From Gammaproteobacteria bacterium (GTDB taxonomy: Bacteria; Pseudomonadota; Gammaproteobacteria; Steroidobacterales; GCA-2729495), in contig VGVH01000001.1 in assembly GCA_016874095.1 (NCBI GenBank), forward strand, positions 62,001-126,000: 64,000 nucleotides of DNA, given 5' to 3'. This document shows, piece by piece, positions 1-64,000 of the stretch. Under the pieces are notes generated by a model. The model was not told the DNA's origin. It did not search any database and saw only the letters and a list, made by a program, of their open reading frames with translations. The translations under genes were made by a program, and so were the position numbers. The first letter of the stretch is position 1. Every line of letters starts with the position of its first letter.

Positions 1-1068
1 TTCGACGAGACCCTGGAATACGCGGCGATCCGCAACGCCTGCGCGGTGTTCGACCTGACGCCGATGACCAAGCACCGCATCACCGGCCCGGACGCGCTCG
101 CGTTCCTCAACCGCCTGGTCACGCGCGACGTCGCGAAGATCAAGCCCGGCCGCGTCGGCTACTGCGTCTGGTGCGACGACAACGGCCAGGTCATCGACGA
201 CGGCACGATCTTCCACCTGCGGCCGGGCGACTACCGGCTCTGCTCGCAGGAGCGGCAGCTCGACTGGCTGGCCCGCTCGGCCCGTGGCTTCGACGTGTCG
301 ATCGTCGAGGACACGCACGACGTCGCCGCGCTGGCCTTCCAGGGGCCGACCACCTGCGCCGTGCTGAAGAAGATGGGCCTCGCCGGAGTCGAGAAGCTCA
401 CGCCCTTCGGCATCGGGTTCTTCCCGTTTGCCGGCGGCGAGCTGATGGTCTCGCGCACCGGCTTCACGGGCGACTTGGGCTACGAGCTCTGGATCGAGCC
501 CGGCCGTGCGCTCGCCCTGTGGGATGCGCTGTTCGCGGCCGGCGCCGACCACGGCATCCGGCCGATGGGCACGCACGCGCTGGAGGTCTCGCGCATCGAG
601 GCAGGCTTCGTTCAGGCCGGGGTGGACTTCCTGCCGGCGGACGCGGCGGTGCGCATCGACCGCACGCGCTCGCCGTTCGAGCTCGACCTCGGTCGGCTAG
701 TGGACTTCACGAAGCCCGTCTTCACCGGCCGCCGCGCGCTGCTCGAGGAGCAGCGCCGCGGCTCGCGCTACCGCCTGGTCAAGCTCGACGTCGAGGGCAA
801 CAAGCTCGCGCGCTCTTCATATATATACGACCGCGCGAGGAACGTCGTCGGCACCGTCACCTCGGCGGTGTGGTCACCGGCCGCCAAGACCAACATCGCG
901 CTGGCTTCCCTGAAGATGCCCTGGGGCAGGCCGGGCGACGAGCTCTGGGCCGAGATCTACTACCAGCGCGAGCTGCAGTGGGCGAAGGTCATGGCGCGTT
1001 GCCGCGTCATCGAGGGCGCCTTCTTCGATCCGCCGAGGCGCCGCGCGACGCCCCCCGCGGATTTCTGA
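1..1068 (+). CDS. GcvT-like folate-dependent aminomethyltransferase/demethylase, 5' partial
   Basis: The frame is open from base 1, so the N-terminus lies outside the window; 355 residues are visible. The protein resembles glycine-cleavage T-protein and the related DmdA/sarcosine-type demethylases. An early stretch (AVFDLTPMTKHRITGPDA) matches the family's start of the folate-binding domain, RTGFTGDLGYELW is the typical central motif, and the C-terminal barrel carries a GTVTSAVWSP-like segment. Family members transfer a methyl or methylene group from an amine or sulfonium compound to tetrahydrofolate in the cytoplasm. It heads a tightly packed operon with an acyl-CoA synthetase, aldehyde dehydrogenase, crotonase and glutamine-synthetase-like ligase, so demethylation of a catabolic substrate is more likely here than glycine cleavage. 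Substrate is unknown. Confidence 0.85.
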   Translation, partial: FDETLEYAAIRNACAVFDLTPMTKHRITGPDALAFLNRLVTRDVAKIKPGRVGYCVWCDDNGQVIDDGTIFHLRPGDYRLCSQERQLDWLARSARGFDVSIVEDTHDVAALAFQGPTTCAVLKKMGLAGVEKLTPFGIGFFPFAGGELMVSRTGFTGDLGYELWIEPGRALALWDALFAAGADHGIRPMGTHALEVSRIEAGFVQAGVDFLPADAAVRIDRTRSPFELDLGRLVDFTKPVFTGRRALLEEQRRGSRYRLVKLDVEGNKLARSSYIYDRARNVVGTVTSAVWSPAAKTNIALASLKMPWGRPGDELWAEIYYQRELQWAKVMARCRVIEGAFFDPPRRRATPPADF

Positions 1069-1094
1069 GGGGGACCGGACCGCGGAGTCCGTCC

Positions 1095-3239
1095 ATGGCC
1101 CACCGTCTCGATCCACTGCTGCGGCCTGCCTCCATCGCCGTTATCGGCGCGACGGAGCGTGCGGGCTCGGTCGGGCGGCTCGCGCTCCGCAACCTGCAGC
1201 TGGGCGGCTTCGCCGGCCCGCTCTATGCGGTGAACCCCGGTTACACGAGCGTGCTCGGCACGCCGTGCTTCCCCTCGCTGGCGGCGCTGCCCTCCCCCGT
1301 CGAGCACGTCGTGTTCGCGGTCGCTGACCACCGGCTCGAAGCAGTGCTCGACGACGTGATCGCGCACGGCGCCCGCGCCGCGACGATCATGTCCTCGCTC
1401 GTTCTCGAGGACGACGTGGTGCCCGCGCTGCGCGAGCGCGTCGCGGAGAAGATCCGCCGCGCGGGGCTCATCGTGTGCGGCGCGAACGGCATGGGGTTCT
1501 ACAATTTCCGCGACGGCACCTGGGCCTGCGGCTTCGAGACCCGCGCACACCGGCGCGACGGCAACGTCGCCTACATCAGCCACTCGGGCTCCGGCATGTG
1601 CGGGATTGTCGACACCGATGAGCGCCTGCGTTTCAACCTGGTCGTCTCGACCGGCCAGGAACTAGCGGTGTCAATGGACGAGTACCTCGACTTCGCGCTC
1701 GATATGGACAGCACCCGCGTCGTCGGCCTGTTCATGGAGACCGCGCGCAACCCGCACGGCCTCGTCCGCGCTCTGGCGAAGGCCGAACAGCGGCGCATCC
1801 CCGTCGTCGCACTCAAGGTCGGACGCACGGAGCTCTCGGCGCGGCTCGCCGTGTCGCACTCCGGCGCGGTCGCCGGACGCGACGCGAGCTACCAGGCACT
1901 CTTCGACCGCTACGGCGTGCAGCGCGTGGAGGACATGGACCAGCTCGCGACCACGCTCGCGATGTTCGCCCAGCCCCACCGGGTGGGCGCCGGCGGCCTC
2001 GTGTCGATCCACGACTCGGGCGGTGAGCGGCAGTTGCTGATCGACCTCGCCGAGACCGCCCGCGTGCCGCTGGCAACGCTGGCGCCGGCGTCCGTCGCGC
2101 GGCTGGAGTCGCTGCTCGATCCGGGACTGCCCGCGGTGAACCCGCTCGACGCCTGGAGCAAGGGCGGGCCCGACTACCACGTGACGATGCAGGAGTGCTT
2201 CGCCACGCTGATGGCGGATCCCGCCGCCGCGTTCGGCGCGGTCGTGCACGATCGCGCGCCCGGCGGGGGCATCCATGCCACCTACCTCGACTACCTTCGC
2301 CACGGCCATGCCGCCACCGGCAAGCCGGCGTTCCTCGTCGCGAACCGGCAGGGCACCGGGGCTGATCCCGCGGTCGTCGCCGCAACCCACGAGGGCTTCC
2401 CGGTGCTCGACGGCCTCGCGTCCTTTCTGCGCGGTGCGCGCTGCCTGCTCGACTTCCGCGACCACCAGCTTCGGCATGGACGTCGCCGGCCCGGCCAGGC
2501 GGCGCGGGCCGCCGCGATGATCCCGGGCGAAGCCGCAGCTGCCGCGCGCGCGCGCCTCGCCGGCGGCGCCGTGCTGGACGAAGCCGAGTCGAGCCGTCTC
2601 CTGCGCGACTGCGGGATTCCCGCGAACGATTGTCGGACCGCGCAGACCGCGGCCGAGGCGGTCGCCGCGGCGCGCTCGCTCGGTTACCCGGTGGTACTGA
2701 AGACCGCGGAGCGCGGCATCCACCACAAGTCGGACCGCGGCGGCGTGCGCCTCGCGCTGGCCGACGACGCCGCCGTCGCCGCCGCCTGGAACGAGCTCGC
2801 CGCGCAACTCGGCCCGCGGGTGCTGGTTGCGCCGATGGTGCGCGCGACGGGCCTCGAACTGATGCTCGGGCTCGTCCGCGACGAGCAGTTCGGGCCGGTC
2901 GTCGTGCTGGGCTTCGGCGGCCTGCACGTCGAGGCGCTGGGCGACGTCGTCTGTGCGCTGCCGCCATTCGATGCAGCGGAGGCGCGCCGCCTCCTCGGGC
3001 GGCTGCGGCAGGCGCCGCTGCTCGCAAGCCGACGCTTCCGGTCGCCGCTGGCGATCGATGCCTTCTGCGAGGCCGCGGCGCGCTTCTCGGGCCTTGCCGT
3101 CGCGCTCGGCGACGCGGTGGCGGAGATCGACCTGAACCCGGTGATCGTCCACCCCGGCGGCTGCATCGCCGTGGACGCGCTCATCGTCGGCCGGCGCAAC
3201 GCGCCCGGTGAAACACCTGAAATGAGGCAAGCCGTATGA
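1095..3239 (+). CDS. Acyl-CoA synthetase, NDP-forming (acetate-CoA ligase family)
   Basis: Predicted 714 aa. The N-terminal CoA-binding Rossmann domain starts at the protein start (LRPASIAVIGATERAGSVG), followed by succinyl-CoA-synthetase-like domains with VAYISHSGSGM and the phosphohistidine region LAVSHSGAVAG, and a C-terminal ATP-grasp domain (YPVVLKTAERGIHHKSD, then a GFGG loop). This order is that of single-chain ADP-forming acyl-CoA synthetases, which make acyl-CoA from acid, CoA and NTP. ATG 1095 is chosen because the CoA-binding domain begins immediately after it; the frame is open much further upstream, but that part is antisense-like noise over the GcvT-like gene. It starts 26 bases after that gene and its stop overlaps the aldehyde dehydrogenase start. 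It probably activates the acid made by that dehydrogenase. Confidence 0.9.
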   Translation: MAHRLDPLLRPASIAVIGATERAGSVGRLALRNLQLGGFAGPLYAVNPGYTSVLGTPCFPSLAALPSPVEHVVFAVADHRLEAVLDDVIAHGARAATIMSSLVLEDDVVPALRERVAEKIRRAGLIVCGANGMGFYNFRDGTWACGFETRAHRRDGNVAYISHSGSGMCGIVDTDERLRFNLVVSTGQELAVSMDEYLDFALDMDSTRVVGLFMETARNPHGLVRALAKAEQRRIPVVALKVGRTELSARLAVSHSGAVAGRDASYQALFDRYGVQRVEDMDQLATTLAMFAQPHRVGAGGLVSIHDSGGERQLLIDLAETARVPLATLAPASVARLESLLDPGLPAVNPLDAWSKGGPDYHVTMQECFATLMADPAAAFGAVVHDRAPGGGIHATYLDYLRHGHAATGKPAFLVANRQGTGADPAVVAATHEGFPVLDGLASFLRGARCLLDFRDHQLRHGRRRPGQAARAAAMIPGEAAAAARARLAGGAVLDEAESSRLLRDCGIPANDCRTAQTAAEAVAAARSLGYPVVLKTAERGIHHKSDRGGVRLALADDAAVAAAWNELAAQLGPRVLVAPMVRATGLELMLGLVRDEQFGPVVVLGFGGLHVEALGDVVCALPPFDAAEARRLLGRLRQAPLLASRRFRSPLAIDAFCEAAARFSGLAVALGDAVAEIDLNPVIVHPGGCIAVDALIVGRRNAPGETPEMRQAV

Positions 3240-4765
3240 CCCTCGCGACTGCGCAAGGCCACGACCGGGACCACTGGCAGGCGCTGGCAGTGGCCGCGCG
3301 CGCCCGGCTCGAGAGCCGGCTCTTCATCGACGGCCGATTCGTCGACGCCGCGCGCGGCGGGCGGTTCCAGTCGATAAACCCGGCGACGGGCGCGCCGCTC
3401 GCCGAGGTGTCGGCCGGCACGGCCGAGGACATCGATCTCGCAGTCGCGGCCGCGCGCCGCGCGTTCCGCTCCGGCGCCTGGTCGAAGCTGCCCCCGCGCC
3501 GGCGGATGGATATCCTCTACCGCTTCGCGGCGCTCGTCGACGAGCACGCGGAGCAGCTCGCCGTGCTCGAAACGCTCGACATGGGCAAGCCGATCGCGGA
3601 CGTGGTCGCCGGCGACCTGCCCGCGGTGATCGAGACGATCCGCTTCATGGCGGAGTGCATCGACAAGATCGAGGGTGCCGTCACCAATACCGAGTCCGGC
3701 GTCGTGCACATGATCCTGCGCGAGCCTCTCGGCGTCGTCGGCGCCATCTCGCCGTGGAACTACCCGCTGCTCATGGCGGTATGGAAGATCGCGCCCGCGC
3801 TCGCGGCCGGCAACACCGTCGTGCTGAAGCCCGCGGAGCAGGCGCCGCTGAGCTGCCTCAGGCTCGCCGAGCTCTTCATGGAGGCCGGCGGGCCGGCGGG
3901 CGGGTTCAACGTCGTCAACGGCCTCGGCGAAGTCGCCGGCAAGGCGCTCGCGCTGCACAACGACGTCGCCAAGGTGAGCTTCACCGGCTCCACCGAGGTC
4001 GGCAAGCTCATCCTGCAGTACGCGGGGCAGTCGAACATGAAGCGCGTCGCGCTCGAGTGCGGCGGCAAGTCCCCGCAGGTGTTCATGGGCGACCTGCCCG
4101 ACCTCGGCGCAGCGGTGACGGCCGCATACCGCGGCATCTTTTCCAACATGGGCGAGGTGTGCAACGCGGGCTCGCGCATCCTGGTCGAGCGCGGCATCTA
4201 CGGGGAGTTCATCGAGCGCTTCGTCGCGGAGGGCGAGCACGCCTACGTACCCGGCGACCCGCTCGACCCGGCGACGACGATGGGTCCGCTCGTGACGCGC
4301 GAGGCCCAGCAGCGCGTGCTCGGCCTCATCGAGACCGGCCGGAAGGAAGGCGCGAAGCTGCGCTTCGGCGGCGGTGTGCCCCGAAACGCGGGCGCCGGCT
4401 CCTTCGTGAGCCCCACGCTCTTCACGGACGTGCGCAGCGACATGACGATCGCCCGCCAGGAGATCTTCGGCCCGGTGGCGGCCGTCATGCCGTTCGCGGG
4501 CGTCGATGAGGCGATCCGGATTGCCAACGACACCATCTACGGGCTTGCGGCCGGCGTCTGGACGCGCGACGTGAATACCGCGTTCCGCCTGGTGCGCGAG
4601 ATCGAAGCCGGCGTGGTGTGGATCAACTGCTTCGACGAGGGCGACATGACCCAGCCCTTCGGCGGCTGGAAGCAGTCCGGCAATGCGCGCGACAAGTGCT
4701 TCGAGAGCGTCGTCAGCTACACGCAGACGAAGTCAGCGTGGCTGCGACTGGCGGCGCAGCCGTGA
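3236..4765 (+). CDS. Aldehyde dehydrogenase, NAD(P)-dependent
   Basis: Predicted 509 aa, normal length for the superfamily. Visible motifs are the substrate-side SPWNYPLLM, the cofactor loop SFTGSTEVGK, the general-base motif LECGGKSPQ and the catalytic cysteine in GEVCNAGSR. The nearest functional groups by eye are betaine-aldehyde and gamma-glutamyl-aminoaldehyde dehydrogenases, which fits the glutamine-synthetase-like gene two places downstream. ATG overlaps the stop of the acyl-CoA synthetase as ATGA, so translation is probably coupled. It would oxidise an aldehyde released by oxygenase or amine catabolism to the acid. Exact aldehyde not determinable. Confidence 0.93.
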   Translation: MTLATAQGHDRDHWQALAVAARARLESRLFIDGRFVDAARGGRFQSINPATGAPLAEVSAGTAEDIDLAVAAARRAFRSGAWSKLPPRRRMDILYRFAALVDEHAEQLAVLETLDMGKPIADVVAGDLPAVIETIRFMAECIDKIEGAVTNTESGVVHMILREPLGVVGAISPWNYPLLMAVWKIAPALAAGNTVVLKPAEQAPLSCLRLAELFMEAGGPAGGFNVVNGLGEVAGKALALHNDVAKVSFTGSTEVGKLILQYAGQSNMKRVALECGGKSPQVFMGDLPDLGAAVTAAYRGIFSNMGEVCNAGSRILVERGIYGEFIERFVAEGEHAYVPGDPLDPATTMGPLVTREAQQRVLGLIETGRKEGAKLRFGGGVPRNAGAGSFVSPTLFTDVRSDMTIARQEIFGPVAAVMPFAGVDEAIRIANDTIYGLAAGVWTRDVNTAFRLVREIEAGVVWINCFDEGDMTQPFGGWKQSGNARDKCFESVVSYTQTKSAWLRLAAQP

Positions 4766-5610
4766 CGGGCGCCGGCCACGGGGGCGGCCGCGTCGGCTAC
4801 GAGCGCCGCGGCGAGCTCGCGTTCGTCACCCTCGACCGACCGGACAAGCTGAACGCGATCGACGCGGCGATGGTCCGCGGCCTCCACGAGGCGCTGGACC
4901 GCGCGGAGGGCGACGACGCCGTGCGGGCCATCGTGCTGACCGGTGCCGGCAAGGCATTCTCGGCGGGGTTCGACCTCGCGGCCGGCGACACCAAGCCGAC
5001 CGACGACGAGGTCCGCCGCACGCTCACCGCGGACTTCGACATCATCATGCGCTTCTGGGACTGCCCGAAGCCGACCGTGGCGGCGGTGCACCGCTACTGC
5101 CTCGGCAGCGCGCTCGAGCTCGCCGTCGCCTGCGACGTGACGATCGCAGCCGACGATTGCCTGTTCGGCGAGCCCGAGGTCCAGTTCGGCAGCGGCATCG
5201 TGGCGCTGCTGCTGCCCTGGTTCATCGGGCCGAAGCTCGCCAAGGAGCTGCTGCTCACCGGCGACGACCGGATCCCGGCGGCACGGGCCCTGGAGATCGG
5301 GCTCGTCAATCGCGTGGTCCCGGCCGCTTCCCTCGCCGACGAGGCCGTCGCGATGGCGCGGCGCATCGCCGGCAACGATCCGTTCGCCGTGCGCCTCACC
5401 AAGCTCGCCATCAATCGCAGCATGGACATCGCGGGCATGCGCAGCGCGCTCGCGCAGGCCCTGGAGATCGACGTCACGATCGAGACGACCGAGACGCCCG
5501 AGTCCCGGGAGTTCAACGCGATCCTGGCGCGCGACGGCGCGAAGGCCGCGATCGCATGGCGCCGCGCACGATCGGGCTCGACGGGCCCGGCAACAGGGAG
5601 CGACCGATGA
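4762..5610 (+). CDS. Enoyl-CoA hydratase/isomerase (crotonase) family protein
   Basis: Predicted 282 aa from GTG 4762, which overlaps the aldehyde dehydrogenase stop as GTGA; an ATG further upstream would run inside that gene and is rejected. The crotonase signature is clear: VTLDRPDKLNAID near the start, the oxyanion-hole segment GAGKAFSAGFDL, then RYCLGSALELAVACD and the GEPEVQFG motif. Crotonases act on acyl-CoA thioesters (hydration, isomerisation, hydrolysis, C-C cleavage); which reaction applies here cannot be read from sequence. Position in the operon suggests it processes the acyl-CoA made by the upstream synthetase. Confidence 0.92.
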   Translation: MTGAGHGGGRVGYERRGELAFVTLDRPDKLNAIDAAMVRGLHEALDRAEGDDAVRAIVLTGAGKAFSAGFDLAAGDTKPTDDEVRRTLTADFDIIMRFWDCPKPTVAAVHRYCLGSALELAVACDVTIAADDCLFGEPEVQFGSGIVALLLPWFIGPKLAKELLLTGDDRIPAARALEIGLVNRVVPAASLADEAVAMARRIAGNDPFAVRLTKLAINRSMDIAGMRSALAQALEIDVTIETTETPESREFNAILARDGAKAAIAWRRARSGSTGPATGSDR

Positions 5611-6998
5611 GCAAGCCACGCGACGGCGGAGCGGACGAGCTGCAGCTCTACCTGGACGAGCACCCGGAAACGGAAATCCTCGAGGTCCTGCAGCCGGACA
5701 TGACCGGCATCCTGCGTGGCAAGCGCCTCGTGCGCGACGACTTCGCCAAGCCGTTCAAGGGCGGCATCAGCTTCTGCGGCGCCTCCACCCTCCTCGACAG
5801 CAAGGGCCAGACCTTCGCCGGCATCGACGAGGGCGGCCGCGATGGCGATCCGGACATGCTGGCGCTCGCCGTGCCAGGCTCGCTCGCACCCGTGCCCTGG
5901 GCACCGGTGCCGACGGCGCAGGTCATGCTCACGATGCAGACGTCCGGCGGCGAGCCGTTCTTCGCCGACCCGCGCCAGGTGCTGCTGCGCGCGGCGGCAC
6001 CGCTCGCGGCGCTCGGGCTGCAGCCCGTCGTCGCGACCGAGCTCGAGTTCTATCTGCTGGAGCCGCCGGGCGACGAGCCCCGCGCCGCGCCGCGCCCGCG
6101 GGTGGGCCGCATCCCGGGCACCGACCGCGCGCAGGACGGCCCGCAGTTCGCGAGCATGGTGGACATGGCCGAGGTCGATGCCTTCCTCGCCGACCTCTAC
6201 ACGACGTGCCGGGCGCAGCGGATACCGGCATCCGGCACGCTCAAGGAGTTCTCACCCGGCCAGTTCGAGGTGAACCTGCAGCACGTGCCCGACGTCGCGC
6301 AGGCCTGCGACCACGCCGTGCTGCTCAAGCGCGCGGTGCGGGCCGTGGCCCGGCACCACGGCCTCGACGCAGCCTTCATGGCGAAGCCCTTCGCCGAATT
6401 CGCGGGCTGCAGCCTGCACGTGCACGTCAGCCTGCTCGACCGCGAGGGGCGCAATGTCTTCGCGGGCAGCAGCAGCGACGGCCCGTTCTCGGACACGCTG
6501 CGCCACGCGGTCGGCGGCCTCGCGGCGACGATGGGCGAGGCCATGGCGATCTTCGCGCCGAACGCCAACTCCTATCGGCGCTTCCGGCCCGGCCTGTTCG
6601 TGCCGCTGGCGCCGAACTGGGGCATCAACCATCGCGGCGTCGCGCTGCGCGTGCCGATGTCGGGGGCCGCGGACACCCGGATCGAGCACCGGCCGGGCGG
6701 CGCCGACGGCAATCCCTACCTGGTGATGGCCGCCCTCCTCGCAGGTCTGCACCACGGCATCGAGAATCGCTGCGAGCCAGGCCCGATGGTGCGGCAGGGC
6801 GAGGTCATCCGGGAGCAGGTCACGCTGCCGTTGCGCTGGGAGGCCGCGCTCGACGCCTTCGCCGCGAGCACCGTGCTGCCGAGGTACCTCGGCGAGCGCT
6901 ACCACCGCATCTACGCCGCGTGCCGCCGCGAAGAGTGCGACCGCGTGCACGCCGAGATCCCGGACCGCGACTACGAGTGGTACCTGCGCGGCGGCTAG
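5607..6998 (+). CDS. Glutamine synthetase family ligase (GlnT/PuuA type)
   Basis: Predicted 463 aa. Catalytic-domain motifs include ELEFYLLE, EFSPGQFEVN (metal-binding glutamates), the ATP/glutamate-site stretch AGCSLHVHVSL, IEHRPGGADGNPY and the C-terminal GNPYLVMAA helix. The adenylylation loop typical of GlnA-I is not evident, and the family resemblance is to gamma-glutamylamide synthetases (PuuA-like, glutamylating an amine) rather than ammonium assimilation. ATG overlaps the crotonase stop (ATGA). It is the last gene of the operon and converges on the regulator-oxygenase fusion, with 30 bases between stops. A role in activating an amine substrate or trapping released amine is plausible but inferred. 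Confidence 0.9.
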   Translation: MSKPRDGGADELQLYLDEHPETEILEVLQPDMTGILRGKRLVRDDFAKPFKGGISFCGASTLLDSKGQTFAGIDEGGRDGDPDMLALAVPGSLAPVPWAPVPTAQVMLTMQTSGGEPFFADPRQVLLRAAAPLAALGLQPVVATELEFYLLEPPGDEPRAAPRPRVGRIPGTDRAQDGPQFASMVDMAEVDAFLADLYTTCRAQRIPASGTLKEFSPGQFEVNLQHVPDVAQACDHAVLLKRAVRAVARHHGLDAAFMAKPFAEFAGCSLHVHVSLLDREGRNVFAGSSSDGPFSDTLRHAVGGLAATMGEAMAIFAPNANSYRRFRPGLFVPLAPNWGINHRGVALRVPMSGAADTRIEHRPGGADGNPYLVMAALLAGLHHGIENRCEPGPMVRQGEVIREQVTLPLRWEAALDAFAASTVLPRYLGERYHRIYAACRREECDRVHAEIPDRDYEWYLRGG

Positions 6999-7028
6999 GC
7001 GCCGCCCTGCCCGCGCGCTGCCGACCGG

Positions 7029-8879
7029 TCAGCGCATCAGCGAGCGATTGCGCGCCGCGACGGAACCCAGCGCCGGCGCGGTCGGGAGGCGCGACACCGG
7101 GATGCGCGCGCGGATCCAGTCCTGGAACGCCGCCAGCACGACTTCCTTGTCGGAGAGGATGCCGCGAGCGTAGGCGCTGGAGGCGAGGCCCTTCTGCACG
7201 GAGCGTGTCAGCACGTTGTCCTCGTCCTGCACCCTCGTGTTGATGCGCACGCTGAGGAAGCGCGTCGCGCGCATGACGCGGCTGTCGTCGGCAAAACCGT
7301 AGCTGCGCGCCCGCAGCCGCACCTTGCCGGGCCCCTCCGGCAGCACCTGGAAGTAGTCGAGCCACTCGGGGTAGACATCGAAGTAGACGTTGGGGAAAAG
7401 GCCGAAGTAGCTCCAGCGCCGGCGCAGTCCGGGCGGAAGGTGTTCGATGGTCGGCAGTAGCGCGGCGTACCGCTCGGAGCTCCAGCAGCGCAGCGGCTTC
7501 TCGCGCATCCGGTGGCTCAGGCGCATGACGCCGGTGGGGGCAGCGTCGCGGTCGTAGTCGGGCTCCATCAGGGCCGACAGGCCGCGATGGCCCATCGGGA
7601 AGTGGTAGTCCTCGACATAGTTCTCGACGACGTTCTTCCAGTCGATGTCGTGGACCTGGTCCCAGCCATCGTCGAGCGGCACCATGTCTGCGATGCGGTA
7701 GTGCGCGAGTTCCTCGTGGTAGGGCGCGAAGCGTTCGGCGACGCCCGGGCCACCGGGGCGAAAACGCACGAAGACGAACCCCATGTACTCCTCGAACTCG
7801 ATCGGCTTCAGGCCGAAGCCGGAACGGTCGAACTTCGCGAAGGTCTCGGGAGAGCTTACGCTGCGGTTGCGGCCATCGAGGTGGTATGTCCAGCCGTGGT
7901 AGGGGCAGGTCAGGACCTTCGAGCAGTTGCCGTTCCGGCCCTCCACCAGCGCGTGCGCGCGGTGGGCGCAGACGTTGTGGAACGCGCGGATGTGGCCGGC
8001 CTCGTCGCGCACGACAAAGCCGCGCTCGCCGAAGAACTCGAACGCGACGAAGTCACCGGTGCGCCGCAGCTCGCTCACGTGGCAGGCGACCTGCCACGCC
8101 GGCAGGAGCACGTGCTCCTTCTCCAGCGCGTGGAACTCCGCGTTGTCGTACAGCCACGAGGGCAGCGTGTAACGCAGGCCCGGCTGGTCGGCGGATTCCG
8201 GCTGCGCCACGGCCACGGGCTCCGCCGGCGGGGCATCCGCGAGGATGCGGCTGGCGAGCCAGGGGAACACGCTGGCGAGGAAGGCGGTGCACTGGCGCTT
8301 GCCGGCCTCGCGGTCGAAGTCGTCGCCGACGAACAGGATGCTCTGCCAGAGCTGGTCGATGACGCCGGCGAGGCCGAGCGCGATCACCCCGGGATCCGGC
8401 ACCGGCCCGCCGTCGCCGGGGCGGGCGGCGACGAGCTGGCCACAGAGCCGCGACAACTGCTCGCCGAAGGCGCTGTCGCGATCGCCGCAGATGCGCTGGT
8501 AGTCCGCGCGGGCGCCCGACTCGGCAAGAAACGCGTACCAGACGGCGATCTTGCGCTCGTCGCTGAGCTGCGGGCTCAGGCTCACCTCGATGATCGACTG
8601 CAGACCCCGCAGCGGATCATCGCCGGCCTTTGCCAGCGCCGCCTCCACGCACTCGGCGAACTCCTCCGACACCTCGCGCAAGGTGGCGAGCAGCAGGGCT
8701 TCCTTGCTGCCGAAGTGGAAGTTGATGGAGGCGGCCGTGTGCCCGGCCATGCCGGCGATCTTGGCCGAGGTCAGCGCGGACAGCCCGTGGCGCGAGACTG
8801 CCGACAGCGTCGCGTTGATGAGGTCCAGCTTCGAGCCCGTGGGCCGCGGGCTCGTCTCGAGGCCCATGACTGCTGACAT
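7029..8879 (-). CDS. BetI/TetR-type regulator fused to Rieske oxygenase alpha subunit
   Basis: One uninterrupted frame, 616 aa from ATG 8879, chosen for its upstream GGAG 7 bases away; ATG 8867 is an alternative. Residues ~15-215 are a TetR-type repressor: HTH with ALTSAKIAGMAGHTAASINF and HFGSKEALL, then a BetI-like ligand domain. A Pro/Ala-rich linker (~218-236) leads to a ring-hydroxylating-type oxygenase: Rieske cluster CAH at 304-306 and CPYH at 325-328, mononuclear iron site VENYVEDYHFPMGH (bridging Glu ~423, His 426 and 431) and late acidic ligand motif VQDEDNV. The oxygenase resembles choline/carnitine/glycine-betaine monooxygenases. No reductase gene is adjacent. Such fusion of sensor-repressor and enzyme is highly unusual; a sequencing artefact would have to delete the stop and start exactly in frame. 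Confidence 0.9.
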   Translation of the reverse strand: MSAVMGLETSPRPTGSKLDLINATLSAVSRHGLSALTSAKIAGMAGHTAASINFHFGSKEALLLATLREVSEEFAECVEAALAKAGDDPLRGLQSIIEVSLSPQLSDERKIAVWYAFLAESGARADYQRICGDRDSAFGEQLSRLCGQLVAARPGDGGPVPDPGVIALGLAGVIDQLWQSILFVGDDFDREAGKRQCTAFLASVFPWLASRILADAPPAEPVAVAQPESADQPGLRYTLPSWLYDNAEFHALEKEHVLLPAWQVACHVSELRRTGDFVAFEFFGERGFVVRDEAGHIRAFHNVCAHRAHALVEGRNGNCSKVLTCPYHGWTYHLDGRNRSVSSPETFAKFDRSGFGLKPIEFEEYMGFVFVRFRPGGPGVAERFAPYHEELAHYRIADMVPLDDGWDQVHDIDWKNVVENYVEDYHFPMGHRGLSALMEPDYDRDAAPTGVMRLSHRMREKPLRCWSSERYAALLPTIEHLPPGLRRRWSYFGLFPNVYFDVYPEWLDYFQVLPEGPGKVRLRARSYGFADDSRVMRATRFLSVRINTRVQDEDNVLTRSVQKGLASSAYARGILSDKEVVLAAFQDWIRARIPVSRLPTAPALGSVAARNRSLMR

Positions 8880-8952
8880 GTCGAATCTCCACCGCCGGCC
8901 AGGACGGCCCATTGTAGGCGCCGGCCGGTCGAGGACTCAACGGTCGTTTAGT

Positions 8953-8973
8953 TACTTGAATGTACGTTAAGTA
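8953..8973. promoter_or_regulatory. Imperfect inverted repeat upstream of the TetR-Rieske gene
   Basis: An AT-rich island (about 8940-9002) in GC-rich surroundings holds an imperfect palindrome with outer half-sites TACTT and AAGTA and inner TGAA/TTAA, 74 bases upstream of the fusion gene. TetR/BetI proteins bind such symmetric AT-rich sites and usually autoregulate. No convincing -35/-10 pair is assigned. Operator role is inferred from position and symmetry only. Confidence 0.35.
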
Positions 8974-9065
8974 TCGTAAGCCATTGTTATAAAACAGCTA
9001 TTCAGGAGACCCGGCACACTGACGGGCCCGGTGCCGGGCGAGCGCAATGGCCTGTCGAAGATCGG

Positions 9066-9845
9066 CTATCCGGCGCGAGCGACGGACGCCTGCACGCCGC
9101 CGGCGAGCCAGGCAGCCAGCGCGCTGAGCGTGGCGCCGAGCACTCCGAGGGTGACGATACCGCCGGCCGACAACTCACCCAGCCCGAGCGGGCCGAAGAA
9201 ATGTTCCGCGGCCGGGAACAGTACGTTCATGGCCACGTGCACGACGATCGCCGGAACGATGGACTGGGCGAGCCACGTCGTGTAGCAGAACCCGAGGTTC
9301 ACTGCCATCAGGTAGAGCCACTGCGTGCTGATGTCCGTGAAGCCCGCGTGGCTCAGGGTGTTGATGGTGGAAACGAACAGCAGCGTCTGCCACAGCGGCA
9401 GGGTCTTTTCCATGCGCGTCTGGATGATGCCGCGGAATGCGATTTCCGCCAGCACCGCGGCGAAGAACGGGACCATGAACAGGTAGAGCAGCGCGAAGAC
9501 GGCTGAGACGTTCTCCGGCGCTGCCGGCGCAACCAGAGTGACCTCGTGATAGGCGCCCTCGATCCCCTTGATGCATTTGGCTGCCAGCATCGCGAGGAAA
9601 CCGAACGCGTAGACCCGGCCCCATGGCACGTTCGGCGGCATCGCGAGCCGCATGTCCCAGCGGCCCCGCGCCCACCAGGTCGCCGCGATGATCAATGCCA
9701 GCGCCGGCAACGGAAACCAGGCCACGCCTGGGGAGGCCTTGGCATTGAAGAACACCAGGCCCATGGCGATCCCCATCAGCACATTGAAGAACACGAACCC
9801 GCCAAGGACCACGAGTCCCGCGCCCAGCCACTGCTTACGGTCCAT
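9066..9845 (-). CDS. CPBP family intramembrane protease-like protein
   Basis: Predicted 259 aa from ATG 9845, which has AAAGGAG 6 bases upstream. About seven hydrophobic segments span the protein. The conserved CPBP (Abi/Rce1-like) motifs are recognisable: AEIAFRGI where the family has EExxxR, then NTLSHAGF (second motif histidine) and VVHVAMNVLF (HxxxN). The first glutamate of motif 1, needed for catalysis in characterised members, is Ala here, so it may be a non-proteolytic member or use the remaining Glu. It lies downstream of an unassigned membrane protein on the same strand, 74 bases away. Confidence 0.8.
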   Translation of the reverse strand: MDRKQWLGAGLVVLGGFVFFNVLMGIAMGLVFFNAKASPGVAWFPLPALALIIAATWWARGRWDMRLAMPPNVPWGRVYAFGFLAMLAAKCIKGIEGAYHEVTLVAPAAPENVSAVFALLYLFMVPFFAAVLAEIAFRGIIQTRMEKTLPLWQTLLFVSTINTLSHAGFTDISTQWLYLMAVNLGFCYTTWLAQSIVPAIVVHVAMNVLFPAAEHFFGPLGLGELSAGGIVTLGVLGATLSALAAWLAGGVQASVARAG

Positions 9846-9919
9846 GATCTGCTCCTTTGTTGCGCCCGGGCGGCGGGTTTGCAACCCGCTGAGTTTCCCG
9901 GCGGTCGGCTACACCGGGC

Positions 9920-10930
9920 TTATCTCAATCTCCGCACCAGCCACGCGCCGCTCATCAGCAGCCAGATGGTGAGCAGCACCAGCACGGTACCGATGTAGAT
10001 GATCGCGGGTATGCGTGGCAGGCTGGGAAACAGCTCGGGGAAGATCCCATAGAAGGTGGCGAGTATGGCGATCAGCGGAGCCGCGATCATCAGCTTGCCC
10101 TTGCGGCTCAGGCCCAGGCCATGCATCTGCGTCACCAGGAACAAGGTGATGCCGCCGAAGAAAAACATCGACCAGGGCCCGTTCTGCCCTTTCTGCAGGA
10201 TGTAATACGCCACCAGCGCGCCGTGCCAGGTAAACAGCAGTTCCAGCGCTGCGGTCCACCAGCGGTTGACGTGATACCGGGTGAAGAACAGGCTGCCCTG
10301 CAGGAACAACAGGAACATGTAGGCGAAACCGGCCAGGTGCCCGTTGGTCAGCTCAACCGGGTGATACCAGAACGTGTAGATGATCGCCCAGGAAAAATAA
10401 TAGCCGTGATAGCGACGCACCACCTCACCAGCGGCAGACATGAATTGAAACTTGTGCCCGAACACCAGCCCGCGACGGTTGTTCTCCATCAACATGATGG
10501 CAAACAGCATGATCACGACCGAACCCAGCGACGTCGCCTCATGCGTGTCCTGCGCCAGGCCGTCGTACCAGATCTTGGTCTGCGCTATATGCAGAAGTAT
10601 GAAGAACGCATTGACCGCGATCGCCTGCAGATTGAACTTGTGCAGACCGAGCACATATTGCGGCCGCGCAGACCGGCCTTTGGAGATCAGGTACCACATC
10701 GCCATCCAGTGCAGACTGAATGGCACCCATGCCATGAGCCGCGTGATCGCAGTCGGTGCGGAAAGCTGCCAGAAGTACCACATGTCACCGCGGTCGGGCT
10801 CTAACGACAGGCCCTCGCTGTAAGGGCCGACCGCCAGGATCACGCCCATCAGCGCCGCACAGCCGAGCAAGCCCCACCAGTGCTTGTAGGGCAGGACCTC
10901 TTCAACGGGACGGGCAGATTCCTCAGTCAT
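9920..10930 (-). CDS. Polytopic membrane protein of unknown function
   Basis: About 336 aa from ATG 10930; a GTG at 10951 is an alternative and neither has a strong Shine-Dalgarno. I do not recognise the family. At least eight hydrophobic segments are visible, several with histidines at their edges (SLHWMAMWY, FILLHIAQT, YHGYYFSW, FWYHPVELTNGH), which could bind haem or metal, but that is speculation. Base composition is visibly less GC-rich than the neighbouring operon, hinting at separate acquisition. It begins 45 bases after the TauD-like gene on the same strand and may be co-transcribed with it. Confidence 0.65.
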   Translation of the reverse strand: MTEESARPVEEVLPYKHWWGLLGCAALMGVILAVGPYSEGLSLEPDRGDMWYFWQLSAPTAITRLMAWVPFSLHWMAMWYLISKGRSARPQYVLGLHKFNLQAIAVNAFFILLHIAQTKIWYDGLAQDTHEATSLGSVVIMLFAIMLMENNRRGLVFGHKFQFMSAAGEVVRRYHGYYFSWAIIYTFWYHPVELTNGHLAGFAYMFLLFLQGSLFFTRYHVNRWWTAALELLFTWHGALVAYYILQKGQNGPWSMFFFGGITLFLVTQMHGLGLSRKGKLMIAAPLIAILATFYGIFPELFPSLPRIPAIIYIGTVLVLLTIWLLMSGAWLVRRLR

Positions 10931-10975
10931 GGACCGATCAACGCCGCTCACGATGATCTGCAGCCCGCGCCGCGG

Positions 10976-11854
10976 TCAGCCCGGAATCCAGTCCGTGTGC
11001 AGCGCGAGCCGCAGCATCTCCCGGGGAGCTTCGTAGTCGACGTTCGGGCTGTGCTGCACGCAGCGGTTGTCCCAGAGGAGCAGTGACTTGTTGTACCAGC
11101 GCACGCGGCACTGGAACCGGTCCTGCAGCGAATGGGCCTTGAGCATGTCCAGGATCGCCTTGCTCTCGGTGGGGTTGAGGCCCTTGATCGCGGTCGTCCA
11201 GCCCTTGTTGATGTAGAGCAACTTGCGGCCCGTCTCCGGGTGCGTGCAGATCAGCGGGTGCTCGACCTGCGGGAAACGCTCGCGCTGCGCGGCCAGCGCC
11301 TGCAGCGCCTTCACCGACGAGATCGCGTAGTGCCCTGACTCGATGCCGTAGTGCAGCACGTCGTGGATGGCGATCTTGCCCGCCAGGAACTGCTTCATCG
11401 GCTCGGACAGGTACTCGTAGGAGAGATAGCTGCTCGCGAACAGCGTGTCGCCGCCGGCCGCCGGCACGTTGGTTGCGTAGAGCATCGCGCCGAGGCTCGG
11501 GTTCTTCTGGTAGCTGTGGTCCATGTGCCAGCCGAGGTTCTGCACGGAGAGTTTCTTCTGCCCGCCGGCGCCCTTGAAGAAGTAGATGCCCGGCGTGGCC
11601 GTCTTGTTCGGCAGGAACGGCTCGTCCTCCAGCTTGCCGAAGCGCTTGCCGAAAGCGGCGAAGCTCGCCTCGTCGAGCTCCTGGTCGCGGAACACCACGA
11701 CCGAGTAGTCGAGCCAGGCGCGGTGGATCGCGGCGAAGGTCCGTTCGTCCAGCCGGGCGAGGTCGACCCCGAGGATCTCGCAGCCGAGGGCGCCCGTCAG
11801 GGGGCGGATATCGAGGGTCAGCAACGGCGTGGCGGCGTGGGCAGAGGTGGTCAT
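10976..11854 (-). CDS. TauD/TfdA family Fe(II)/2-oxoglutarate-dependent dioxygenase
   Basis: Predicted 292 aa, usual family length. ATG 11854 has AAAGGA 7 bases upstream. The first iron ligands are in LGWHMDHSYQ (HxD), the distal histidine in CVQHSPN, and the 2-oxoglutarate-binding arginine in EMLRLALHTD. N-terminal LTGALGCEILGVDL is typical of the family. These enzymes hydroxylate substrates such as taurine, aryloxyacetates or quaternary amines (gamma-butyrobetaine type), giving loss of an aldehyde or sulfite. Its position next to a Rieske oxygenase and the aldehyde/CoA operon supports an oxidative catabolic role. Substrate is unknown. Confidence 0.88.
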   Translation of the reverse strand: MTTSAHAATPLLTLDIRPLTGALGCEILGVDLARLDERTFAAIHRAWLDYSVVVFRDQELDEASFAAFGKRFGKLEDEPFLPNKTATPGIYFFKGAGGQKKLSVQNLGWHMDHSYQKNPSLGAMLYATNVPAAGGDTLFASSYLSYEYLSEPMKQFLAGKIAIHDVLHYGIESGHYAISSVKALQALAAQRERFPQVEHPLICTHPETGRKLLYINKGWTTAIKGLNPTESKAILDMLKAHSLQDRFQCRVRWYNKSLLLWDNRCVQHSPNVDYEAPREMLRLALHTDWIPG

Positions 11855-11939
11855 GGGTCGGTCCTTTCCCGGGCTTGTCGTTCCGGGGGCATGGCCTACA
11901 GGATCGGGCATCTCGCGGCGATTTCCAAGGGTCGCAACG

Positions 11940-11964
11940 GGGTGTTTTACCGGGTGAAACACCC
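11940..11964. promoter_or_regulatory. 25-bp near-perfect palindrome between TauD-like and TlpA-like genes
   Basis: Arms GGGTGTTTTACC and GGTGAAACACCC flank a single G; 11 of 12 positions are symmetric. It lies in the 180-bp divergent intergenic region, 85 bases upstream of the TauD-like ATG and 70 bases upstream of the TlpA-like ATG. Symmetry with a one-base centre is typical of a dimeric repressor operator. As RNA it could also form a hairpin, but no U-tract follows. Confidence 0.4.
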
Positions 11965-12034
11965 TGGGAGTCCCCGTCGCTGCCGGCCGCGAGCCGCCGC
12001 CGTCGAGGTCGGGTCCGGTAAGCTTTGCGCCATC

Positions 12035-12631
12035 ATGAGCCGCCTGCCCCTCATCGCCGCCATCAGCGTGGTCGCCGCCGTCGGCGGCGCGGTCTTTGCG
12101 CTCGCTACCCGGCCAGCGCCCGAGCCCGCAGCCGCCCCGGTCACAGCGGCCGCCCTGAAGCAGCTGCCGGAGATCCGCCTGCAGGGGCTCGACGGTCGCG
12201 AGCGCGACATCCGCGAGTGGTCCGACCGGCCGCAGCTCATCAATTTCTGGGCCACCTGGTGCGCCCCCTGCCGCAAGGAGATGCCGCTGCTCGAGGCACT
12301 GCACCAGCAGCAGCCCGGGATCGCCGTCATCGGCATCGCGATCGACCGGGAAGAACCCGTCAAGCGCTTCATCGCCGAGACCGGCGTGAGCTATCCCATC
12401 CTGCGCGGCGAAGCCGACGCGATGGCCGTCGCTGAATCCTTTGGCCCGGCCTTTGCGGCACTGCCCTTCACGGTGATCGCCGCCCCGGGGGGCGAGATCC
12501 TCGAACTGCACACCGGCGAGCTGAAGCCGGAACAGCTCTCCCGGCTGGCGGCGGTACTCAGTGCACTCGCGGCCGGCGAGCTGACTGTCGCTGAGGCGAA
12601 ACAGCAACTGGCGGAGTCCCGCGCTGGTTGA
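12035..12631 (+). CDS. TlpA-like membrane-anchored thioredoxin-fold protein
   Basis: Predicted 198 aa. Residues ~4-24 form a membrane anchor or signal (LPLIAAISVVAAVGGAVFAL), followed by an Ala/Pro-rich spacer and a thioredoxin fold with active site WATWCAPCRKEMP and cis-proline segment LPFTVI. This is the TlpA/ResA arrangement: reduction of periplasmic disulfides, often for cytochrome c or oxidase assembly. A -10-like TAAGCT (12019-12024) lies 10 bases before ATG with no Shine-Dalgarno, so the mRNA may be nearly leaderless. Confidence 0.85.
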   Translation: MSRLPLIAAISVVAAVGGAVFALATRPAPEPAAAPVTAAALKQLPEIRLQGLDGRERDIREWSDRPQLINFWATWCAPCRKEMPLLEALHQQQPGIAVIGIAIDREEPVKRFIAETGVSYPILRGEADAMAVAESFGPAFAALPFTVIAAPGGEILELHTGELKPEQLSRLAAVLSALAAGELTVAEAKQQLAESRAG

Positions 12632-12670
12632 TGCGCCCGCGCCACAACCCGCGCCAACTTGCTGTGAAGT

Positions 12671-12699
12671 GCCGGCAAGTTCGCTAAACTTGCCGGCAT
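12671..12699 (+). terminator. 12-bp perfect hairpin between tlpA-like gene and aroQ
   Basis: TGCCGGCAAGTT and AACTTGCCGGCA pair perfectly around a 5-base loop (CGCTA), followed by only a short T-run (CTTT). It lies 39 bases after the TlpA-like stop and 33 before aroQ. An additional AACTTGC at 12656-12662 could pair with GCAAGTT 12676-12682 instead, giving a competing structure. Terminator, attenuator or protein-binding site are all possible; the weak U-tract keeps confidence modest. Confidence 0.5.
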
Positions 12700-12732
12700 C
12701 TTTGGGGTATTGCGCTGGGGCGACCGGACCGT

Positions 12733-13176
12733 ATGGCCCGCATACTTCTATTAAATGGTCCCAACCTGAACCTGCTGGGGACCCGCGAGCCGGGCGTCTA
12801 CGGCCGCACCACCCTGGCGGACATCGAGCGGGGCACCGGTGACCTCGCCCGCAGCCTCGGCCACGAGCTCACCTGCTTCCAGAGCAACGCCGAGGCCGAT
12901 CTCGTCAATCGCGTGCAGGCGGCCACCGGCAAGACCGACTTCCTGCTGATCAACCCCGGCGCGCTGACCCACACGAGCGTCGCGCTGCGCGATGCCCTAC
13001 TCGCCGTGGCCATCCCCTTCATCGAGATCCACATCAGTAACGTGCAGGCGCGGGAGGAATTCCGCCGGCACTCGTATTTCTCCGACGTCGCCGTCGGCAC
13101 CATCACCGGACTGGGCCCGCTCGGGTACGAACTGGCGCTGCGCGCCGCCGACGCGTACCTGCACCGGCCCGCCTGA
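12733..13176 (+). CDS. aroQ: 3-dehydroquinate dehydratase, type II
   Basis: Predicted 147 aa, the standard length. It converts 3-dehydroquinate to 3-dehydroshikimate in the shikimate pathway and forms a dodecamer in the cytoplasm. The N-terminal signature [17 protein letters not shown], the catalytic tyrosine in [13 protein letters not shown], the [10 protein letters not shown] loop with its catalytic asparagine, and [17 protein letters not shown] are all present. It is followed by accB 19 bases after its stop, the usual gammaproteobacterial aroQ-accB-accC order. Confidence 0.97.
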
Positions 13177-13195
13177 CGCCACGAGGAACCCACCC

Positions 13196-13696
13196 ATGGC
13201 CATGGACATCCGCAAGGTCAAGAAACTGATCGAGCTGCTCGAGGAATCGGGGATAGCAGAACTCGAGATCACCGAGGGCGAGGAATCCGTGCGGATCAGC
13301 CGCTACCCGCCGGGCGGCACCGTGCAGCACGTCGCCGTCGCGCCGCCGGTGGCGCTGGCGGCAGCACCGGTTGCGGCACCGGTGGCGGCCCCCAAAGCCG
13401 CAGCATTCGCGGCACGGCCGGCAGCAGCGCCTGCCGCGGCCGCAGCCGAGGATGAGATTCCCGGCCACAAGGTCGTGTCGCCGATGGTCGGCACCTATTA
13501 CGAATCGCCGGCGCCGGGGGCCGATGCCTTCGTCAAGGTCGGCAGCGAAGTGAAGGTCGGCGACACGCTGTGCATCATCGAGGCCATGAAGATGATGAAC
13601 CAGATCGAGTGCGACAAGGCCGGCAAGGTCGTGGCGATGCTGGCGACCAATGGCGAGCCCGTCGAATACGGCCAGACCCTGTTCGTGATCCAGTAA
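13196..13696 (+). CDS. accB: Biotin carboxyl carrier protein of acetyl-CoA carboxylase
   Basis: Predicted 166 aa. ATG 13196 is preceded by GAGGAA 8 bases upstream; ATG 13202 is two codons later. N-terminal [17 protein letters not shown] is typical, an Ala/Pro-rich linker spans ~45-85, and the biotinyl domain carries the biotinylated lysine in EAMKMMNQI. It carries the carboxyl group between AccC and the carboxyltransferase AccAD in fatty acid synthesis. accC starts 9 bases after the stop. Confidence 0.97.
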
Positions 13697-13705
13697 ACGG
13701 CGCCG

Positions 13706-15046
13706 ATGCTCGACAAAGTCCTCATTGCCAACCGGGGCGAGGTGGCGTTGCGCATCCAGCGCGCCTGCCGCGAGCTCGGCATCCGCACGGTCGCCGTGCA
13801 TTCCACTGCCGACACAACCCTGAAGCACGTCCTGCTGGCCGATGAGACGGTGTGCATCGGCCCGCCGCCCTCCTCCGGCAGCTACCTGAACATGCCGGCG
13901 ATCATCAGCGCCGCGGAAGTGACCGACGCCGAGGCGGTCCACCCCGGCTTCGGATTCCTGTCCGAGAACGCCGATTTCGCCGAGCGCGTCGAGAACTCGG
14001 GGTTCGTCTGGATAGGCCCGCCGCCGGAGGTCATCCGGCTGATGGGCGACAAGATCTCCGCCAAGGACGCCATGAAGAAGGCGGGCGTGCCGACGGTGCC
14101 GGGCTCCGACGGGCCGCTCGGCGAGGACGTCGACGAGAACGCCCGGATGGCCAAGGACATCGGCTACCCGGTGATCATCAAGGCGGCAGCCGGCGGCGGC
14201 GGCCGCGGCATGCGTGTCGTGCATACGGAGGCTTCGCTCGCCAATGCCATCGCCGTCACCAGGGTCGAGGCGCGTGCCGCCTTCGGCAACGACACCGTCT
14301 ACATGGAGAAATTCCTCGGCAGGCCGCGGCATATCGAGTTCCAGCTGTTGTGCGACGGTCACGGCAACGGCGTGTACCTATTCGAACGCGACTGCTCCAT
14401 GCAGCGCCGGCACCAGAAAGTGATAGAGGAAGCGCCGGCACCGGGACTGTCTCCCGAACTGCGCAGCACGATGGGCGAGAGCTGCGTAAAGGCCTGCCTC
14501 GAATTCGGCTATCGCAGCGCGGGGACCTTCGAGTTCCTCTACCAGGACGGCCGCTTCTACTTCATCGAAATGAACACGCGACTGCAGGTCGAGCATCCGG
14601 TGACCGAAATGATCACCGGCGTGGACATCGTGCGCGAGCAGTTGCGCATTGCCGCCGGCGAGAAGCTCTCGTTCCGCCAGGAGGATCTCTCGATCCGCGG
14701 CCATGCGATCGAGTGCCGCATCAACGCCGAGGACCCGAAGACCTTCATGCCGTCCCCGGGCCGCGTCGACCTCTGGCATCCGCCGGGCGGCCCCGGCGTG
14801 CGGGTGGACAGCCATCTGTACAGCGGCTACAGCGTGCCGCCGTTCTACGACTCCATGGTCGCCAAGCTGATCGTCCACAGCGATTCGCGCGGGTCCGCCA
14901 TCTCGCGTATGTACGTCGCGCTGACCGAGATGGTCGTCGACGGGATCAAGACCAACATCCCGCTGCACCTCGAGATCATGCAGCACTCTGCTTTCAAGGC
15001 AGGCGGCACGGACATCCACTACCTCGAGAAGCGGCTCGGCCTCTGA
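13706..15046 (+). CDS. accC: Acetyl-CoA carboxylase biotin carboxylase subunit
   Basis: Predicted 446 aa, as in E. coli. It carboxylates biotin on AccB using ATP and bicarbonate. The N-terminal [17 protein letters not shown], the glycine-rich ATP loop [27 protein letters not shown] and the catalytic [14 protein letters not shown] are all intact. The gene ends immediately before prmA. Confidence 0.98.
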
Positions 15047-15069
15047 CGGTTTCAATCCCCCTGCTGCAG

Positions 15070-15933
15070 GTGGAGCTCGCGACGGACGCAGCGACGTTGC
15101 CGTCGGTCGAAGCCGCGCTCGAAGCTGCAGGCGCCCTGTCGGTCAGCCTTGCCGATCCGGGCGGGGAATCGGTCCTCGAACCTGCGCCCGGCGAGACGCC
15201 GCTGTGGTCCAGCGTCATCGTGACTGCGCTGTTCGAGGCAGCGATCGAACCGGGCGAACTGCGGTCACGCATCGCACGCGTCGCCGGCGTCGATGCCGGT
15301 GCGATCCGCGCAGAGATCCTGCCGCCGCGCGACTGGGTGCGGGAGTTCCGCGAGGCGCTGGTCCCGATGCGCTATGGCGAACGGCTGTGGATCTGTCCTG
15401 ACGGCGTCCCCTGCCCAGATCCCCGGGGTATCGTGATCTCGCTCGAACCCGGTCTTGCCTTCGGGTCCGGTTCTCACGCGACGACGGCGCTGTGCCTCGG
15501 TTGGCTGTCAGCGCTGGAACTCAGCGGCCGCTCGGTGCTCGACTGGGGCTGCGGCTCGGGTGTGCTGGCGATCGCCGCGCTGGCACTGGGCGCCGAGCGC
15601 GCAACGGCTCTCGACATCGACCGGCAGGCGCTGCTGGCAACCCGGGAAAACGCGGAGCGCAATCGCCGCGCGGCAGGGCTGATCGTCTCCCACCCGGATG
15701 AACTCGCGGCAGGCGCCGGTCACGACGTGCTGGTCGCCAACATCCTCGCCAACACGCTGATCGGGCTCGCGCCACGCCTGCGCGTGAACTGCCGCTCTGG
15801 CGCGCCCGTGGCGCTCAGCGGTATTCTCGTCGCGCAGGCCCCGCGCGTGCGCGATGCCTGCGCGCCCTGGTTCGAACTCGAGGTCGCAGCCGAGCAGGAC
15901 GGCTGGGCACTCCTTGCCGGACACGCCACCTGA
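15070..15933 (+). CDS. prmA: Ribosomal protein L11 methyltransferase
   Basis: PrmA trimethylates ribosomal protein L11 using S-adenosylmethionine. The SAM motif DWGCGSGVLAIAA, LDPGLAFGTG-like EPGLAFGSGSHATT and NILANTLIGLAP are present, and LVPMRYGERLWICP is the family's N-terminal-domain signature. GTG 15070 is the first canonical start in frame after accC (287 aa), but it removes about five to eight residues that align with the usual PrmA N-terminus; the homologous first residue falls on an ATC at 15055 or just upstream, 9 bases after the accC stop. The true start may be non-canonical and coupled to accC. Confidence 0.9.
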   Translation: MELATDAATLPSVEAALEAAGALSVSLADPGGESVLEPAPGETPLWSSVIVTALFEAAIEPGELRSRIARVAGVDAGAIRAEILPPRDWVREFREALVPMRYGERLWICPDGVPCPDPRGIVISLEPGLAFGSGSHATTALCLGWLSALELSGRSVLDWGCGSGVLAIAALALGAERATALDIDRQALLATRENAERNRRAAGLIVSHPDELAAGAGHDVLVANILANTLIGLAPRLRVNCRSGAPVALSGILVAQAPRVRDACAPWFELEVAAEQDGWALLAGHAT

Positions 15934-15935
15934 CG

Positions 15936-17120
15936 ATGTACACGCGTTGCCCCCAGTGCCGCTCCGTCTTCCGCGTCACCGCCGTGCTGCTGCAGATGGC
16001 CGATGGCGACGTGCGCTGCGGCAACTGCAGCGAGGTGTTCAATGCGCTGCACACGCTGGTCGATGAGTGGACCGGCACCGCCGATGCGTCGCCAGCACCG
16101 GAACCAGCACAACCCCGACAGGCGGAATCCGCGGTACCGGATTTCGAATTCAATGTCCCGGAAGACGAGTGGCAGAAATTCTTCATCGCCGATGGCGAAG
16201 TGACCGCCGCGCGCGACGATCCGGCCCTGGGCGATGAATTCATCGAGTCGCCGGACGAACCGCAGAAGCCGCTGCGCTCCCTGGACGCCGAAACGGCGGA
16301 CACCAATACCTGGAAGATGTTCCTGGCCGAGGCAGCCGCCGAGCCGGAGCCCGAAGAACCACCGGCCGCGGACGAATCCGCGGAAGCGGGCGACGCAACC
16401 CGCCAGATGCCGGCTGTCGAGGACGCGGCTGCTGTCGAGCCGGAGCCGGTGGAGCCTGAAATTCCGGCCGTCGAATCCGCGCCAGCGGACCCGCCTGCGC
16501 CCACCGGGCGATTTGCAGAGAAACCGTCCCCTGCGCCGCCCGACACGGTGCTCGACTGGGGCCCGAGCTTCCGCGACAACGAGCCCAGCGCCCAGCGCCA
16601 CACCGGGCGGTGGCTGGCGGCGGGCCTGGCGGCTGCCCTCGTACTCGGCGGACAGGTGGTACACCACTATCGCGACCGGCTGGCCGCCGATCCGGCCTGG
16701 GGGGGCGCCGTGCGCGACGTCTATCGGCGCGTGGAGCTGCCGCTGTATCCGGAGTGGCCGATCGATGCGTTTGAAATTCGCGACATGAAGGCGATCGCGG
16801 AGAACTCGGCGCCCGGCAGCCTGGACATCGTCGCCGAAATTGCCGTTACCGGCGGGCAAGCGGTCGGGCTGCCGATGTTGCGCGTGGTGTTGCGCGATCG
16901 CTGGTCCAACGCCGTGGCAAGCGGCACGTATGCCGCTGCGGACTATCTCGCCGAAGCAACACGACCAGGCACCGTGTACCCGCCGGGCAGCCTCATTCCG
17001 GTGCAACTCGTCCTGAAGGATCCTGGCGCCGCCGCGCAGGGATACGAACTGGATATCTGCATGCCCGACCGGCAGCGCGGGCTGCTCTGTCGCAACGCCC
17101 GCGATTCATTTCGCCGTTGA
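15936..17120 (+). CDS. Zinc-ribbon membrane protein, MJ0042/DUF3426 type
   Basis: Predicted 394 aa. The protein begins with a zinc ribbon (CPQC at 5-8 and CGNC at 28-31 within RCGNCSEVFNAL), followed by a long acidic Ala/Pro/Glu-rich region (~45-205), one transmembrane segment near 225-240 (WLAAGLAAALVLGGQVV) and a C-terminal DUF3426 domain. Family members sit between prmA and fis in many gammaproteobacteria; their function is not established. It starts 2 bases after the prmA stop. Confidence 0.85.
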   Translation: MYTRCPQCRSVFRVTAVLLQMADGDVRCGNCSEVFNALHTLVDEWTGTADASPAPEPAQPRQAESAVPDFEFNVPEDEWQKFFIADGEVTAARDDPALGDEFIESPDEPQKPLRSLDAETADTNTWKMFLAEAAAEPEPEEPPAADESAEAGDATRQMPAVEDAAAVEPEPVEPEIPAVESAPADPPAPTGRFAEKPSPAPPDTVLDWGPSFRDNEPSAQRHTGRWLAAGLAAALVLGGQVVHHYRDRLAADPAWGGAVRDVYRRVELPLYPEWPIDAFEIRDMKAIAENSAPGSLDIVAEIAVTGGQAVGLPMLRVVLRDRWSNAVASGTYAAADYLAEATRPGTVYPPGSLIPVQLVLKDPGAAAQGYELDICMPDRQRGLLCRNARDSFRR

Positions 17121-17263
17121 GTTTGTCCAGAGGCCGGAGCGGATCACCCCCCTGCGACGGGAAAAACGATTTTTCTCTCCGCAGCGAGCCGACGATCATC
17201 TGTTCGTTCATGAACTTGTACGCAACACGCGATTCACGGACTAATTCCAGATCAGATTTGCAG

Positions 17264-17291
17264 TTGGCGTCCCCGATCTGCGTGCTATGAT
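17264..17291 (+). promoter_or_regulatory. Predicted sigma-70 promoter of fis with GC-rich discriminator
   Basis: TTGGCG (17264-17269) and TATGAT (17286-17291) are spaced by 16 bases, with TG one base before the -10 (extended -10). The -10 is followed by CGGCCCCCG, a GC-rich discriminator like those of stringently controlled promoters, including E. coli fis. It lies about 200 bases upstream of the fis start. The remainder of the 375-bp gap (17121-17495) shows a short GAAAAA/TTTTTC hairpin near 17160-17175 and no gene. Confidence 0.55.
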
Positions 17292-17495
17292 TCGGCCCCC
17301 GCTCAAGAGGGGCGCGCGATTTCGGAATTGCGCGGGCCATCGGGCTGGACAAAAGAGGCGGCGCAGGACCCGAATCCGCGCGTCGTACGAAACGAAGTCC
17401 ATTCCGCTCTGGCCGGACGGGGCAATCGCCAGCAGGGTTGGGGTACAGGCGCCGCGGCGCCTGGCGATCCGGTTCGATTCGGGAGTGACCAGACA

Positions 17496-17801
17496 GTGGT
17501 GAACGGAAAAAAAAGCCAGGGCAGCCGGAAAGTCGCCGAGCGCCCTCGCGATGTCGTCGTGCAGCTGCGCAACCAGCCGCTGCGAGACCTGACGGGTGAC
17601 GCACTGCGCCTGTACTTCCGCGACCTCAACGGACACAAGCCGAACGCGCTCTACGATCTCGTGCTGGGCGAGGTCGAGCCGCCACTGTTCAAAGCCGTAC
17701 TCGACTACACCCGCGGGAACCAGAGCCGGGCGGCGGAAATTCTCGGCCTGAACCGGGCAACGCTGCGCAAGAAACTCCGCCATTACGAGCTGCTGGGCTG
17801 A
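17496..17801 (+). CDS. fis: Fis family nucleoid-associated DNA-binding protein
   Basis: About 101 aa from GTG 17496 (GTG 17499 is equally possible); GGGAG lies 10 bases upstream, and E. coli Fis is 98 aa. The C-terminal helix-turn-helix GNQSRAAEILGLNRATLRKK is nearly identical to the family consensus, and PLFKAVLDYTRGNQ matches the dimerisation helix B/C region. Fis bends DNA and controls rRNA, recombination and growth-phase genes. Here fis precedes purHD rather than following dusB. The frame is open upstream but the leader is non-coding. Confidence 0.93.
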   Translation: MVNGKKSQGSRKVAERPRDVVVQLRNQPLRDLTGDALRLYFRDLNGHKPNALYDLVLGEVEPPLFKAVLDYTRGNQSRAAEILGLNRATLRKKLRHYELLG

Positions 17802-17841
17802 TTCCGCGCGACCCAGACCGGCCTCACGGCTACCGTCGAGT

Positions 17842-19407
17842 ATGCAGGACATGACACGAGTCGCACGCGCCCTCATCAGCGTTTCGGACAAGACCGGAAT
17901 CACCGAATTTGCAGCCGCGCTCGCGCAGCTCGGCATCGAGATCGTCTCGACCGGCGGCACGGCGACGGCATTGCGCAAGCACGGTCTTGCTGTGCGCGAC
18001 GTAGCGGAACTCACCGGCTTCCCTGAAATCATGGACGGTCGCGTGAAGACGCTGCACCCGAAGGTCCACGGCGGCCTGCTCGGGCGCCGCGACGTCGACG
18101 CAGCCGTCATGGCCGAGCACGGCATCGACGGTATCGAACTCCTCGTCGTGAACCTGTATCCCTTCGAGGCAACCGCTGCGCGCAGCGACTGCACGCGCGA
18201 GGACGCCATCGAGAACATCGACATCGGCGGCCCGGCGATGATCCGCGCCGCCGCGAAAAACCACGCCTTCGTCGCCGTCGTCGTCGACCCGTCTGACTAC
18301 GCATCGGTGCTGGATGCGTTGCGCTCGCCGGGCCGGAGTCTCGACGAGGCGACGCGCAGGCGACTGGCGCGCAAGGCATTCGCTCATACCGCACACTACG
18401 ACGCGACGATCTCGGGTTACCTTGAATCGACCGAGGGCGACGGCTCGCTGCCCGCGAAGCTGACCGTGCCGCTTACCCGGCAGGCCGACATGCGCTACGG
18501 CGAGAACCCGCACCAGCGCGCCGCGCTCTACCGGCTCCCGCGACGACCCGCCGGTACGCTGATCGACGCCCAACTGCGCCAGGGCAAGGCGCTGTCGTTC
18601 AACAACATCGCCGACGCAGATGCCGCGCTCGAGTGTGCCCGCGCCCTGCCCTCGCCGGCCTGCGTCATTGTCAAGCACGCCAATCCCTGCGGTGTGGGCG
18701 TCGCGCCGACACTGCTCGAGTGCTACGAAAAGGCCTACGTCACCGACCCGGAGTCGGCATTCGGCGGCGTGATTGCCTGCAACGTGGAAGTCGATGGTCG
18801 CTTCGCCGGGACATTGCTCGCGCGGCAGTTCCTGGAGGTGATCGTTGCGCCCTCCTTCTCGGCCGACGCGCTGGCGGCGTTCGCGAAGAAGCCGAACGTG
18901 CGCGTGCTGGCCACCGGCCCGCTGGCCGACCCTGCAACGCCGTCGCTGCGGCTGCAGCAGATCGAAGGCGGCCTCCTGGTGCAGTACAAGGACGTGGCGA
19001 TGGCGCAGGACGGCGATCTGCGCGTCGTGACGAAACGCCAGCCGACCGCGCGGGAGCGCGCCGACGCCGCGTTCGCCTGGCGCGTGATCCGCTTCGTCAA
19101 GTCGAATGCGATCATCTACTGCCGCGACGGCGCAACGCTCGGCATCGGTGCCGGCCAGATGAGCCGCGTGATGAGCGCGCGCATCGCCGCGTGGAAAGCC
19201 GGCGAGGCGAAGCTCGACATCCGCGGCGCAGCGATGGCATCGGACGCCTTCTTCCCTTTCCGTGACGGCATCGACACCGCGGCGAAGCATGGCATCTCGA
19301 TCGTGATCCAGCCGGGCGGCTCGATGCGCGACGAGGAAGTGATCGCGGCGGCGGACGAGCACGGTATGGCGATGCTCTTCACCGGCGTGCGCCACTTCCG
19401 GCACTGA
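17842..19407 (+). CDS. purH: Bifunctional AICAR formyltransferase/IMP cyclohydrolase
   Basis: Predicted 521 aa. It performs the last two steps of IMP synthesis. The N-terminal IMP cyclohydrolase (MGS-like) domain begins [16 protein letters not shown] and contains STGGTATAL and [11 protein letters not shown]; the transformylase domain contains [23 protein letters not shown] and [19 protein letters not shown] -10-like element ends 5 bases before ATG 17842, so the mRNA may be leaderless; ATG 17851 is an alternative start. purD follows 6 bases after the stop. Confidence 0.98.
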
Positions 19408-19413
19408 CGAGCG

Positions 19414-20706
19414 ATGAAAGTCCTCGTCGTCGGCGGTGGCGGGCGCGAACACGCGCTGGCCTGGAAGATCGCCCAATCGCGCCGCGTAGCCGAGGTGATC
19501 GTCGCGCCGGGCAACGCGGGTACCGCGCTGGAGCCGAAGGTCCGCAACGTTCCCGTCGCGGCGGACGACGTCGAAGCGCTGCTGAAGCTCGCCCGGGAGG
19601 CGCATGTCGGGCTCACCGTCGTCGGACCCGAGGCACCGCTCGCCGCCGGCATCGTCGACCGCTTCATCGCGAACGGGCTGCGCTGCTTCGGGCCGCGCAA
19701 GGCCGCAGCGATGCTGGAAAGCTCGAAGAAATTCGCGAAGGAATTCATGGAGCGCCACGGCATCCCGACCGCGGCGCATCGCTCGTTCACCGACTTCGAT
19801 GAACTGAAGGCCTACGTCGAGTCGCGCGGCGCACCGATCGTGATCAAGGCCGACGGACTGGCAGCCGGCAAGGGCGTCGTGGTCGCGCAGTCGGTAGCGG
19901 AGGCACTGGCTGCGGCCGAATCGATGCTTGAGTCGAAGGCCTTCGGCGTCGCCGGGACGACGGTCGTGGTCGAGGACTTCCTCGCCGGCGAGGAAGCGAG
20001 CTTCATCGCCATGGTGGGCGTGGACGGCGCCATCCTCCCGCTCGCAACGTCGCAGGACCACAAGGCCCGCGACGACGGCGACCGCGGCCCGAACACCGGC
20101 GGCATGGGCGCCTATTCCCCGGCCCCGGTTGTGACCGACGCCATCGCTGTCCGTGTCATGCGCGAAGTGCTGGAACCGGTGGTCGCCGGCCTGCGCCAGG
20201 AAGGCGTGCGCTACCACGGCTTTCTCTACGCGGGACTGATGATCGGCCCGGACGGCACGCCGAAGGTGCTGGAGTTCAACTGCCGTTTCGGCGACCCGGA
20301 GACCCAGCCGATCCTCTTCCGGCTCAAGACCGGGCTGGTCGATCTCCTCGACGCGGCGCTCGACGGCAAACTGGGCAAGGCGAAGATCGACTGGGATCCG
20401 CGCCCGGCGGTAGGCGTTGTTATGGCCGCCGGTGGCTACCCGGACAAATACCGCAGCGGCGACGAGGTGAGTGGCCTCCCGGCCGCGCCGCTCGCCAACG
20501 CCAAGGTGTTCCATGCGGGCACCGGCCGCGACGCCAGCGAACGCATCGTCACCCGCGGCGGCCGCGTGCTCTGCGTCGTCGGCTCCGGACGGGACATCCG
20601 CGAAGCCCGGGCCGAGGCGTACCGGCTGGTGCACCAGATCCGCTGGGAAGGGGCCCAGTACCGTACGGATATCGGCTATCGGGCAGTGGCGCGGCTGGCC
20701 GAATAA
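19414..20706 (+). CDS. purD: Phosphoribosylamine-glycine ligase (GAR synthetase)
   Basis: Predicted 430 aa, as in E. coli. It ligates glycine to phosphoribosylamine with ATP in purine synthesis. [32 protein letters not shown], the ATP-grasp stretch [35 protein letters not shown] and [13 protein letters not shown] are all present. It ends an operon with purH and is followed by a very AT-rich 60-bp stretch (20711-20769) with a palindromic AATAATTATT. Confidence 0.98.
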
Positions 20707-20769
20707 TTGTCAGTATCTATACACTTAAATAATTATTAAAAACAAATAATTATATATTGACACCAACGA

Positions 20770-20967
20770 TCAGTAAGTCGTTTCTGTCAACTGTCGCTTG
20801 GCCTTTGCCCGCAGCGTCCGGCGACCTTTGTTCACCGTCGCCATGTACTCGGTCTGGCGTTGCTAGAAGTCGCGGACTTCGGACTCGACGTCCGCGGCAA
20901 CAACGGCAACGGGCAGCAAGATTCCTGCCAACACTGCGGCGACAGCCTTGAGCTTTCGTCGATTCAT
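20770..20967 (-). pseudogene. Small exported protein gene interrupted by an in-frame TAG
   Basis: ATG 20967 has GAGG 8 bases upstream and starts 20 bases after the YkgJ-like stop. The first 34 codons encode a signal-peptide-like sequence (KLKAVAAVLAGILLPVAVVA, then A and DVESEVRDF). A TAG at 20865-20863 stops it, yet the same frame continues for 30 coherent, basic, helix-forming codons (QRQTEYMATVNKGRR, then TLRAKAKRQLTETTY) to TGA at 20770. A Tyr-to-amber change would explain this (DFYQRQTEY). It may be a recent pseudogene of a ~65-aa exported protein, a 34-aa secreted peptide, or a sequencing error. Confidence 0.55.
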
Positions 20968-20986
20968 TACGTGATCCTCGATCCCT

Positions 20987-21409
20987 TCAGAGTCTGGCTG
21001 TCGAGCGACGCTGAAACACCAGCGTCTGCTCGACGCGCTCGCGCGGCACGACGGCGCCCTTGCCCACGCCCGGGCACTCGGCGGCGATGGCGGCCCAGGC
21101 CTTGGGCGACATGTTCTCCGGCCAGAAGGGCCAGCTGCGGCACTGGTCGGGCCGCGCGTCGTAGACGCTGCAGCGCTTCTGCTCGAGGAAACGGCAATCG
21201 ATGCCGGTCTCCCGGAGGTGGAAGTAACCGTCGGTCTTGTCGCAGTAGCTGCGGGTGAACTCGCGCGTGGGCATGCCAAGTGCTGCTGCGAGGCGCCGGC
21301 GATCCGCGGACGTCAGATAGACATAGCCATAGGCGCCGCGCGATACGCAGCACTTGCCCGAGCCCTGGCAGGCAAAGCGGATGCCGTCGTGCCACCAGGC
21401 CCGGGTCAT
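20987..21409 (-). CDS. YkgJ family cysteine-cluster protein
   Basis: Predicted 140 aa. The N-terminal FACQGSGKCCVSRGAYGYV and later CRFLEQKRCSVYDARPDQCRSWPFWP give the Cx5C...C...Cx7C cluster of the YkgJ (UPF0153) family, thought to bind zinc or an iron-sulfur cluster; function is not established. It lies 48 bases after rho on the same strand. A GGTGACGGT/ACCGTCGCC hairpin sits in that gap and could mark the rho 3' end. Confidence 0.85.
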   Translation of the reverse strand: MTRAWWHDGIRFACQGSGKCCVSRGAYGYVYLTSADRRRLAAALGMPTREFTRSYCDKTDGYFHLRETGIDCRFLEQKRCSVYDARPDQCRSWPFWPENMSPKAWAAIAAECPGVGKGAVVPRERVEQTLVFQRRSTARL

Positions 21410-21457
21410 GCGGGCAAAGGGGCGACGGTTACCGCTGCGGCCACCGTCACCGGTTCA

Positions 21458-22948
21458 TCAGCGCTTCATGGAGTCGAAAAACTCGCCGTTCTTCTTCGTG
21501 TCCTGCATCTTGCCGATAAGGAACTCGACGGCGGCAAGCTCGTCCATCGGATGCAGCACTTTGCGCAGCACCCACATCTTCTGCAACTCGTCCGGCTGCG
21601 TGAGCAGCTCTTCCTTGCGGGTACCGGAGCGATTGATGTTGATGGCGGGGAATACGCGCTTTTCGGCGATACGGCGGTCCAGGTGGATTTCGCTGTTGCC
21701 GGTGCCCTTGAACTCCTCGTAGATCACGTCATCCATCTTGGAGCCGGTATCGATCAGCGCCGTGGCGAGGATCGTGAGGCTGCCGCCCTCTTCGATGTTG
21801 CGCGCGGCGCCGAAAAAGCGCTTCGGCCGCTGCAGCGCATTCGCGTCGACGCCACCGGTGAGCACCTTGCCGGATGACGGAGCCACGGTGTTGTAGGCCC
21901 GCGCGAGGCGGGTGATGGAATCGAGCAGGATTACCACGTCGCGCTTGTGCTCGACGAGGCGCTTCGCCTTCTCGATGACCATCTCGGCCACCTGCACGTG
22001 GCGGCTGGCGGGCTCGTCGAAGGTGCTGGACACGACTTCACCGCGCACGGAGCGCTGCATCTCGGTGACTTCCTCGGGCCGCTCGTCGATCAGGAGCACG
22101 ATCAGGTAGGCCTCCGGATGGTTGGCCGTGATCGAGAGCGCTATGTTCTGCAGCAGCATCGTCTTGCCGGCCTTGGGCGGAGAGACGATCAGGCCGCGCT
22201 GGCCGAGACCGATGGGCGCGACGAGGTCGATGATGCGCGCGGTCATGTCCTCGGTGCTGCCGTTGCCCTGCTCGAGCTTCAGGCGCTTCTTCGGGAACAG
22301 CGGCGTCAGGTTCTCGAACAGTACCTTGCTGCGCGAACTGTCGGGCTCGTCGTAGTTGATCTCGCTGACTTTCAGCAAGGCGAAGTAGCGCTCGCCTTCC
22401 TTCGGCGGGCGGATCAGCCCGGCGACCGTGTCGCCGGTGCGCAGGTTGAAGCGGCGGATCTGGCTGGGCGAGACGTAGATGTCGTCCGGTCCGGCGAGAT
22501 AGGAGCCGTCGGCCGAGCGCAGGAACCCGAAGCCGTCCTGCAGGATCTCCAGCACGCCGTCGCCGTAGATGTCGTTGCCGGCTGCTGCGTGGCCCTTCAG
22601 GACCTCGAAGATGATGTCCTGCTTGCGCGACCGGGCCATGTTCACCAGGCCCATGGACTCGGCGAGGTTCACCAGGGCCCCGACCGGCTTCAGCTTGAGC
22701 TCGGTCAGGTTCATCACGTTGCGACCGCTGAGTTTCAGCTCGGCTTTCGAGATGACATCGTCTTGGTTGAAGGTCGGGGCATCTTCCTCGTGCCCCATGC
22801 GCCGCATCCGCTGGTGCTGATGCTGGTGCTGGTGCTGGTGTTGCCCGCGCATCATCGGATCGATGTTGCCGTTGCCGCCACCACCCTTGTTGCGATTGCC
22901 GCCGCCTTTGCCGCGGCCCCTTGCAGAGTTACCGAGATAGCCTCTCAC
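21458..22948 (-). CDS. rho: Transcription termination factor Rho with N-terminal extension
   Basis: Rho is a hexameric RNA helicase that ends untranslated transcripts. The core from residue 79 ([18 protein letters not shown]) matches E. coli Rho throughout: RNA-binding [20 protein letters not shown], Walker [11 protein letters not shown]-loop and the R-loop [20 protein letters not shown]. An extra 78 residues precede it: a Gly/Asn/Arg/Lys-rich part ([16 protein letters not shown]), five His-Gln dipeptides and an acidic stretch. The extension is probably translated because GTG 22948 overlaps the trxA stop as GTGA and is preceded by GGAAAG. An internal start at 22714 would give an E. coli-sized protein. 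Confidence 0.95.
22811..22840. repeat. Five tandem CTGGTG hexamers inside rho
   Basis: Five consecutive 6-bp units (one with CTGATG) encode the (His-Gln)5 run of the Rho N-terminal extension on the minus strand. Short in-frame tandem repeats of this type can change copy number by slippage, which would alter the length of the His-Gln run without breaking the frame. Confidence 0.8.
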
Positions 22949-23265
22949 AGCTTTCCATCCAGTAGTTTCTTGAGGTTGTCCTTGGAGACGAGGCCCAGCT
23001 GCTGGGCCTCGACGACGCCATTACGGAACAGCATCAGTGTCGGAATGCTGCGAATGCCGTAGCGCATGGCGGTTGCCTGGTTCGAATCGACGTCGACCTT
23101 GGCGATGCGCAGCCTGCCCTGGTACTCCGTCGCGATCTGCTCGAGTACCGGTGCGATGGCCTTGCAGGGCCCGCACCACTCGGCCCAGAAGTCCACCAGC
23201 ACGGGCGTGGAGGACTTGAGAACTTCCGTGTCGAAAGTGTCTTCCTGTATGTGAACGATGCTCAT
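22945..23265 (-). CDS. trxA: Thioredoxin 1
   Basis: Predicted 106 aa. The active site is [14 protein letters not shown], with [20 protein letters not shown] carrying the cis-proline. It is the general cytoplasmic protein disulfide reductase. ATG 23265 matches the family start ([11 protein letters not shown]); the open frame upstream is leader. No clear Shine-Dalgarno is visible. The stop overlaps the rho GTG as GTGA, and the trxA-rho/rhlB layout is as in E. coli. Confidence 0.97.
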
Positions 23266-23571
23266 GGCTTGGTTTGGTGACTCACTGATGGGGTTGAACT
23301 GGTGAGGCCACGGCCCCCCGGCGCGCGGCGGTCTCACTCTGCGGTCGGCAGGAGCCAGCCGCCGGACGATCTTCAGGATGGCCTGGTGGCCGGCCCGATC
23401 AGGCACACAAGCTGGAGCAAGTGAGAAGTTTCCTTCGACGGAACCTGACAGCGAGGTGTCGGTGATCTGGGCTGGTGCGGGACTGACCCGCAGCGAATTG
23501 CGTTCAATTTGAACCGGTTCCCCGGCATTTTGCAAGTACCCGGATTCGATTTCGGCTATCGTTAGCGCCCC
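23266..23571. other. Divergent trxA/rhlB intergenic region
   Basis: About 306 bases without a gene. Two overlapping palindromes, TTCAATTTGAA (23503-23513) and GAACCGGTTC (23511-23520), lie about 50-70 bases upstream of rhlB and could be a protein-binding site. A TATCGT hexamer (23557-23562) sits 9 bases before the rhlB ATG. The trxA leader side (about 200 bases) shows no promoter I can name. Confidence 0.4.
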
Positions 23572-24867
23572 ATGACCGGATCCACCCCCGTCTCATTCGA
23601 AGATCTCGGACTCCCTCCCTCGATACTAGAGGGCACCCGACGCGCCGGCTTCCGGCACTGCACGCCGATCCAGAGCCAGACCCTGCCGCTGGCGCTGACC
23701 GGTCGCGACATCGCAGGCCAGGCGCAGACCGGCACCGGCAAGACGGCGGCATTCCTGGTCGCGACCTTTGCGCACCTGCTGCGTCACGCCCCCGCGAATG
23801 CGAGGGAGCTGGACGGGCCGCGTGCCGTGATCCTCGCGCCGACGCGCGAACTCGCCGTGCAGATCCACGCCGACGCCATGGTGCTCGGCAGCGGCACGGG
23901 ACTGCGCATGGCTGTCGTGTTCGGCGGCGCGGACTACGACAAGCAGCGCGAGACGCTGCTCGCCGGCGTCGACGTGCTCATCGGCACGCCGGGCCGCTTG
24001 ATCGACTATTTCAAGCAGCACGTCTTCAGCCTGCGTCACGTGCAGGTCATGGTGCTGGACGAAGCCGACCGCATGTTCGATCTCGGCTTCATCAAGGATA
24101 TCCGCTTCGTCCTGCGCCGGCTGCCGCCGTTCGACCGGCGGCTGAACCTGCTGTTTTCCGCGACGCTGAGCTACCGCGTGCTGGAACTCGCCTACGAGCA
24201 CATGAACGACCCGCACCTGGTGCAGATCGAGCCGGACAAGAAGACGGTCGACAAGGTCACCCAGGCGATCTACTTCCCGGCTAATCACGAGAAGCCGGCG
24301 CTCATGATCGGGCTCATCCGCCGCATGCAGGCGGCTCGCACGATGGTCTTCGTCAACACCAAGCGGGAAGCCGAGCACGTGGGCGCGGTACTCGAGGCGA
24401 ATGGCATCGGCGCCGCCGTGATCTCCGGCGACGTGCCCCAGCCGAAGCGGCTGCGTATGCTCAAGGAATTTCAGACCGGCACCCTGCCCGTGCTGGTGGC
24501 AACCGACGTGGCCTCGCGCGGGCTGCATGTGCCCGACGTCAGCCATGTCTTCAATTACGACCTGCCGCAGGATCCGGAGGACTACGTGCATCGCATTGGC
24601 CGCACGGCCCGTGCCGGCGCCAGCGGCGATGCCATCAGTTTCGCCTGCGAGACCTACGCAATCACCCTTCCCGAGATCGAGTCCTACATCGGCCACCGCA
24701 TACCGGTGGCACAGGTCGATCCCGGCCTGATGACCGAGGTACAGGTGCCAGCCCGGGAGTTTCGACCTCGCGGACCTTTCCGCGGCGGCCCGCGCGGTAG
24801 TGGTCGAGGCGGACCGCCCCGCCGCAGCGGCGGCAGTGGTGGCGGCGGACGCCGACGCGGCCGCTGA
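23572..24867 (+). CDS. rhlB: DEAD-box ATP-dependent RNA helicase RhlB
   Basis: Predicted 431 aa, close to E. coli RhlB. Q-motif [17 protein letters not shown], Walker [16 protein letters not shown] in [15 protein letters not shown] in [10 protein letters not shown] and motif [15 protein letters not shown] are present. The C-terminus is an Arg/Gly/Pro-rich RNA-binding tail ([16 protein letters not shown]). RhlB unwinds RNA for the degradosome or PNPase. Divergent from trxA-rho, the conserved context. A -10-like hexamer 9 bases before ATG and no Shine-Dalgarno suggest a leaderless mRNA. The stop abuts the convergent nucleotidase. Confidence 0.95.
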
Positions 24868-25557
24868 TCAACCGAGGAACGCGGCGACGCCCTCGATGGC
24901 CGTGTGCGGCGCGACATCCCGGGCCGGCTGCTGGCTGTCCGGTCGGGTGACGCCGACGATTCCTGCCAGCCCGTAGTGTGCGGCCGCATCGAGTACAGGC
25001 TGGCTGTCGTCGACGAACAAGGTGCGCGCCGGATCGAAGCCGACCGCCGCGCGCAGCGCGGGCCAGAACGCGGCCGACTCCTTCGGGCAGCCGAATTCGT
25101 GCGAACTCACGCAGCGATCGAAGCAGGCACCCAGCCCGCTGACCGCTTTCTTGACCGCGAGCGTTTCGCCATGGGCATTGGTGACCAGTACCAGTCGCTT
25201 GCCCGAGCGACGAGCCACTGCGAGGAATTCGCGGGCCCCGGGCAGGAAGCGGATGCGGTGACTGCTCGCGGCCTTCAGCTCGCGCAGGTCGAGGGCGAGT
25301 TCGCGCGACCAATAATCGAGGCAATACCAGTCCAGCGTGCCGCGCACGCGGTCGAAGTGGGCAAACAGTTCGCGGCGCACGACATCGGTTGCCTCTGCGC
25401 GATGGCGGGCGAGGCAGCGCGGCACGGCCTCCAGCCAGAACCAGTTGTCGAACGCCAGGTCGAGCAGCGTGCCGTCCATGTCGAGCAGGACGGTATCGGC
25501 GTCGCGCCAGAGTGCCGCAGCGCGTGCGTTGGCGGCAGTGGCGATACCGGCCTGCAT
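24868..25557 (-). CDS. yrfG: HAD-family hydrolase, GMP/IMP nucleotidase (YrfG) type
   Basis: Predicted 229 aa. HAD motif I is LLDMDGTLLDLAFD (nucleophile and acid aspartates), motif II LVLVTNAH, motif III CPKESAAFWPAL and motif IV LFVDDSQPVLDAA. FDNWFWLEAVPRCLA is characteristic of the YrfG group, which hydrolyses purine nucleotides such as GMP and IMP in E. coli. It converges on rhlB with no gap and diverges from cysQ by 30 bases. Substrate assignment is by family. Confidence 0.85.
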   Translation of the reverse strand: MQAGIATAANARAAALWRDADTVLLDMDGTLLDLAFDNWFWLEAVPRCLARHRAEATDVVRRELFAHFDRVRGTLDWYCLDYWSRELALDLRELKAASSHRIRFLPGAREFLAVARRSGKRLVLVTNAHGETLAVKKAVSGLGACFDRCVSSHEFGCPKESAAFWPALRAAVGFDPARTLFVDDSQPVLDAAAHYGLAGIVGVTRPDSQQPARDVAPHTAIEGVAAFLG

Positions 25558-25587
25558 CAGGGGCTCCCGCTATACTTTGCTGCATCC

Positions 25588-26433
25588 ATGGCGCCGGGCA
25601 GTGTAGCGCTCCCACCGATGAAGCCAGAACCCCAGTCGCTGCTGCCAGCCGTGCTCGACACGGCGCGGGCAGCCGGTCGTGCGATCCTCGCGGTCTACGG
25701 CTCGGACTTCGCCATCGAGACGAAGGACGACCGCTCGCCGCTGACGGCTGCCGATCGCGCCGCCCACGACGTCATCCAGCGGGAACTCGAGGCGCTGACA
25801 CCGGGCGTGCCCGTGTGGTCCGAGGAGTCCGCCGGCATCCCGCCAGGTGAAAGGGCCGGCTGGACACGCTTCTGGCTGGTCGATCCGCTCGACGGAACCA
25901 AGGAATTCATCAAGCGCAACGGTGAGTTCACGGTGAACATCGCGCTGGTCGAGGGTACGCAGCCCGTGCTCGGAGTCGTGCACGTGCCGGTGCAGGGGCG
26001 AGACTATTTCGGCGCCCGCGGCCATGGCAGCTGGCGCCAGGACCGCGACGGCAGCGCGCTGCCGATCCGCGTCCGCCGCCCCGCCGCCGCCGTACCGCGC
26101 GTCGTCGGCAGCCGCTCGCATGGCGGCGATTCGCTGACGGCCTTTCTCGCGGCGCTCGGCGCGCATGAACTCGTGTCGATGGGCAGCTCGCTCAAGTTCT
26201 GCCTCGTTGCGACGGGCGAGGCCGACCTCTATCCCAGGCTCGGCCCGACGTCGGCCTGGGACACGGCAGCAGCACAGGCCGTCGTCGAGGCGGCGGGCGG
26301 CGCAGTCACCGACCTGGACGGCAAGCCGCTGCGATACAACCAGGGCAGCGCGGTACTCAACCCGCATTTCCTGGTCTACGGTGATCCGGAACGCGACTGG
26401 CACCGGTACCTGCCCGATGCAGCGGGCCGGTGA
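25588..26433 (+). CDS. cysQ: 3'(2'),5'-bisphosphate nucleotidase CysQ
   Basis: Inositol-monophosphatase superfamily; CysQ hydrolyses the adenosine 3',5'-bisphosphate left by sulfate assimilation. Metal-site motifs are VWSEESAG, FWLVDPLDGTKEFIKRNGEFT and PTSAWDTAAAQAV. ATG 25588 gives 281 aa; ATG 25618 (271 aa) fits E. coli CysQ better. TATACT (25571-25576) lies 11 bases before ATG 25588 and neither start has a Shine-Dalgarno, so a near-leaderless transcript is likely and start choice is open. Confidence 0.93.
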   Translation: MAPGSVALPPMKPEPQSLLPAVLDTARAAGRAILAVYGSDFAIETKDDRSPLTAADRAAHDVIQRELEALTPGVPVWSEESAGIPPGERAGWTRFWLVDPLDGTKEFIKRNGEFTVNIALVEGTQPVLGVVHVPVQGRDYFGARGHGSWRQDRDGSALPIRVRRPAAAVPRVVGSRSHGGDSLTAFLAALGAHELVSMGSSLKFCLVATGEADLYPRLGPTSAWDTAAAQAVVEAAGGAVTDLDGKPLRYNQGSAVLNPHFLVYGDPERDWHRYLPDAAGR

Positions 26434-26531
26434 CTGTCGAATTGGTTTAAGATCGCCCCCGGCGGTTTCCGCCTGACAAGAACGACAACGCTCTGGCGGC
26501 GGCCCGGGCGAGGTCGACGCCCCTGCACCTC

Positions 26532-26747
26532 ATGACGAGCAATATCGACAGGGATACGTTCAGTTCGCGGCTGCAGTTGAAGGAACTGCGGGTGCAGCAT
26601 CGCGACCTCGACGTGGCCATCGCAGAGCTCGCGAAGAATCCCCATGCCGATCAGCTGCGCGTGAACCGCCTCAAGAAACAGAAGCTGCGCCTGAAGGACA
26701 TGATCGCCAAGCTGGAAAGCCAGTTGATCCCCGACATGAATGCCTGA
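26532..26747 (+). CDS. YdcH family (DUF465) small protein
   Basis: Predicted 71 aa, all helical. SSRLQLKELRVQHRDLD followed by VNRLKKQKLRLKDMIAKLES is the DUF465/YdcH signature, a short coiled coil. Function is not established. A TTTAAGAT element lies at 26446-26453. The following 479 bases contain no protein gene but hold the regulatory and RNA elements annotated below. Confidence 0.85.
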   Translation: MTSNIDRDTFSSRLQLKELRVQHRDLDVAIAELAKNPHADQLRVNRLKKQKLRLKDMIAKLESQLIPDMNA

Positions 26748-26945
26748 ATCGGCGCGACTGTCGGCATCCTTGACAGCGGCAGATTTATCCCAACCTATTG
26801 ATTTGTGGATATTTTCCAGCCTACTCCTGACAAGGTCGCCGGAACCTGCGCACGCCCCCTGTCGGGTGCTTTGACAACGTCGCCGTTTCAGCCGTCTTGG
26901 TGCGGGTCGGCAGGATCCCGCCCGCCGGCAAGATCGCCCGAAAAG

Positions 26946-26961
26946 CGTGATCGCGATCACA
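26946..26961. promoter_or_regulatory. CRP/Vfr-like binding site
   Basis: CGTGATCGCGATCACA matches the CRP consensus TGTGA-N6-TCACA except at the first base, and 26947-26960 is a perfect 14-bp palindrome. It lies about 88 bases upstream of the predicted start of the small RNA. Match by eye to the consensus; binding is inferred. Confidence 0.45.
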
Positions 26962-27015
26962 TAAGCAGGCGACTTTGGGGTCTTCTGTCAAACCGGCTGC
27001 AGCACCGACGGCTGG

Positions 27016-27031
27016 TGGCACGGTAGCTGCA
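27016..27031 (+). promoter_or_regulatory. Sigma-54 (RpoN) type -24/-12 promoter
   Basis: TGGCACG followed by 4 bases and CTGCA matches the consensus TGGCACG-N4-TTGCA with one mismatch, and the invariant GG and GC are separated by the required 10 bases. Transcription would start near 27041-27042. It faces the CA/A-rich stretch and terminator upstream of glk. Activator sites were not identified. Confidence 0.5.
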
Positions 27032-27041
27032 TCGAGTTCCG

Positions 27042-27203
27042 CGGAAACGCAAGACTGCCAATTGCGCCTCCAACGCAACCCAACGCAACACGCCCACAAC
27101 GCACTAAGCCCGATAAGAACAAGAACAAACGGGCATCACAACAAGAAGAAACGCACTTTTTCCGCGCCCAACCCCACCGCCTCGCAAGAGGCGGTTTTTT
27201 TTT
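27042..27203 (+). ncRNA. Candidate Hfq-binding small RNA upstream of glk
   Basis: About 160 nt between the sigma-54-type promoter and a strong terminator, with no start-to-stop frame that looks coding. It contains a tandem duplicate CCAACGCAAC (27070-27079, 27080-27089), then a hairpin with GCCCG (27108-27112) and CGGGC (27130-27134) whose 17-base loop carries five consecutive A-R-N triplets (27115-27129), then a second run of four A-R-N triplets (27140-27151). A-R-N repeats are the distal-face Hfq motif, as in mRNAs bound by Hfq/Crc and in the decoy RNAs CrcZ/CrcY, which are also sigma-54 driven. Homology to CrcZ is not claimed; the boundaries are predicted. It could instead be a glk leader with an attenuator. 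Confidence 0.5.
27177..27203 (+). terminator. Intrinsic terminator before glk
   Basis: CCGCCTC and GAGGCGG pair around a GCAA tetraloop, followed by nine T residues (27195-27203). This is the best rho-independent terminator in the window. It stands 23 bases before the glk ATG. Confidence 0.92.
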
Positions 27204-27226
27204 GCCCGGCCAGTAGACTCCCGGCC

Positions 27227-28162
27227 ATGGCGTGGCTGGTAGCAGATGTGGGTGGGACCTGGAGCCGCTGCGGCCTCGCGGCGGACGGGGCCCTGATCGG
27301 CACGCCGGCCGTGTTCCCCAACGCCGAATTTCCGGGTCTTGCAGAACTGCTCGAGTCGTACCTCTCGGGCCTGCCGCCTGCGACCAGGCCGCGGCACGCC
27401 GCACTCGGCATTGCCGGGCCAGTCGGCAGCGACGAGATCCGCATGCTCAACCGTGGATGGAGTCTGTCGCTGCGCGCCCTCGGCGCGGGTCTCGCGATGG
27501 ATGTCATCGCTGCGATCAACGACTTCGAGGCCGTTGCCTGGTCACTGCCTGCGCTGCGGCCGCAGGCACTCGCAGCTGTCGGAAACGGCAGCGCCATTGC
27601 GGGAGCCCCCTGTGTCGCGATCGGACCGGGAACCGGGCTTGGCGTGGCTGCCCTGGTGCAACAAGGTCGCGTTGTCGTTGGCGGCGAGGGCGGGCATGTC
27701 ACGCTGCCGGCGCAGGACGAGGCAGAAGAACGGATCGTGCGCCTCGCCCGCGAGCGCTACGGACACTGCTCGGCCGAGCGGATCGTCTCGGGTCCCGGGC
27801 TGTCGTTCCTGCACGAGGCGATGCACGGGGTGCCCGCCGTCACGGCCGAGGAGATCGGCCGCCGTCACGAAGCCGGTGACGCTGCAGCGGTCGCGACTAT
27901 CAGGCAGTTCTTCCGGTTCCTCGGCACGGTCGCCGGGAATGCGGCGCTGACATTCTGCGCGACCGGAGGCGTCTACATCGCGGGCGGCATCGCGCCGCGC
28001 TATGTCGATGCGCTGCGCGACTCCGGGTTTCGCGAGCGTTTCGTTGCAAAGGGCCGCTACCGCGAATACCTGGAGGCGGTGCCAACCTGGGTCGTGACCG
28101 CCGGGGACCCGGCGCTTACCGGCCTGGCGCGCTACGCCGCATCGCGCGAGGTTGTCGGCTGA
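27227..28162 (+). CDS. glk: Glucokinase (Glk family)
   Basis: Predicted 311 aa. It phosphorylates glucose with ATP. ADVGGTWSRCGLA is the N-terminal phosphate-binding motif, INDFEAVAWSLPAL carries the catalytic Asn-Asp, IGPGTGLGVAAL and GGEGGHVTL with the sugar-binding Glu-Gly-Gly-His follow, and CATGGVYIAGGIAPR is the C-terminal adenosine motif. ATG 27227 is 23 bases after the terminator T-tract and has no Shine-Dalgarno; TAGACT (27214-27219) 7 bases before ATG may drive a leaderless transcript. Confidence 0.93.
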   Translation: MAWLVADVGGTWSRCGLAADGALIGTPAVFPNAEFPGLAELLESYLSGLPPATRPRHAALGIAGPVGSDEIRMLNRGWSLSLRALGAGLAMDVIAAINDFEAVAWSLPALRPQALAAVGNGSAIAGAPCVAIGPGTGLGVAALVQQGRVVVGGEGGHVTLPAQDEAEERIVRLARERYGHCSAERIVSGPGLSFLHEAMHGVPAVTAEEIGRRHEAGDAAAVATIRQFFRFLGTVAGNAALTFCATGGVYIAGGIAPRYVDALRDSGFRERFVAKGRYREYLEAVPTWVVTAGDPALTGLARYAASREVVG

Positions 28163-28168
28163 CAGCCG

Positions 28169-28669
28169 TCACAGGCGCCCGAGGAACCGCCCGAAAATCG
28201 CACCGACCTCTGCGAGGTTGTCGGTCAGCCTGTGGTCGCCGTCGATCAGTACCAACTGCGCCCGCTGACGGGACGCGTAGCGCACGCTGTCTTCCCAGGG
28301 CACGACGTCGTCGCGCCAGCCGTGCACGATGGTGGTCGGGCAGCTCGCCGGGGGCGGAACGTACTGCTCATAGCCAGGCACGTAGAACGCCGGTGCCATG
28401 AGGAAGAGCCCCGCGACGGACAGCTCCGCGGCGACAGCCGCCGCGACGAATCCACCCATGCTGCTGCCGGCCAGTGCCATCGGCCGGCCGTAGCTATGTG
28501 CGTAAGAGCGCAATTTCGCCACGCGCTCGAGCGGGTCGTCGATGCCTTGGTAATCGAGCGATTCGACCGTCCAGCCGCCGGCGCGCGCGACGCCGGCCAG
28601 CGCGCGGATCTTGGTGCCCCAGGGCCCGCTTTCCTTGCCATGCGAAAAACAGATGTGGCGTTCGTTCAT
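28169..28669 (-). CDS. Small alpha/beta hydrolase
   Basis: Predicted 166 aa. Begins with FSHGKESGPWGTKI; nucleophile elbow GSSMGG, acid in HGWRDDVVPWE and histidine in IDGDHRLTDN make a full catalytic triad. Similar short hydrolases (YqiA/YcfP-like esterases) have no firmly known substrate. ATG overlaps the stop of the alkyltransferase-like gene as ATGA. Confidence 0.8.
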   Translation of the reverse strand: MNERHICFSHGKESGPWGTKIRALAGVARAGGWTVESLDYQGIDDPLERVAKLRSYAHSYGRPMALAGSSMGGFVAAAVAAELSVAGLFLMAPAFYVPGYEQYVPPPASCPTTIVHGWRDDVVPWEDSVRYASRQRAQLVLIDGDHRLTDNLAEVGAIFGRFLGRL

Positions 28670-29037
28670 CGACCGGCCTTGCGTTTTCGCGCTGGCGGCG
28701 GCCCCCACAGCAATTCGTCCAGGTCGGCGTTGCGACAGCCGAAGTAGCGCGGCGGTACCCGGCCGTCGATGACCGTGACGCCCTCCTCGCGCAGGCGCCG
28801 CACCTGCTCGCGAAAGCCGCGCGACCCAGGTGGCAGCGAGATGCGGCCGGCGGAATTGATGACCCGATGCCAGGGCACTTCCGTGCCGCAGCCGGCGAGC
28901 GCGCGCCCGACGAGCCGCGCACCGCGCGGCAGTCCGGCCCGGGCGGCGACTTCTCCGTAGCTCGCCACACTGCCGGCCGGAATCGTCGCGACCGCAGTGA
29001 GTATGCGTTCCGCGCGCTGGCGGCTCGTTTCCATCAC
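28666..29037 (-). CDS. Alkyltransferase-like protein (ATL), MGMT family
   Basis: Predicted 123 aa. The helix-turn-helix and Arg finger of O6-alkylguanine transferases are visible (GSVASYGEVAARAGLPRGAR, VGRALAGC), but the alkyl-acceptor motif PCHRV is PWHRVI: Trp replaces the reactive Cys. This defines ATL proteins, which bind O6-alkylguanine lesions and hand them to nucleotide excision repair rather than repair them directly. It is coupled to the small hydrolase downstream. Confidence 0.9.
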   Translation of the reverse strand: MMETSRQRAERILTAVATIPAGSVASYGEVAARAGLPRGARLVGRALAGCGTEVPWHRVINSAGRISLPPGSRGFREQVRRLREEGVTVIDGRVPPRYFGCRNADLDELLWGPPPARKRKAGR

Positions 29038-29041
29038 GGCG

Positions 29042-29395
29042 ATGGTAGCGCGGGATCGTGAAGCGCGTGCTTCTCCCGGCCACGCCGTTGCAGCAGATTC
29101 GCCGGCGATGCGGCGCGGCGATCTTGTCGGGCGCGTGAACCTGGCTGCCGTGCCGTTGCGCTCCGGCGACAGCCTGTTCCTGCAGTGCAGCGCCGCGGAA
29201 ATCGAAACGCTTGGCGGCAGCGGCGAATTCGAGGACGCGCGCGAGATCGGCGAAACGGAACTGCGCGGGACTTACCGGCTGCAGGAGCGACTCTTCGCGG
29301 TGCGTGTACCGCGCGACTCGGCTCTGGGCGGCCAGAGGCTGGTCGTGTTCGCCGTGGCGATGACGCTGACGGCGCTCTTCTGGCCCCTGCGCTAG
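29042..29395 (+). CDS. Short protein with RCK-C (TrkA-C)-like segment, possible transporter remnant
   Basis: About 117 aa from ATG 29042 (ATG 29108 is an alternative). The stretch LAAVPLRSGDSLFLQCSAAE resembles the end of a TrkA-C domain, and ERLFAVRVPRDSALGGQ the start of a second; a single hydrophobic segment (VVFAVAMTLTALFWPL) closes the protein. In SLC13/DASS-type permeases two such domains lie between membrane halves, so this may be a leftover piece of one. It may also be an independent small protein. Weak assignment. Confidence 0.4.
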   Translation: MVARDREARASPGHAVAADSPAMRRGDLVGRVNLAAVPLRSGDSLFLQCSAAEIETLGGSGEFEDAREIGETELRGTYRLQERLFAVRVPRDSALGGQRLVVFAVAMTLTALFWPLR

Positions 29396-29408
29396 ACGCG
29401 CGGCCCCG

Positions 29409-30041
29409 TCAGCCTAGCGATGCCCCAACGGCGCGACGGCCGCGCCATTGCAAGACCACCACCAGCAGCGTGCCGGCCACCAGCACCAGCAACCAGAACG
29501 CATGGCGACCCTCGATCAGCTGGAACACGACGCCGTGCGCGACGCTCAGGCTGAACACGATATAGGCCCGACGCTGTATGCGCTTCCATCGCTCGCGGCC
29601 GAAGCGACGCAGCGCGCGGTCGTTTGAGATCGCCAGCAACCACAGGAACAGCAGGCCGATCGCGTAACCGGCGAGTATCGACCCCGTGCCTACCCAGCCG
29701 GCCCAGCCGGGCAGTGGATCTTCGGGTGGCCCGGTGATGTAGTCGCGGAAGTACGCCGGGCTCATGACAACGCCTGTAGCTGCGTACAGATGCACGATGC
29801 CGGTAAGCCCCGACCAGATGCCCAGGTCGCGGCGCAAAACGTTGTTGAGCAACGGCTGCCCGCGACGCAGGACGTTCAGCGGTCCGATCGCGAGCGCCGC
29901 ACAGAGCAGCACGAAGCAGATCCACGCCGTGGCGAGGCTCAGACGGTCGGGCGCCGCAGCGGCCGGGCCGGCGAACCACGCCAGTGCCGCTGTGGCGCCG
30001 CTCGCGGTAGCCAGGGCCAGGTGACGGAGTGCGCGGCTCAC
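29409..30041 (-). CDS. Ferric-reductase-like transmembrane protein
   Basis: Predicted 210 aa with about six transmembrane helices. Haem-type histidines appear in GLTGIVHLYAATGV and FSLSVAHGVVFQLI, with RRDLGIWSGL and ERWKRIQRRAYIVFSL between them, as in the ferric-reductase-like/MsrQ (YedZ) superfamily. Such proteins carry electrons across the membrane on haem b. It precedes no obvious partner; a quinone oxidoreductase gene lies 12 bases upstream on the same strand. Confidence 0.75.
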   Translation of the reverse strand: MSRALRHLALATASGATAALAWFAGPAAAAPDRLSLATAWICFVLLCAALAIGPLNVLRRGQPLLNNVLRRDLGIWSGLTGIVHLYAATGVVMSPAYFRDYITGPPEDPLPGWAGWVGTGSILAGYAIGLLFLWLLAISNDRALRRFGRERWKRIQRRAYIVFSLSVAHGVVFQLIEGRHAFWLLVLVAGTLLVVVLQWRGRRAVGASLG

Positions 30042-30053
30042 CTCGGCCAGGCC

Positions 30054-31022
30054 TCAGGGCAGCAGCAGCGTCGAGCCAGTCGTGCGCCGCGATTCGAGCG
30101 CGCGGTGCGCGTCGGCGGCAGCCGCAAGCGGAAACGTCTGCCCGACATGAACGTGGAGCACGCCGCGGGCGATGAGGTCGAACAATTCCCCGGTGCCGGC
30201 GAGCAGTTCCTCCCGCGTGCCGATGAAATCGAACAACGACGGACGGGTGATGTACAACGAACCGCGTTTCGACAGCTCCAGCGGCGAAAACGGTTCGACC
30301 GGACCGGAGGCATTGCCGTAGCTCACCATGACCCCGTGGCGGCGCAGGCAGTCGAGCGACTGGATGAACGTGGCACACCCCACCGAATCGTAGGCTGCCG
30401 CAACGCCGCCACCTGACAGCGCGCGCACGCGAGCGACGAATTGCGGATCGTCCGCCAGCACGACCTCGGCGCAGCCGTTGGCCCGTGCAAGCGCGGCTTT
30501 TTCCTCCGATCCGGCAACGCCGATGACCCGCACGCCCAGGTGCCGCGCCCACTGCGACAGCAGCAGCCCGACGCCACCGGCCGCCGCGTAGGAGAGCACC
30601 GTGTCACCGGGCCGGACCGGATAGCTGCGCCGGAGCAGGTACCAGGCAGTCAGGCCCTTCAGCATGCTGGCCGCTGCTGCCTGGTCAGACACCTGGTCGG
30701 GCAGCTTCACGATTTTCTCGGCTGGCATCACGCGCTCGGTGGCATAGGCACCCGGCGGCGGACTGCAGTAGGTGGCGCGGTCACCGGCCTGCAGGCCTGC
30801 CACTCCGGCGCCGACCGCAGTCACTACACCAGCGGCCTCGAGGCCGAGCCCGGCGGGAAAACCGATTGGATACAGGCCGGAGCGATGGTAGGTGTCGATG
30901 TAGTTGAGGCCTACGGCCGTCTGCCGCAGCAAGACCTGGCCCGGACCCGCGACCGGCGCCGGCGCCTCGCGCCACTGCAGTACCTCGGGCCCGCCACAAC
31001 GATCGATCTGGATCAGCCTCAT
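30054..31022 (-). CDS. Quinone oxidoreductase (MDR superfamily, zinc-free)
   Basis: Predicted 322 aa, typical of QorA. VGLNYIDTYHRSGLYP near residue 40 and the NADPH loop AAAGGVGLLLSQWARHLG are diagnostic; zinc-binding cysteines of alcohol dehydrogenases are absent. It reduces quinones with NADPH in the cytoplasm. Possibly co-transcribed with the ferric-reductase-like gene. Divergent from the FAD oxidoreductase by 95 bases. Confidence 0.92.
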   Translation of the reverse strand: MRLIQIDRCGGPEVLQWREAPAPVAGPGQVLLRQTAVGLNYIDTYHRSGLYPIGFPAGLGLEAAGVVTAVGAGVAGLQAGDRATYCSPPPGAYATERVMPAEKIVKLPDQVSDQAAAASMLKGLTAWYLLRRSYPVRPGDTVLSYAAAGGVGLLLSQWARHLGVRVIGVAGSEEKAALARANGCAEVVLADDPQFVARVRALSGGGVAAAYDSVGCATFIQSLDCLRRHGVMVSYGNASGPVEPFSPLELSKRGSLYITRPSLFDFIGTREELLAGTGELFDLIARGVLHVHVGQTFPLAAAADAHRALESRRTTGSTLLLP

Positions 31023-31078
31023 GAGTCGTGCCTCTGCATTCTGGTGCCCGCGCCGGCGAGGCGCACGCCGCGCGCGAG

Positions 31079-31084
31079 TATAAT
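31079..31084 (+). promoter_or_regulatory. Consensus -10 box upstream of FAD oxidoreductase gene
   Basis: TATAAT at 31079-31084 is a perfect -10 hexamer in a GC-rich context, 33 bases before ATG 31118. No matching -35 hexamer is evident at 16-18 bases, so it may need an activator. Confidence 0.5.
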
Positions 31085-31117
31085 CCCGGCTCCGAGAGCG
31101 AGAACAATCCGCCCGAT

Positions 31118-32347
31118 ATGCCCGATTCCGTCGTCATCGCCGGCGCAGGCCAGGCGGCCGCTCAGGCGATCATTTCCCTGCGTCAGGGCGGTTTCGGCGA
31201 CGACATCGTGCTGGTCGGCGACGAGCCCTGGCTCCCCTACCAGCGCCCGCCGCTGTCGAAGAAATTTCTGGCGGGTGAAATCGGGACCGAGCGGCTGTAC
31301 CTGCGCCCTGCGCAGTACTACGCCGACCACCGCGTCGACCTGCGGCTGGGCGAGCGCATCGAGGCGATCGATCCGGCTGCCCGCAGCGTGCGCGTGGGCG
31401 GGCGCACACTCGCCTACGGCAGGCTGATACTCGCCACCGGCAGCCAGGTGCGGCGCGTGAACATCCCGGGCGCCGAGCTGCCGTTCGTGCATTACCTGCG
31501 CTCCATCGACGACGTGCGCGGCATCCAGTCGGGGTTCACGCCGGGTGCGCGACTCGTCGTCGTCGGCGGTGGCTACATCGGGCTCGAGGTGGCGGCGGTG
31601 GCGGTCAGCGCCGGACTCGATGTCACTGTCGTCGAAATCGCCGAGCGGGTGATGGCACGCGTGGTCGCCCCGCCGGTGTCGCGTTTCTACGAGGAAGCGC
31701 ATCGCGCCGCCGGCGTGAAGATCCGGCTCGGCTGCGGCGTGAACGCGATTCGGCGCACGGCGCACGGCGCCGAAGTGGTCTGCTCCAGCGGACCGCCGCT
31801 GCCAGCCGACCTGGTTGTCGTCGGCGTCGGAATCCTCCCGGTGACCGCGCTCGCGGAGGCCGCGGGGCTTCAGTGCGCGAACGGCATCGTCGTGGACGAG
31901 CACTGCCGGACGAGCGACCCACACATCTACGCTGCCGGTGATTGCACCAACCACCCGAACAGCCTGCTTGGTCGTCGCCTGCGACTGGAATCCGTACACA
32001 ACGCCACGGAGCAGGGAAAGACTGCCGCCATGGCCATCCTCGGCAAGGCCGAGCCCTACGCGCAAATACCCTGGTTCTGGTCCGACCAGTACGACCTCAA
32101 GCTGCAGATGACAGGGCTTTCGGATGATTACACAGCAATGACCATCCGCGGCACCCCGGAGTCACGCAGCTTCGCCGCGTTCTATTTCTCGGGCGACAGG
32201 CTGATCGCCGTGCACGCGATAAACATGGCGCGGGAGTTCATGCTGTCGAAGAAACTGATCGCGGACGGCGCAAGACTTAGCCGCGATGCGGTTGCCGACA
32301 CGGGCCGTCCGTTCAAGGAGATCGCGGACGCTGCGTTCGAGCGCTGA
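31118..32347 (+). CDS. FAD-dependent ferredoxin/rubredoxin reductase-type oxidoreductase
   Basis: Predicted 409 aa. FAD-binding VVIAGAGQAAAQAI, the family motif PYQRPPLSKKFLAGE, LILATGSQVRR, the NAD-binding VVVGGGYIGLEVAAVA, and IYAAGDCTNH are present, with a C-terminal reductase domain including SVHNATEQGK. This is the class that supplies electrons to ferredoxins for Rieske oxygenases and P450s (BphA4, putidaredoxin reductase). It is the only such reductase in the window and could serve the TetR-Rieske oxygenase 22 kb away, though nothing in the sequence shows that link. Confidence 0.92.
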   Translation: MPDSVVIAGAGQAAAQAIISLRQGGFGDDIVLVGDEPWLPYQRPPLSKKFLAGEIGTERLYLRPAQYYADHRVDLRLGERIEAIDPAARSVRVGGRTLAYGRLILATGSQVRRVNIPGAELPFVHYLRSIDDVRGIQSGFTPGARLVVVGGGYIGLEVAAVAVSAGLDVTVVEIAERVMARVVAPPVSRFYEEAHRAAGVKIRLGCGVNAIRRTAHGAEVVCSSGPPLPADLVVVGVGILPVTALAEAAGLQCANGIVVDEHCRTSDPHIYAAGDCTNHPNSLLGRRLRLESVHNATEQGKTAAMAILGKAEPYAQIPWFWSDQYDLKLQMTGLSDDYTAMTIRGTPESRSFAAFYFSGDRLIAVHAINMAREFMLSKKLIADGARLSRDAVADTGRPFKEIADAAFER

Positions 32348-32353
32348 GAGGCG

Positions 32354-32998
32354 CTACTCGATCGAGAAGTGCAGTTGGCGCAGGCCTGAGAATTCGTCCG
32401 CAGACACCGGCGAGGGAGAGAACTCCTCGCGAAACACGCCGGACTTTCCGGCGAACTCGCCGCTGCCGGCCACGAGACGCGGCTCCCTGCCGCGAGGCAC
32501 CGGCGGCAGCGGATAGCGCGAGGCGCCCGGAACGAACCCGCGGCCTCGCGCCGCGGACCAGGATCCGTCGCGCAGTGGCGCCCAGAAATTCTCCGATCCG
32601 TTCAGTTGCAGCGAACCGCGGCCCGGCCAGACGATGTTCCACGCGGTTGTGACGCCCAGGCGCGCACGCAGCAGGTTGTTTCCGGGCGCGACCGCCGAGA
32701 ATCTCACGCCGAGGGCGGACGGTGAGCCCGCCTCGCCGCTCATCACGACGAGTTCCGCCCGTGCATGACGTATGCCAGGGTCGACGAACGCAGCGCTGCT
32801 GTCGGCGGTCAGGCCGAGCAGCCGCGCCGGGCGAAGCGCCATGCCGATGTGGCCCGCACTCTCCCAGCCCAGGGTGCTCACGGCACCGGAAAGCGCCACG
32901 GGCTTCTGGTCGAAGAAGCTCAGTGGATTGAGCAACAGCAGCCCGCTGCCGAGGAGAAGCCCGATCAGGAAACCGGCGGCTCCGGCAAGGCGATTCAT
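32354..32998 (-). CDS. Membrane-anchored hypothetical protein (paired, second)
   Basis: Predicted 214 aa. I do not recognise the family. One N-terminal transmembrane anchor (AGFLIGLLLGSGLLLLNP) precedes an extracytoplasmic domain with GRGSLQLNG and a late motif GSGEFAGKSGVFREE. ATG overlaps the stop of the upstream gene as ATGA. The late motif also appears in that upstream gene, so the two look like ancient duplicates. Confidence 0.7.
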   Translation of the reverse strand: MNRLAGAAGFLIGLLLGSGLLLLNPLSFFDQKPVALSGAVSTLGWESAGHIGMALRPARLLGLTADSSAAFVDPGIRHARAELVVMSGEAGSPSALGVRFSAVAPGNNLLRARLGVTTAWNIVWPGRGSLQLNGSENFWAPLRDGSWSAARGRGFVPGASRYPLPPVPRGREPRLVAGSGEFAGKSGVFREEFSPSPVSADEFSGLRQLHFSIE

Positions 32999-33669
32999 CC
33001 ACCCTCCAGCACGGTGCGCGTATTGATCGTGATGCGTCCGCTGCTGCGGCCATCGGCCGGTTCACCTTCCACAGACCATGCCTCGTCGTAGCGACCGGTA
33101 AATCCCGCGAACTCCTCCGCGCCGCCCATCACACGCCCGCCGCCGCGGTCCGCATCGGTGGTGATGCTGACCTGCGGCCCGGCCGACCAGAATCCCACGC
33201 GGTCCGCTGCCGCAGTGACTGCGCCGCCGGCATCGGCAGCAGCGGCGATGTCGATCGCGTTTTCCTGCTGCAGGTGCAGTGTGCCCCGGCTCGGGATGAA
33301 CAGCATCCAGTCGCTGGCCTGGACTCCCCCGCCGCCAGGCGCCGAGCGGCGGTACGTCGAACGGCTTGCGAGTCCGATCACGTTGCCGGACACGTCGCGC
33401 AGCCGAAACAGCTCGACGGATGCGCTGCCTGCGGCCGTCGACATCAGCGCGACGCCGTCGCCCGTAGCGAGACCGGGAGGCGTTACGCCCGGACCGATGC
33501 GGTCTTGCGGCCACTGGATGATGAAGGCTTCTTCGCGGCCACCGTCCGGCACGACACCGATGATCGAACGGTAGCGCGTATTGACCGGCAACGGCAGGAA
33601 CGCCGCGGCGACGATGACCGCCAGGATACCCAGCAGGATGCAGGAATAGAACGCTCGGGTCACCGCCAC
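32995..33669 (-). CDS. Membrane-anchored hypothetical protein (paired, first)
   Basis: Predicted 224 aa, unknown family. An N-terminal anchor (FYSCILLGILAVIVAAAFLP) is followed by a beta-rich extracytoplasmic domain with PSRGTLHLQQE and a late GGAEEFAGFTGRYDEAW motif that parallels the downstream gene. It lies 69 bases after gshA on the same strand and overlaps the second hypothetical gene by 4 bases, so the pair probably acts together. Confidence 0.7.
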   Translation of the reverse strand: MAVTRAFYSCILLGILAVIVAAAFLPLPVNTRYRSIIGVVPDGGREEAFIIQWPQDRIGPGVTPPGLATGDGVALMSTAAGSASVELFRLRDVSGNVIGLASRSTYRRSAPGGGGVQASDWMLFIPSRGTLHLQQENAIDIAAAADAGGAVTAAADRVGFWSAGPQVSITTDADRGGGRVMGGAEEFAGFTGRYDEAWSVEGEPADGRSSGRITINTRTVLEGG

Positions 33670-33738
33670 TACCCAAAGCCAGACCGCCCGCAGCAGATCT
33701 TAATTCGTGCCGGCGTCACCGGACAACACGCTGGTGCC

Positions 33739-35310
33739 TCAGGCCAAGTAGGCGGCGAGGTACTCTTCGAAGGGCAGGGTGTCGTGCTCCTCTATCCAGC
33801 ACTGGCGATCGAGCGATGCCTGCGCCTCCACCTCGAGCAAGGCATAGTGCTCGTTGCCGGCATTGCCGAGCGCCAGCAACTCGGCCTTGTGCCGGCGCGC
33901 GAGGTCCAGCCCGAAGTCTGCCGCGGACATGCGGCTCGCGCGTATATCGACCAGCAACTGCGCGGAAGGTGTGCGATCCGGCTCGCGCAGGCGCGCCTCG
34001 CACTCGAGGAGCGCAGCGGTGTATTTCCCCGTCGAAGAATCGAGCAGTTCGGCGACGCGACGCATGTCGCGCAGCGATTCCAGGCCCCATTCCCGCATCG
34101 AGACCGCCACGCCGTCGCGCTGCAACTGCAGGCCTGGCTCCCGTCCGCGATGGGCCACCAGTCCGTGGTTGTGGTCGATGGTGGCCTGTTCCTCCGGATA
34201 TTCCGGCGGGCTCGGCGCGAACAGGCAGTAAAGCAGGAAAATCTCCGAAAACCGCAGCGCTGTGTCGCTGACGCCGGTTGCTGCGTAGGGATCCAGATCC
34301 AGCGTGCGCAGCTCGACGTACTCCACGCCACCACGCCGCAATGCTGCTGTCGGGCGTTCGCCGCTCAGGGCCGAGCGCTTCGGGCGGATCGTGCTGTAGA
34401 ACTCCGCCTCGATCTGCAGCAGATTGCCGCTGAGCTGCCTGTATTCACCGTCGGCGAACACTCCGATCTTCTCAAATGGCGGATGCGGGGTGCGGATGGC
34501 GTGCGTCAGGTCGTTGACGTACTCGTCGAGGGAGTTCGGCGATACCAACAGGGCGGTCTTTCTTTCGTTCCGGTAGCCGATTTCGCTCATCCGCAACGAT
34601 GTTGCGTACGGCGCATACCAGGACTCGTCGTCGAACTCGTCGAGCCCGGCTTTGCCCTGCGGCAGGAAGCACTTGCAGACTGCAGGCGACGCGCCGAACA
34701 GGTACAGAAGCAGCCAATCCAGGCGTCGCACGTTGCGAACGACGGCGAGATAGGCCGCCGACTTCATGTCGGCGATCGGTGCAGCGGAACGCCCGAGATC
34801 CGCCTGGAAAGCCCAGTACGCATCCGGCAGCGAAAAATTGAAATGCACGCCTGCGATCGCCTGCATGTAGCGGCCATAGCGATGCCAGAGCCCATGGCGG
34901 TAGACGGACTTGAAGCGGCCTGCGTTCGAAGTGCCATAGCGCGCGATCGGAATGTCGAGCTCGCCGCGCAGCCGGCAGGGCATCGACAGTGGCCAGAGCA
35001 GCTCGTCGCCCAGGCCGCTCACCGAGAACTGGTGGATGTCGCGCAGGAATCCCGCGGTGGAATCGATGTCAGGCTGCGCCGGGGTGATCAGCTCGAGCAG
35101 GGCTTCGGAGTAATCCGTCGTTATGTAGCGGTTGGTAAGGGCGGAGCCGAGCGATTCGGGGTGCCCGGTCTGGGCAATGAAGCCCTCGGGCGTGACCCGC
35201 AGGCATTCCCGCTCGACACCGCGCAGGCCGCCGTTCAGCAGGCCCGGATCGCGGGCCGCTGCCAGGGCTGACAGGCGCTTATCGAACAGCCGACTCACCG
35301 GATCCAGCAT
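33739..35310 (-). CDS. gshA: Glutamate-cysteine ligase
   Basis: Predicted 523 aa, the length of gammaproteobacterial GshA. It makes gamma-glutamylcysteine, the first step to glutathione. GGLRGVERECLRVTPEG, TTDYSEALLELITP, GVHFNFSLPDAYW (metal/substrate residues) and YVELRTLDLDPYAATGV are typical. A downstream role for glutathione in this window is suggested by the GST gene at 58.5 kb. Confidence 0.96.
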   Translation of the reverse strand: MLDPVSRLFDKRLSALAAARDPGLLNGGLRGVERECLRVTPEGFIAQTGHPESLGSALTNRYITTDYSEALLELITPAQPDIDSTAGFLRDIHQFSVSGLGDELLWPLSMPCRLRGELDIPIARYGTSNAGRFKSVYRHGLWHRYGRYMQAIAGVHFNFSLPDAYWAFQADLGRSAAPIADMKSAAYLAVVRNVRRLDWLLLYLFGASPAVCKCFLPQGKAGLDEFDDESWYAPYATSLRMSEIGYRNERKTALLVSPNSLDEYVNDLTHAIRTPHPPFEKIGVFADGEYRQLSGNLLQIEAEFYSTIRPKRSALSGERPTAALRRGGVEYVELRTLDLDPYAATGVSDTALRFSEIFLLYCLFAPSPPEYPEEQATIDHNHGLVAHRGREPGLQLQRDGVAVSMREWGLESLRDMRRVAELLDSSTGKYTAALLECEARLREPDRTPSAQLLVDIRASRMSAADFGLDLARRHKAELLALGNAGNEHYALLEVEAQASLDRQCWIEEHDTLPFEEYLAAYLA

Positions 35311-35430
35311 CCTTCGCTAGCAGACGGCCGGTCGCCACAGTGGCGCCAGACCCGCAAGGTTACACGGCCACCATGCCGGACAGAACACGGAGTCCCGCCG
35401 GGAACCGGCTGCCAAGGGGAGCGGTCTACC

Positions 35431-35775
35431 TTGCTCATCGGTCACGTCGGCTGCCAGAGCCGCATAGTCAAGGAAGGCGACCCACAGGCAAAAGTGCCGC
35501 ACTACTGCGGCGAACCGGTCGCCACCCTGCGGCGGGTCATCTACCGCAGCAGTATTCCGCACGGCCCCCATGGTCGGCGCATCGTCGTTGCCGGCGGCGG
35601 CACTCGGGTTGATATCGGCCGGGAGGAACTCGCGGTTCACCGCCACTCTGTCGTCGAAGTACTCGTCGAGTAATGGACCTACAACCTCGGGCTCCACAAG
35701 CTGATGCGCATCGTGCGCTTGGAGAACGTACTCGTGACCGACATCAACGCTCTCAGCTACGGCTACCGGCAATAG
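35431..35775 (+). pseudogene. Broken DUF2845-type gene
   Basis: The frame from about 35431 encodes CQSRIVKEGDPQAKVPHYCG, EPVATLRR and EVLVE, then TAA (35671-35673), then WTYNLGLHKLMRIVRLENV and LSYGYRQ to TAG 35775. Together these match the DUF2845 pattern (C-SR-V-EGD...CGEP...EEWTYN-G...L-R-RFENG...GYG). A single substitution in a Glu codon explains the internal stop, and the expected signal peptide is not found upstream (only a TTG at 35431). The gene appears decayed. DUF2845 function is unknown. Confidence 0.7.
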
Positions 35776-35778
35776 CCC

Positions 35779-36741
35779 TTACGCGAACCGCTCCGCAACG
35801 TAGTCATCCAGCCAGCTGCGGAGCCGATAGTCCGCCAGGAAGCTTACGTGCCCGCCGTGCCTTGACCGGCGCAGGGTGAGCGACCGCGGTCGCGCCAGGG
35901 CAGTTGCACCGGTGACGGGGATTACCGGGTCGTCTTCGGCCAGCAGGATCTCGGCCGGCACCTCGAGCCGCGCGAGCCGGTCGCCCGTGATGGCGTAACC
36001 ACGCAGATAGGTGTCGAGGTCGGGAAAATCGGTGTACCCGCGCACGAAGTAATCGGTCATCTCGCGCAGGCTCGTAAACCGGTTCAGGTCGCCGAAATCG
36101 TAGACGTCGGCAAAGGCGCGTTGCTTCAGTACGAGCGAGTGTCGCCACTTGCGCAGGAAGTAAAGCTGGTACAGATACGGCCCTGCTTCGAGCGCGGCCA
36201 TCGTCTCGCGGGGGTCGAGTACCGGGCAGACGGCGACGACCCGCGCCAGTTCGACGCCCGCATCCGGGGCCGCTGCAGCGATCCGCATCGCGAAATTTCC
36301 GCCGAGCGAGAACCCACCGAGGCAGATCCGCTCGCCCTGCCAGCGCGTGGCGAGTACGCGGACAGCGCCCAGCACTTCATCCAGGCGGCAGGAATGGAAG
36401 ATCTCCCGATTGAGGTGATGCGAATCGCCATGGTCGCGAAAATTCAGGCGCACCACGCGAAACCCCGCGCGCGCCAGGCGCGCCGCCACCGAGACCATGT
36501 ACTGCGAACCCGAGCTTCCTTCCCAGCCGTGCAGCAGGATTACCATGCGGCCGGGTCGAGCGGGTGGCGTGATATCGGCGTACAGCCGCACGCCGCCACC
36601 GACATCGATGGTCTCGCGAACCGTTCCCGCGAGTGCCGGCGCGCAACGACGAAGCAGCGCGAACTCCCGGGTCGGGAGGCCGGCTAGAACTGACTGGACA
36701 TGCGCGCTGCGCAACAGGCGCGGCGGGCTGTATTCGGGCAC
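35779..36741 (-). CDS. YheT family alpha/beta hydrolase
   Basis: Predicted 320 aa. LLRSAHVQSVLAGLP at the start, oxyanion LLHGWEGSSGSQYM, RLNFRDHGDSHHLN, nucleophile GGFSLGGNFAMR, acid AEDDPVIPV and histidine RHGGHVSFL are all typical of the YheT/ABHD1-3 group. Substrate not known; esters or lipids are suspected for the family. Stop lies 3 bases from the end of the broken DUF2845 gene on the other strand. Confidence 0.9.
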   Translation of the reverse strand: MPEYSPPRLLRSAHVQSVLAGLPTREFALLRRCAPALAGTVRETIDVGGGVRLYADITPPARPGRMVILLHGWEGSSGSQYMVSVAARLARAGFRVVRLNFRDHGDSHHLNREIFHSCRLDEVLGAVRVLATRWQGERICLGGFSLGGNFAMRIAAAAPDAGVELARVVAVCPVLDPRETMAALEAGPYLYQLYFLRKWRHSLVLKQRAFADVYDFGDLNRFTSLREMTDYFVRGYTDFPDLDTYLRGYAITGDRLARLEVPAEILLAEDDPVIPVTGATALARPRSLTLRRSRHGGHVSFLADYRLRSWLDDYVAERFA

Positions 36742-36765
36742 GGAACCGCCTGTACTGACCGGGAA

Positions 36766-38073
36766 TCAGCGGGGATTATCGGGTATCAGTGTCACGTTGA
36801 CACGGTTGTTCTGCCGCGCCACCTGGTTCCACTCGCCCGCCGTAAGCCCGGTGAGGCTCGACGGATAGGGCGCGGCGGGCTGCAGGTTGCCGCGCGCCTG
36901 GATCTCGACGCGAACGGCGGCATCGGCGGAGCGCGACCCGAGGAACGCCGCGAAGGCGATCGTTTCGACGGCGGACGCCGCACGTGCCGCGTCTGCATCG
37001 AGCCCGATCGGACTGCAGCGCTCTGCCGCAAGGTCGTCAGGCGCCATCAGCAGCGAATTCTCCGGTCCCTGCACGTAACAGAAATCGCCGACATGACTTT
37101 CGAAGCGCACGGTGCCGGTAAAGCCCAGCATCTCGAGTCGCTCCAGCAGGCCGCGCAGGCTCTGCATGCGCTCGTTGCCGAAGGGTGGCGCGCCGGGCGG
37201 ATAGACCGCCGCCTGGTTCATGCCCCACTCGAGCGCAGCCACGAACTCCGCCAGGCGACCGCTGACTTCGTCGCGCTCGGTATCGAGGAGCCGGGCGGTC
37301 TCGGTCGCGGGCGCTGCGGCGTTCTCCCGTCGCGAGGTCAACGTGGCCATGAGGCTGGCGTTCTGCTCGACGACCGCACGCCATTTGCGCTGCGTATCGA
37401 GCTGCAGCCAGAAGAACAGACCCGCCAGCAGCGACAGCGCGACGATGGCGGCGGTTCCGAACGGCGAACGCGCGGACTCCGGCGCGGGAAGCGGAGCGGC
37501 CTGCTCCCGCAGCACGCGGGCTACGGTGGCCTCGATGTCGGAGCGCAGCTCCTGTCCGTGGTGCTCGAACATCTCCTGCAGCCAGCGATGCATGTCCGTC
37601 CAGTCGCGGCTGTTGAGCGCTGCGTTGACGTCACGCCGCCGCTCGACATAAGGCGCGGACTCCAGTGGCAGCTGGGGCGGAGCCGGAGGCGCCGCATACT
37701 CGCCGACAAGGTGCAGCGTACGCAGCAACTCCGACACCTCGACTGGCTTGATCTGCTTGGGCAATACGCCGACGGCACCCAGGGCGCGCGCCTGCCCGAC
37801 GTAGAGCTCTCCCTCCTGGGAGGTGTACATCATGATCGGGATCGTCGCTGTCGCCGGATTGGCCTTGATGGACTTGACGGCCTGGAGACCGTCCATCCCC
37901 GGCATCATGTGGTCCATGAAGATGACGTCCGGGCGACTGCGGGAGAGATAGTCGAGCGCCTCCTCCGCTGAAACCGCCATCTCGACGCGCATCCGGTTCG
38001 CTGCCAGGACATCGCCCAGCGCCTGCCGCGCGGTGCGGCTGTCGTCGACGATCAAGGCACACTTCTGCGTCAT
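36766..38073 (-). CDS. Receiver-domain protein with transmembrane and extracytoplasmic domains
   Basis: Predicted 435 aa. Residues 1-120 are a receiver domain: acidic pair Asp10-Asp11, phospho-acceptor Asp54 (VIFMDHMMPGMDG), Thr84 and Lys106. After a Pro-rich linker and a helical segment (~145-195), a single transmembrane helix (~206-224, TAAIVALSLLAGLFFWLQL) leads to a C-terminal domain of about 200 residues with no known family that I recognise. Receivers normally belong to soluble regulators, so a membrane-anchored receiver with an outer domain is odd; it may signal between a phosphorelay and the envelope. It is divergent from a GGDEF-EAL gene by 212 bases. Confidence 0.8.
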   Translation of the reverse strand: MTQKCALIVDDSRTARQALGDVLAANRMRVEMAVSAEEALDYLSRSRPDVIFMDHMMPGMDGLQAVKSIKANPATATIPIMMYTSQEGELYVGQARALGAVGVLPKQIKPVEVSELLRTLHLVGEYAAPPAPPQLPLESAPYVERRRDVNAALNSRDWTDMHRWLQEMFEHHGQELRSDIEATVARVLREQAAPLPAPESARSPFGTAAIVALSLLAGLFFWLQLDTQRKWRAVVEQNASLMATLTSRRENAAAPATETARLLDTERDEVSGRLAEFVAALEWGMNQAAVYPPGAPPFGNERMQSLRGLLERLEMLGFTGTVRFESHVGDFCYVQGPENSLLMAPDDLAAERCSPIGLDADAARAASAVETIAFAAFLGSRSADAAVRVEIQARGNLQPAAPYPSSLTGLTAGEWNQVARQNNRVNVTLIPDNPR

Positions 38074-38123
38074 GGATCGCGCTACCCGGCAGACCTGAAC
38101 GCCGGGTCATTGTAGTCACGCAA

Positions 38124-38196
38124 CGTCAAATTTCAGCGCCTGCGTCAAATTTAAAGCGTAGCCGGGTACCGGCCCCTGCCCTGCTAGAATGGCAGG
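38124..38196. promoter_or_regulatory. Direct repeats and -10 palindrome upstream of GGDEF-EAL gene
   Basis: CGTCAAATTT occurs at 38124-38133 and 38143-38152 (19-base period). Downstream, TAGAAT (38185-38190) resembles a -10 and is flanked by CCTGCC (38175-38180) and GGCAGG (38191-38196), an inverted repeat. Together they suggest a regulated promoter for the + strand gene, with an activator on the direct repeats and possibly a repressor over the -10. Inference from arrangement only. Confidence 0.35.
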
Positions 38197-38285
38197 CGCC
38201 TGCTGGTCGGGCCCGGCCCGGGGCAACCCGGTCGTTGCTGCGACACCAGACATAACAATTACAACAAGGTCGCGGTCGTATCGGC

Positions 38286-40784
38286 ATGAAGTCGCCGAAC
38301 CTGCTCGTCAAATACCTGCTGATCACGCTCGCGGTATGCACGGCTGCGGTCGGAATCACCGCCTTTACCCTGTACATGCTGTTCGATGCGTCGCTCGACG
38401 CGACGCTGCAGCAGAGCACCCAGCTCTACCAGGAGCGGATGATCGACCGGGTCCGCGAACACGCGCGCAACACGACCGAGTCGCTGGCCCAGCGCGTAGA
38501 GGCCGAAGGCGCGCGCCGGGGCAGCAGGGCCGTGGAGGAAATCGTCAGCCGCGCGCTGGTGCTCGGCGGCGCCTCATTGACGGTACTCATCGAGTCCGAC
38601 GGGAGCATCCGCGCGAGCGCCGGCAACCTGGCGCTGCTGCCACTCGTCACGGGCATCGAGACAGGCACAACACATGCCGCCGGCGACTCGATGGTGTCAC
38701 GCATCGGCTTCGGGACGGACGGCGCGAGCGTCGCGCAGGTGTTTGACGCCGCGGTGACGACCACCGAGGTCGGCTTATTCCGCGAACTGGCTTCCGGCAT
38801 CACGACCAGGATCAGCCGGGAGACCCTGGTGTCAGGAGCGGTCATATCGCTTGTCGCCATCGCCATCGCCGGCCTGATCCTCGTCACCTTCGCGCTGCGC
38901 CAGACAGGCGACCTGCGCAAACTCACCGCCAGCGCCGGGCGCATGATCGGCGGGAACTACGACGTAGCGACCGAGATGCAGCGCAATGACGAGTTCGGAC
39001 TGCTCGCCAGCACGATGGAGGAGCTGCGCGTACGGCTGCGCACGACGACCATCAGCCGCGACTATCTCGACAGGATCCTGGAGGGCATAAACGAGGCATT
39101 GCTGCTGGTCAGCTCCACCGGCCAGGTGCGCCGCGCGAACGCCGCCGCGATCCGGTTGCTAGACCTGCCGGCGACGAAAATCGTCGGCCGCTTCATCGGC
39201 GACCTGATCTCGCCGGCACACCGGGCTGAGTTCCGTCTGGCGGATACTGCGGGCCGCACACAGGAAAGCGCTGTTGCCGCCGGAACCGGCCAGGACACCC
39301 CGATCTCCTACACCATGTCGGAGATCCGCGACGCCGATCCCGCCTTCAGCGGATTCATCATCGCCGTGCGGAACATCGCCGAGCGCAAGACGGCGGAGCA
39401 GCGCATCCGCTATCTGGCTCGCATCGACGCGTTGACCAAGGTGCCGAACCGGATGCAGTTCCAGCACCTGCTGCAGCGCGCAGTCGCCCGCTCGACCCGC
39501 CAGGACAAGCGCTTCGCCCTGCTGTATCTCGACATCGACCGGTTCAAGGACATCAACGACATTTACGGCCACAGCGCAGGCGACCAGTGCCTCGAGACAC
39601 TGACGGAACGGCTCGCCAGGTTCCTGCCGGAGACGACCGTGCTGGGGCGGTTCGCGGGCGACGAGTTCGGCGTGCTGCTCGAGGCAGTCCCGCGGGAAGC
39701 GGACGGCACCGTGCAGCTGGCCAACACCGCGCGCGGCATACTCGGCGCGATAGCCGAACCGCTGCAGTACCACGGTCAGCAAATCCACATGACCGCCAGC
39801 ATCGGCATCGCGCTCTTTCCGGCGGATGCCCGCAATGTGATCGACCTGATCCGCAGCGCCGACTCGGCGCTCTACCACGCCAAGCGCGCCGGCGGTAACG
39901 CATTCGAGTTCTTCGATCCGGAGATGAACGCGAAGACGGCCGAGCGCCTGATGCTGAAGAGCCGCCTGCGTCGCTCTTTCGAGCGCGACGAGCTGCTGCT
40001 GCAATACCAGCCCAAGGTGGACCTGAGGACCGGCCGGATCGCTGGCGCCGAAGCGCTCGTACGCTGGGACGTGGAGGAGCGCGGGATCGTCCTGCCGTCG
40101 GAGTTCATTCCGCTCGCGGAGGAGAGCAACCTGATCCTCGAGATCGGCGAGTGGGTGCTCGACCGGGTCTGCCGGGACTTCCGCGACTGGCAATCCGATA
40201 TAGTCTTCCCCGGCAAGGTTGCGGTCAATCTCTCGCTGAAGCAGCTCAAGCAAGTTGACTTTCCCCAACGCATGGCTGCGATTTTCCGCCGCCACCGCGT
40301 CCCGCCGACGAGCATCGAGCTGGAAATCACCGAGAGCACGCTGATGGACAACCCGGATCGCACCGTGCGCATCCTCGGCGAGCTGTACGAGATGGGCCTG
40401 TCGCTCGCGATCGACGACTTCGGAACCGGCTACTCGTCATTGAGCGCGTTGCAGAAATTCCCGATCACGACGCTGAAAATCGACCGTTCTTTCGTGGTGA
40501 ATGCCGCCGCGAACAACGACGATGCGACGATCGTCTCGACCATCGTGCACATGGGCCATGGGCTCAACCTGGATGTCGTCGCCGAGGGCGTCGAGTCGGC
40601 CTCCCAGCTCGCCTTTCTCCGCAGCGCCGGCTGCGACTACGTCCAGGGGCTGCTCTTCGGTGCACCAATGGGAGCGGCAGAGTTCCACCGCCTGGTCCTC
40701 GAGCAGCGTCACGGGGAACCTGCATACGGCACGACGATCAAAGCAGCGACACAGCCAGCTGGGCAGCGCGGATTCACCCGCTGA
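38286..40784 (+). CDS. Membrane GGDEF-EAL protein (HAMP, PAS), cyclic-di-GMP turnover
   Basis: Predicted 832 aa. Two transmembrane helices (~9-33, ~183-204) bound an extracytoplasmic sensor, then HAMP (~205-255), PAS (~258-370), GGDEF (~375-540) and EAL (~555-800). The GGDEF motif is AGDEF (457-461), a variant still found in active cyclases; no RxxD inhibitory site is seen five residues before it. EAL is intact (AEALVRWD, with the later ELEITESTLMDN, DDFGTGYSSL and LKIDRSF). It may make or degrade c-di-GMP; with EAL intact, phosphodiesterase activity is likely. Confidence 0.95.
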   Translation: MKSPNLLVKYLLITLAVCTAAVGITAFTLYMLFDASLDATLQQSTQLYQERMIDRVREHARNTTESLAQRVEAEGARRGSRAVEEIVSRALVLGGASLTVLIESDGSIRASAGNLALLPLVTGIETGTTHAAGDSMVSRIGFGTDGASVAQVFDAAVTTTEVGLFRELASGITTRISRETLVSGAVISLVAIAIAGLILVTFALRQTGDLRKLTASAGRMIGGNYDVATEMQRNDEFGLLASTMEELRVRLRTTTISRDYLDRILEGINEALLLVSSTGQVRRANAAAIRLLDLPATKIVGRFIGDLISPAHRAEFRLADTAGRTQESAVAAGTGQDTPISYTMSEIRDADPAFSGFIIAVRNIAERKTAEQRIRYLARIDALTKVPNRMQFQHLLQRAVARSTRQDKRFALLYLDIDRFKDINDIYGHSAGDQCLETLTERLARFLPETTVLGRFAGDEFGVLLEAVPREADGTVQLANTARGILGAIAEPLQYHGQQIHMTASIGIALFPADARNVIDLIRSADSALYHAKRAGGNAFEFFDPEMNAKTAERLMLKSRLRRSFERDELLLQYQPKVDLRTGRIAGAEALVRWDVEERGIVLPSEFIPLAEESNLILEIGEWVLDRVCRDFRDWQSDIVFPGKVAVNLSLKQLKQVDFPQRMAAIFRRHRVPPTSIELEITESTLMDNPDRTVRILGELYEMGLSLAIDDFGTGYSSLSALQKFPITTLKIDRSFVVNAAANNDDATIVSTIVHMGHGLNLDVVAEGVESASQLAFLRSAGCDYVQGLLFGAPMGAAEFHRLVLEQRHGEPAYGTTIKAATQPAGQRGFTR

Positions 40785-40846
40785 GTCCGCTCTGCGGCAT
40801 AATCCGATCAACCGATTTCAGGTCCGAACCACCAAGGTTGCCCGTC

Positions 40847-41188
40847 ATGCAGAAAATCGCCGCCCTGTCAGCCCTCGCCGCGCTCGCCGCCGCCAACACC
40901 GCCGCTGCCGCCTGCGCGTACCCCCCGGAAATCGACGTCCCGAACGGCGCCCGGGCGACCAAAGACGAAATGGTTGCAGCGAACGCCGCCGTGAAAGGCT
41001 ACATGGCGCAGGTCGAGGAATACCTCGCCTGCCTCGATCGCGAGGAAGCCGATCTGGGCGATGCCGTGACCGACGAACAGAAGCAGCTGCACACCACCCG
41101 CCACAACACCGCCGTCGACGCGCTGAACGCCGTGGCTGCCCGCTACAACGAGCAGGTGCAGGCCTACAAGAAAGCCGGCGGCAAGTAG
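40847..41188 (+). CDS. Small exported protein of unknown function
   Basis: Predicted 113 aa from ATG 40847. A signal peptide (QKIAALSALAALAAANTAAA) precedes a helical, acidic domain with two cysteines (CAYPPEIDVPNG and YLACLDREE). I do not recognise the family. CATAAT (40798-40803) may be its -10. It lies between the GGDEF-EAL gene and mdh. Confidence 0.75.
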   Translation: MQKIAALSALAALAAANTAAAACAYPPEIDVPNGARATKDEMVAANAAVKGYMAQVEEYLACLDREEADLGDAVTDEQKQLHTTRHNTAVDALNAVAARYNEQVQAYKKAGGK

Positions 41189-41236
41189 TCCGGCAGTTTT
41201 TCGAATAGAATCCCGGCCCTTCCAGAAAGGCCACGC

Positions 41237-42220
41237 ATGACACAAGCCGCCAGGGTCGTGATCACCGGCGCCGCCGGGCAGATCGGTTACCAGCTCGCGT
41301 TCCGCATCGCTTCGGGGCAACTGCTGGGACCCAATCAACCGGTCATCCTGCAGCTGCTGGAGATTGCGCCCGCGCTCAACGCACTGAAGGGCGTGGTCAT
41401 GGAACTGGAGGACTGCGCCTTTCCGGCGCTACAGGGCGTCGTGGCGACCGACCAGGTCGACCAGGCGTTCGGCGATGCCGACTACGCGCTTCTGGTGGGC
41501 GCGAAGCCGCGCGGTCCCGGCATGGAGCGCGGCGACCTGCTGAAGGAGAACGCAAAGATCTTCTCGACCCAGGGCAAGGCGATGAACGAGCACGCCAGCC
41601 GGAACATCAAGGTGCTCGTCGTCGGCAACCCGGCCAACACCAACGCGCTCATTGCCCAGAGCAATGCGCCGGACCTCAATCCGGCCAACTTCACCGCGAT
41701 GACGCGCCTCGACCACAACCGCGCACTCGCCCAGCTTGCGGCGAAGACCGGCACGCACGTCACCAAGATCCGCTGCATGACGATCTGGGGCAACCACTCG
41801 GCGACCCAGTACCCGGACATCAGCGAGACCCTGGTGAACGACCGCGCCGCCAGGGACCTAGTCAGCCGGGACTGGCTGACCGGCGAGTTCATTCCGACGG
41901 TGCAGCAACGCGGCGCCGCCATCATCAAGGCCCGCGGGCTCTCCAGTGCTGCATCGGCTGCGTCGGCGGCTATCGACCACGTGCGGGACTGGGCGCTCGG
42001 GACGGCAGGCGACGACTGGGTGAGCATGGCCATCCCGGCGGACGGCAGCTACGGCATCAAGCCGGGCGTGATCTATTCCTTCCCCTGCCGCTGCGCCAAG
42101 GGTCGGTACGAAATCGTGCAGGGCCTCGAGATTTCCGCGTTCAGCCGCGACCGCATGGACGCCACCGACCGGGAACTGCGGGAGGAACGCTCCGCAATCG
42201 CGGACCTGCTGCCAAACTGA
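41237..42220 (+). CDS. mdh: Malate dehydrogenase (NAD)
   Basis: Predicted 327 aa, type 2 MDH. It interconverts malate and oxaloacetate in the TCA cycle. NAD-binding [19 protein letters not shown], substrate arginine loop [34 protein letters not shown] and catalytic His in [12 protein letters not shown] are present. TAGAAT (41206-41211) lies 25 bases before ATG, followed by a small GGCC...GGCC hairpin and AAAGG as Shine-Dalgarno. Confidence 0.97.
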
Positions 42221-42301
42221 ACGCGAAGCGGGGCACAGACCCCGTGGACGTTTCGCTTATATTTGGCCGCATTCGGCAGCCTTTGCCTGGAGGGCAATGC
42301 C

Positions 42302-44788
42302 ATGCTCGGCTTCCTGAACTGGCTCTTCTGGACCCTGGCGCTCGGCGCCATTGCGCTCACCCTGGCCTACCGGCGGGTGGACCTGCGAACGGCCACCGCC
42401 ACGCTGGGACTGTCCCTGCTCGTCTACTTCGCGCTGTCAGGATCCAACTGGCTCTTGGACCTGCTGCTCGCCGCTGCCTGGGGCGGCATGCTGGCACTTA
42501 ACTTCACGGACCTGCGCCGGGAGCAGGTCACCTCCCCGCTGCTGCGTTTCTACAAGACGCTCGTACCGCAACTATCGACCACGGAACGCGAAGCCCTCGA
42601 GGCGGGCACGGTCTGGTGGGACGGCGAGCTGTTCACCGGCCTGCCGGACTGGTCCAGGCTGACCAGCCTGCCCGCCGCGCAGCTGAGCGCTGAGGAAAGC
42701 GCCTTCCTCGACGGCCCGACCGACGAACTCTGCCGCCGGCTGGACGACTGGCAGATCACCCATGAGCTCGGCGACATGCCGCGCGAGATATGGAACTTCA
42801 TCATCGAGAAGAAATTCTTCGCGATGATCATCCCGAAGCGGTACGGCGGACTGCAGTTCTCCCCGCTCGGCGTCGCCTCGGTACTCGCCAAGCTTTCGAG
42901 CCGCAGCACGGTGGCGGCGTCGACGATCGGCGTGCCGAATTCCCTAGGTCCGGCGGAACTGCTGCTCCACTACGGCACGGAGGAGCAGAAGGACTACTAC
43001 CTCCCCCGGCTCGCCCGCGGCGAGGAGATTCCCTGCTTCGCCCTGACGAGCCCGCGCGTGGGCTCGGATGCGGCTTCTATCCACGATACCGGCGTGGTGT
43101 GCCGTGGCGTTTTCAACGGCCAGCACGTGATCGGCATCCGCCTCAACTGGGACAAGCGCTACATCACCCTGGCGCCGATCTCCACGGTGCTCGGTCTCGC
43201 GTTCAAGCTCCGCGATCCGGACCACCTGATCGGCGACAAGGACGAGTACGGCATCACGGCCGCGTTGATCCCGACGCACCTGCCCGGCATCGAGATCGGT
43301 CGCCGGCACTTCCCGATCAACATCCCGTTCCAGAACGGACCGACCCGGGGCAAGGACGTGTTCGTGCCGATCGACTACATCATCGGCGGCCGTGCCCGCG
43401 CCGGACAGGGCTGGAAGATGCTGGTGGAACAGCTGTCCGCCGGCCGCGGCGTGACGCTGCCGTCCAATGCCATGGGCGGCGGCAGGGCTGCCGTGCTCGC
43501 CTGCGGCGCCTATGCGCGCATTCGCCGGCAGTTCAACCTGCCGATCGCCCAGTTCGAGGGCGTCGGGGAGGCGCTCGCGAGGATCGCCGGCCACGCCTAC
43601 ATCATCAATGCCGCCGTCAACGTGACCTGCACCGTGCTCGGCCGGGGCGAGAAGCCCTCCGTGCCCTCGGCGATTCTCAAATATCACTGCACCGAGCTGG
43701 CGCGGAAAATCGCGAACGACGCGATGGATGTCCACGGCGGCAAGGGCATCATGCTCGGCCCGAAGAACTACCTGGCTCGCGCCTACGAGGTGTTGCCCGT
43801 TGCGATCACCGTCGAGGGAGCGAATATCCTCACGCGCAGCCTGATCATCTTCGGCCAGGGTGCCGTGCGCTGCCATCCGTTCGTCCTGAAGGAAATGGAA
43901 GCGGCGCAGTATCCGGACTTCGAACGCGCGCTGCGCGAATTCGACCGGCACCTGTTCGGACATATCGGCTATGCCATCAGCAACGCTGCGCGCTCTTTCT
44001 GGCTGGCACTGACACACGCGCGCTACTCGAGCGTCCCGGTCAGCGGCCCGACTGCCCGCTTCTACCAGCACGTGAACCGGTTCAGCGCGGCGTTCGCGCT
44101 GTCAGCCGACGTGGCAATGCTGACGCTCGGAGGCAGTCTCAAGCGCCGGGAGCTGCTGTCCGCGCGGCTGGGCGACGTGTTCAGCTCCATGTACCTCGCG
44201 AGCATGGTGCTGAAACATCACGAGAACCAGGGGCAGCCGGCGGCAGATCTGCCGCTCGTCGAGTGGTCCTGCCGGACGCTCCTGTACCACGCGCAGGAGC
44301 AACTGCACGGCTTCCTGCGCAACCTGCCGAATCGCCCGGTGGCGGCGCTGCTGCGTGCGCTGATCTTCCCGCGCGGGCGCCAGTACTTTGCGCCTTCTGA
44401 CGAAATCGGGCAGGAGATGGTCAAGCTGATCACCCACCCGACCGATTCGCGCGAGCGGCTCATCGCGGGCATCTACTCCGCGCGCGATCCGGGCAATCCG
44501 CTGGGCCAGCTGCAGCAGGCGCTCGAGATGGCCGAGTCGCTGGTGCCGCTCGAGCAACGCCTGAAGGACGCCGTGCGCAGCGGGCTGATCGAATCCGAGC
44601 ATCCACTCGAGCAGATCGAACTCGCCGAGCGCCAGGGCATCCTGAACGGCGCCGAAGCCGAGCAGCTGCGCCGCTACGATGCGCTGGTGATGGAGATCAC
44701 CGGCGTGGACGACTTCGATCCGGGCGAAATCGGCCGGCGCGTCGAGCCGAAAGCGCAAGAGCCGCGCGCGGGCAGCCAGGCTGCCTGA
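42302..44788 (+). CDS. fadE: Acyl-CoA dehydrogenase FadE
   Basis: Predicted 828 aa, near E. coli FadE (814). ATG 42302 follows GGAGG by 8 bases. Two N-terminal membrane helices (~1-45) precede the dehydrogenase core: FFAMIIPKRYGGLQFSP, CFALTSPRVGSDAASI, GRGVTLPSNAMGGGRA and DVHGGKGIMLGPKN with the C-terminal FadE domain after ~560. It catalyses the first, FAD-dependent step of fatty acid beta-oxidation. It stands alone; TATATT at 42258-42263 may be its -10. Confidence 0.97.
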   Translation: MLGFLNWLFWTLALGAIALTLAYRRVDLRTATATLGLSLLVYFALSGSNWLLDLLLAAAWGGMLALNFTDLRREQVTSPLLRFYKTLVPQLSTTEREALEAGTVWWDGELFTGLPDWSRLTSLPAAQLSAEESAFLDGPTDELCRRLDDWQITHELGDMPREIWNFIIEKKFFAMIIPKRYGGLQFSPLGVASVLAKLSSRSTVAASTIGVPNSLGPAELLLHYGTEEQKDYYLPRLARGEEIPCFALTSPRVGSDAASIHDTGVVCRGVFNGQHVIGIRLNWDKRYITLAPISTVLGLAFKLRDPDHLIGDKDEYGITAALIPTHLPGIEIGRRHFPINIPFQNGPTRGKDVFVPIDYIIGGRARAGQGWKMLVEQLSAGRGVTLPSNAMGGGRAAVLACGAYARIRRQFNLPIAQFEGVGEALARIAGHAYIINAAVNVTCTVLGRGEKPSVPSAILKYHCTELARKIANDAMDVHGGKGIMLGPKNYLARAYEVLPVAITVEGANILTRSLIIFGQGAVRCHPFVLKEMEAAQYPDFERALREFDRHLFGHIGYAISNAARSFWLALTHARYSSVPVSGPTARFYQHVNRFSAAFALSADVAMLTLGGSLKRRELLSARLGDVFSSMYLASMVLKHHENQGQPAADLPLVEWSCRTLLYHAQEQLHGFLRNLPNRPVAALLRALIFPRGRQYFAPSDEIGQEMVKLITHPTDSRERLIAGIYSARDPGNPLGQLQQALEMAESLVPLEQRLKDAVRSGLIESEHPLEQIELAERQGILNGAEAEQLRRYDALVMEITGVDDFDPGEIGRRVEPKAQEPRAGSQAA

Positions 44789-44888
44789 GGCCCGCATTCG
44801 ACCGACTGCGCCTGCGTGAAGCTTTCGCTGTTGCCGCGATGCGCTACCGTCCGGGGTGCCGGTTGAAGCGCGAGCGGCGCTGAAGAAA

Positions 44889-44908
44889 ACGGCGCCTTGC
44901 GGCGCCGT
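44889..44908 (+). terminator. Hairpin terminator after fadE
   Basis: ACGGCGCC and GGCGCCGT pair around TTGC, 100 bases after the fadE stop, preceded by AAAA and followed by GTTTCCCC. The U-tract is weak on the + strand, but position fits a terminator; the flanking A-run means it might also act for the opposite strand. Confidence 0.55.
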
Positions 44909-44911
44909 GTT

Positions 44912-45134
44912 TCCCCTCACCCCTGTATTGCTGGTGCGTCTGTCGCGCACCTGCGGCGAGATTCCTGGCCATCGCTGCGCATCTGACATATCGCGGCTGC
45001 AGGCACGGCGTGGCGGGTACGCTGGGGGAGATTGCAAGCCCCATGCCAGTGTCCGCGAATCAGGGACTTGGCAACACGCCACCTCCGCAACCGGCCGTTA
45101 CCTGTAAACGGGGCCGACGCGAACCGCGTCACAC
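44912..45134. other. Intergenic stretch without recognisable gene
   Basis: Remainder of the 346-base fadE to NmrA-like gap. I see no open frame with coding character, no repeat and no promoter I can support. Confidence 0.5.
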
Positions 45135-45935
45135 TCAGCGATCGGGCGCGAGCGACGTGAACTCCTGTCGCCAGGCGCCGATGCGCCGCTCGTCGTCCGC
45201 GACAACGCTGAAGCTCTTGCCGAGTGCTGCCTCATTGCCGAGGGTGGCGACGACAACCACGGCCGTGTCGGCGCGGGTGATGTCTCCGAATGCGTCCGGA
45301 TCCTGGTCGAGGCGCAATCCCTTGCTCCCCGGCTCGCCATCGCGCAACCCGCCCGGCCGCACGATCGTGTAACCGAGGCCACTCGCGCGCAGATACGCTT
45401 CGCCCTTCTTCTTCCAGACGAGCACATCCCCGCCGACGAAGTTGAGGATCCAGCGCACGAAGCCGCCTTCCCCCTCCACGCCGACGGACGACACCAGCAC
45501 GAACTGGCGGACACCGCCGCGGCTTGCGGCATCGACCAGATGGCGTACGCCGCCGTAGTCCACGAACTCGGGCGAGTTCGGTCCGGAGCGCTCCGTGGCG
45601 CCGATCGTGCTGATGAGGTAGGTCGCCCCCCGCAGCGGCGCGAGCAGGCTCTCCGGTTTCGTGACGTCTGCCGCGCGCCAGTCGTGGCCGCCGCCAATAG
45701 TGCGCTTCGCCGTTGCGGCGTCACGCGCCAGCGCGCGAACCAGGAAACGCCCGTCGCGCGCGAGCTCGTCAAGGACGCGCCGACCGGTGCGGCCCGTCGC
45801 ACCGGCCACGACGACGATGGGTTTCGCGCCGGCAGGCTTCTCGATCTCGCCAGTCAGTTCGTGCTGGCCGGCCGCCGCGAGCGCCACAAGCGCCAGTGCG
45901 GCGGCGAAACCGCTGCCGATCGGCCGGAATCGCAT
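45135..45935 (-). CDS. NmrA/atypical SDR NAD(P)-binding protein with signal peptide
   Basis: Predicted 266 aa. The N-terminus has basic residues and a hydrophobic stretch ending Ala-Ala-Ala-Gly (GSGFAAALALVALAAAG), which looks like a cleavable signal; the Rossmann fold follows at ~38 with VVVAGATGRTGRRVLDEL, then LISTIGATERSGPNS, VLVSSVGVEGEGG and YTIVRPGGLRDGEPG. Such NmrA-like proteins are normally cytoplasmic, where NAD(P)H is available, so an exported copy is odd. The start could instead be internal. Confidence 0.8.
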   Translation of the reverse strand: MRFRPIGSGFAAALALVALAAAGQHELTGEIEKPAGAKPIVVVAGATGRTGRRVLDELARDGRFLVRALARDAATAKRTIGGGHDWRAADVTKPESLLAPLRGATYLISTIGATERSGPNSPEFVDYGGVRHLVDAASRGGVRQFVLVSSVGVEGEGGFVRWILNFVGGDVLVWKKKGEAYLRASGLGYTIVRPGGLRDGEPGSKGLRLDQDPDAFGDITRADTAVVVVATLGNEAALGKSFSVVADDERRIGAWRQEFTSLAPDR

Positions 45936-45981
45936 ATTGGTTACTCCGCCTGACTGGCGGGGATTCTAGCGCCGGGAAGCC

Positions 45982-46275
45982 TCAGATCGCGACGACGGGC
46001 GCGGGCATGGCCCGCGGCGGGTGCACGGTCATTCGGCACTCGTGGCAGAGCGACCGAGGCGTGTGCCGATGCGAGATCACCTGGCTCACGGGACGCCTTA
46101 CGCCCAGCGCGAGGCATCGGGCGCACAACAGGAGCTGGGTCAGCCTGTTCAACAGGCCGAAATTCACTCGCGCCTTGCCCTGCTGCGCCACACGCCACTC
46201 CCGACGGCATCGGCCGCCAGGGGGCATGCTCGCAGCGCCCCGCGGGATTCTCCGGGACGGAACGCACAGTTTCAC
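45982..46275 (-). CDS. Possible small CxxC-type protein
   Basis: A 97-codon frame from a GTG at 46275. Two CxxC pairs (LLLCARCLALG and RSLCHECRMTV) could form a zinc ribbon, which is the only support. The Shine-Dalgarno is weak and the first half looks non-coding. It fills most of the 353-base gap between the NmrA-like and multicopper oxidase genes; otherwise I see nothing there. Confidence 0.3.
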   Translation of the reverse strand: MKLCVPSRRIPRGAASMPPGGRCRREWRVAQQGKARVNFGLLNRLTQLLLCARCLALGVRRPVSQVISHRHTPRSLCHECRMTVHPPRAMPAPVVAI

Positions 46276-46288
46276 GGATCGGCGGCTC

Positions 46289-48118
46289 TCAGCGGGGCAG
46301 GACCGTGAGCTCGCTCATCATTCCCAGCTCGGCGTGATTGAAAATGTGGCAGTGGATGAACCAGCGCCCGGGCGCGCCGCCTGAGGCCCGGCCATCCGCC
46401 ATCGCCCGGTCGTCCAGTCGAACGCGAACGACGGCGGCGCGCAGATCCGGTACGTCGATCGTATCGACGAACTCCTGGTAGTCGTACTCGTAGACGCTGC
46501 GACCCTGCGTATCGAGCAGTCGCACCGGCTGGAAGGAAAAGCCGTGCAGATGCACCGGGTGGTGCTGCTGTGTGCCGTTGCGGAACACCAGCTCGGTCAA
46601 GTCGCCGACACGCGCAAAGCGGCTGCTGGGCAGGTGGGGTATACCGCGGAATCCGCTGTCGCCGCCGCCCGTTCCATGCAGCGCGATCGCGTGCACGCCG
46701 TCGATCGACTCGCGCAGCCCGAGCACCGTCAGCAGGACCTCTGGGTTCGTCGTGCCCGGGCGCGGTGGATCGAGCCGGGCCGGATCGACGAGTGCGGCCG
46801 TGGCCTTCACCGTCTTCAGGTTCGCCACCGGATCGCGAACGGCCGCGTGCAGGCGCAGCGGATCACCCTCCGAGAGCCGGGCGACCGGCCGCTTACCGGC
46901 GAGGCGGATGTGCGCGAGCGGCACTGTCGGCAGCGCGCCGTATCCGTAGGGGTATTCGTTCGTGCCGTAGTGACTGTAGTCCTCGGTCCAGAGCGTCAGC
47001 ACGTCACCGCGGCGGCCTTGCGGCAGGTTCACAACGACATCGGCACGCTCGGCCGGCGCGAGGACCAGTTCGCCGCGTGGATATTTCAGATCGACCTCTC
47101 CTGCCTTGCCACCCTCGACGCGCACCCGGTCGAGTAGGCCGCCCTGCCCGCCGACACGCAGCAGCGGCACGAGGCGCCCGGCAGTGTCGCTGAGCCGCAG
47201 GCGGAAGTAGCGACTGACCGCTGCGTTGATGAGCCGCAGGCGAGCGTTCGATCCCGCCGGCAGCTCCCAGGCGGCGGCAGGATCGGCCAGCAGGCCGGGC
47301 GCGTCGGGCGAGCCACTGCGCGACGCTGGCACCCGGCCGTTGACGAGGACGAGCTGACCCTCGTTCACGCGACACCGCGGATTCACGCCGCAATTCATAG
47401 CCGGCTGGATGTTCGGCACGGCGCCCGGCGGCAACGGACCGCCGCCCAGGGGCTGTCCATGGTCATCGCGCGGCGACTCGCAGAGATCGCGCGGTGTCGG
47501 CGCGGCCGAGTGGCCGGGAAATCCACCCAATCCTTCGCGGGAGAACGACCAGGGAACGGCGGCGCCAGCCGCGAAGGTCACGGCATCGTTGGCACCCGGC
47601 GCCTTGCACACGGTCGTATCGGCCAGCATCAGCGTCCGGCTGCGCGACTCCGGCGGCAACACACCGCGGCGCACGAGTTCGCGGTCTGCCGCGTCGGTCA
47701 CCACGATGGAGCCGTACAGTCCGCGGAACTGCGGATTAGTCGGTGTGCGATGCGAGTGGTACCAGAAGATCCCCGGCCGGGAGAAGGTGAATTCGTAGGT
47801 GTAGCGGCCGCCCATCGGCACCGGATCCTGCGTCAGCGTCGTCCCGTCGCTGGGGTTCGCGAGCTCGATGCCGTGCCAGTGCACGATCAGCGGTTCGCCG
47901 ATCCGGTTCTCGAAATGCACGACGACGCGGTCGCCAACCTGCGCGCGCAGCGGCGGGCCTGGTGTCGTGCCATTGAACGTGTACATGCGGGCGGTCACCC
48001 CGCCCAGATCCACCGGCGTTTCGCCCGCGACCAGGCTCATCTCGATCACCTTGGCGCGAGCGGCAGCCGCGGCGAACAACAGCAGCGCGAAAACAGCCCG
48101 CGCTGGCACTGAAATCAC
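46289..48118 (-). CDS. Exported multicopper oxidase (laccase-like)
   Basis: Predicted 609 aa. GTG 48118 overlaps the stop of the upstream secreted-protein gene as GTGA. A signal peptide (VFALLLFAAAAARA) is followed by three cupredoxin domains. All four copper motifs are intact: IVHWHGIE, WYHSHRTP, HHPVHLHGFS and HCHIFNHAELGM (type 1 Cys, His and axial Met). It would oxidise phenols, metals or similar donors with O2 in the periplasm. A large middle insert (~170-290) with four cysteines sets it apart from CueO/CopA. Confidence 0.93.
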   Translation of the reverse strand: MISVPARAVFALLLFAAAAARAKVIEMSLVAGETPVDLGGVTARMYTFNGTTPGPPLRAQVGDRVVVHFENRIGEPLIVHWHGIELANPSDGTTLTQDPVPMGGRYTYEFTFSRPGIFWYHSHRTPTNPQFRGLYGSIVVTDAADRELVRRGVLPPESRSRTLMLADTTVCKAPGANDAVTFAAGAAVPWSFSREGLGGFPGHSAAPTPRDLCESPRDDHGQPLGGGPLPPGAVPNIQPAMNCGVNPRCRVNEGQLVLVNGRVPASRSGSPDAPGLLADPAAAWELPAGSNARLRLINAAVSRYFRLRLSDTAGRLVPLLRVGGQGGLLDRVRVEGGKAGEVDLKYPRGELVLAPAERADVVVNLPQGRRGDVLTLWTEDYSHYGTNEYPYGYGALPTVPLAHIRLAGKRPVARLSEGDPLRLHAAVRDPVANLKTVKATAALVDPARLDPPRPGTTNPEVLLTVLGLRESIDGVHAIALHGTGGGDSGFRGIPHLPSSRFARVGDLTELVFRNGTQQHHPVHLHGFSFQPVRLLDTQGRSVYEYDYQEFVDTIDVPDLRAAVVRVRLDDRAMADGRASGGAPGRWFIHCHIFNHAELGMMSELTVLPR

Positions 48119-49104
48119 GGCGCGAGCTCGAGGTAACCGCCCTGCCAGGAGTTGTCCTGGCCCTCCGGCACCTGGAACGCGGCGGGGCCGCCCTGGATGT
48201 AGTACTCGTTGGTCCAGTAGCCGCGCACCGTCTGGATGCTGCCGGACGGACCGGTGACGATCTCGAGCAGCAGGTTGTCGAGGCCGGGGTCCTCCTTGTC
48301 GCTGCCCCAGGCAACGTTCGCGTGCAGGCACTCCTTGCCGCCGGAGTCATCCGCGCAGCTGTGACCCTCGAACTCGGCCGTGGTACGCGCGCCCGGATTG
48401 CCGCCGCCCCAGACGGGCGCACGCTCCACGCCGATGCCATCCGGCGGAGGCCCGGCCCAGACTCCCGCGCCTGCAGTGCCATCGGTGGTCTTTGGCGCAC
48501 GGGCACTGGTGTAGCAGTCGGTGGCGTCCTCGCGCCGGCAGAGCCGCTGCGGAAACCCGCGCTCGCCGATGACGTAGACGAACCCGCCGCCGGGACGCGC
48601 CGTGGCGAAATTCACGGCCGTCGGCTCGAGCCGGTGGCGGATCGCCTGCCACTTCTCCACCAGCCGTGGCGGCTTGCCCGCCTGCGAGTTGATGTTGCTC
48701 ACGACATTGCGGGCAGCGGGGCCGACAACCAGCGTACCGCTCACGAGATCGTCCAGCCATTGGCCGGTTCCACGATCGTCGACGGTCAACTCGGCAGTCA
48801 GTGCCGGTCCGATCCGTTCGTCGCCCACGCGGGGCGTATACGTCGGCACTGCCTGCGGACTGTCGGGTGCGTAATAGACGGGATTGACCGTCGGCCCCAC
48901 CCAGGGCAGTTCATGGCCGCCGACAACAGCACGGGAACGGCCGTAGGAGCAGTCGGCCAGGTAGAAAAACAGCGAGACCTGGATGCAGGCGTTGTCCTGG
49001 CCGTTGTTGAACGTGCCCTTGAGCGCTGTGCGGGTGGTAGCTGCCTCGGTACTCGAGGCCATTGCAGCCAATGCGCTGATCAGGGCGACGGTCCGGAATC
49101 GCAT
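48115..49104 (-). CDS. Secreted protein coupled to multicopper oxidase
   Basis: Predicted 329 aa from ATG 49104 (an upstream in-frame TTG-type start at 49140 is less likely). A signal peptide (RTVALISALAAMASSTEA) precedes a beta-rich domain with at least seven cysteines. No family recognised. Late motifs NLLLEIVTGPSGSIQTVRGY and NEYYIQGGPAAFQVPEG suggest a surface or binding protein. Stop overlaps the oxidase start (GTGA), implying co-expression and perhaps a shared substrate. Confidence 0.75.
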   Translation of the reverse strand: MRFRTVALISALAAMASSTEAATTRTALKGTFNNGQDNACIQVSLFFYLADCSYGRSRAVVGGHELPWVGPTVNPVYYAPDSPQAVPTYTPRVGDERIGPALTAELTVDDRGTGQWLDDLVSGTLVVGPAARNVVSNINSQAGKPPRLVEKWQAIRHRLEPTAVNFATARPGGGFVYVIGERGFPQRLCRREDATDCYTSARAPKTTDGTAGAGVWAGPPPDGIGVERAPVWGGGNPGARTTAEFEGHSCADDSGGKECLHANVAWGSDKEDPGLDNLLLEIVTGPSGSIQTVRGYWTNEYYIQGGPAAFQVPEGQDNSWQGGYLELAP

Positions 49105-49212
49105 GGCTTGCCATCCATTGCTGGGTGCCGACAGCCTCACGCTAACACTGGCTTCAGCGCAGCCTCAATGCGCTTAAGATGGAGCATCCAGATTTCGCCG
49201 GAGCTCCAGCCG

Positions 49213-49713
49213 ATGACCCCGATCCGCGCCACCCTGACAGCCGTTGTTGCCGTCCTTGCACTGGCCGCCTGTGGCGAAGCGCCGGCACCACAGTCCGAAC
49301 CCGCGCCCGAGCCAGCCGCTGCGCCAGCTGAAGCTGCGCCGGCCCCGGCAGCGATGCCCCGCATGGCAGCGCCGCCTGGCGCGAAGGTGGCCATCAGCAG
49401 TCCGGCGGCTGGCGCTGTCGTGAAATCGCCGGTAACAATCACTTTCACGGTGGAAGGGATGGCGCTCGCGCCGGCCGGCACCAATGAGCCGGACACCGGT
49501 CACCACCACCTGCTCGTCGATGCCGATATTCCGGCGCTGGACCAGCCGATCCCGAAGGATGCGGCACACCTGCATTACGGGCAGGGCCAGACGGAAGCGC
49601 AGGTCGAACTCGCCCCGGGCGTGCACACCCTGCAACTGCTCCTCGGCGACGGCAACCACGTGCCGCACGATCCGCCGGTCTCCTCGGAGCAGATCAGCAT
49701 CACGGTCGAATAG
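49213..49713 (+). CDS. DUF4399 domain lipoprotein
   Basis: Predicted 166 aa. Lipobox LALAAC at 18-23, then an Ala/Pro/Glu-rich spacer (~25-60) and a DUF4399 domain with ITFTVEGMALAP, TGHHHLLVDADIP and HLHYGQGQTEA; the histidine clusters could bind metal. Function is unknown. CTTAAGAT at about 49170 may be its -10. It converges with the GHMP kinase gene and overlaps it by 14 bases. Confidence 0.85.
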   Translation: MTPIRATLTAVVAVLALAACGEAPAPQSEPAPEPAAAPAEAAPAPAAMPRMAAPPGAKVAISSPAAGAVVKSPVTITFTVEGMALAPAGTNEPDTGHHHLLVDADIPALDQPIPKDAAHLHYGQGQTEAQVELAPGVHTLQLLLGDGNHVPHDPPVSSEQISITVE

Positions 49714-50689
49714 GCAGCACCAGCCGCCCTTCCGCACGCCAGCGCCGGCCAAGCGCCTCGACGGCGGCGGGCGCGGCCGCAAACGCCAGCCCGAAATCGC
49801 CGCCGCCGGCGCCGGAGGTCTTGTACACGCAGCCAGCTGACGCTGATTCGCGCGACAGCGCATGGTGCAGCGGCGTGAAGATGCCGATCCGGGCCGCTGC
49901 ATCCAGCAGGCGCAACTGGGTGGCGTAGCCAGCCAACGCGGCGACGAGCCGCGACACCGCCGACTCCCGCCAGGCATCGAGGCAGCCCGCTGCCACGTCG
50001 CGCAGGGCATCGATGCGATCCGTGAAGAGTCGTGGCTCCGCGCGGCGCCACGCCTCCAGCTTCGCCAGCATCGCGGGTGTCGAGGCGCCCTGCCCGGTCC
50101 AGACTGCCAGTGCTGCCAGGCCTGCGGGCCAGGCCAGCGACTCAGCCCGCGGCCCGTCGTCCGAGGGATGCAGCGCGACGACGCCGCCCAGCGCTGCAGT
50201 CGCCACGTCGATGCCGCTGCCGCCGCCCTGGAGGTCGCGGTGGGCTTCCAGCGCGATGGCGAGTATCGCGTCGTCATCTGCCCGATCCGCCAGTGCGAGT
50301 GCCGCCCGCACCAGTGCGACGACTATGGCCGCGCTCGATCCGAGACCGAGCTTCTCCACCGCTCCATCCGGCAGGCGCGCGCTAAACGCACGGCTGTCGA
50401 GCGTAACCGTGACGGGCGGGAGATCGAATCCGCGGGCCGCCAGTGCCCGCGCGACGGCCTCGAGCACCGCGCCCTGGCCTCCCGGTGGCACCTGCCGCCA
50501 TGACGGCAAGCCGCCACGCCAGGCGAAAGGCCACTCGCCGCCGCCGGCGACACGCAGCTGTGAATCCGCCGCAGGCTCCAGGGTCGCAACAGCTTCGGCG
50601 CCGACAGCCACGGCGATCGCGCTCGCGCCGTGCAGCACGGCGTACTCGCCGCACAGCACCAGCTTACCCGGCGCGCGGCCCTCAATCAT
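49700..50689 (-). CDS. GHMP kinase, phosphomevalonate kinase type
   Basis: Predicted 329 aa from ATG 50689, overlapping the mvaD stop by 8 bases. GHMP motif 1 APGKLVLCGEYAVLHG (GEYAV rather than the GEHAVV of mevalonate kinase), motif 2 KLGLGSSAAIVVAL and motif 3 TSGAGGGDFGLAF point to phosphomevalonate kinase. It would make diphosphomevalonate, the substrate of the neighbouring decarboxylase. Mevalonate kinase activity cannot be excluded. Confidence 0.85.
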   Translation of the reverse strand: MIEGRAPGKLVLCGEYAVLHGASAIAVAVGAEAVATLEPAADSQLRVAGGGEWPFAWRGGLPSWRQVPPGGQGAVLEAVARALAARGFDLPPVTVTLDSRAFSARLPDGAVEKLGLGSSAAIVVALVRAALALADRADDDAILAIALEAHRDLQGGGSGIDVATAALGGVVALHPSDDGPRAESLAWPAGLAALAVWTGQGASTPAMLAKLEAWRRAEPRLFTDRIDALRDVAAGCLDAWRESAVSRLVAALAGYATQLRLLDAAARIGIFTPLHHALSRESASAGCVYKTSGAGGGDFGLAFAAAPAAVEALGRRWRAEGRLVLPIRP

Positions 50690-51650
50690 CGGCAATCCGG
50701 GCGCCGCTGCCGAGCCCGCACTCGATGACCCGGCTTACCCCGGGAACCGCGGCCAGCGTGGCGCTCACGGTGGCCACCGCCGCGGGCTCGCAGATCGCCT
50801 TGACCTGCGGCCCGGCGTCGATGGTGAAAAATACAGGTGTGCCGCGCTGGCGCAGCTTGCGGATCTCCTGCAGGCAGTCGACGGTGGCTGGCTCCCAGTA
50901 GATGAGTGCCGGTTCGGTCGTGAACATGACCGCGTGCATCTTCAGGCAGCTGCGCTCGGCAACGGCGGCAAGCGCGGCGAAATCGCGCTGGCGCACCGCG
51001 GCCATGCCGGCGGCGAGATCCGCATCGTGACTGCGTACCCACTCGCGGTAGAGGGGCGAGCTGTCGCGGCTGGCCGCCATGCCGTCCCGGGAACTGGTCG
51101 CCTTGGGTCCAGTGGCCGTGATCGCCACGACGACACGCAGCGGCCAGTCGGCGGCGGCCAGCCAGGGTTCGCAGCGCACGCCGCCGTCAGGCTCGTTCCT
51201 GAGCAGCGCGAAGCCGCCGAACAGCGACCGCGGCGCCGATCCCGAACCGATACGTGCAACTTCGGCCAGGTCCGCCAGCGAAAGGCCGAGCCCAAGCGAG
51301 CGGTCGGCCGCGACCGCCAGCGCGGCGAAACCGGAGGCCGAGGACGCCAGGCCGGCACCGGTCGGAAAATCGTTGGCGCTCGTCACCCGCGCGCGTGTTG
51401 CCCGGCCAGCCCGATCGCGCAGCAGGTCCAGGCACGCCGTCACCCGCGCGGCGGTACCCCCGTCCGAGCGGCCGTTCAGCGTGACCTCATCCGACTGCAA
51501 CGCGGGATCGAACTCCACGGCGGTGCGGGTGCGCATGCCATCGAGCGTGATCGACAGGGACCCCACGGCCGGCAGATTGCGACCGCCATCGCGTTTGCCC
51601 CAGTACTTGACCAAGGCAATGTTCGGGTGAGCTGTCGCGGTGGCGCGCAT
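50682..51650 (-). CDS. mvaD: Diphosphomevalonate decarboxylase
   Basis: Predicted 322 aa. ATAHPNIALVKYWGKRD, PAVGSLSITLDG, the catalytic region SANDFPTGAGLASSASGFAA and RSLFGGFALL are specific to this enzyme, which makes isopentenyl diphosphate from diphosphomevalonate using ATP. Divergent from ispA by 94 bases and followed by the kinase. Most gammaproteobacteria make isoprenoids by the MEP route, so the mevalonate route is notable; other pathway genes are outside the window. Confidence 0.93.
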   Translation of the reverse strand: MRATATAHPNIALVKYWGKRDGGRNLPAVGSLSITLDGMRTRTAVEFDPALQSDEVTLNGRSDGGTAARVTACLDLLRDRAGRATRARVTSANDFPTGAGLASSASGFAALAVAADRSLGLGLSLADLAEVARIGSGSAPRSLFGGFALLRNEPDGGVRCEPWLAAADWPLRVVVAITATGPKATSSRDGMAASRDSSPLYREWVRSHDADLAAGMAAVRQRDFAALAAVAERSCLKMHAVMFTTEPALIYWEPATVDCLQEIRKLRQRGTPVFFTIDAGPQVKAICEPAAVATVSATLAAVPGVSRVIECGLGSGARIADD

Positions 51651-51744
51651 GGAAGGTGGTCGTCGTTGGCTGTGTGCCGCGGCGCGGACATTATAGGAGC
51701 GCGACCCGGCTCCCGCGCCGCCGCCGGGACGTCTATCCTGCGCC

Positions 51745-52647
51745 ATGAGGTACCTGGGAGTCCCGAGCTTGTCTTTCGCCAACCGCATACCTGCCTACCG
51801 GGAGCGCATCGAAGCCGCGCTGGACGCCGCGCTGCCCGACCCGTCGCTGGCGCCGCAGCGGCTGCACGAGGCAATGCGCTATGCGGTGCTCGGCGGCGGG
51901 AAGCGGCTGCGGCCGATCCTCGTCTACGCCACCGGCGAGGCGCTCGGCGTGTCGCCCGAACGCCTCGATGCCGCAGCCGTTGCGATCGAGCTCATGCATG
52001 CCTTTTCGCTGATTCACGACGACCTGCCAGCGATGGACGACGACGACATGCGTCGTGGCCGCCCTTCGACGCATCGCGCATTCGACGAGGCCACCGCGAT
52101 ACTGGCGGCGGATGCCCTGCAGCCGCTCGCTTTCCAGGCCCTGGTCGCGAACGTCGCGCTCGACGGAGAGCCGGACGTGCAGGTGCGGCTGGTGCAGCTG
52201 CTCAGCGAGTGCTGCGGCCCGAACGGCATAGCTGGCGGCCAGGCGATGGATCTCGCCGCCGAACGCCAGCGGCTGGATGTCGCCGAGCTGGAGCACATGT
52301 TCCGGCTGAAGACCGGCCGGCTGCTGCGCGCAAGCGTGCTGTCTGCGGCGTATTGCGCCCCCGGCATCGACACGGCGCGGTTGCACCGGCTGGAGGTATT
52401 CGCCGACGCTCTCGGCATCGCCTACCAGATACGCGACGACATTCTCGACTTCACGACAGCCGACCATGAGCATGGTTCGGACTCGGTAAAGGCGAAGGCC
52501 ACCTACCCGGCGCTGTTCGGGCTCCCGGCGGCCGCAGCGCGGGCGGATGCCCTGCTCGCGCAGGCGCTCGAGCAGATCGCCGACCTGGGAGCGGCGGCCG
52601 AGGGCCTGCGCTGGATGACGAACTACACCGTGCTGCGCAGCATGTAG
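51745..52647 (+). CDS. ispA: Farnesyl/geranyl diphosphate synthase
   Basis: Predicted 300 aa from ATG 51745, or 292 aa from TTG 51769, which has GGGAG upstream and fits E. coli IspA. First Asp-rich motif IHDDLPAMDDDDMRRG, GGGKRLRPILVY and second motif YQIRDDILDF are intact. It condenses IPP and DMAPP to C15 or longer. TATCCT (51734-51739) lies 5 bases before ATG 51745, consistent with a leaderless transcript. The pairing with mvaD places isoprenoid precursor and chain steps together. Confidence 0.93.
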   Translation: MRYLGVPSLSFANRIPAYRERIEAALDAALPDPSLAPQRLHEAMRYAVLGGGKRLRPILVYATGEALGVSPERLDAAAVAIELMHAFSLIHDDLPAMDDDDMRRGRPSTHRAFDEATAILAADALQPLAFQALVANVALDGEPDVQVRLVQLLSECCGPNGIAGGQAMDLAAERQRLDVAELEHMFRLKTGRLLRASVLSAAYCAPGIDTARLHRLEVFADALGIAYQIRDDILDFTTADHEHGSDSVKAKATYPALFGLPAAAARADALLAQALEQIADLGAAAEGLRWMTNYTVLRSM

Positions 52648-52689
52648 GGCCCCCGGCCCGGCCCGCGGACCTTTAAGATAAGTCTGGCC

Positions 52690-54306
52690 ATGTACACCAG
52701 CTTCTTCGGGCTGCACGAAAAACCGTTCTCGATCACGCCGGATCCGCGTTACCTATACATGAGCGAGCGCCACGCCGAGGCGCTGGCGCACCTGCTCTAC
52801 GGCGTCAAGGAGGCCGGGGGATTCATCCAGCTGACCGGCGAAGTCGGTACCGGCAAAACCATGCTCGTGCGCAGCCTGCTGCAACAGATGCCGGAGACGG
52901 CCGATGTCGCCCTGATCCTGAATCCGCAGCTTTCCCGGGTCGAGTTCCTCGGCGCAATCTGCGAGGAACTGCGGGTGCCGATGCCCGAGGCCCGCAACAG
53001 CGTCAAGGCACTGACGGATGCCCTGAACCGCTACCTCCTCGATAACCACAGCCGCGGCCGGCGCACGATCCTGATCGTCGACGAGGCGCAGAACCTCCGG
53101 CCGGACGTCCTGGAGCAGGTCCGGCTCCTGACCAACCTGGAGACGACCAAGCAGAAGCTGCTGCAGATCATCCTGATCGGCCAGCCGGAGCTGCGCGATC
53201 TGCTCGCCCGCAACGACATGCGGCAGCTGGCCCAGCGCATCACCGGCCGCTACCACCTCGAACCGCTGACGCGCGTGGAGGCAGAGGCCTACATCGATCA
53301 CCGGGTCAAGGTGGCGGGCGGTGTCGGCAGGATTTTCGCCGACGGCTCGCGGCGGGAGATTTTCCGACTGGGACGCGGCATCCCGCGCATGATCAACGTC
53401 ATCGCCGATCGCGCCTTGCTCGGCGCATTCACCGCGGAGTCGAGCCAGGTCACGCCCGAGATCGTCCGCCGGGCGGCGGCCGAGGTCTACGACCAGCCCG
53501 TCATCGGGCTGCCCTCCTGGCGACGCTGGCTGCGCCAGGCGGCGATGCCCGCCGCAGTCGCGGCGAGTGTGGCGTTGCTCGGCATAGGCGCCTGGCTGCT
53601 GGTACCAAGACCATCGTCATCCACCGCACCGGCGCCTCCCACGCCGGCCGTGCAGTCCGGCGGCGCCATCGACCGTTCGCAGCAGGTCGACCGCCTGGAA
53701 GAACTCCTGCAGGGCGAGCCATCGGGCGCCGACGCGGCCTTCGCGGAACTGTTCTCGCTGTGGGGTGCGACCTACACCCCGGGCACGACCAGCGCCTGCG
53801 AGCAGGCTGAAGCCCTCGGCCTGCGCTGCCTGTACCAGCGTGGCACGCTTGCCGACCTGCGCACGCTGGACATGCCGGTGATCCTGACCTTGAGGAGCCG
53901 CACGGGCGTCGAGAGCGATGCCGTGTTGAGCACGCTGGACGACGAGGTCGGGCAGCTCAGCCTGCGCGGCAAACGCCACCGCGTCAGCGCCGCCGACATC
54001 ACCGGCAGCTGGCAGGGCAATTTCCTGGTGCTGTGGCGTCCAGCTACGGCGGAAGTAAAGGCTTTTGCGCCAGGCACCAAGGACCCGGACATTCTCTGGC
54101 TGCGGGCAAGCCTGGCTGCCATACAGGGCGAGGCAATCCCGCCGATGCAGTCGGACCTCTACGACGAAGCGCTGGAGGAACGCGTACGGCAGTACCAGCG
54201 GGAGCGGCAGCTGACAGCCGACGGCCTGGTAAGCCAGCAGACGCAGATCGCCATCTTGGCCGACCTCGGCAGCACCTCGACGCCGCGGCTCGCGCGACCG
54301 GAGTAA
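52690..54306 (+). CDS. exeA: ExeA-like AAA ATPase with peptidoglycan-binding domain
   Basis: Predicted 538 aa. FFGLHEKPFSITPDPRYLYM is the family start; Walker A LTGEVGTGKTML and Walker B ILIVDEAQNLRPD lie in the cytoplasmic AAA domain, a transmembrane helix follows (~285-302) and the C-terminus (~465-530) is a peptidoglycan-binding type 1 domain (YQRERQLTADGLVSQQT). ExeAB inserts the type II secretion secretin through the cell wall. exeB follows 6 bases later. Confidence 0.92.
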   Translation: MYTSFFGLHEKPFSITPDPRYLYMSERHAEALAHLLYGVKEAGGFIQLTGEVGTGKTMLVRSLLQQMPETADVALILNPQLSRVEFLGAICEELRVPMPEARNSVKALTDALNRYLLDNHSRGRRTILIVDEAQNLRPDVLEQVRLLTNLETTKQKLLQIILIGQPELRDLLARNDMRQLAQRITGRYHLEPLTRVEAEAYIDHRVKVAGGVGRIFADGSRREIFRLGRGIPRMINVIADRALLGAFTAESSQVTPEIVRRAAAEVYDQPVIGLPSWRRWLRQAAMPAAVAASVALLGIGAWLLVPRPSSSTAPAPPTPAVQSGGAIDRSQQVDRLEELLQGEPSGADAAFAELFSLWGATYTPGTTSACEQAEALGLRCLYQRGTLADLRTLDMPVILTLRSRTGVESDAVLSTLDDEVGQLSLRGKRHRVSAADITGSWQGNFLVLWRPATAEVKAFAPGTKDPDILWLRASLAAIQGEAIPPMQSDLYDEALEERVRQYQRERQLTADGLVSQQTQIAILADLGSTSTPRLARPE

Positions 54307-54312
54307 TCCGCC

Positions 54313-54972
54313 ATGTCCTTCATACTCGACGCTCTGCGAAAGAGCGAAACCGACCGGCAGCGTCAGAACAGCCCTGGCCTCGTCGATGCCGGCATCCGGC
54401 CGCCGCTGCAGCGGCGCGCCTGGGTGGCGCCGCTGCTGATCGTGGTGCTGCTCGCCAACGCAGGCCTGCTTGCCTGGATCTCACTGCAGCCCGACAGCAA
54501 TGCCCAGGCGCCCACCGAAGCAGCGCCACCCGTTGCCACCGGTCAGCCGGCCGTTCCCGCGACCCCGGTCTCCGGGCGTTCGCTCGCCGAAACGGCTGGC
54601 CTCGCCGAGCCGGAAGACGGGCCCTGGGACACGATGGCGGATATGCCAGCGGTAGTGGAAGAGGACCCGGTGGTCGAGCAGCTTGGGCCTGGTGTTGCCG
54701 CTACGACGGAAGCTCCGCCGCCTGACAGCGGCGTGCAGGACTCCCTGCCGACAGCACGGCAGCTCATGGACAGCGGCCTGCTGTCGGGCCAGGCATTGCA
54801 CCTCGATATCCACGTCTACCACAGCGCTCCAGCCGAGCGTTTCGTGTTCGTGAACATGCGGCGGCTTGGGGAAGGCGATGAGCTGCCGGAGGGCGGCCGG
54901 ATCGAGGAGATCACGCCCGAGGGCGTCGTCGTCGACAAGAACGGCCAGCGTTTCCTGCTGACGCGCGACTGA
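54313..54972 (+). CDS. exeB: ExeB/GspB general secretion pathway protein
   Basis: Predicted 219 aa. SFILDALRKSETDRQRQ is the cytoplasmic N-terminal signature, then a single membrane helix (~36-55, PLLIVVLLANAGLLAWI), a Pro/Ala-rich spacer and a C-terminal GspB domain with LDIHVYHSAPAERFVFVNMR. It pairs with ExeA in secretin assembly. Confidence 0.9.
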   Translation: MSFILDALRKSETDRQRQNSPGLVDAGIRPPLQRRAWVAPLLIVVLLANAGLLAWISLQPDSNAQAPTEAAPPVATGQPAVPATPVSGRSLAETAGLAEPEDGPWDTMADMPAVVEEDPVVEQLGPGVAATTEAPPPDSGVQDSLPTARQLMDSGLLSGQALHLDIHVYHSAPAERFVFVNMRRLGEGDELPEGGRIEEITPEGVVVDKNGQRFLLTRD

Positions 54973-54987
54973 AGGAAAGATCATCTC

Positions 54988-56853
54988 TTGACGCCCCTCA
55001 GGCCGGACCGAAAGCGCGACATGACCGGCAAGCTCACGCGCATCGATGGGCTGCATCTGCGCTTCGCGCTGCGCTCGGGCATCGCGAGAGTTCTTTCCGC
55101 CACCGGCCTGCTCAACAAGATCAACGTCTATCCCGTTCCAGACGGCGACACTGGCACCAACCTGTCGATGACGCTGACGGCCGTCGACCAGGCGCTGGCG
55201 CGTTCCGAGAGCCGCAGCGCTGGCGAGGTGCTTGCTGTCGCCGCCGACGCCGCGGTGGACGGCGCGCGCGGCAATTCGGGCGCGATCATGGCGGAGTTCC
55301 TGCAGGGACTCGCTGATGGCACCAGCGCGAGGCGACGGGTGAATACGTCCGAACTCGCGCTGGCCTTCGCCAGCGCTGACCGCTACGCGCGCGGCGCGCT
55401 GGATACGCCGAAGGAAGGCACCATACTCACCGCGATTTCTGCCGTGGCGTCGAGCCTCACGCGCGGAGTTCGGTCGCACGGCGAGGACTTCCGCAAGGTG
55501 CTGCCCGCGGCGATCGAGGTTTTGCGCGAGGCCGTGGACCGGACGCGCGACACGCTGCCCGAGATGCGCAAGGCGGGTGTGGTGGACGCCGGTGCCAAGG
55601 GCTTCCTGCTGCTCATGGAGGGCGTCGTGGACGCAGCCATGGGCCGGCCGGAAGCTGCAACCGCCGCCACTGAGGAAGTCGTGGTTGCGGTCGTACCGCC
55701 GGAAGCCGGCGACGTCAACACCGGTGAGTTCCGCTTCTGCACGGAGTGCATCATCAGGGGCGGCGGGATCGATCGGCGCAAGCTGCGCGACGAACTTGCC
55801 GCATTGGGCAACAGCCTGGTCGTTGCCAACAGCCGCGACAAGGTGAAGGTGCACATCCACGCCCGCGAACCCGCAGCCGTGTTCGAGCTGGCGGCACGAT
55901 ACGGGGTCGTAGGCGGCCAGAAAGCCGAGGACATGACACGCCAGGCACACGCCCGGGTCGCAACCGAGCGCAGCGCGGTCGTCGTCACCGATTCGGGCGC
56001 CGACCTGCCGGACGAGGTCATCGATGAACTCGGCATCCACACGGTGCCGCTGCGCCTGCATTTCGCGGACCGGACTTTTCTCGACAAGGTGAGCATGGGA
56101 TCGGCCGAATTCCTGCGCGAAGTCGCCCGCAGCGAACACCATCCCAAGACCTCGCAGCCTGCGCCCGGCGATTTGCGGCGCGTGTATGAATTCCTTGCGT
56201 CCCACTACGAACACGTGATCGCGATCAGCCTGCTCGGCCGCGTCAGCGGAACGTTGCAGGCCTCGCGGATGGCGGCACGACGCAGCTCGGACCCCGGCCG
56301 CGTGACCGTGATCGACAGCCTGAATATTTCCGCCGGACAGGGGCTCGTGGTTATGTATGCAGCCGAGTGCGCGCGAGCAGGGCTCACGCCGACGCAGATT
56401 GCGAGCGCGGTCCAGGACGCCGCCAGACGCACGACAACCTGGGGCATGGTGACCGACCTCAGCTGGGTCTCGCGCGGTGGCCGCCTGCCGAAGGCGATCG
56501 GCTGGCTGGCGCGCACCTTGCCGATCGCGCCGGTGCTGCGCATCGGCGGGGGCAGCCTCGGCCTCGCCGGTATCGCGAGGCGCGGCGCCGACCCGGTGCG
56601 CACGCTTGCCGGCTATGCTTCCCGCTTCGCCGTCGGCGGTGTTCGCCACCGATTCATGATTGCCCATGCAGGCGTGCCCGACCAGGCTCGCGCACTGCGG
56701 TCCACGATTCTTGAGCGGGTGCCGGGCAGCGATGCGTGGGTGACCGAACTCGGCGCAGCGGCAAGTGTTCACGGCGGGCCCGGAACGCTCGCGATAGCTG
56801 CACAGCCGTTTACGCCTGCACAGCCAGACGGCCGATCGGGAGATCACAGGTGA
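54988..56853 (+). CDS. Fused fatty acid kinase-like protein (DAK2/FakA plus DegV/FakB)
   Basis: Predicted 621 aa from TTG 54988 (AAGGA 11 bases upstream); ATG 55021 is an alternative. Residues ~15-220 are a DAK2/DhaL kinase domain with VPDGDTGTN (51-58) and GARGNSGAIMAEFLQG; ~230-320 match the YloV/FakA C-terminal domain (FCTECIIRG). From ~329 to the end is a DegV fold with VVTDSGADLPDEV and SGTLQASRMAA, the fatty-acid binder FakB. In Firmicutes FakA and FakB are separate proteins that phosphorylate exogenous fatty acids. A single chain would keep carrier and kinase together. The stop overlaps the UbiD-like start (GTGA). Confidence 0.88.
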   Translation: MTPLRPDRKRDMTGKLTRIDGLHLRFALRSGIARVLSATGLLNKINVYPVPDGDTGTNLSMTLTAVDQALARSESRSAGEVLAVAADAAVDGARGNSGAIMAEFLQGLADGTSARRRVNTSELALAFASADRYARGALDTPKEGTILTAISAVASSLTRGVRSHGEDFRKVLPAAIEVLREAVDRTRDTLPEMRKAGVVDAGAKGFLLLMEGVVDAAMGRPEAATAATEEVVVAVVPPEAGDVNTGEFRFCTECIIRGGGIDRRKLRDELAALGNSLVVANSRDKVKVHIHAREPAAVFELAARYGVVGGQKAEDMTRQAHARVATERSAVVVTDSGADLPDEVIDELGIHTVPLRLHFADRTFLDKVSMGSAEFLREVARSEHHPKTSQPAPGDLRRVYEFLASHYEHVIAISLLGRVSGTLQASRMAARRSSDPGRVTVIDSLNISAGQGLVVMYAAECARAGLTPTQIASAVQDAARRTTTWGMVTDLSWVSRGGRLPKAIGWLARTLPIAPVLRIGGGSLGLAGIARRGADPVRTLAGYASRFAVGGVRHRFMIAHAGVPDQARALRSTILERVPGSDAWVTELGAAASVHGGPGTLAIAAQPFTPAQPDGRSGDHR

Positions 56854-58487
56854 ATGAGCCGAAAAACCGGGACTCAGTGACGCGTCGCAGTCTCGTGGCA
56901 GCCACCGGCCTGGCTGCCGCCGGACTGATCACCCACGGCAATGCGCAAGCTGGGGTCAGCCGCCTCAGCGGCATCGCGCCGCCGAAAGGCGGTCGCCATG
57001 TTCCGCCATTCCGGAGCATGCGCGATTGGCTCGACGCGATGGAGGCATGGGGTCTTCTGGTGCGGTTCAAGGATGTCGACCAGGACGCGTGGGAAGCGAC
57101 GGCGATCATGTACCACCTGGTCGATCTCTACGGCTCCTACGGCGCTCCCGTGGTGCTCTACGAGAACCTGAAGATCGGAGGCAAGTGGTTCAAGGGTCAG
57201 GTCGTCGGCAACTATCAGGGACACTGGCACCAGGAAGCCATCTTGTGGGGCCTGGAGCCGGATCTTGTCGACCCGCGGAATTCCTATCGCACCGGGCTCG
57301 CGCACATGGTGAAGCTCCTGCAGGCGAACGGCGGGGATTACCCACAGATCCCGCCGCTGGTTGTTCCAAGGGAGAAAGCCCCCTGCAAAGAAGTCGTCAT
57401 CGAGGGCGACGCGATCGATGTCACGGCATTTCCCTTCATCCAGGGGAATCCCGGCGATGCAGGACGCTACATCAATACCGCGTCTACCTTCAGCTACGAC
57501 CCCGAGTGGAAGCAGAACTTCGGCACCTATCGATGCCAGATCCTCGGGCCGCGCCTCATTCATCTCAACTCGGAACCCAATCAGACCGGCAACGCCATGT
57601 TCCGGCGCGCCCGCGAGCGCGGCGAGAAGTCCATCCGGATCGCGTTGGTCCTCGGCCAGGACCCCGTTACCTGGCTGGTGAGCGGATCACGTGTGCCGAT
57701 TTCACCGAAAAAGCCCGTTGACGAACTCGCCTACGTGGGCGGTCTTCGCGGCGCGGCGCTCGAGGTCGTGAAAGCAGACCTCAGCGACCTGCTGATCCCG
57801 GCGCATTGCGAGATGGTCATCGAGGGTGATATCGACCTGACCGAATGGGTCGCCGAAGGGCCTTACCACGAAACTTACGGTTACCTCGGTAATCGCAATA
57901 CCGATCGTTTCCGGTTCACGGTGATGCGCATCACGCATCGCCGGAATCCGCTGGTAATGAACAGCTTTACGAGCATCGCCGGTGGTTTCTGCAAAGCGCC
58001 GATGGATGCCTATTCGGATGTGCTCTGGAAACAGCGCTACCCCCAGATCAACCAGATCTTCTACCACGATGAGGCGAAGGGAATCACCTTCATCAGCATC
58101 CGCAAGGACAGGCCGCGGCTTGGCCTGGAAATCGCGAAAGCCTATAGCGAGCGCTCGCTGATCGCGAAGCTCGTCGTGGTGGTTGACGACGATCTCGACG
58201 TCATGAACCAGTCCGAGATGCTCGTGGCGCTCGGCAGCCGCTGGCAACCCGGCACGGCAAGCGAAATCTATCCGTCGAAGCCTGCGTCGTTTTTCGAACC
58301 GAGTTCGCCCGACGGCAAGACGACGAGCAAGATCGCCATCGATGCGACCATGCAGTGGCCCGAGGAAGGTGGACCCGCGGAGTTTCCGGCTCTGAACCGG
58401 AACCTGTTCGACCGGTCGGCGGCGTCAGATGTCTACGCGAAAGTTCTTGCCAAGTGGCCTGATCAACTGACACGAAAGCCCTGGTGA
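56850..58487 (+). CDS. UbiD family decarboxylase with Tat-like signal peptide
   Basis: Predicted 545 aa from GTG 56850, which overlaps the upstream stop and has GGGAG before it. Core UbiD (prenylated-FMN decarboxylase) segments are clear: [46 protein letters not shown] and [12 protein letters not shown]. The first 34 residues look like a twin-arginine signal: [18 protein letters not shown], Arg12-Arg13, ending in AQA. UbiD enzymes are normally cytoplasmic with a UbiX-made cofactor, so export of a folded holoenzyme by Tat is suggested. It removes or adds a carboxyl group on aromatic or unsaturated acids; substrate unknown. No ubiX is in the window. Confidence 0.9.
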
Positions 58488-58500
58488 GGCAGGGGCAACC

Positions 58501-59160
58501 ATGATCGATCTCTACACCGCGTCGACCCCGAACGGCTGGAAAATCTCGGTCATGCTCGAGGAGATCAGGATGCCGTACACGGTCATCCCGGTCGACCTGG
58601 GGAAACTCGAGCAGAAACAGCCGGCCTTCCTGGCGATCAACCCCAACGGCCGCATCCCGGCCATAGTCGATCGCTCGAACGGCGACTTCGCGGTGTTCGA
58701 GTCCGGCGCGATCATGATCTACCTGGCGAAGAAGTCCGGGAAGCTGCTGCCCCGCGACGACAAGGGCGAGTCGCAGGTGATCCAGTGGCTCATGTTCCAG
58801 ATGGGCGGCATCGGACCGATGATGGGCCAGGCGAACGTCTTCTATCGCTACTTCCCCGAGAAAATCCAGCCCGCGATCGACCGCTACCAGAACGAGGGGC
58901 GCAGGCTCTTCGAAGTGCTCAACGGCCGGCTCGCCGGGCGCGCCTACCTCTGCGACGAACTGAGCATCGCCGACATCGCCAATTGGTGCTGGGTGCGGAT
59001 CCACAAGTGGAGCGGAATCAGCGTGGATGGACTCGACCACCTGCAGGCGTGGATCGACCGGCTCGCCGCGCGCCCTGCATTCCAGCGCGGCATCGCCGTG
59101 CCGGTGTCTATCGACTACGAGCAGATCCGCCAGACCGCGCAGACCATGGTCCAGCGCTGA
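58501..59160 (+). CDS. Glutathione S-transferase (YfcG/Ure2-like)
   Basis: Predicted 219 aa. [27 protein letters not shown] and [19 protein letters not shown] are typical of the nu-class/YfcG group, whose E. coli member reduces disulfides with glutathione. C-terminal helix motif [13 protein letters not shown] is intact. It follows the UbiD-like gene by 13 bases, so joint action on an electrophilic substrate is possible. Confidence 0.92.
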
Positions 59161-59180
59161 GCGACGGGACCGCAGCAGAA

Positions 59181-60056
59181 ATGAAATCTGCAGACATCGC
59201 CAGGTTTTTGGCGCTCGCTGTCCTGTTCAGCCTGTCGTTCCTTTTCATGCGCGTGGCGTCACCGCAATTTGGAGCACTGGTGACGACGGAGCTCCGCGTG
59301 CTGATCGCCGGACTGGCGCTCACCGGCGTCGTGCTCGCAACACGACGGCCCCTGTTGCTGCGCGAACACTGGCGTGGCTTCCTGGCGGTCGGCGCACTCA
59401 ACGCCGGTATCCCGTTCGCGCTCTTCGCCTACGCGGCACTGCACATTCCGACAGGCTACTCGGCGATCCTGAATTCCCTCATGCCGATATTCGCCGCGAC
59501 ATTCTCCGCATTCATGCTCGATGAGAAACTCACCTGGCGGGTATTCGTGGGCGCGGCAGTTGGCGCAGCCGGTGCGGCCCTGCTCGTGCAGCGCGGGCCG
59601 GTCGAGGTGCACACGGAAGTTCTGCTCGGGGCGCTCGCCTGCGTGCTGGCGATCACCTGCTACGGTTTCAGCGCCGCCTACACCAAGAAGTACCTAGCCG
59701 GCCTGCCCGCACACGGTGCGGCAGCTAGCACGCTGCTGCTTGCTGCCGTCCTGCTCGCTCCGCTTGCCGCCGTAAGCCTGCCTGCGACCGTGCCATCGCT
59801 CAAGGCCTGGCTCGCCGTCAGCGGGCTCGCGATCTTCTCCACGGCGCTGGCGTTTATCCTGTACTACCAGCTGATGCAGGCGGCAGGCGCAACGCAGGTC
59901 GCCGCCGTCACGTTCCTGCTGCCCGCCTTCGGCATGCTCTGGGGCTGGATATTCCTCGGCGAGCCGATCACGCTCGCGATGATCGCGGGCTTCCTGCTCG
60001 CCGCCTCCGCGGCGGGACTCGTGCTCGCGATCGGTCCGTTCCGCCGGCGCAGCTGA
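59181..60056 (+). CDS. EamA/DMT family permease
   Basis: Predicted 291 aa from ATG 59181. Ten hydrophobic helices form two EamA repeats, with YSAILNSLMPIFAATFSAFM and VTFLLPAFGMLWGWIFLGEP as the repeat signatures. Members export amino acids, metabolites or drugs. It is the last gene of the FakAB-like to GST run. Confidence 0.92.
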   Translation: MKSADIARFLALAVLFSLSFLFMRVASPQFGALVTTELRVLIAGLALTGVVLATRRPLLLREHWRGFLAVGALNAGIPFALFAYAALHIPTGYSAILNSLMPIFAATFSAFMLDEKLTWRVFVGAAVGAAGAALLVQRGPVEVHTEVLLGALACVLAITCYGFSAAYTKKYLAGLPAHGAAASTLLLAAVLLAPLAAVSLPATVPSLKAWLAVSGLAIFSTALAFILYYQLMQAAGATQVAAVTFLLPAFGMLWGWIFLGEPITLAMIAGFLLAASAAGLVLAIGPFRRRS

Positions 60057-60067
60057 CGCAACGCCGC

Positions 60068-60733
60068 TCAGGCAGCGGTCGACTCGATCAGCTCGGGGCG
60101 ATCGTTCGCCGGACTGTTCACCGCACGACTGACGGCATGCCAGGTCAGCAGGTCATCCGGTGCCGGCCGCAGCAGCGCCGCCAGCACCTCGGCCGGCTGG
60201 CCGGGCTCGAGCCAGGCGCGCAGCGCATCCGGCGGGATGATCACCGGCATGCGCTGGTGCAGCCGGGCAACGACGCGATTGGCAGCGGTCGTCACGATGG
60301 TGCAAGTCTCCAGTGGCGCCTCGCCCTGCGTCCAGCGCTCCCACAGACCGGCAAGCGCCAGCGGCCGGCCATCGGCGGGCGCGATGTAGTGCGGCACCTT
60401 GCCCGTGCCCGGGTCATGCCACTCGTAGAAACCGCTCGCGAGCACGACGCAGCGCCTGCGCCGGAACGCGTTGCGATAGGCAGGCTTCTCTGCCAGCGTC
60501 TCCGCGCGCGCGTTGATCATGCGGTTGCCGATGGCAGCGTCGCGTGCCCACGACGGGACGAGGCCCCAGCGAAACTTCACACCCTCGGGTTCGCCGTTCT
60601 CCCCCGCCCGGATCGCCGCCACGAGCTGTGTCGGCGCACAGTTGTAATGCGGTACGACGTCGAACGGCAGCTTGACGCCGAAAACAGCCAGTACGGCTTC
60701 CTTCGGGGAGTAGAAGGCGAAGCGTCCACACAC
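60068..60733 (-). CDS. yedK: SOS-associated peptidase-like HMCES/YedK protein
   Basis: Predicted 221 aa from GTG 60733, placing the catalytic Cys at residue 2 (MCGRF), as required. YNCAPTQL, RWGLVPSWA, NARAETLAEKPAYRNAF, SGFYEWH and QRMPVII are family motifs. It cross-links to abasic sites in single-stranded DNA to protect them. It converges with the EamA gene. Confidence 0.95.
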   Translation of the reverse strand: MCGRFAFYSPKEAVLAVFGVKLPFDVVPHYNCAPTQLVAAIRAGENGEPEGVKFRWGLVPSWARDAAIGNRMINARAETLAEKPAYRNAFRRRRCVVLASGFYEWHDPGTGKVPHYIAPADGRPLALAGLWERWTQGEAPLETCTIVTTAANRVVARLHQRMPVIIPPDALRAWLEPGQPAEVLAALLRPAPDDLLTWHAVSRAVNSPANDRPELIESTAA

Positions 60734-60753
60734 TGCGTCGATTCACCCCGAAC

Positions 60754-61527
60754 TCAGCTGCGGATGCCAGTGCCGCGCCGGATCAGCCACATGGCAAAGG
60801 CAAACAGCCCCACCGCGAACGCGACGATGATCGCGTAGGCGAAGCCGATGTCGATGTCTGACACGCCGAGCATCCCGTAGCGGAAGGCGTTGACCATGTA
60901 GAGGATCGGGTTGAGAAGCGAGATCTTCTGCGCGAACTCCGGCAGCAGCGCAATGGAATAGAAGACCCCGCCAAGGTAGCTGAGCGGCGCCAGGACGAAC
61001 GACGGTATGATCGATACGTCGTCGAAACTCTTCGCTATTACGGCATTGATCAGACCGCCCAGCGAGAACACAAAGGCCGTCAGGACGATCACCGACAGCG
61101 TGATGAATGGATGCGCCACGTGCAGATCCGTGAAGAACAGCGCCACGACCGTGACCGTCGCCGCGACGGCCAGCCCCCGCACCACGCCGCCGAAGGCGTG
61201 GCCGAGGATGATCGTCCAGTTGGCCATCGGCGCGACGAGCATTTCCTCGAGGTGCCGCTGCATCTTGGCCGCGAAGAACGACGACACGACGTTGCCGTAG
61301 GCGTTGGTGATCACCTGCATCATGATCAGGCCCGGCGCGATGAACTGCGCGTAGTCGAAGCCGTCCATCTTGCCGATGCGCTTGCCGATCAGGTTGCCGA
61401 AGATCAGGAAGTACAGTGCCGTGGTCATCGCCGGCGGCACGATCGTCTGGACCCAGATGCGGAAGACGCGGGTGTATTCCTTGCGCAGCAGCGTCAGCAG
61501 TGCGACGAGCTGTGTGCGCAGGTTCAT
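60754..61527 (-). CDS. ABC-2 type transporter permease (YadH-like)
   Basis: Predicted 257 aa with six hydrophobic segments. VVSSFFAAKMQRHLEEMLVA and SFDDVSIIPSFVLAPLSYLG are typical of the YadH/NodJ group. It forms the membrane part of an exporter with the ATPase encoded 7 bases upstream. Substrate unknown. Confidence 0.93.
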   Translation of the reverse strand: MNLRTQLVALLTLLRKEYTRVFRIWVQTIVPPAMTTALYFLIFGNLIGKRIGKMDGFDYAQFIAPGLIMMQVITNAYGNVVSSFFAAKMQRHLEEMLVAPMANWTIILGHAFGGVVRGLAVAATVTVVALFFTDLHVAHPFITLSVIVLTAFVFSLGGLINAVIAKSFDDVSIIPSFVLAPLSYLGGVFYSIALLPEFAQKISLLNPILYMVNAFRYGMLGVSDIDIGFAYAIIVAFAVGLFAFAMWLIRRGTGIRS

Positions 61528-61534
61528 GCCGGCT

Positions 61535-62455
61535 TCACTCCGCCGGCTCGCGGGCGGTGAGCCGGAGGAACAGCTCCTCGAGGCGGTTTGACTTGTTGCG
61601 CATGCTTACGACGTGCAGGCCGGCAGCCGAGAGTCCGGCGAAAACCTCGTTCAGGTCCTGGTCCTTGGTGACCTCCACCTCGATCTCGTGATCATGCACG
61701 CGCTCGACCGAGTACCCTGACAGGACCGGGGCCGTGGAGATCGCCTCGCGCAGGTTGAGCACAAAGGTCTCGGCATGGAGCTTGCGCAGCACGCTCGCCA
61801 TGTCGTCACGCTCCACGATCTGCCCGTGGTCGATGATGGCGACATGGCGGCAGAGATTCTCGGCCTCCTCTAGGTAGTGGGTCGTCAGGATGATGGTCGT
61901 GCCGGCGGCGTTGATCTCCCGCAGGAATTCCCACATCGAGCGGCGGATCTCGATGTCGACGCCAGCGGTCGGCTCGTCGAGGATGAGGAGCCGCGGCTGG
62001 TGCATCAACGCACGGGCGATCATAAGCCGGCGCTTCATGCCGCCAGACAGCTCGCGCCCGGAATCACGGCGTCGATCCCAGAGCTGCAGCTGCTCGAGGC
62101 AGGCCTCGGCACGCTCGCGCGCCTGCCGGGGCGTCATCCCGTAGAACCCGGCCTGGGTCGTCACGATGTTGTACACCGAGTCCCAGTAGTTGATGTTGAT
62201 TTCCTGCGGCACCACGCCGACGTGTGCCTTTGCCTGCTCGAGAGCGGTGTCGATGCTCGAGCCGAACACCTCGACCGTCCCGGAAGTCTTGGTCACCAGC
62301 GAGGTGACGATGCCGATCAGCGTGGTCTTGCCGGCACCGTTCGGCCCGAGCAGGGCGAAAAAATCGCCTTCAGGCACCTCGAGATCGACACCGCGCAGCG
62401 CCTGTACGCCGTTCGGGTAGGTCTTGACGAGGTTACGAACGGCGAGCGCCAGCAT
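61535..62455 (-). CDS. ABC transporter ATP-binding protein (YadG-like)
   Basis: Predicted 306 aa. Walker A LLGPNGAGKTTLIG, signature ELSGGMKRRLMIARAL, Walker B LLILDEPTAGVD and H-loop LTTHYLEEAE are intact, with a C-terminal DUF4162-like domain. Pairs with the permease. Its start lies 23 bases inside the end of the FlhD-like gene. Confidence 0.95.
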   Translation of the reverse strand: MLALAVRNLVKTYPNGVQALRGVDLEVPEGDFFALLGPNGAGKTTLIGIVTSLVTKTSGTVEVFGSSIDTALEQAKAHVGVVPQEININYWDSVYNIVTTQAGFYGMTPRQARERAEACLEQLQLWDRRRDSGRELSGGMKRRLMIARALMHQPRLLILDEPTAGVDIEIRRSMWEFLREINAAGTTIILTTHYLEEAENLCRHVAIIDHGQIVERDDMASVLRKLHAETFVLNLREAISTAPVLSGYSVERVHDHEIEVEVTKDQDLNEVFAGLSAAGLHVVSMRNKSNRLEELFLRLTAREPAE

Positions 62456-63107
62456 GGCGCGTCATTGTGCATGGCAGCCGGTCGCGAGCCAATGCCACAG
62501 TCCGGGTCGAGTCACAGGACTGGCGTGGTGGCCGTGGCGGACCGACGTCGGTAGTCGCCAGCGGAATCGCTGCAAGCTGCGCGAGACGCATTTCCTCGGC
62601 ATGGCCGTCGCGCGCTGCCCGCACCAGATCCGGCCAGAATCGCGGATGCTCGTGGAAACGTGCCTCCACGCGCCTCAGGTCACCTCGCGCCAGCGCACGC
62701 AGTTCGCCATAGCTCATGTCCGGGGAAATCACGTCGGCAGCAGGCCCGACGCAGAGCACCGCGTGTAGTGAGTCGCGGCGGGCAACCTGCCAGGCATAGG
62801 TGAGCAGCCGCGCGGCAAACACGCGCGAGTCCTCCATCCAGCGCGGATCCGCCGCCACCGGCGGCTCCGCGAGGCGCGTCACACGCAAGCCACGCTCACG
62901 CGCGAGACTGGCCAGCATGCACGGCGTCATCGCCATCGCCTCGAGCTGCGCGGCCGACAGCCTTGCGATGGATTCGATGGTAGGCCTGGCCAGCCCGAAT
63001 GCCGCGCCATGGCCAGCCTCCCGCGCAGCGGCGAGCAGTCCCAGGAACTCGAGATTGAAGTCCCTGATTTCCCGGTAAAACAGCGAATCTGGTGCTTCCC
63101 GTTGCAT
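62433..63107 (-). CDS. FlhD-like transcriptional regulator with C-terminal extension
   Basis: Predicted 224 aa, against 116 for E. coli FlhD. ATG 63107 has GGGAG 8 bases upstream. Residues ~10-75 match FlhD (EIRDFNLEFLGLLAAAREAG, GLARPTIESIARLSAAQLE, as in DINLSYLLLAQ and GINEEMATTLAALTLPQM). The remaining 150 residues, with a YAWQVARRDSLHAV-like helix, have no counterpart I know. FlhD with FlhC is the class-I flagellar master activator in enterics. It faces an FlhC-like gene across a 34-bp palindrome. Confidence 0.75.
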   Translation of the reverse strand: MQREAPDSLFYREIRDFNLEFLGLLAAAREAGHGAAFGLARPTIESIARLSAAQLEAMAMTPCMLASLARERGLRVTRLAEPPVAADPRWMEDSRVFAARLLTYAWQVARRDSLHAVLCVGPAADVISPDMSYGELRALARGDLRRVEARFHEHPRFWPDLVRAARDGHAEEMRLAQLAAIPLATTDVGPPRPPRQSCDSTRTVALARDRLPCTMTRHAGARRS

Positions 63108-63149
63108 TTGTGGTCTCCCCAGCTACCCATCCCCGGCGGGTACTATAGT

Positions 63150-63183
63150 TGCCATATTAGGGAAATTTTTCCCTAATATGGCA
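63150..63183. promoter_or_regulatory. Perfect 34-bp palindrome between FlhD-like and FlhC-like genes
   Basis: Arms TGCCATATTAGGGAAA (63150-63165) and TTTCCCTAATATGGCA (63168-63183) flank a TT centre with full symmetry. TAATAT appears in each arm (63174-63179 on +, 63154-63159 on -), so each gene could have its -10 inside the palindrome, with TTGCCA (63149-63154) a -35 candidate for the + gene at a long 19-base spacing. It lies 59 bases before the FlhC-like ATG and 43 before the FlhD-like ATG. Operator for a symmetric regulator is the most likely role. Confidence 0.7.
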
Positions 63184-63242
63184 GTGAAACATCGAAAAAC
63201 CAGTCATAACAGCCATTTATGGGCATTTCGGAGGGATTTGCG

Positions 63243-63815
63243 ATGCGAGTGACCGACCACCGTTATGCGGGCGAGATCGACCGCTTCGACCTGGCGATCC
63301 GCCTGATTCAGCACGAGGCGCGCACGGGAACGATCCGCAGTTGCACAGGATTCAGCGAAGACCGGATCCGCAAGATCTACGTTTCCTATTTCAAGGCCGG
63401 TGGCATGCGCGGCGTGAAACGCCGCCGCGGCAAGTCGCCCCGGCGCGTCGGCCAATTCATCAATTCAGCGCCGCGACAAATCGAAGCGACGGTGCTGGCC
63501 GGCCTGTTCCTGCTCTGCGACGCCGGGCGTATCGGCGGCAACGGTCGGCTCGAACGCACGACCGATGGCGACCCGGTGGCTCTGGGCCAGCGGCTGTGCC
63601 AGGCCTTCGAGACCTACCAGGGCATGCATCCGGAACCTCGCTGGTCGTTCGAGTGGGCCTGGAATCTGTACCATTCGCTCGTCGAAAGCCGCGAGCTGTA
63701 TTTCGCCAGCTGCGACTCCTGCGCCGGACCTTATGTGCAGGATGCTTTCGCGCTGGATTACCGCCGCTGCCCCTTCTGCGAACTGCGGGACCAGCGACGG
63801 GATCGCCCGAGCTGA
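63243..63815 (+). CDS. FlhC-like transcriptional regulator
   Basis: Predicted 190 aa (E. coli FlhC 192). ATG 63243 has GGAGGG 7 bases upstream. The FlhC helical core is recognisable (FDLAIRLIQHEARTGTI, WAWNLYHSLVESRELYFASC) and the C4 zinc site is CDSC...CPFC, equivalent to SCNCCGG...CSLC in E. coli. A basic insert KRRRGKSPRRVGQF near 60-75 may add DNA contact. Its stop and the next ATG overlap (TGATG). Confidence 0.8.
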   Translation: MRVTDHRYAGEIDRFDLAIRLIQHEARTGTIRSCTGFSEDRIRKIYVSYFKAGGMRGVKRRRGKSPRRVGQFINSAPRQIEATVLAGLFLLCDAGRIGGNGRLERTTDGDPVALGQRLCQAFETYQGMHPEPRWSFEWAWNLYHSLVESRELYFASCDSCAGPYVQDAFALDYRRCPFCELRDQRRDRPS

Positions 63816-64000
63816 TGCCAACGAGCCACATGCCGCCACTTCACAGCCACTTCTCCGGGCCTTACATCGAGCGCGCCACGGCACTGCGCCGCAACCCGGC
63901 GCAGCTCGCGGCCGCCTGGCGGGCCGATGGCACGCGCTTCCTGCCCGTGTGGGAAGCGCAGTGCCTCATCCGTGAAGGCGCCGCTGCCCGGCTCCGGCGC
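63815..64000 (+). CDS. nudC: NUDIX hydrolase, NudC-like, 3' partial
   Basis: The first 62 codons of a gene cut by the window end. FSGPYIERATALRRNPAQLA and FLPVWEAQCLI match the N-terminal NUDIX-N domain of NADH pyrophosphatase. Zinc site and Nudix box would lie beyond the window. Start overlaps the FlhC-like stop. Confidence 0.7.
   Translation, partial: MPTSHMPPLHSHFSGPYIERATALRRNPAQLAAAWRADGTRFLPVWEAQCLIREGAAARLRR

Follow-up and report, generated by a model that had tools for sequence, protein, structure and literature searches.

A TetR-type repressor fused to a Rieske oxygenase: intact, inactive, and truncated forms in bacterial genomes

What a repressor and a catabolic oxygenase do when they are encoded as a single chain is the question raised by one gene in a 64,000-nucleotide stretch of gammaproteobacterial DNA (the window). 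The original prediction read this gene as one 616-codon TetR-Rieske frame. This is borne out by a continuous frame of 616 codons plus stop without an internal stop (start ATG at 8879, minus strand), by four of four Pfam domains above their cut-offs (TetR_N, TetR_C_6, Rieske, and Ring_hydroxyl_A, in that order; Table 1), and by an even third-position GC content (GC3). The latter stays at 0.87-0.97 over the entire frame, linker included, and thus gives no sign of a frame change. An alternative in-frame ATG lies upstream at 8912, a position that falls on the predicted -10 box (8911-8916), and Met1 of the 616-residue chain is invariant in the four sequences aligned. The linker had been described as Pro/Ala-rich. 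By eye, this is a trait of the GC-rich members of the fusion, but it does not extend to the L093 orthologue (45% GC), whose linker is similar in length and different in sequence. The L093 linker contains no in-frame ATG, GTG, or TTG, which argues for a single chain.

An AlphaFold2 model of the window protein, built from an alignment of rows from groups A and B (see below), has a mean pLDDT of 86 and a pTM of 0.63, with a loose linker. The top solved structures matched by this model in Foldseek are CntA and stachydrine demethylase. The BetI models score below cut-off on the fusion (TIGR03384, 78.2 versus 201.3 bits; PRK00767.1, 74.2 versus 118), as does the NCBIfam GbcA model NF058607 (120.9 versus 670 bits). 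Because these scores are far under the cut-offs, the two halves are relatives, not members, of the BetI and GbcA groups. No description of a TetR-Rieske fusion was recognized among the titles and abstract openings listed from the open PMC literature; one listed paper, on M. bovis (PMC12740009), contains both PF00440 and PF00355.

Table 1. Positions of the fusion gene, its domains, its control region, and nearby genes. Positions are those of the window, except where the neighbouring locus L050 is named.
Feature	Position	Strand	Basis or remark
TetR/BetI-type repressor and Rieske oxygenase fusion gene, 616 aa	7029..8879	-	Frame, Pfam, orthologues
TetR_N helix-turn-helix, residues 20-65	8685..8822	-	Pfam PF00440, E 6.5e-08, 32.7 bits, cut-off 24
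TetR_C_6 BetI-type C-terminal domain, residues 91-205	8265..8609	-	Pfam, E 1.3e-11
Linker, about residues 208-237	8169..8258	-	pLDDT <50 at 219-231
Rieske [2Fe-2S] domain, residues 262-349	7833..8096	-	C304, H306, C325, H328; fusion-typical H309
Catalytic domain (Ring_hydroxyl_A), residues 411-593	7101..7649	-	Bridging E423; iron ligands H426, H431, D554
Proximal operator-like palindrome YTNAAYNNNNRTTNAR	8936..8951		Sequence scan; overlaps -35 hexamer
Distal operator-like palindrome YTNAAYNNNNRTTNAR	8956..8971		Sequence scan; 20 bp from proximal copy
Predicted sigma-70-like promoter TTGAGT-18-TACAAT	8911..8940	-	1 found; shuffles mean 0.0, sd 0.2
GcvT-like (aminomethyltransferase-type) protein, convergent operon	46..1068	+	Profile matches; near several fusions
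ADP-forming acyl-CoA synthetase-like protein	1095..3239	+	Similarity, neighbourhood comparison
Aldehyde dehydrogenase, PuuC/BADH-like	3236..4765	+	Below cut-offs of PuuC/BADH models
Enoyl-CoA hydratase-like protein	4762..5610	+	Similarity
Glutamine synthetase-like protein	5607..6998	+	Convergent with fusion, 30 bp apart
GbcA-like oxygenase, ECYHC motif	L050:7360-8586	-	294.9 bits, cut-off 670; just upstream of window
Unfused TetR, 35% identical to fused TetR	L050:10457-11215	-	Same genome, just upstream of window

Carriers and conservation of the intact form

The TetR-Rieske fusion is a true, conserved architecture within enzyme-derived regulators. Full-length fusions of the intact type (group A) occur in 11 assemblies including that of the window, the ten others at 41-69% identity. 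These ten answer the doubt, voiced with the original prediction, that related genomes might hold no homologous fusion. Among the matches listed, the full-length fusion is present in four of 296 genomes sampled from the order, the window's own included. Eight of 77 contig loci examined carry it, three of them from genomes already in the order sample, and a class sample of 369 genomes yielded three carriers besides the window's genome, one being the genome of L092. In the phylum sample (398 genomes), no fusion outside Gammaproteobacteria was listed at E 1e-42; with this limit and three candidates scored per genome, fusions resembling group B could have been missed. No place in 72,556 plasmid records covers 80% of the fusion query, and the L093 fusion sits on a 1.17-Mb contig, in a stretch of 45% GC. 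Among the matches listed, none of the nine other genomes searched from the window's genus carries the fusion, so its presence in this genus may be explained by transfer.

The [2Fe-2S] (CxH...CxxH) and mononuclear iron (ExxHxxxxH) sites, predicted to be intact, are so: C304, H306, C325, H328, E423, H426, and H431 are all present. Together with D554, they are kept in 10/10 group A rows, which comprise the window protein and nine others; the more distant L173 protein, handled apart, also has intact cluster and iron ligands. In free relatives, the four cluster ligands, both iron histidines, and D554 are found in 53/53, and position 423 is Glu in 33 and Asp in 20. NG86 dN/dS values for three group A pairs (TetR part/rest) are 0.12/0.11, 0.06/0.18, and 0.25/0.24, the second pair being L091/L092, where the oxygenase part is the faster. 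Both halves of the group A fusion are under purifying selection. Four genomes, the window's own (G000), G113, G290, and G507, have no match of this oxygenase subgroup at E 1e-60 other than the fusion. Thus, if this subgroup performs the step in these four genomes, the fusion must do so. Three further genomes (G169, G634, and G414) each have the fusion and one free oxygenase gene of the subgroup, and at L091, L092, and L172 a free oxygenase gene lies downstream of the fusion on the same strand.

Fused domains without the first iron histidine

Most of the weight of the finding comes from a second set of proteins, absent from the original prediction, in which a TetR is fused to a divergent oxygenase domain. 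This group B is found in at least 23 genomes of one family (f11), which also includes three group A genomes; the total is a lower bound, with four candidates scored per genome. BLAST flagged 21 of the 23 rows as fusions, and two (L076 and L077) were added from alignments. L067 runs to a contig edge and was excluded from alignments A2 and A3. The first iron histidine is missing in 23/23 rows, so no group B member is an active Rieske oxygenase. The second appears in one row (L072) in the first alignment and in none in the second, D554 is retained in 7/23, and the canonical H306 in 6/23. The remaining cluster ligands are kept, with C304 and C325 in 22/23 each and H328 in 23/23. A C-x4-H...C-x2-H set is preserved at the former cluster site in 22/23 rows, the exception being L077, which lost the CxH loop by deletion.

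The inactive domains have not decayed freely. For five group B pairs, NG86 dN/dS is 0.08-0.31 in the TetR part and 0.27-0.38 in the oxygenase part, and the TetR half is the slower-evolving in 5/5; constraint on the oxygenase part is relaxed, not free. In L065, the one group B protein modelled, the oxygenase fold is retained (pLDDT 88, CntA as top match, with group A sequences in the alignment). A free oxygenase of the subgroup is encoded in 22/23 group B genomes at E 1.1e-160 or better (exception G090). Its ligands are intact in 19/22, which are those in the alignment; the other three (G294, G230, and G254) lie outside it. Group B fusions stand tail to tail with the free oxygenase gene and, on their other side, are divergent from permease-like genes.

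Shorter forms also exist. Two repressors, L079 and L080, end in a short match to the beginning of the oxygenase (best E 1e-07 and 0.001), and their TetR parts fall inside group B. The L083 repressor has no oxygenase remnant. L174 is probably likewise without most of the oxygenase; its C-terminal piece resembles a Rieske stump by eye, and the BLAST match gives no support (best E 0.12). A free oxygenase is present in 3/3 genomes whose group B-type repressor is without most or all of the domain. Candidate second fusions in L050 (895 aa), L051 (585 aa), and L081 (774 aa) were rejected, as the TetR match is absent; by eye, their extra length is a run-on ahead of the normal oxygenase start.

The descent of the two halves was examined in trees. 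Free oxygenases were filtered by a minimum of 250 aligned residues and the removal of identical pieces, which left 84; the oxygenase trees used the best 50 of these, and a later tree 53. In the TetR tree, from which three distant rows were dropped and to which four were added, all fused TetRs form one group with L082, L174, L079, L080, and L083 (support 100/99), several rows of which are on long branches. In the oxygenase tree, groups A and B form one clade each, with B outside A and the free enzymes; a topology joining A with B is also acceptable (AU p 0.42), and the long branches make the position of B in this tree unsure. H309 is present in 10/10 group A rows, 22/23 group B rows, and 1/53 free oxygenases. 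This sharing points to a common ancestor for the oxygenase domains of the two groups and marks H309 as a possible replacement ligand. The fusion at L173:6400-8460 (plus strand; 41% identity) lacks H309. Its oxygenase half pairs with a free L175 enzyme, and its TetR falls within the fused group. Given these conflicting placements, L173 may be a separate, independent fusion or have a replaced domain.

Control region and neighbouring genes

Upstream of the fusion gene, a palindrome occurs twice, and its proximal copy overlaps the -35 box of a predicted promoter (Table 1). The region proposed for DNA binding by the original prediction, 8940-9002, contains most of these operator-like sites. The motif was spotted by eye in the upstream regions of the group A-type genes and then tested on those same regions, where at least one exact YTNAAYNNNNRTTNAR copy lies within 200 bp before 10/11 genes (exception L172), and the 15 sites in total compare with a shuffle mean of 0.054 and a shuffle maximum of 1. 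Five loci (the window, L086, L089, L091, and L092) have two exact copies at a spacing of 20 bp. A predicted -35/-10 pair overlaps the palindrome in the window and in eight of the nine other group A loci scanned (L172 is the exception, and L173 was outside the scan). A palindrome over the -35 box would be the pattern expected of a self-repressor, and the sites are best called predicted, operator-like elements.

Elsewhere in the genome, single sites mean little, since the 2.8-Mb sequence holds five palindromic places for the pattern, two of them before the fusion, and three for a reversed-pattern control. The other exact palindromes are at C41:2437, at C4:103789, and at 20725 in the window. The first two lie, by eye, directly before genes without evident relation to the fusion, and may have some role there. 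No further exact palindrome was seen before neighbouring catabolic genes in the window and the group A-type loci (5 to 20 kb each), nor in L050, the locus of the same genome with the upstream operon genes. The proposal that the fusion controls its own operon is therefore supported for its own promoter, but not for the neighbouring catabolic genes. For group B, no shared dyad rose above shuffles (the best occurs in eight regions; five shuffles gave 6-9). A GAGTCTGCCCGAG string recurs upstream of the group B fusions L064, L065, and L074, which belong to one genus.

The fusion gene is convergent with an operon running from the GcvT-like to the glutamine synthetase-like gene, and lies outside it. 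Conservation of the neighbourhood, which the original prediction proposed to check, holds for most group A fusions: all or some of the operon genes adjoin the fusion in L086-L089, L091, L092, and L172. They are not beside the L090 fusion, whose contig stops directly after it. They are absent as this set from L093, and none was found in L173 by tblastn. By similarity and by eye, the upstream genes in the window's genome include a class-III aminotransferase, two FAD enzymes, the GbcA-like oxygenase, and the unfused TetR. Many group B loci encode relatives of these or of the operon proteins (aminotransferase, FAD pair, GcvT, aldehyde dehydrogenase, synthetase), together with PotF/PotG-like transport genes. 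Some also have BKACE, a thioesterase similar to the end of carnitine dehydrogenase, or a BetA-like or weakly TmpB-like gene; matches at group B loci are mostly under equivalog cut-offs. Judged from these neighbours, we infer that the cluster may break down an N-methylated or quaternary amine, which is a guess as to the compound.

Two further kinds of protein recur near these genes. A TPR-like protein, by eye possibly a sulfotransferase, is encoded beside the GbcA-like oxygenase (L050:5275-7344, minus strand) and beside the L093 fusion (L093:10818-12824, plus strand). A small HD-domain protein, weakly TmpB/PhnZ-like (family F9), is found at L069:4709-5311 and L089:10887-11465, both on the plus strand.

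The original prediction noted that no reductase gene is adjacent; none was seen beside the fusion, and a search of all of G000, which is rated 100% complete and carries several Rieske oxygenases, found neither PF00175 nor PF00970, the FNR-type reductase domains. PF00175 was also not found in G169 and G280; it is present in eight of the ten genomes searched. G000 must therefore use a different kind of electron donor, or one too divergent to match these models.

Proposed function and relation to known systems

A bifunctional role of the TetR-Rieske fusion is likely from the sequence evidence. Our preferred reading, to which we give a probability of about 0.58, is that the window protein would be a self-repressing Rieske oxygenase released by an amine of its pathway. 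As the sites and their conservation suggest, the TetR half would hold the gene down by binding the tandem pair of palindromes over its own promoter. A pathway substrate, probably an N-methylated or quaternary amine, would release it, and the Rieske half would then oxidize the releasing compound or a derivative, so that the chain would lower the signal that released it. Such an intact form would be a compact self-regulating oxygenase module. In group B, the fused inactive oxygenase would most likely serve the repressor in sensing or assembly; with the ligands lost and a separate oxygenase gene present, the chemistry would fall to the separate enzyme. TetR proteins act as dimers. CntA is reported to be an alpha-3 trimer (PMC7948474). 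By analogy, an assembly of six or more chains is expected for the group A form, and it could hold both operators at once.

The fusion might instead only couple the amounts of two proteins with separate jobs, with sensing left to the BetI-type domain of the TetR half and the oxygenase standing outside regulation. We regard this as improbable. The TetR half does have its own TetR_C_6 domain and is the slower-evolving half in every group B pair, and L079, L080, and L083, and probably L174 by eye, keep the repressor without most or all of the oxygenase. However, inactive copies should then decay freely, yet dN/dS in group B is near 0.3, the C-x4-H...C-x2-H set is kept in all but one row, and the fold persists in the one protein modelled. 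A little less probable still is that the group A oxygenase domain mainly senses ligand or redox state for the repressor, its turnover incidental and catalysis left to other oxygenases. The fixation of eight metal-site residues in all ten group A rows and the purifying selection on that half argue against such a role, and group B represents the outcome when catalysis is not needed. In its favour, the same sister group demonstrates that the domain can persist without catalysis, the window's genome lacks a PF00175 or PF00970 domain, and it encodes other Rieske oxygenases, including the GbcA-like one just upstream. An error of sequencing or assembly that joined two neighbouring genes, for which the unfused TetR and oxygenase in overlapping neighbouring frames at L082 could speak, is ruled out by the homologous fusions, with the same joint in 11 assemblies (L093 on its 1.17-Mb contig among them) and, in the window, no shift in GC3 at the joint.

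The self-repressing oxygenase could also be one product of a longer history, a reading that is tentative and on balance doubtful. An ancient TetR-Rieske fusion would have given rise to two switches, the self-repressing oxygenase and an oxygenase turned into a metal- or cluster-based sensor through a site remodelled around H309. In group B, this histidine, three residues further on than the canonical ligand, may take over cluster binding, and the repressor would read oxygen, redox state, or substrate through the remodelled Rieske site. If true, transcription would here be switched by an iron-sulphur protein of a new kind, and its catalytic form would still be extant.

Several known systems share parts of this arrangement. 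PutA combines, in a single polypeptide, proline dehydrogenase with ribbon-helix-helix repression of its own genes. It is thus a catabolic enzyme and self-repressor like the proposed fusion, with unrelated folds. In M. tuberculosis, the TetR-like repressor Rv3160c is reported to bind a palindrome in the promoter of the same operon, which encodes the putative oxygenase Rv3161c (PMC7810876); those are two separate proteins, whereas here there is one chain. The nearest relatives of the oxygenase half in sequence and structure searches are CntA, GbcA, and stachydrine demethylase. CntA is a free oxygenase in which, according to published work, the glutamate before the first iron histidine forms a bridge between subunits and is required for activity (PMC7948474), and the fusion has this residue as E423. 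Unlike CntA and some Group V members, for which a Cys-X-X-Cys pair beside the iron site is described (PMC10952381), the fusion has D424 and F427 at these positions in 10/10 group A rows.

The combination of a DNA-binding domain and an enzyme-fold domain in one chain, as seen by Pfam and structural models, is of the kind represented by MocR and BzdR. EnuR, of the MocR/GabR family, is described as controlling compatible-solute import and catabolism through operators that overlap a sigma-70 promoter (PMC8739950), and the operator-like sites of the fusion likewise overlap a promoter. As characterized there, MocR/GabR proteins join a GntR-type domain to a PLP aminotransferase fold, whereas the present proteins join TetR to a Rieske oxygenase, and one TetR-Rieske branch keeps all catalytic ligands. 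BzdR is reported to consist of an HTH-XRE domain and a shikimate kinase-like domain joined by a linker; its authors proposed loss of catalysis as a step to a better regulator and rebuilt an active ancestor as a laboratory chimera (PMC3602430). Relative to that account, the helix-turn-helix class and the enzyme differ, and intact, inactive, and truncated TetR-Rieske fusions coexist in genomes. An enzyme-to-sensor origin is usually deduced; here the intact, inactive (at least 23 genomes), and stump stages are found, and the steps from repressor-oxygenase to sensor are open to direct test. Together, the three forms look like steps, preserved in nature, in the conversion of an enzyme to a sensor. 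The set parallels the route from enzyme to regulator that has been proposed for BzdR and MocR, in a new TetR-Rieske form.
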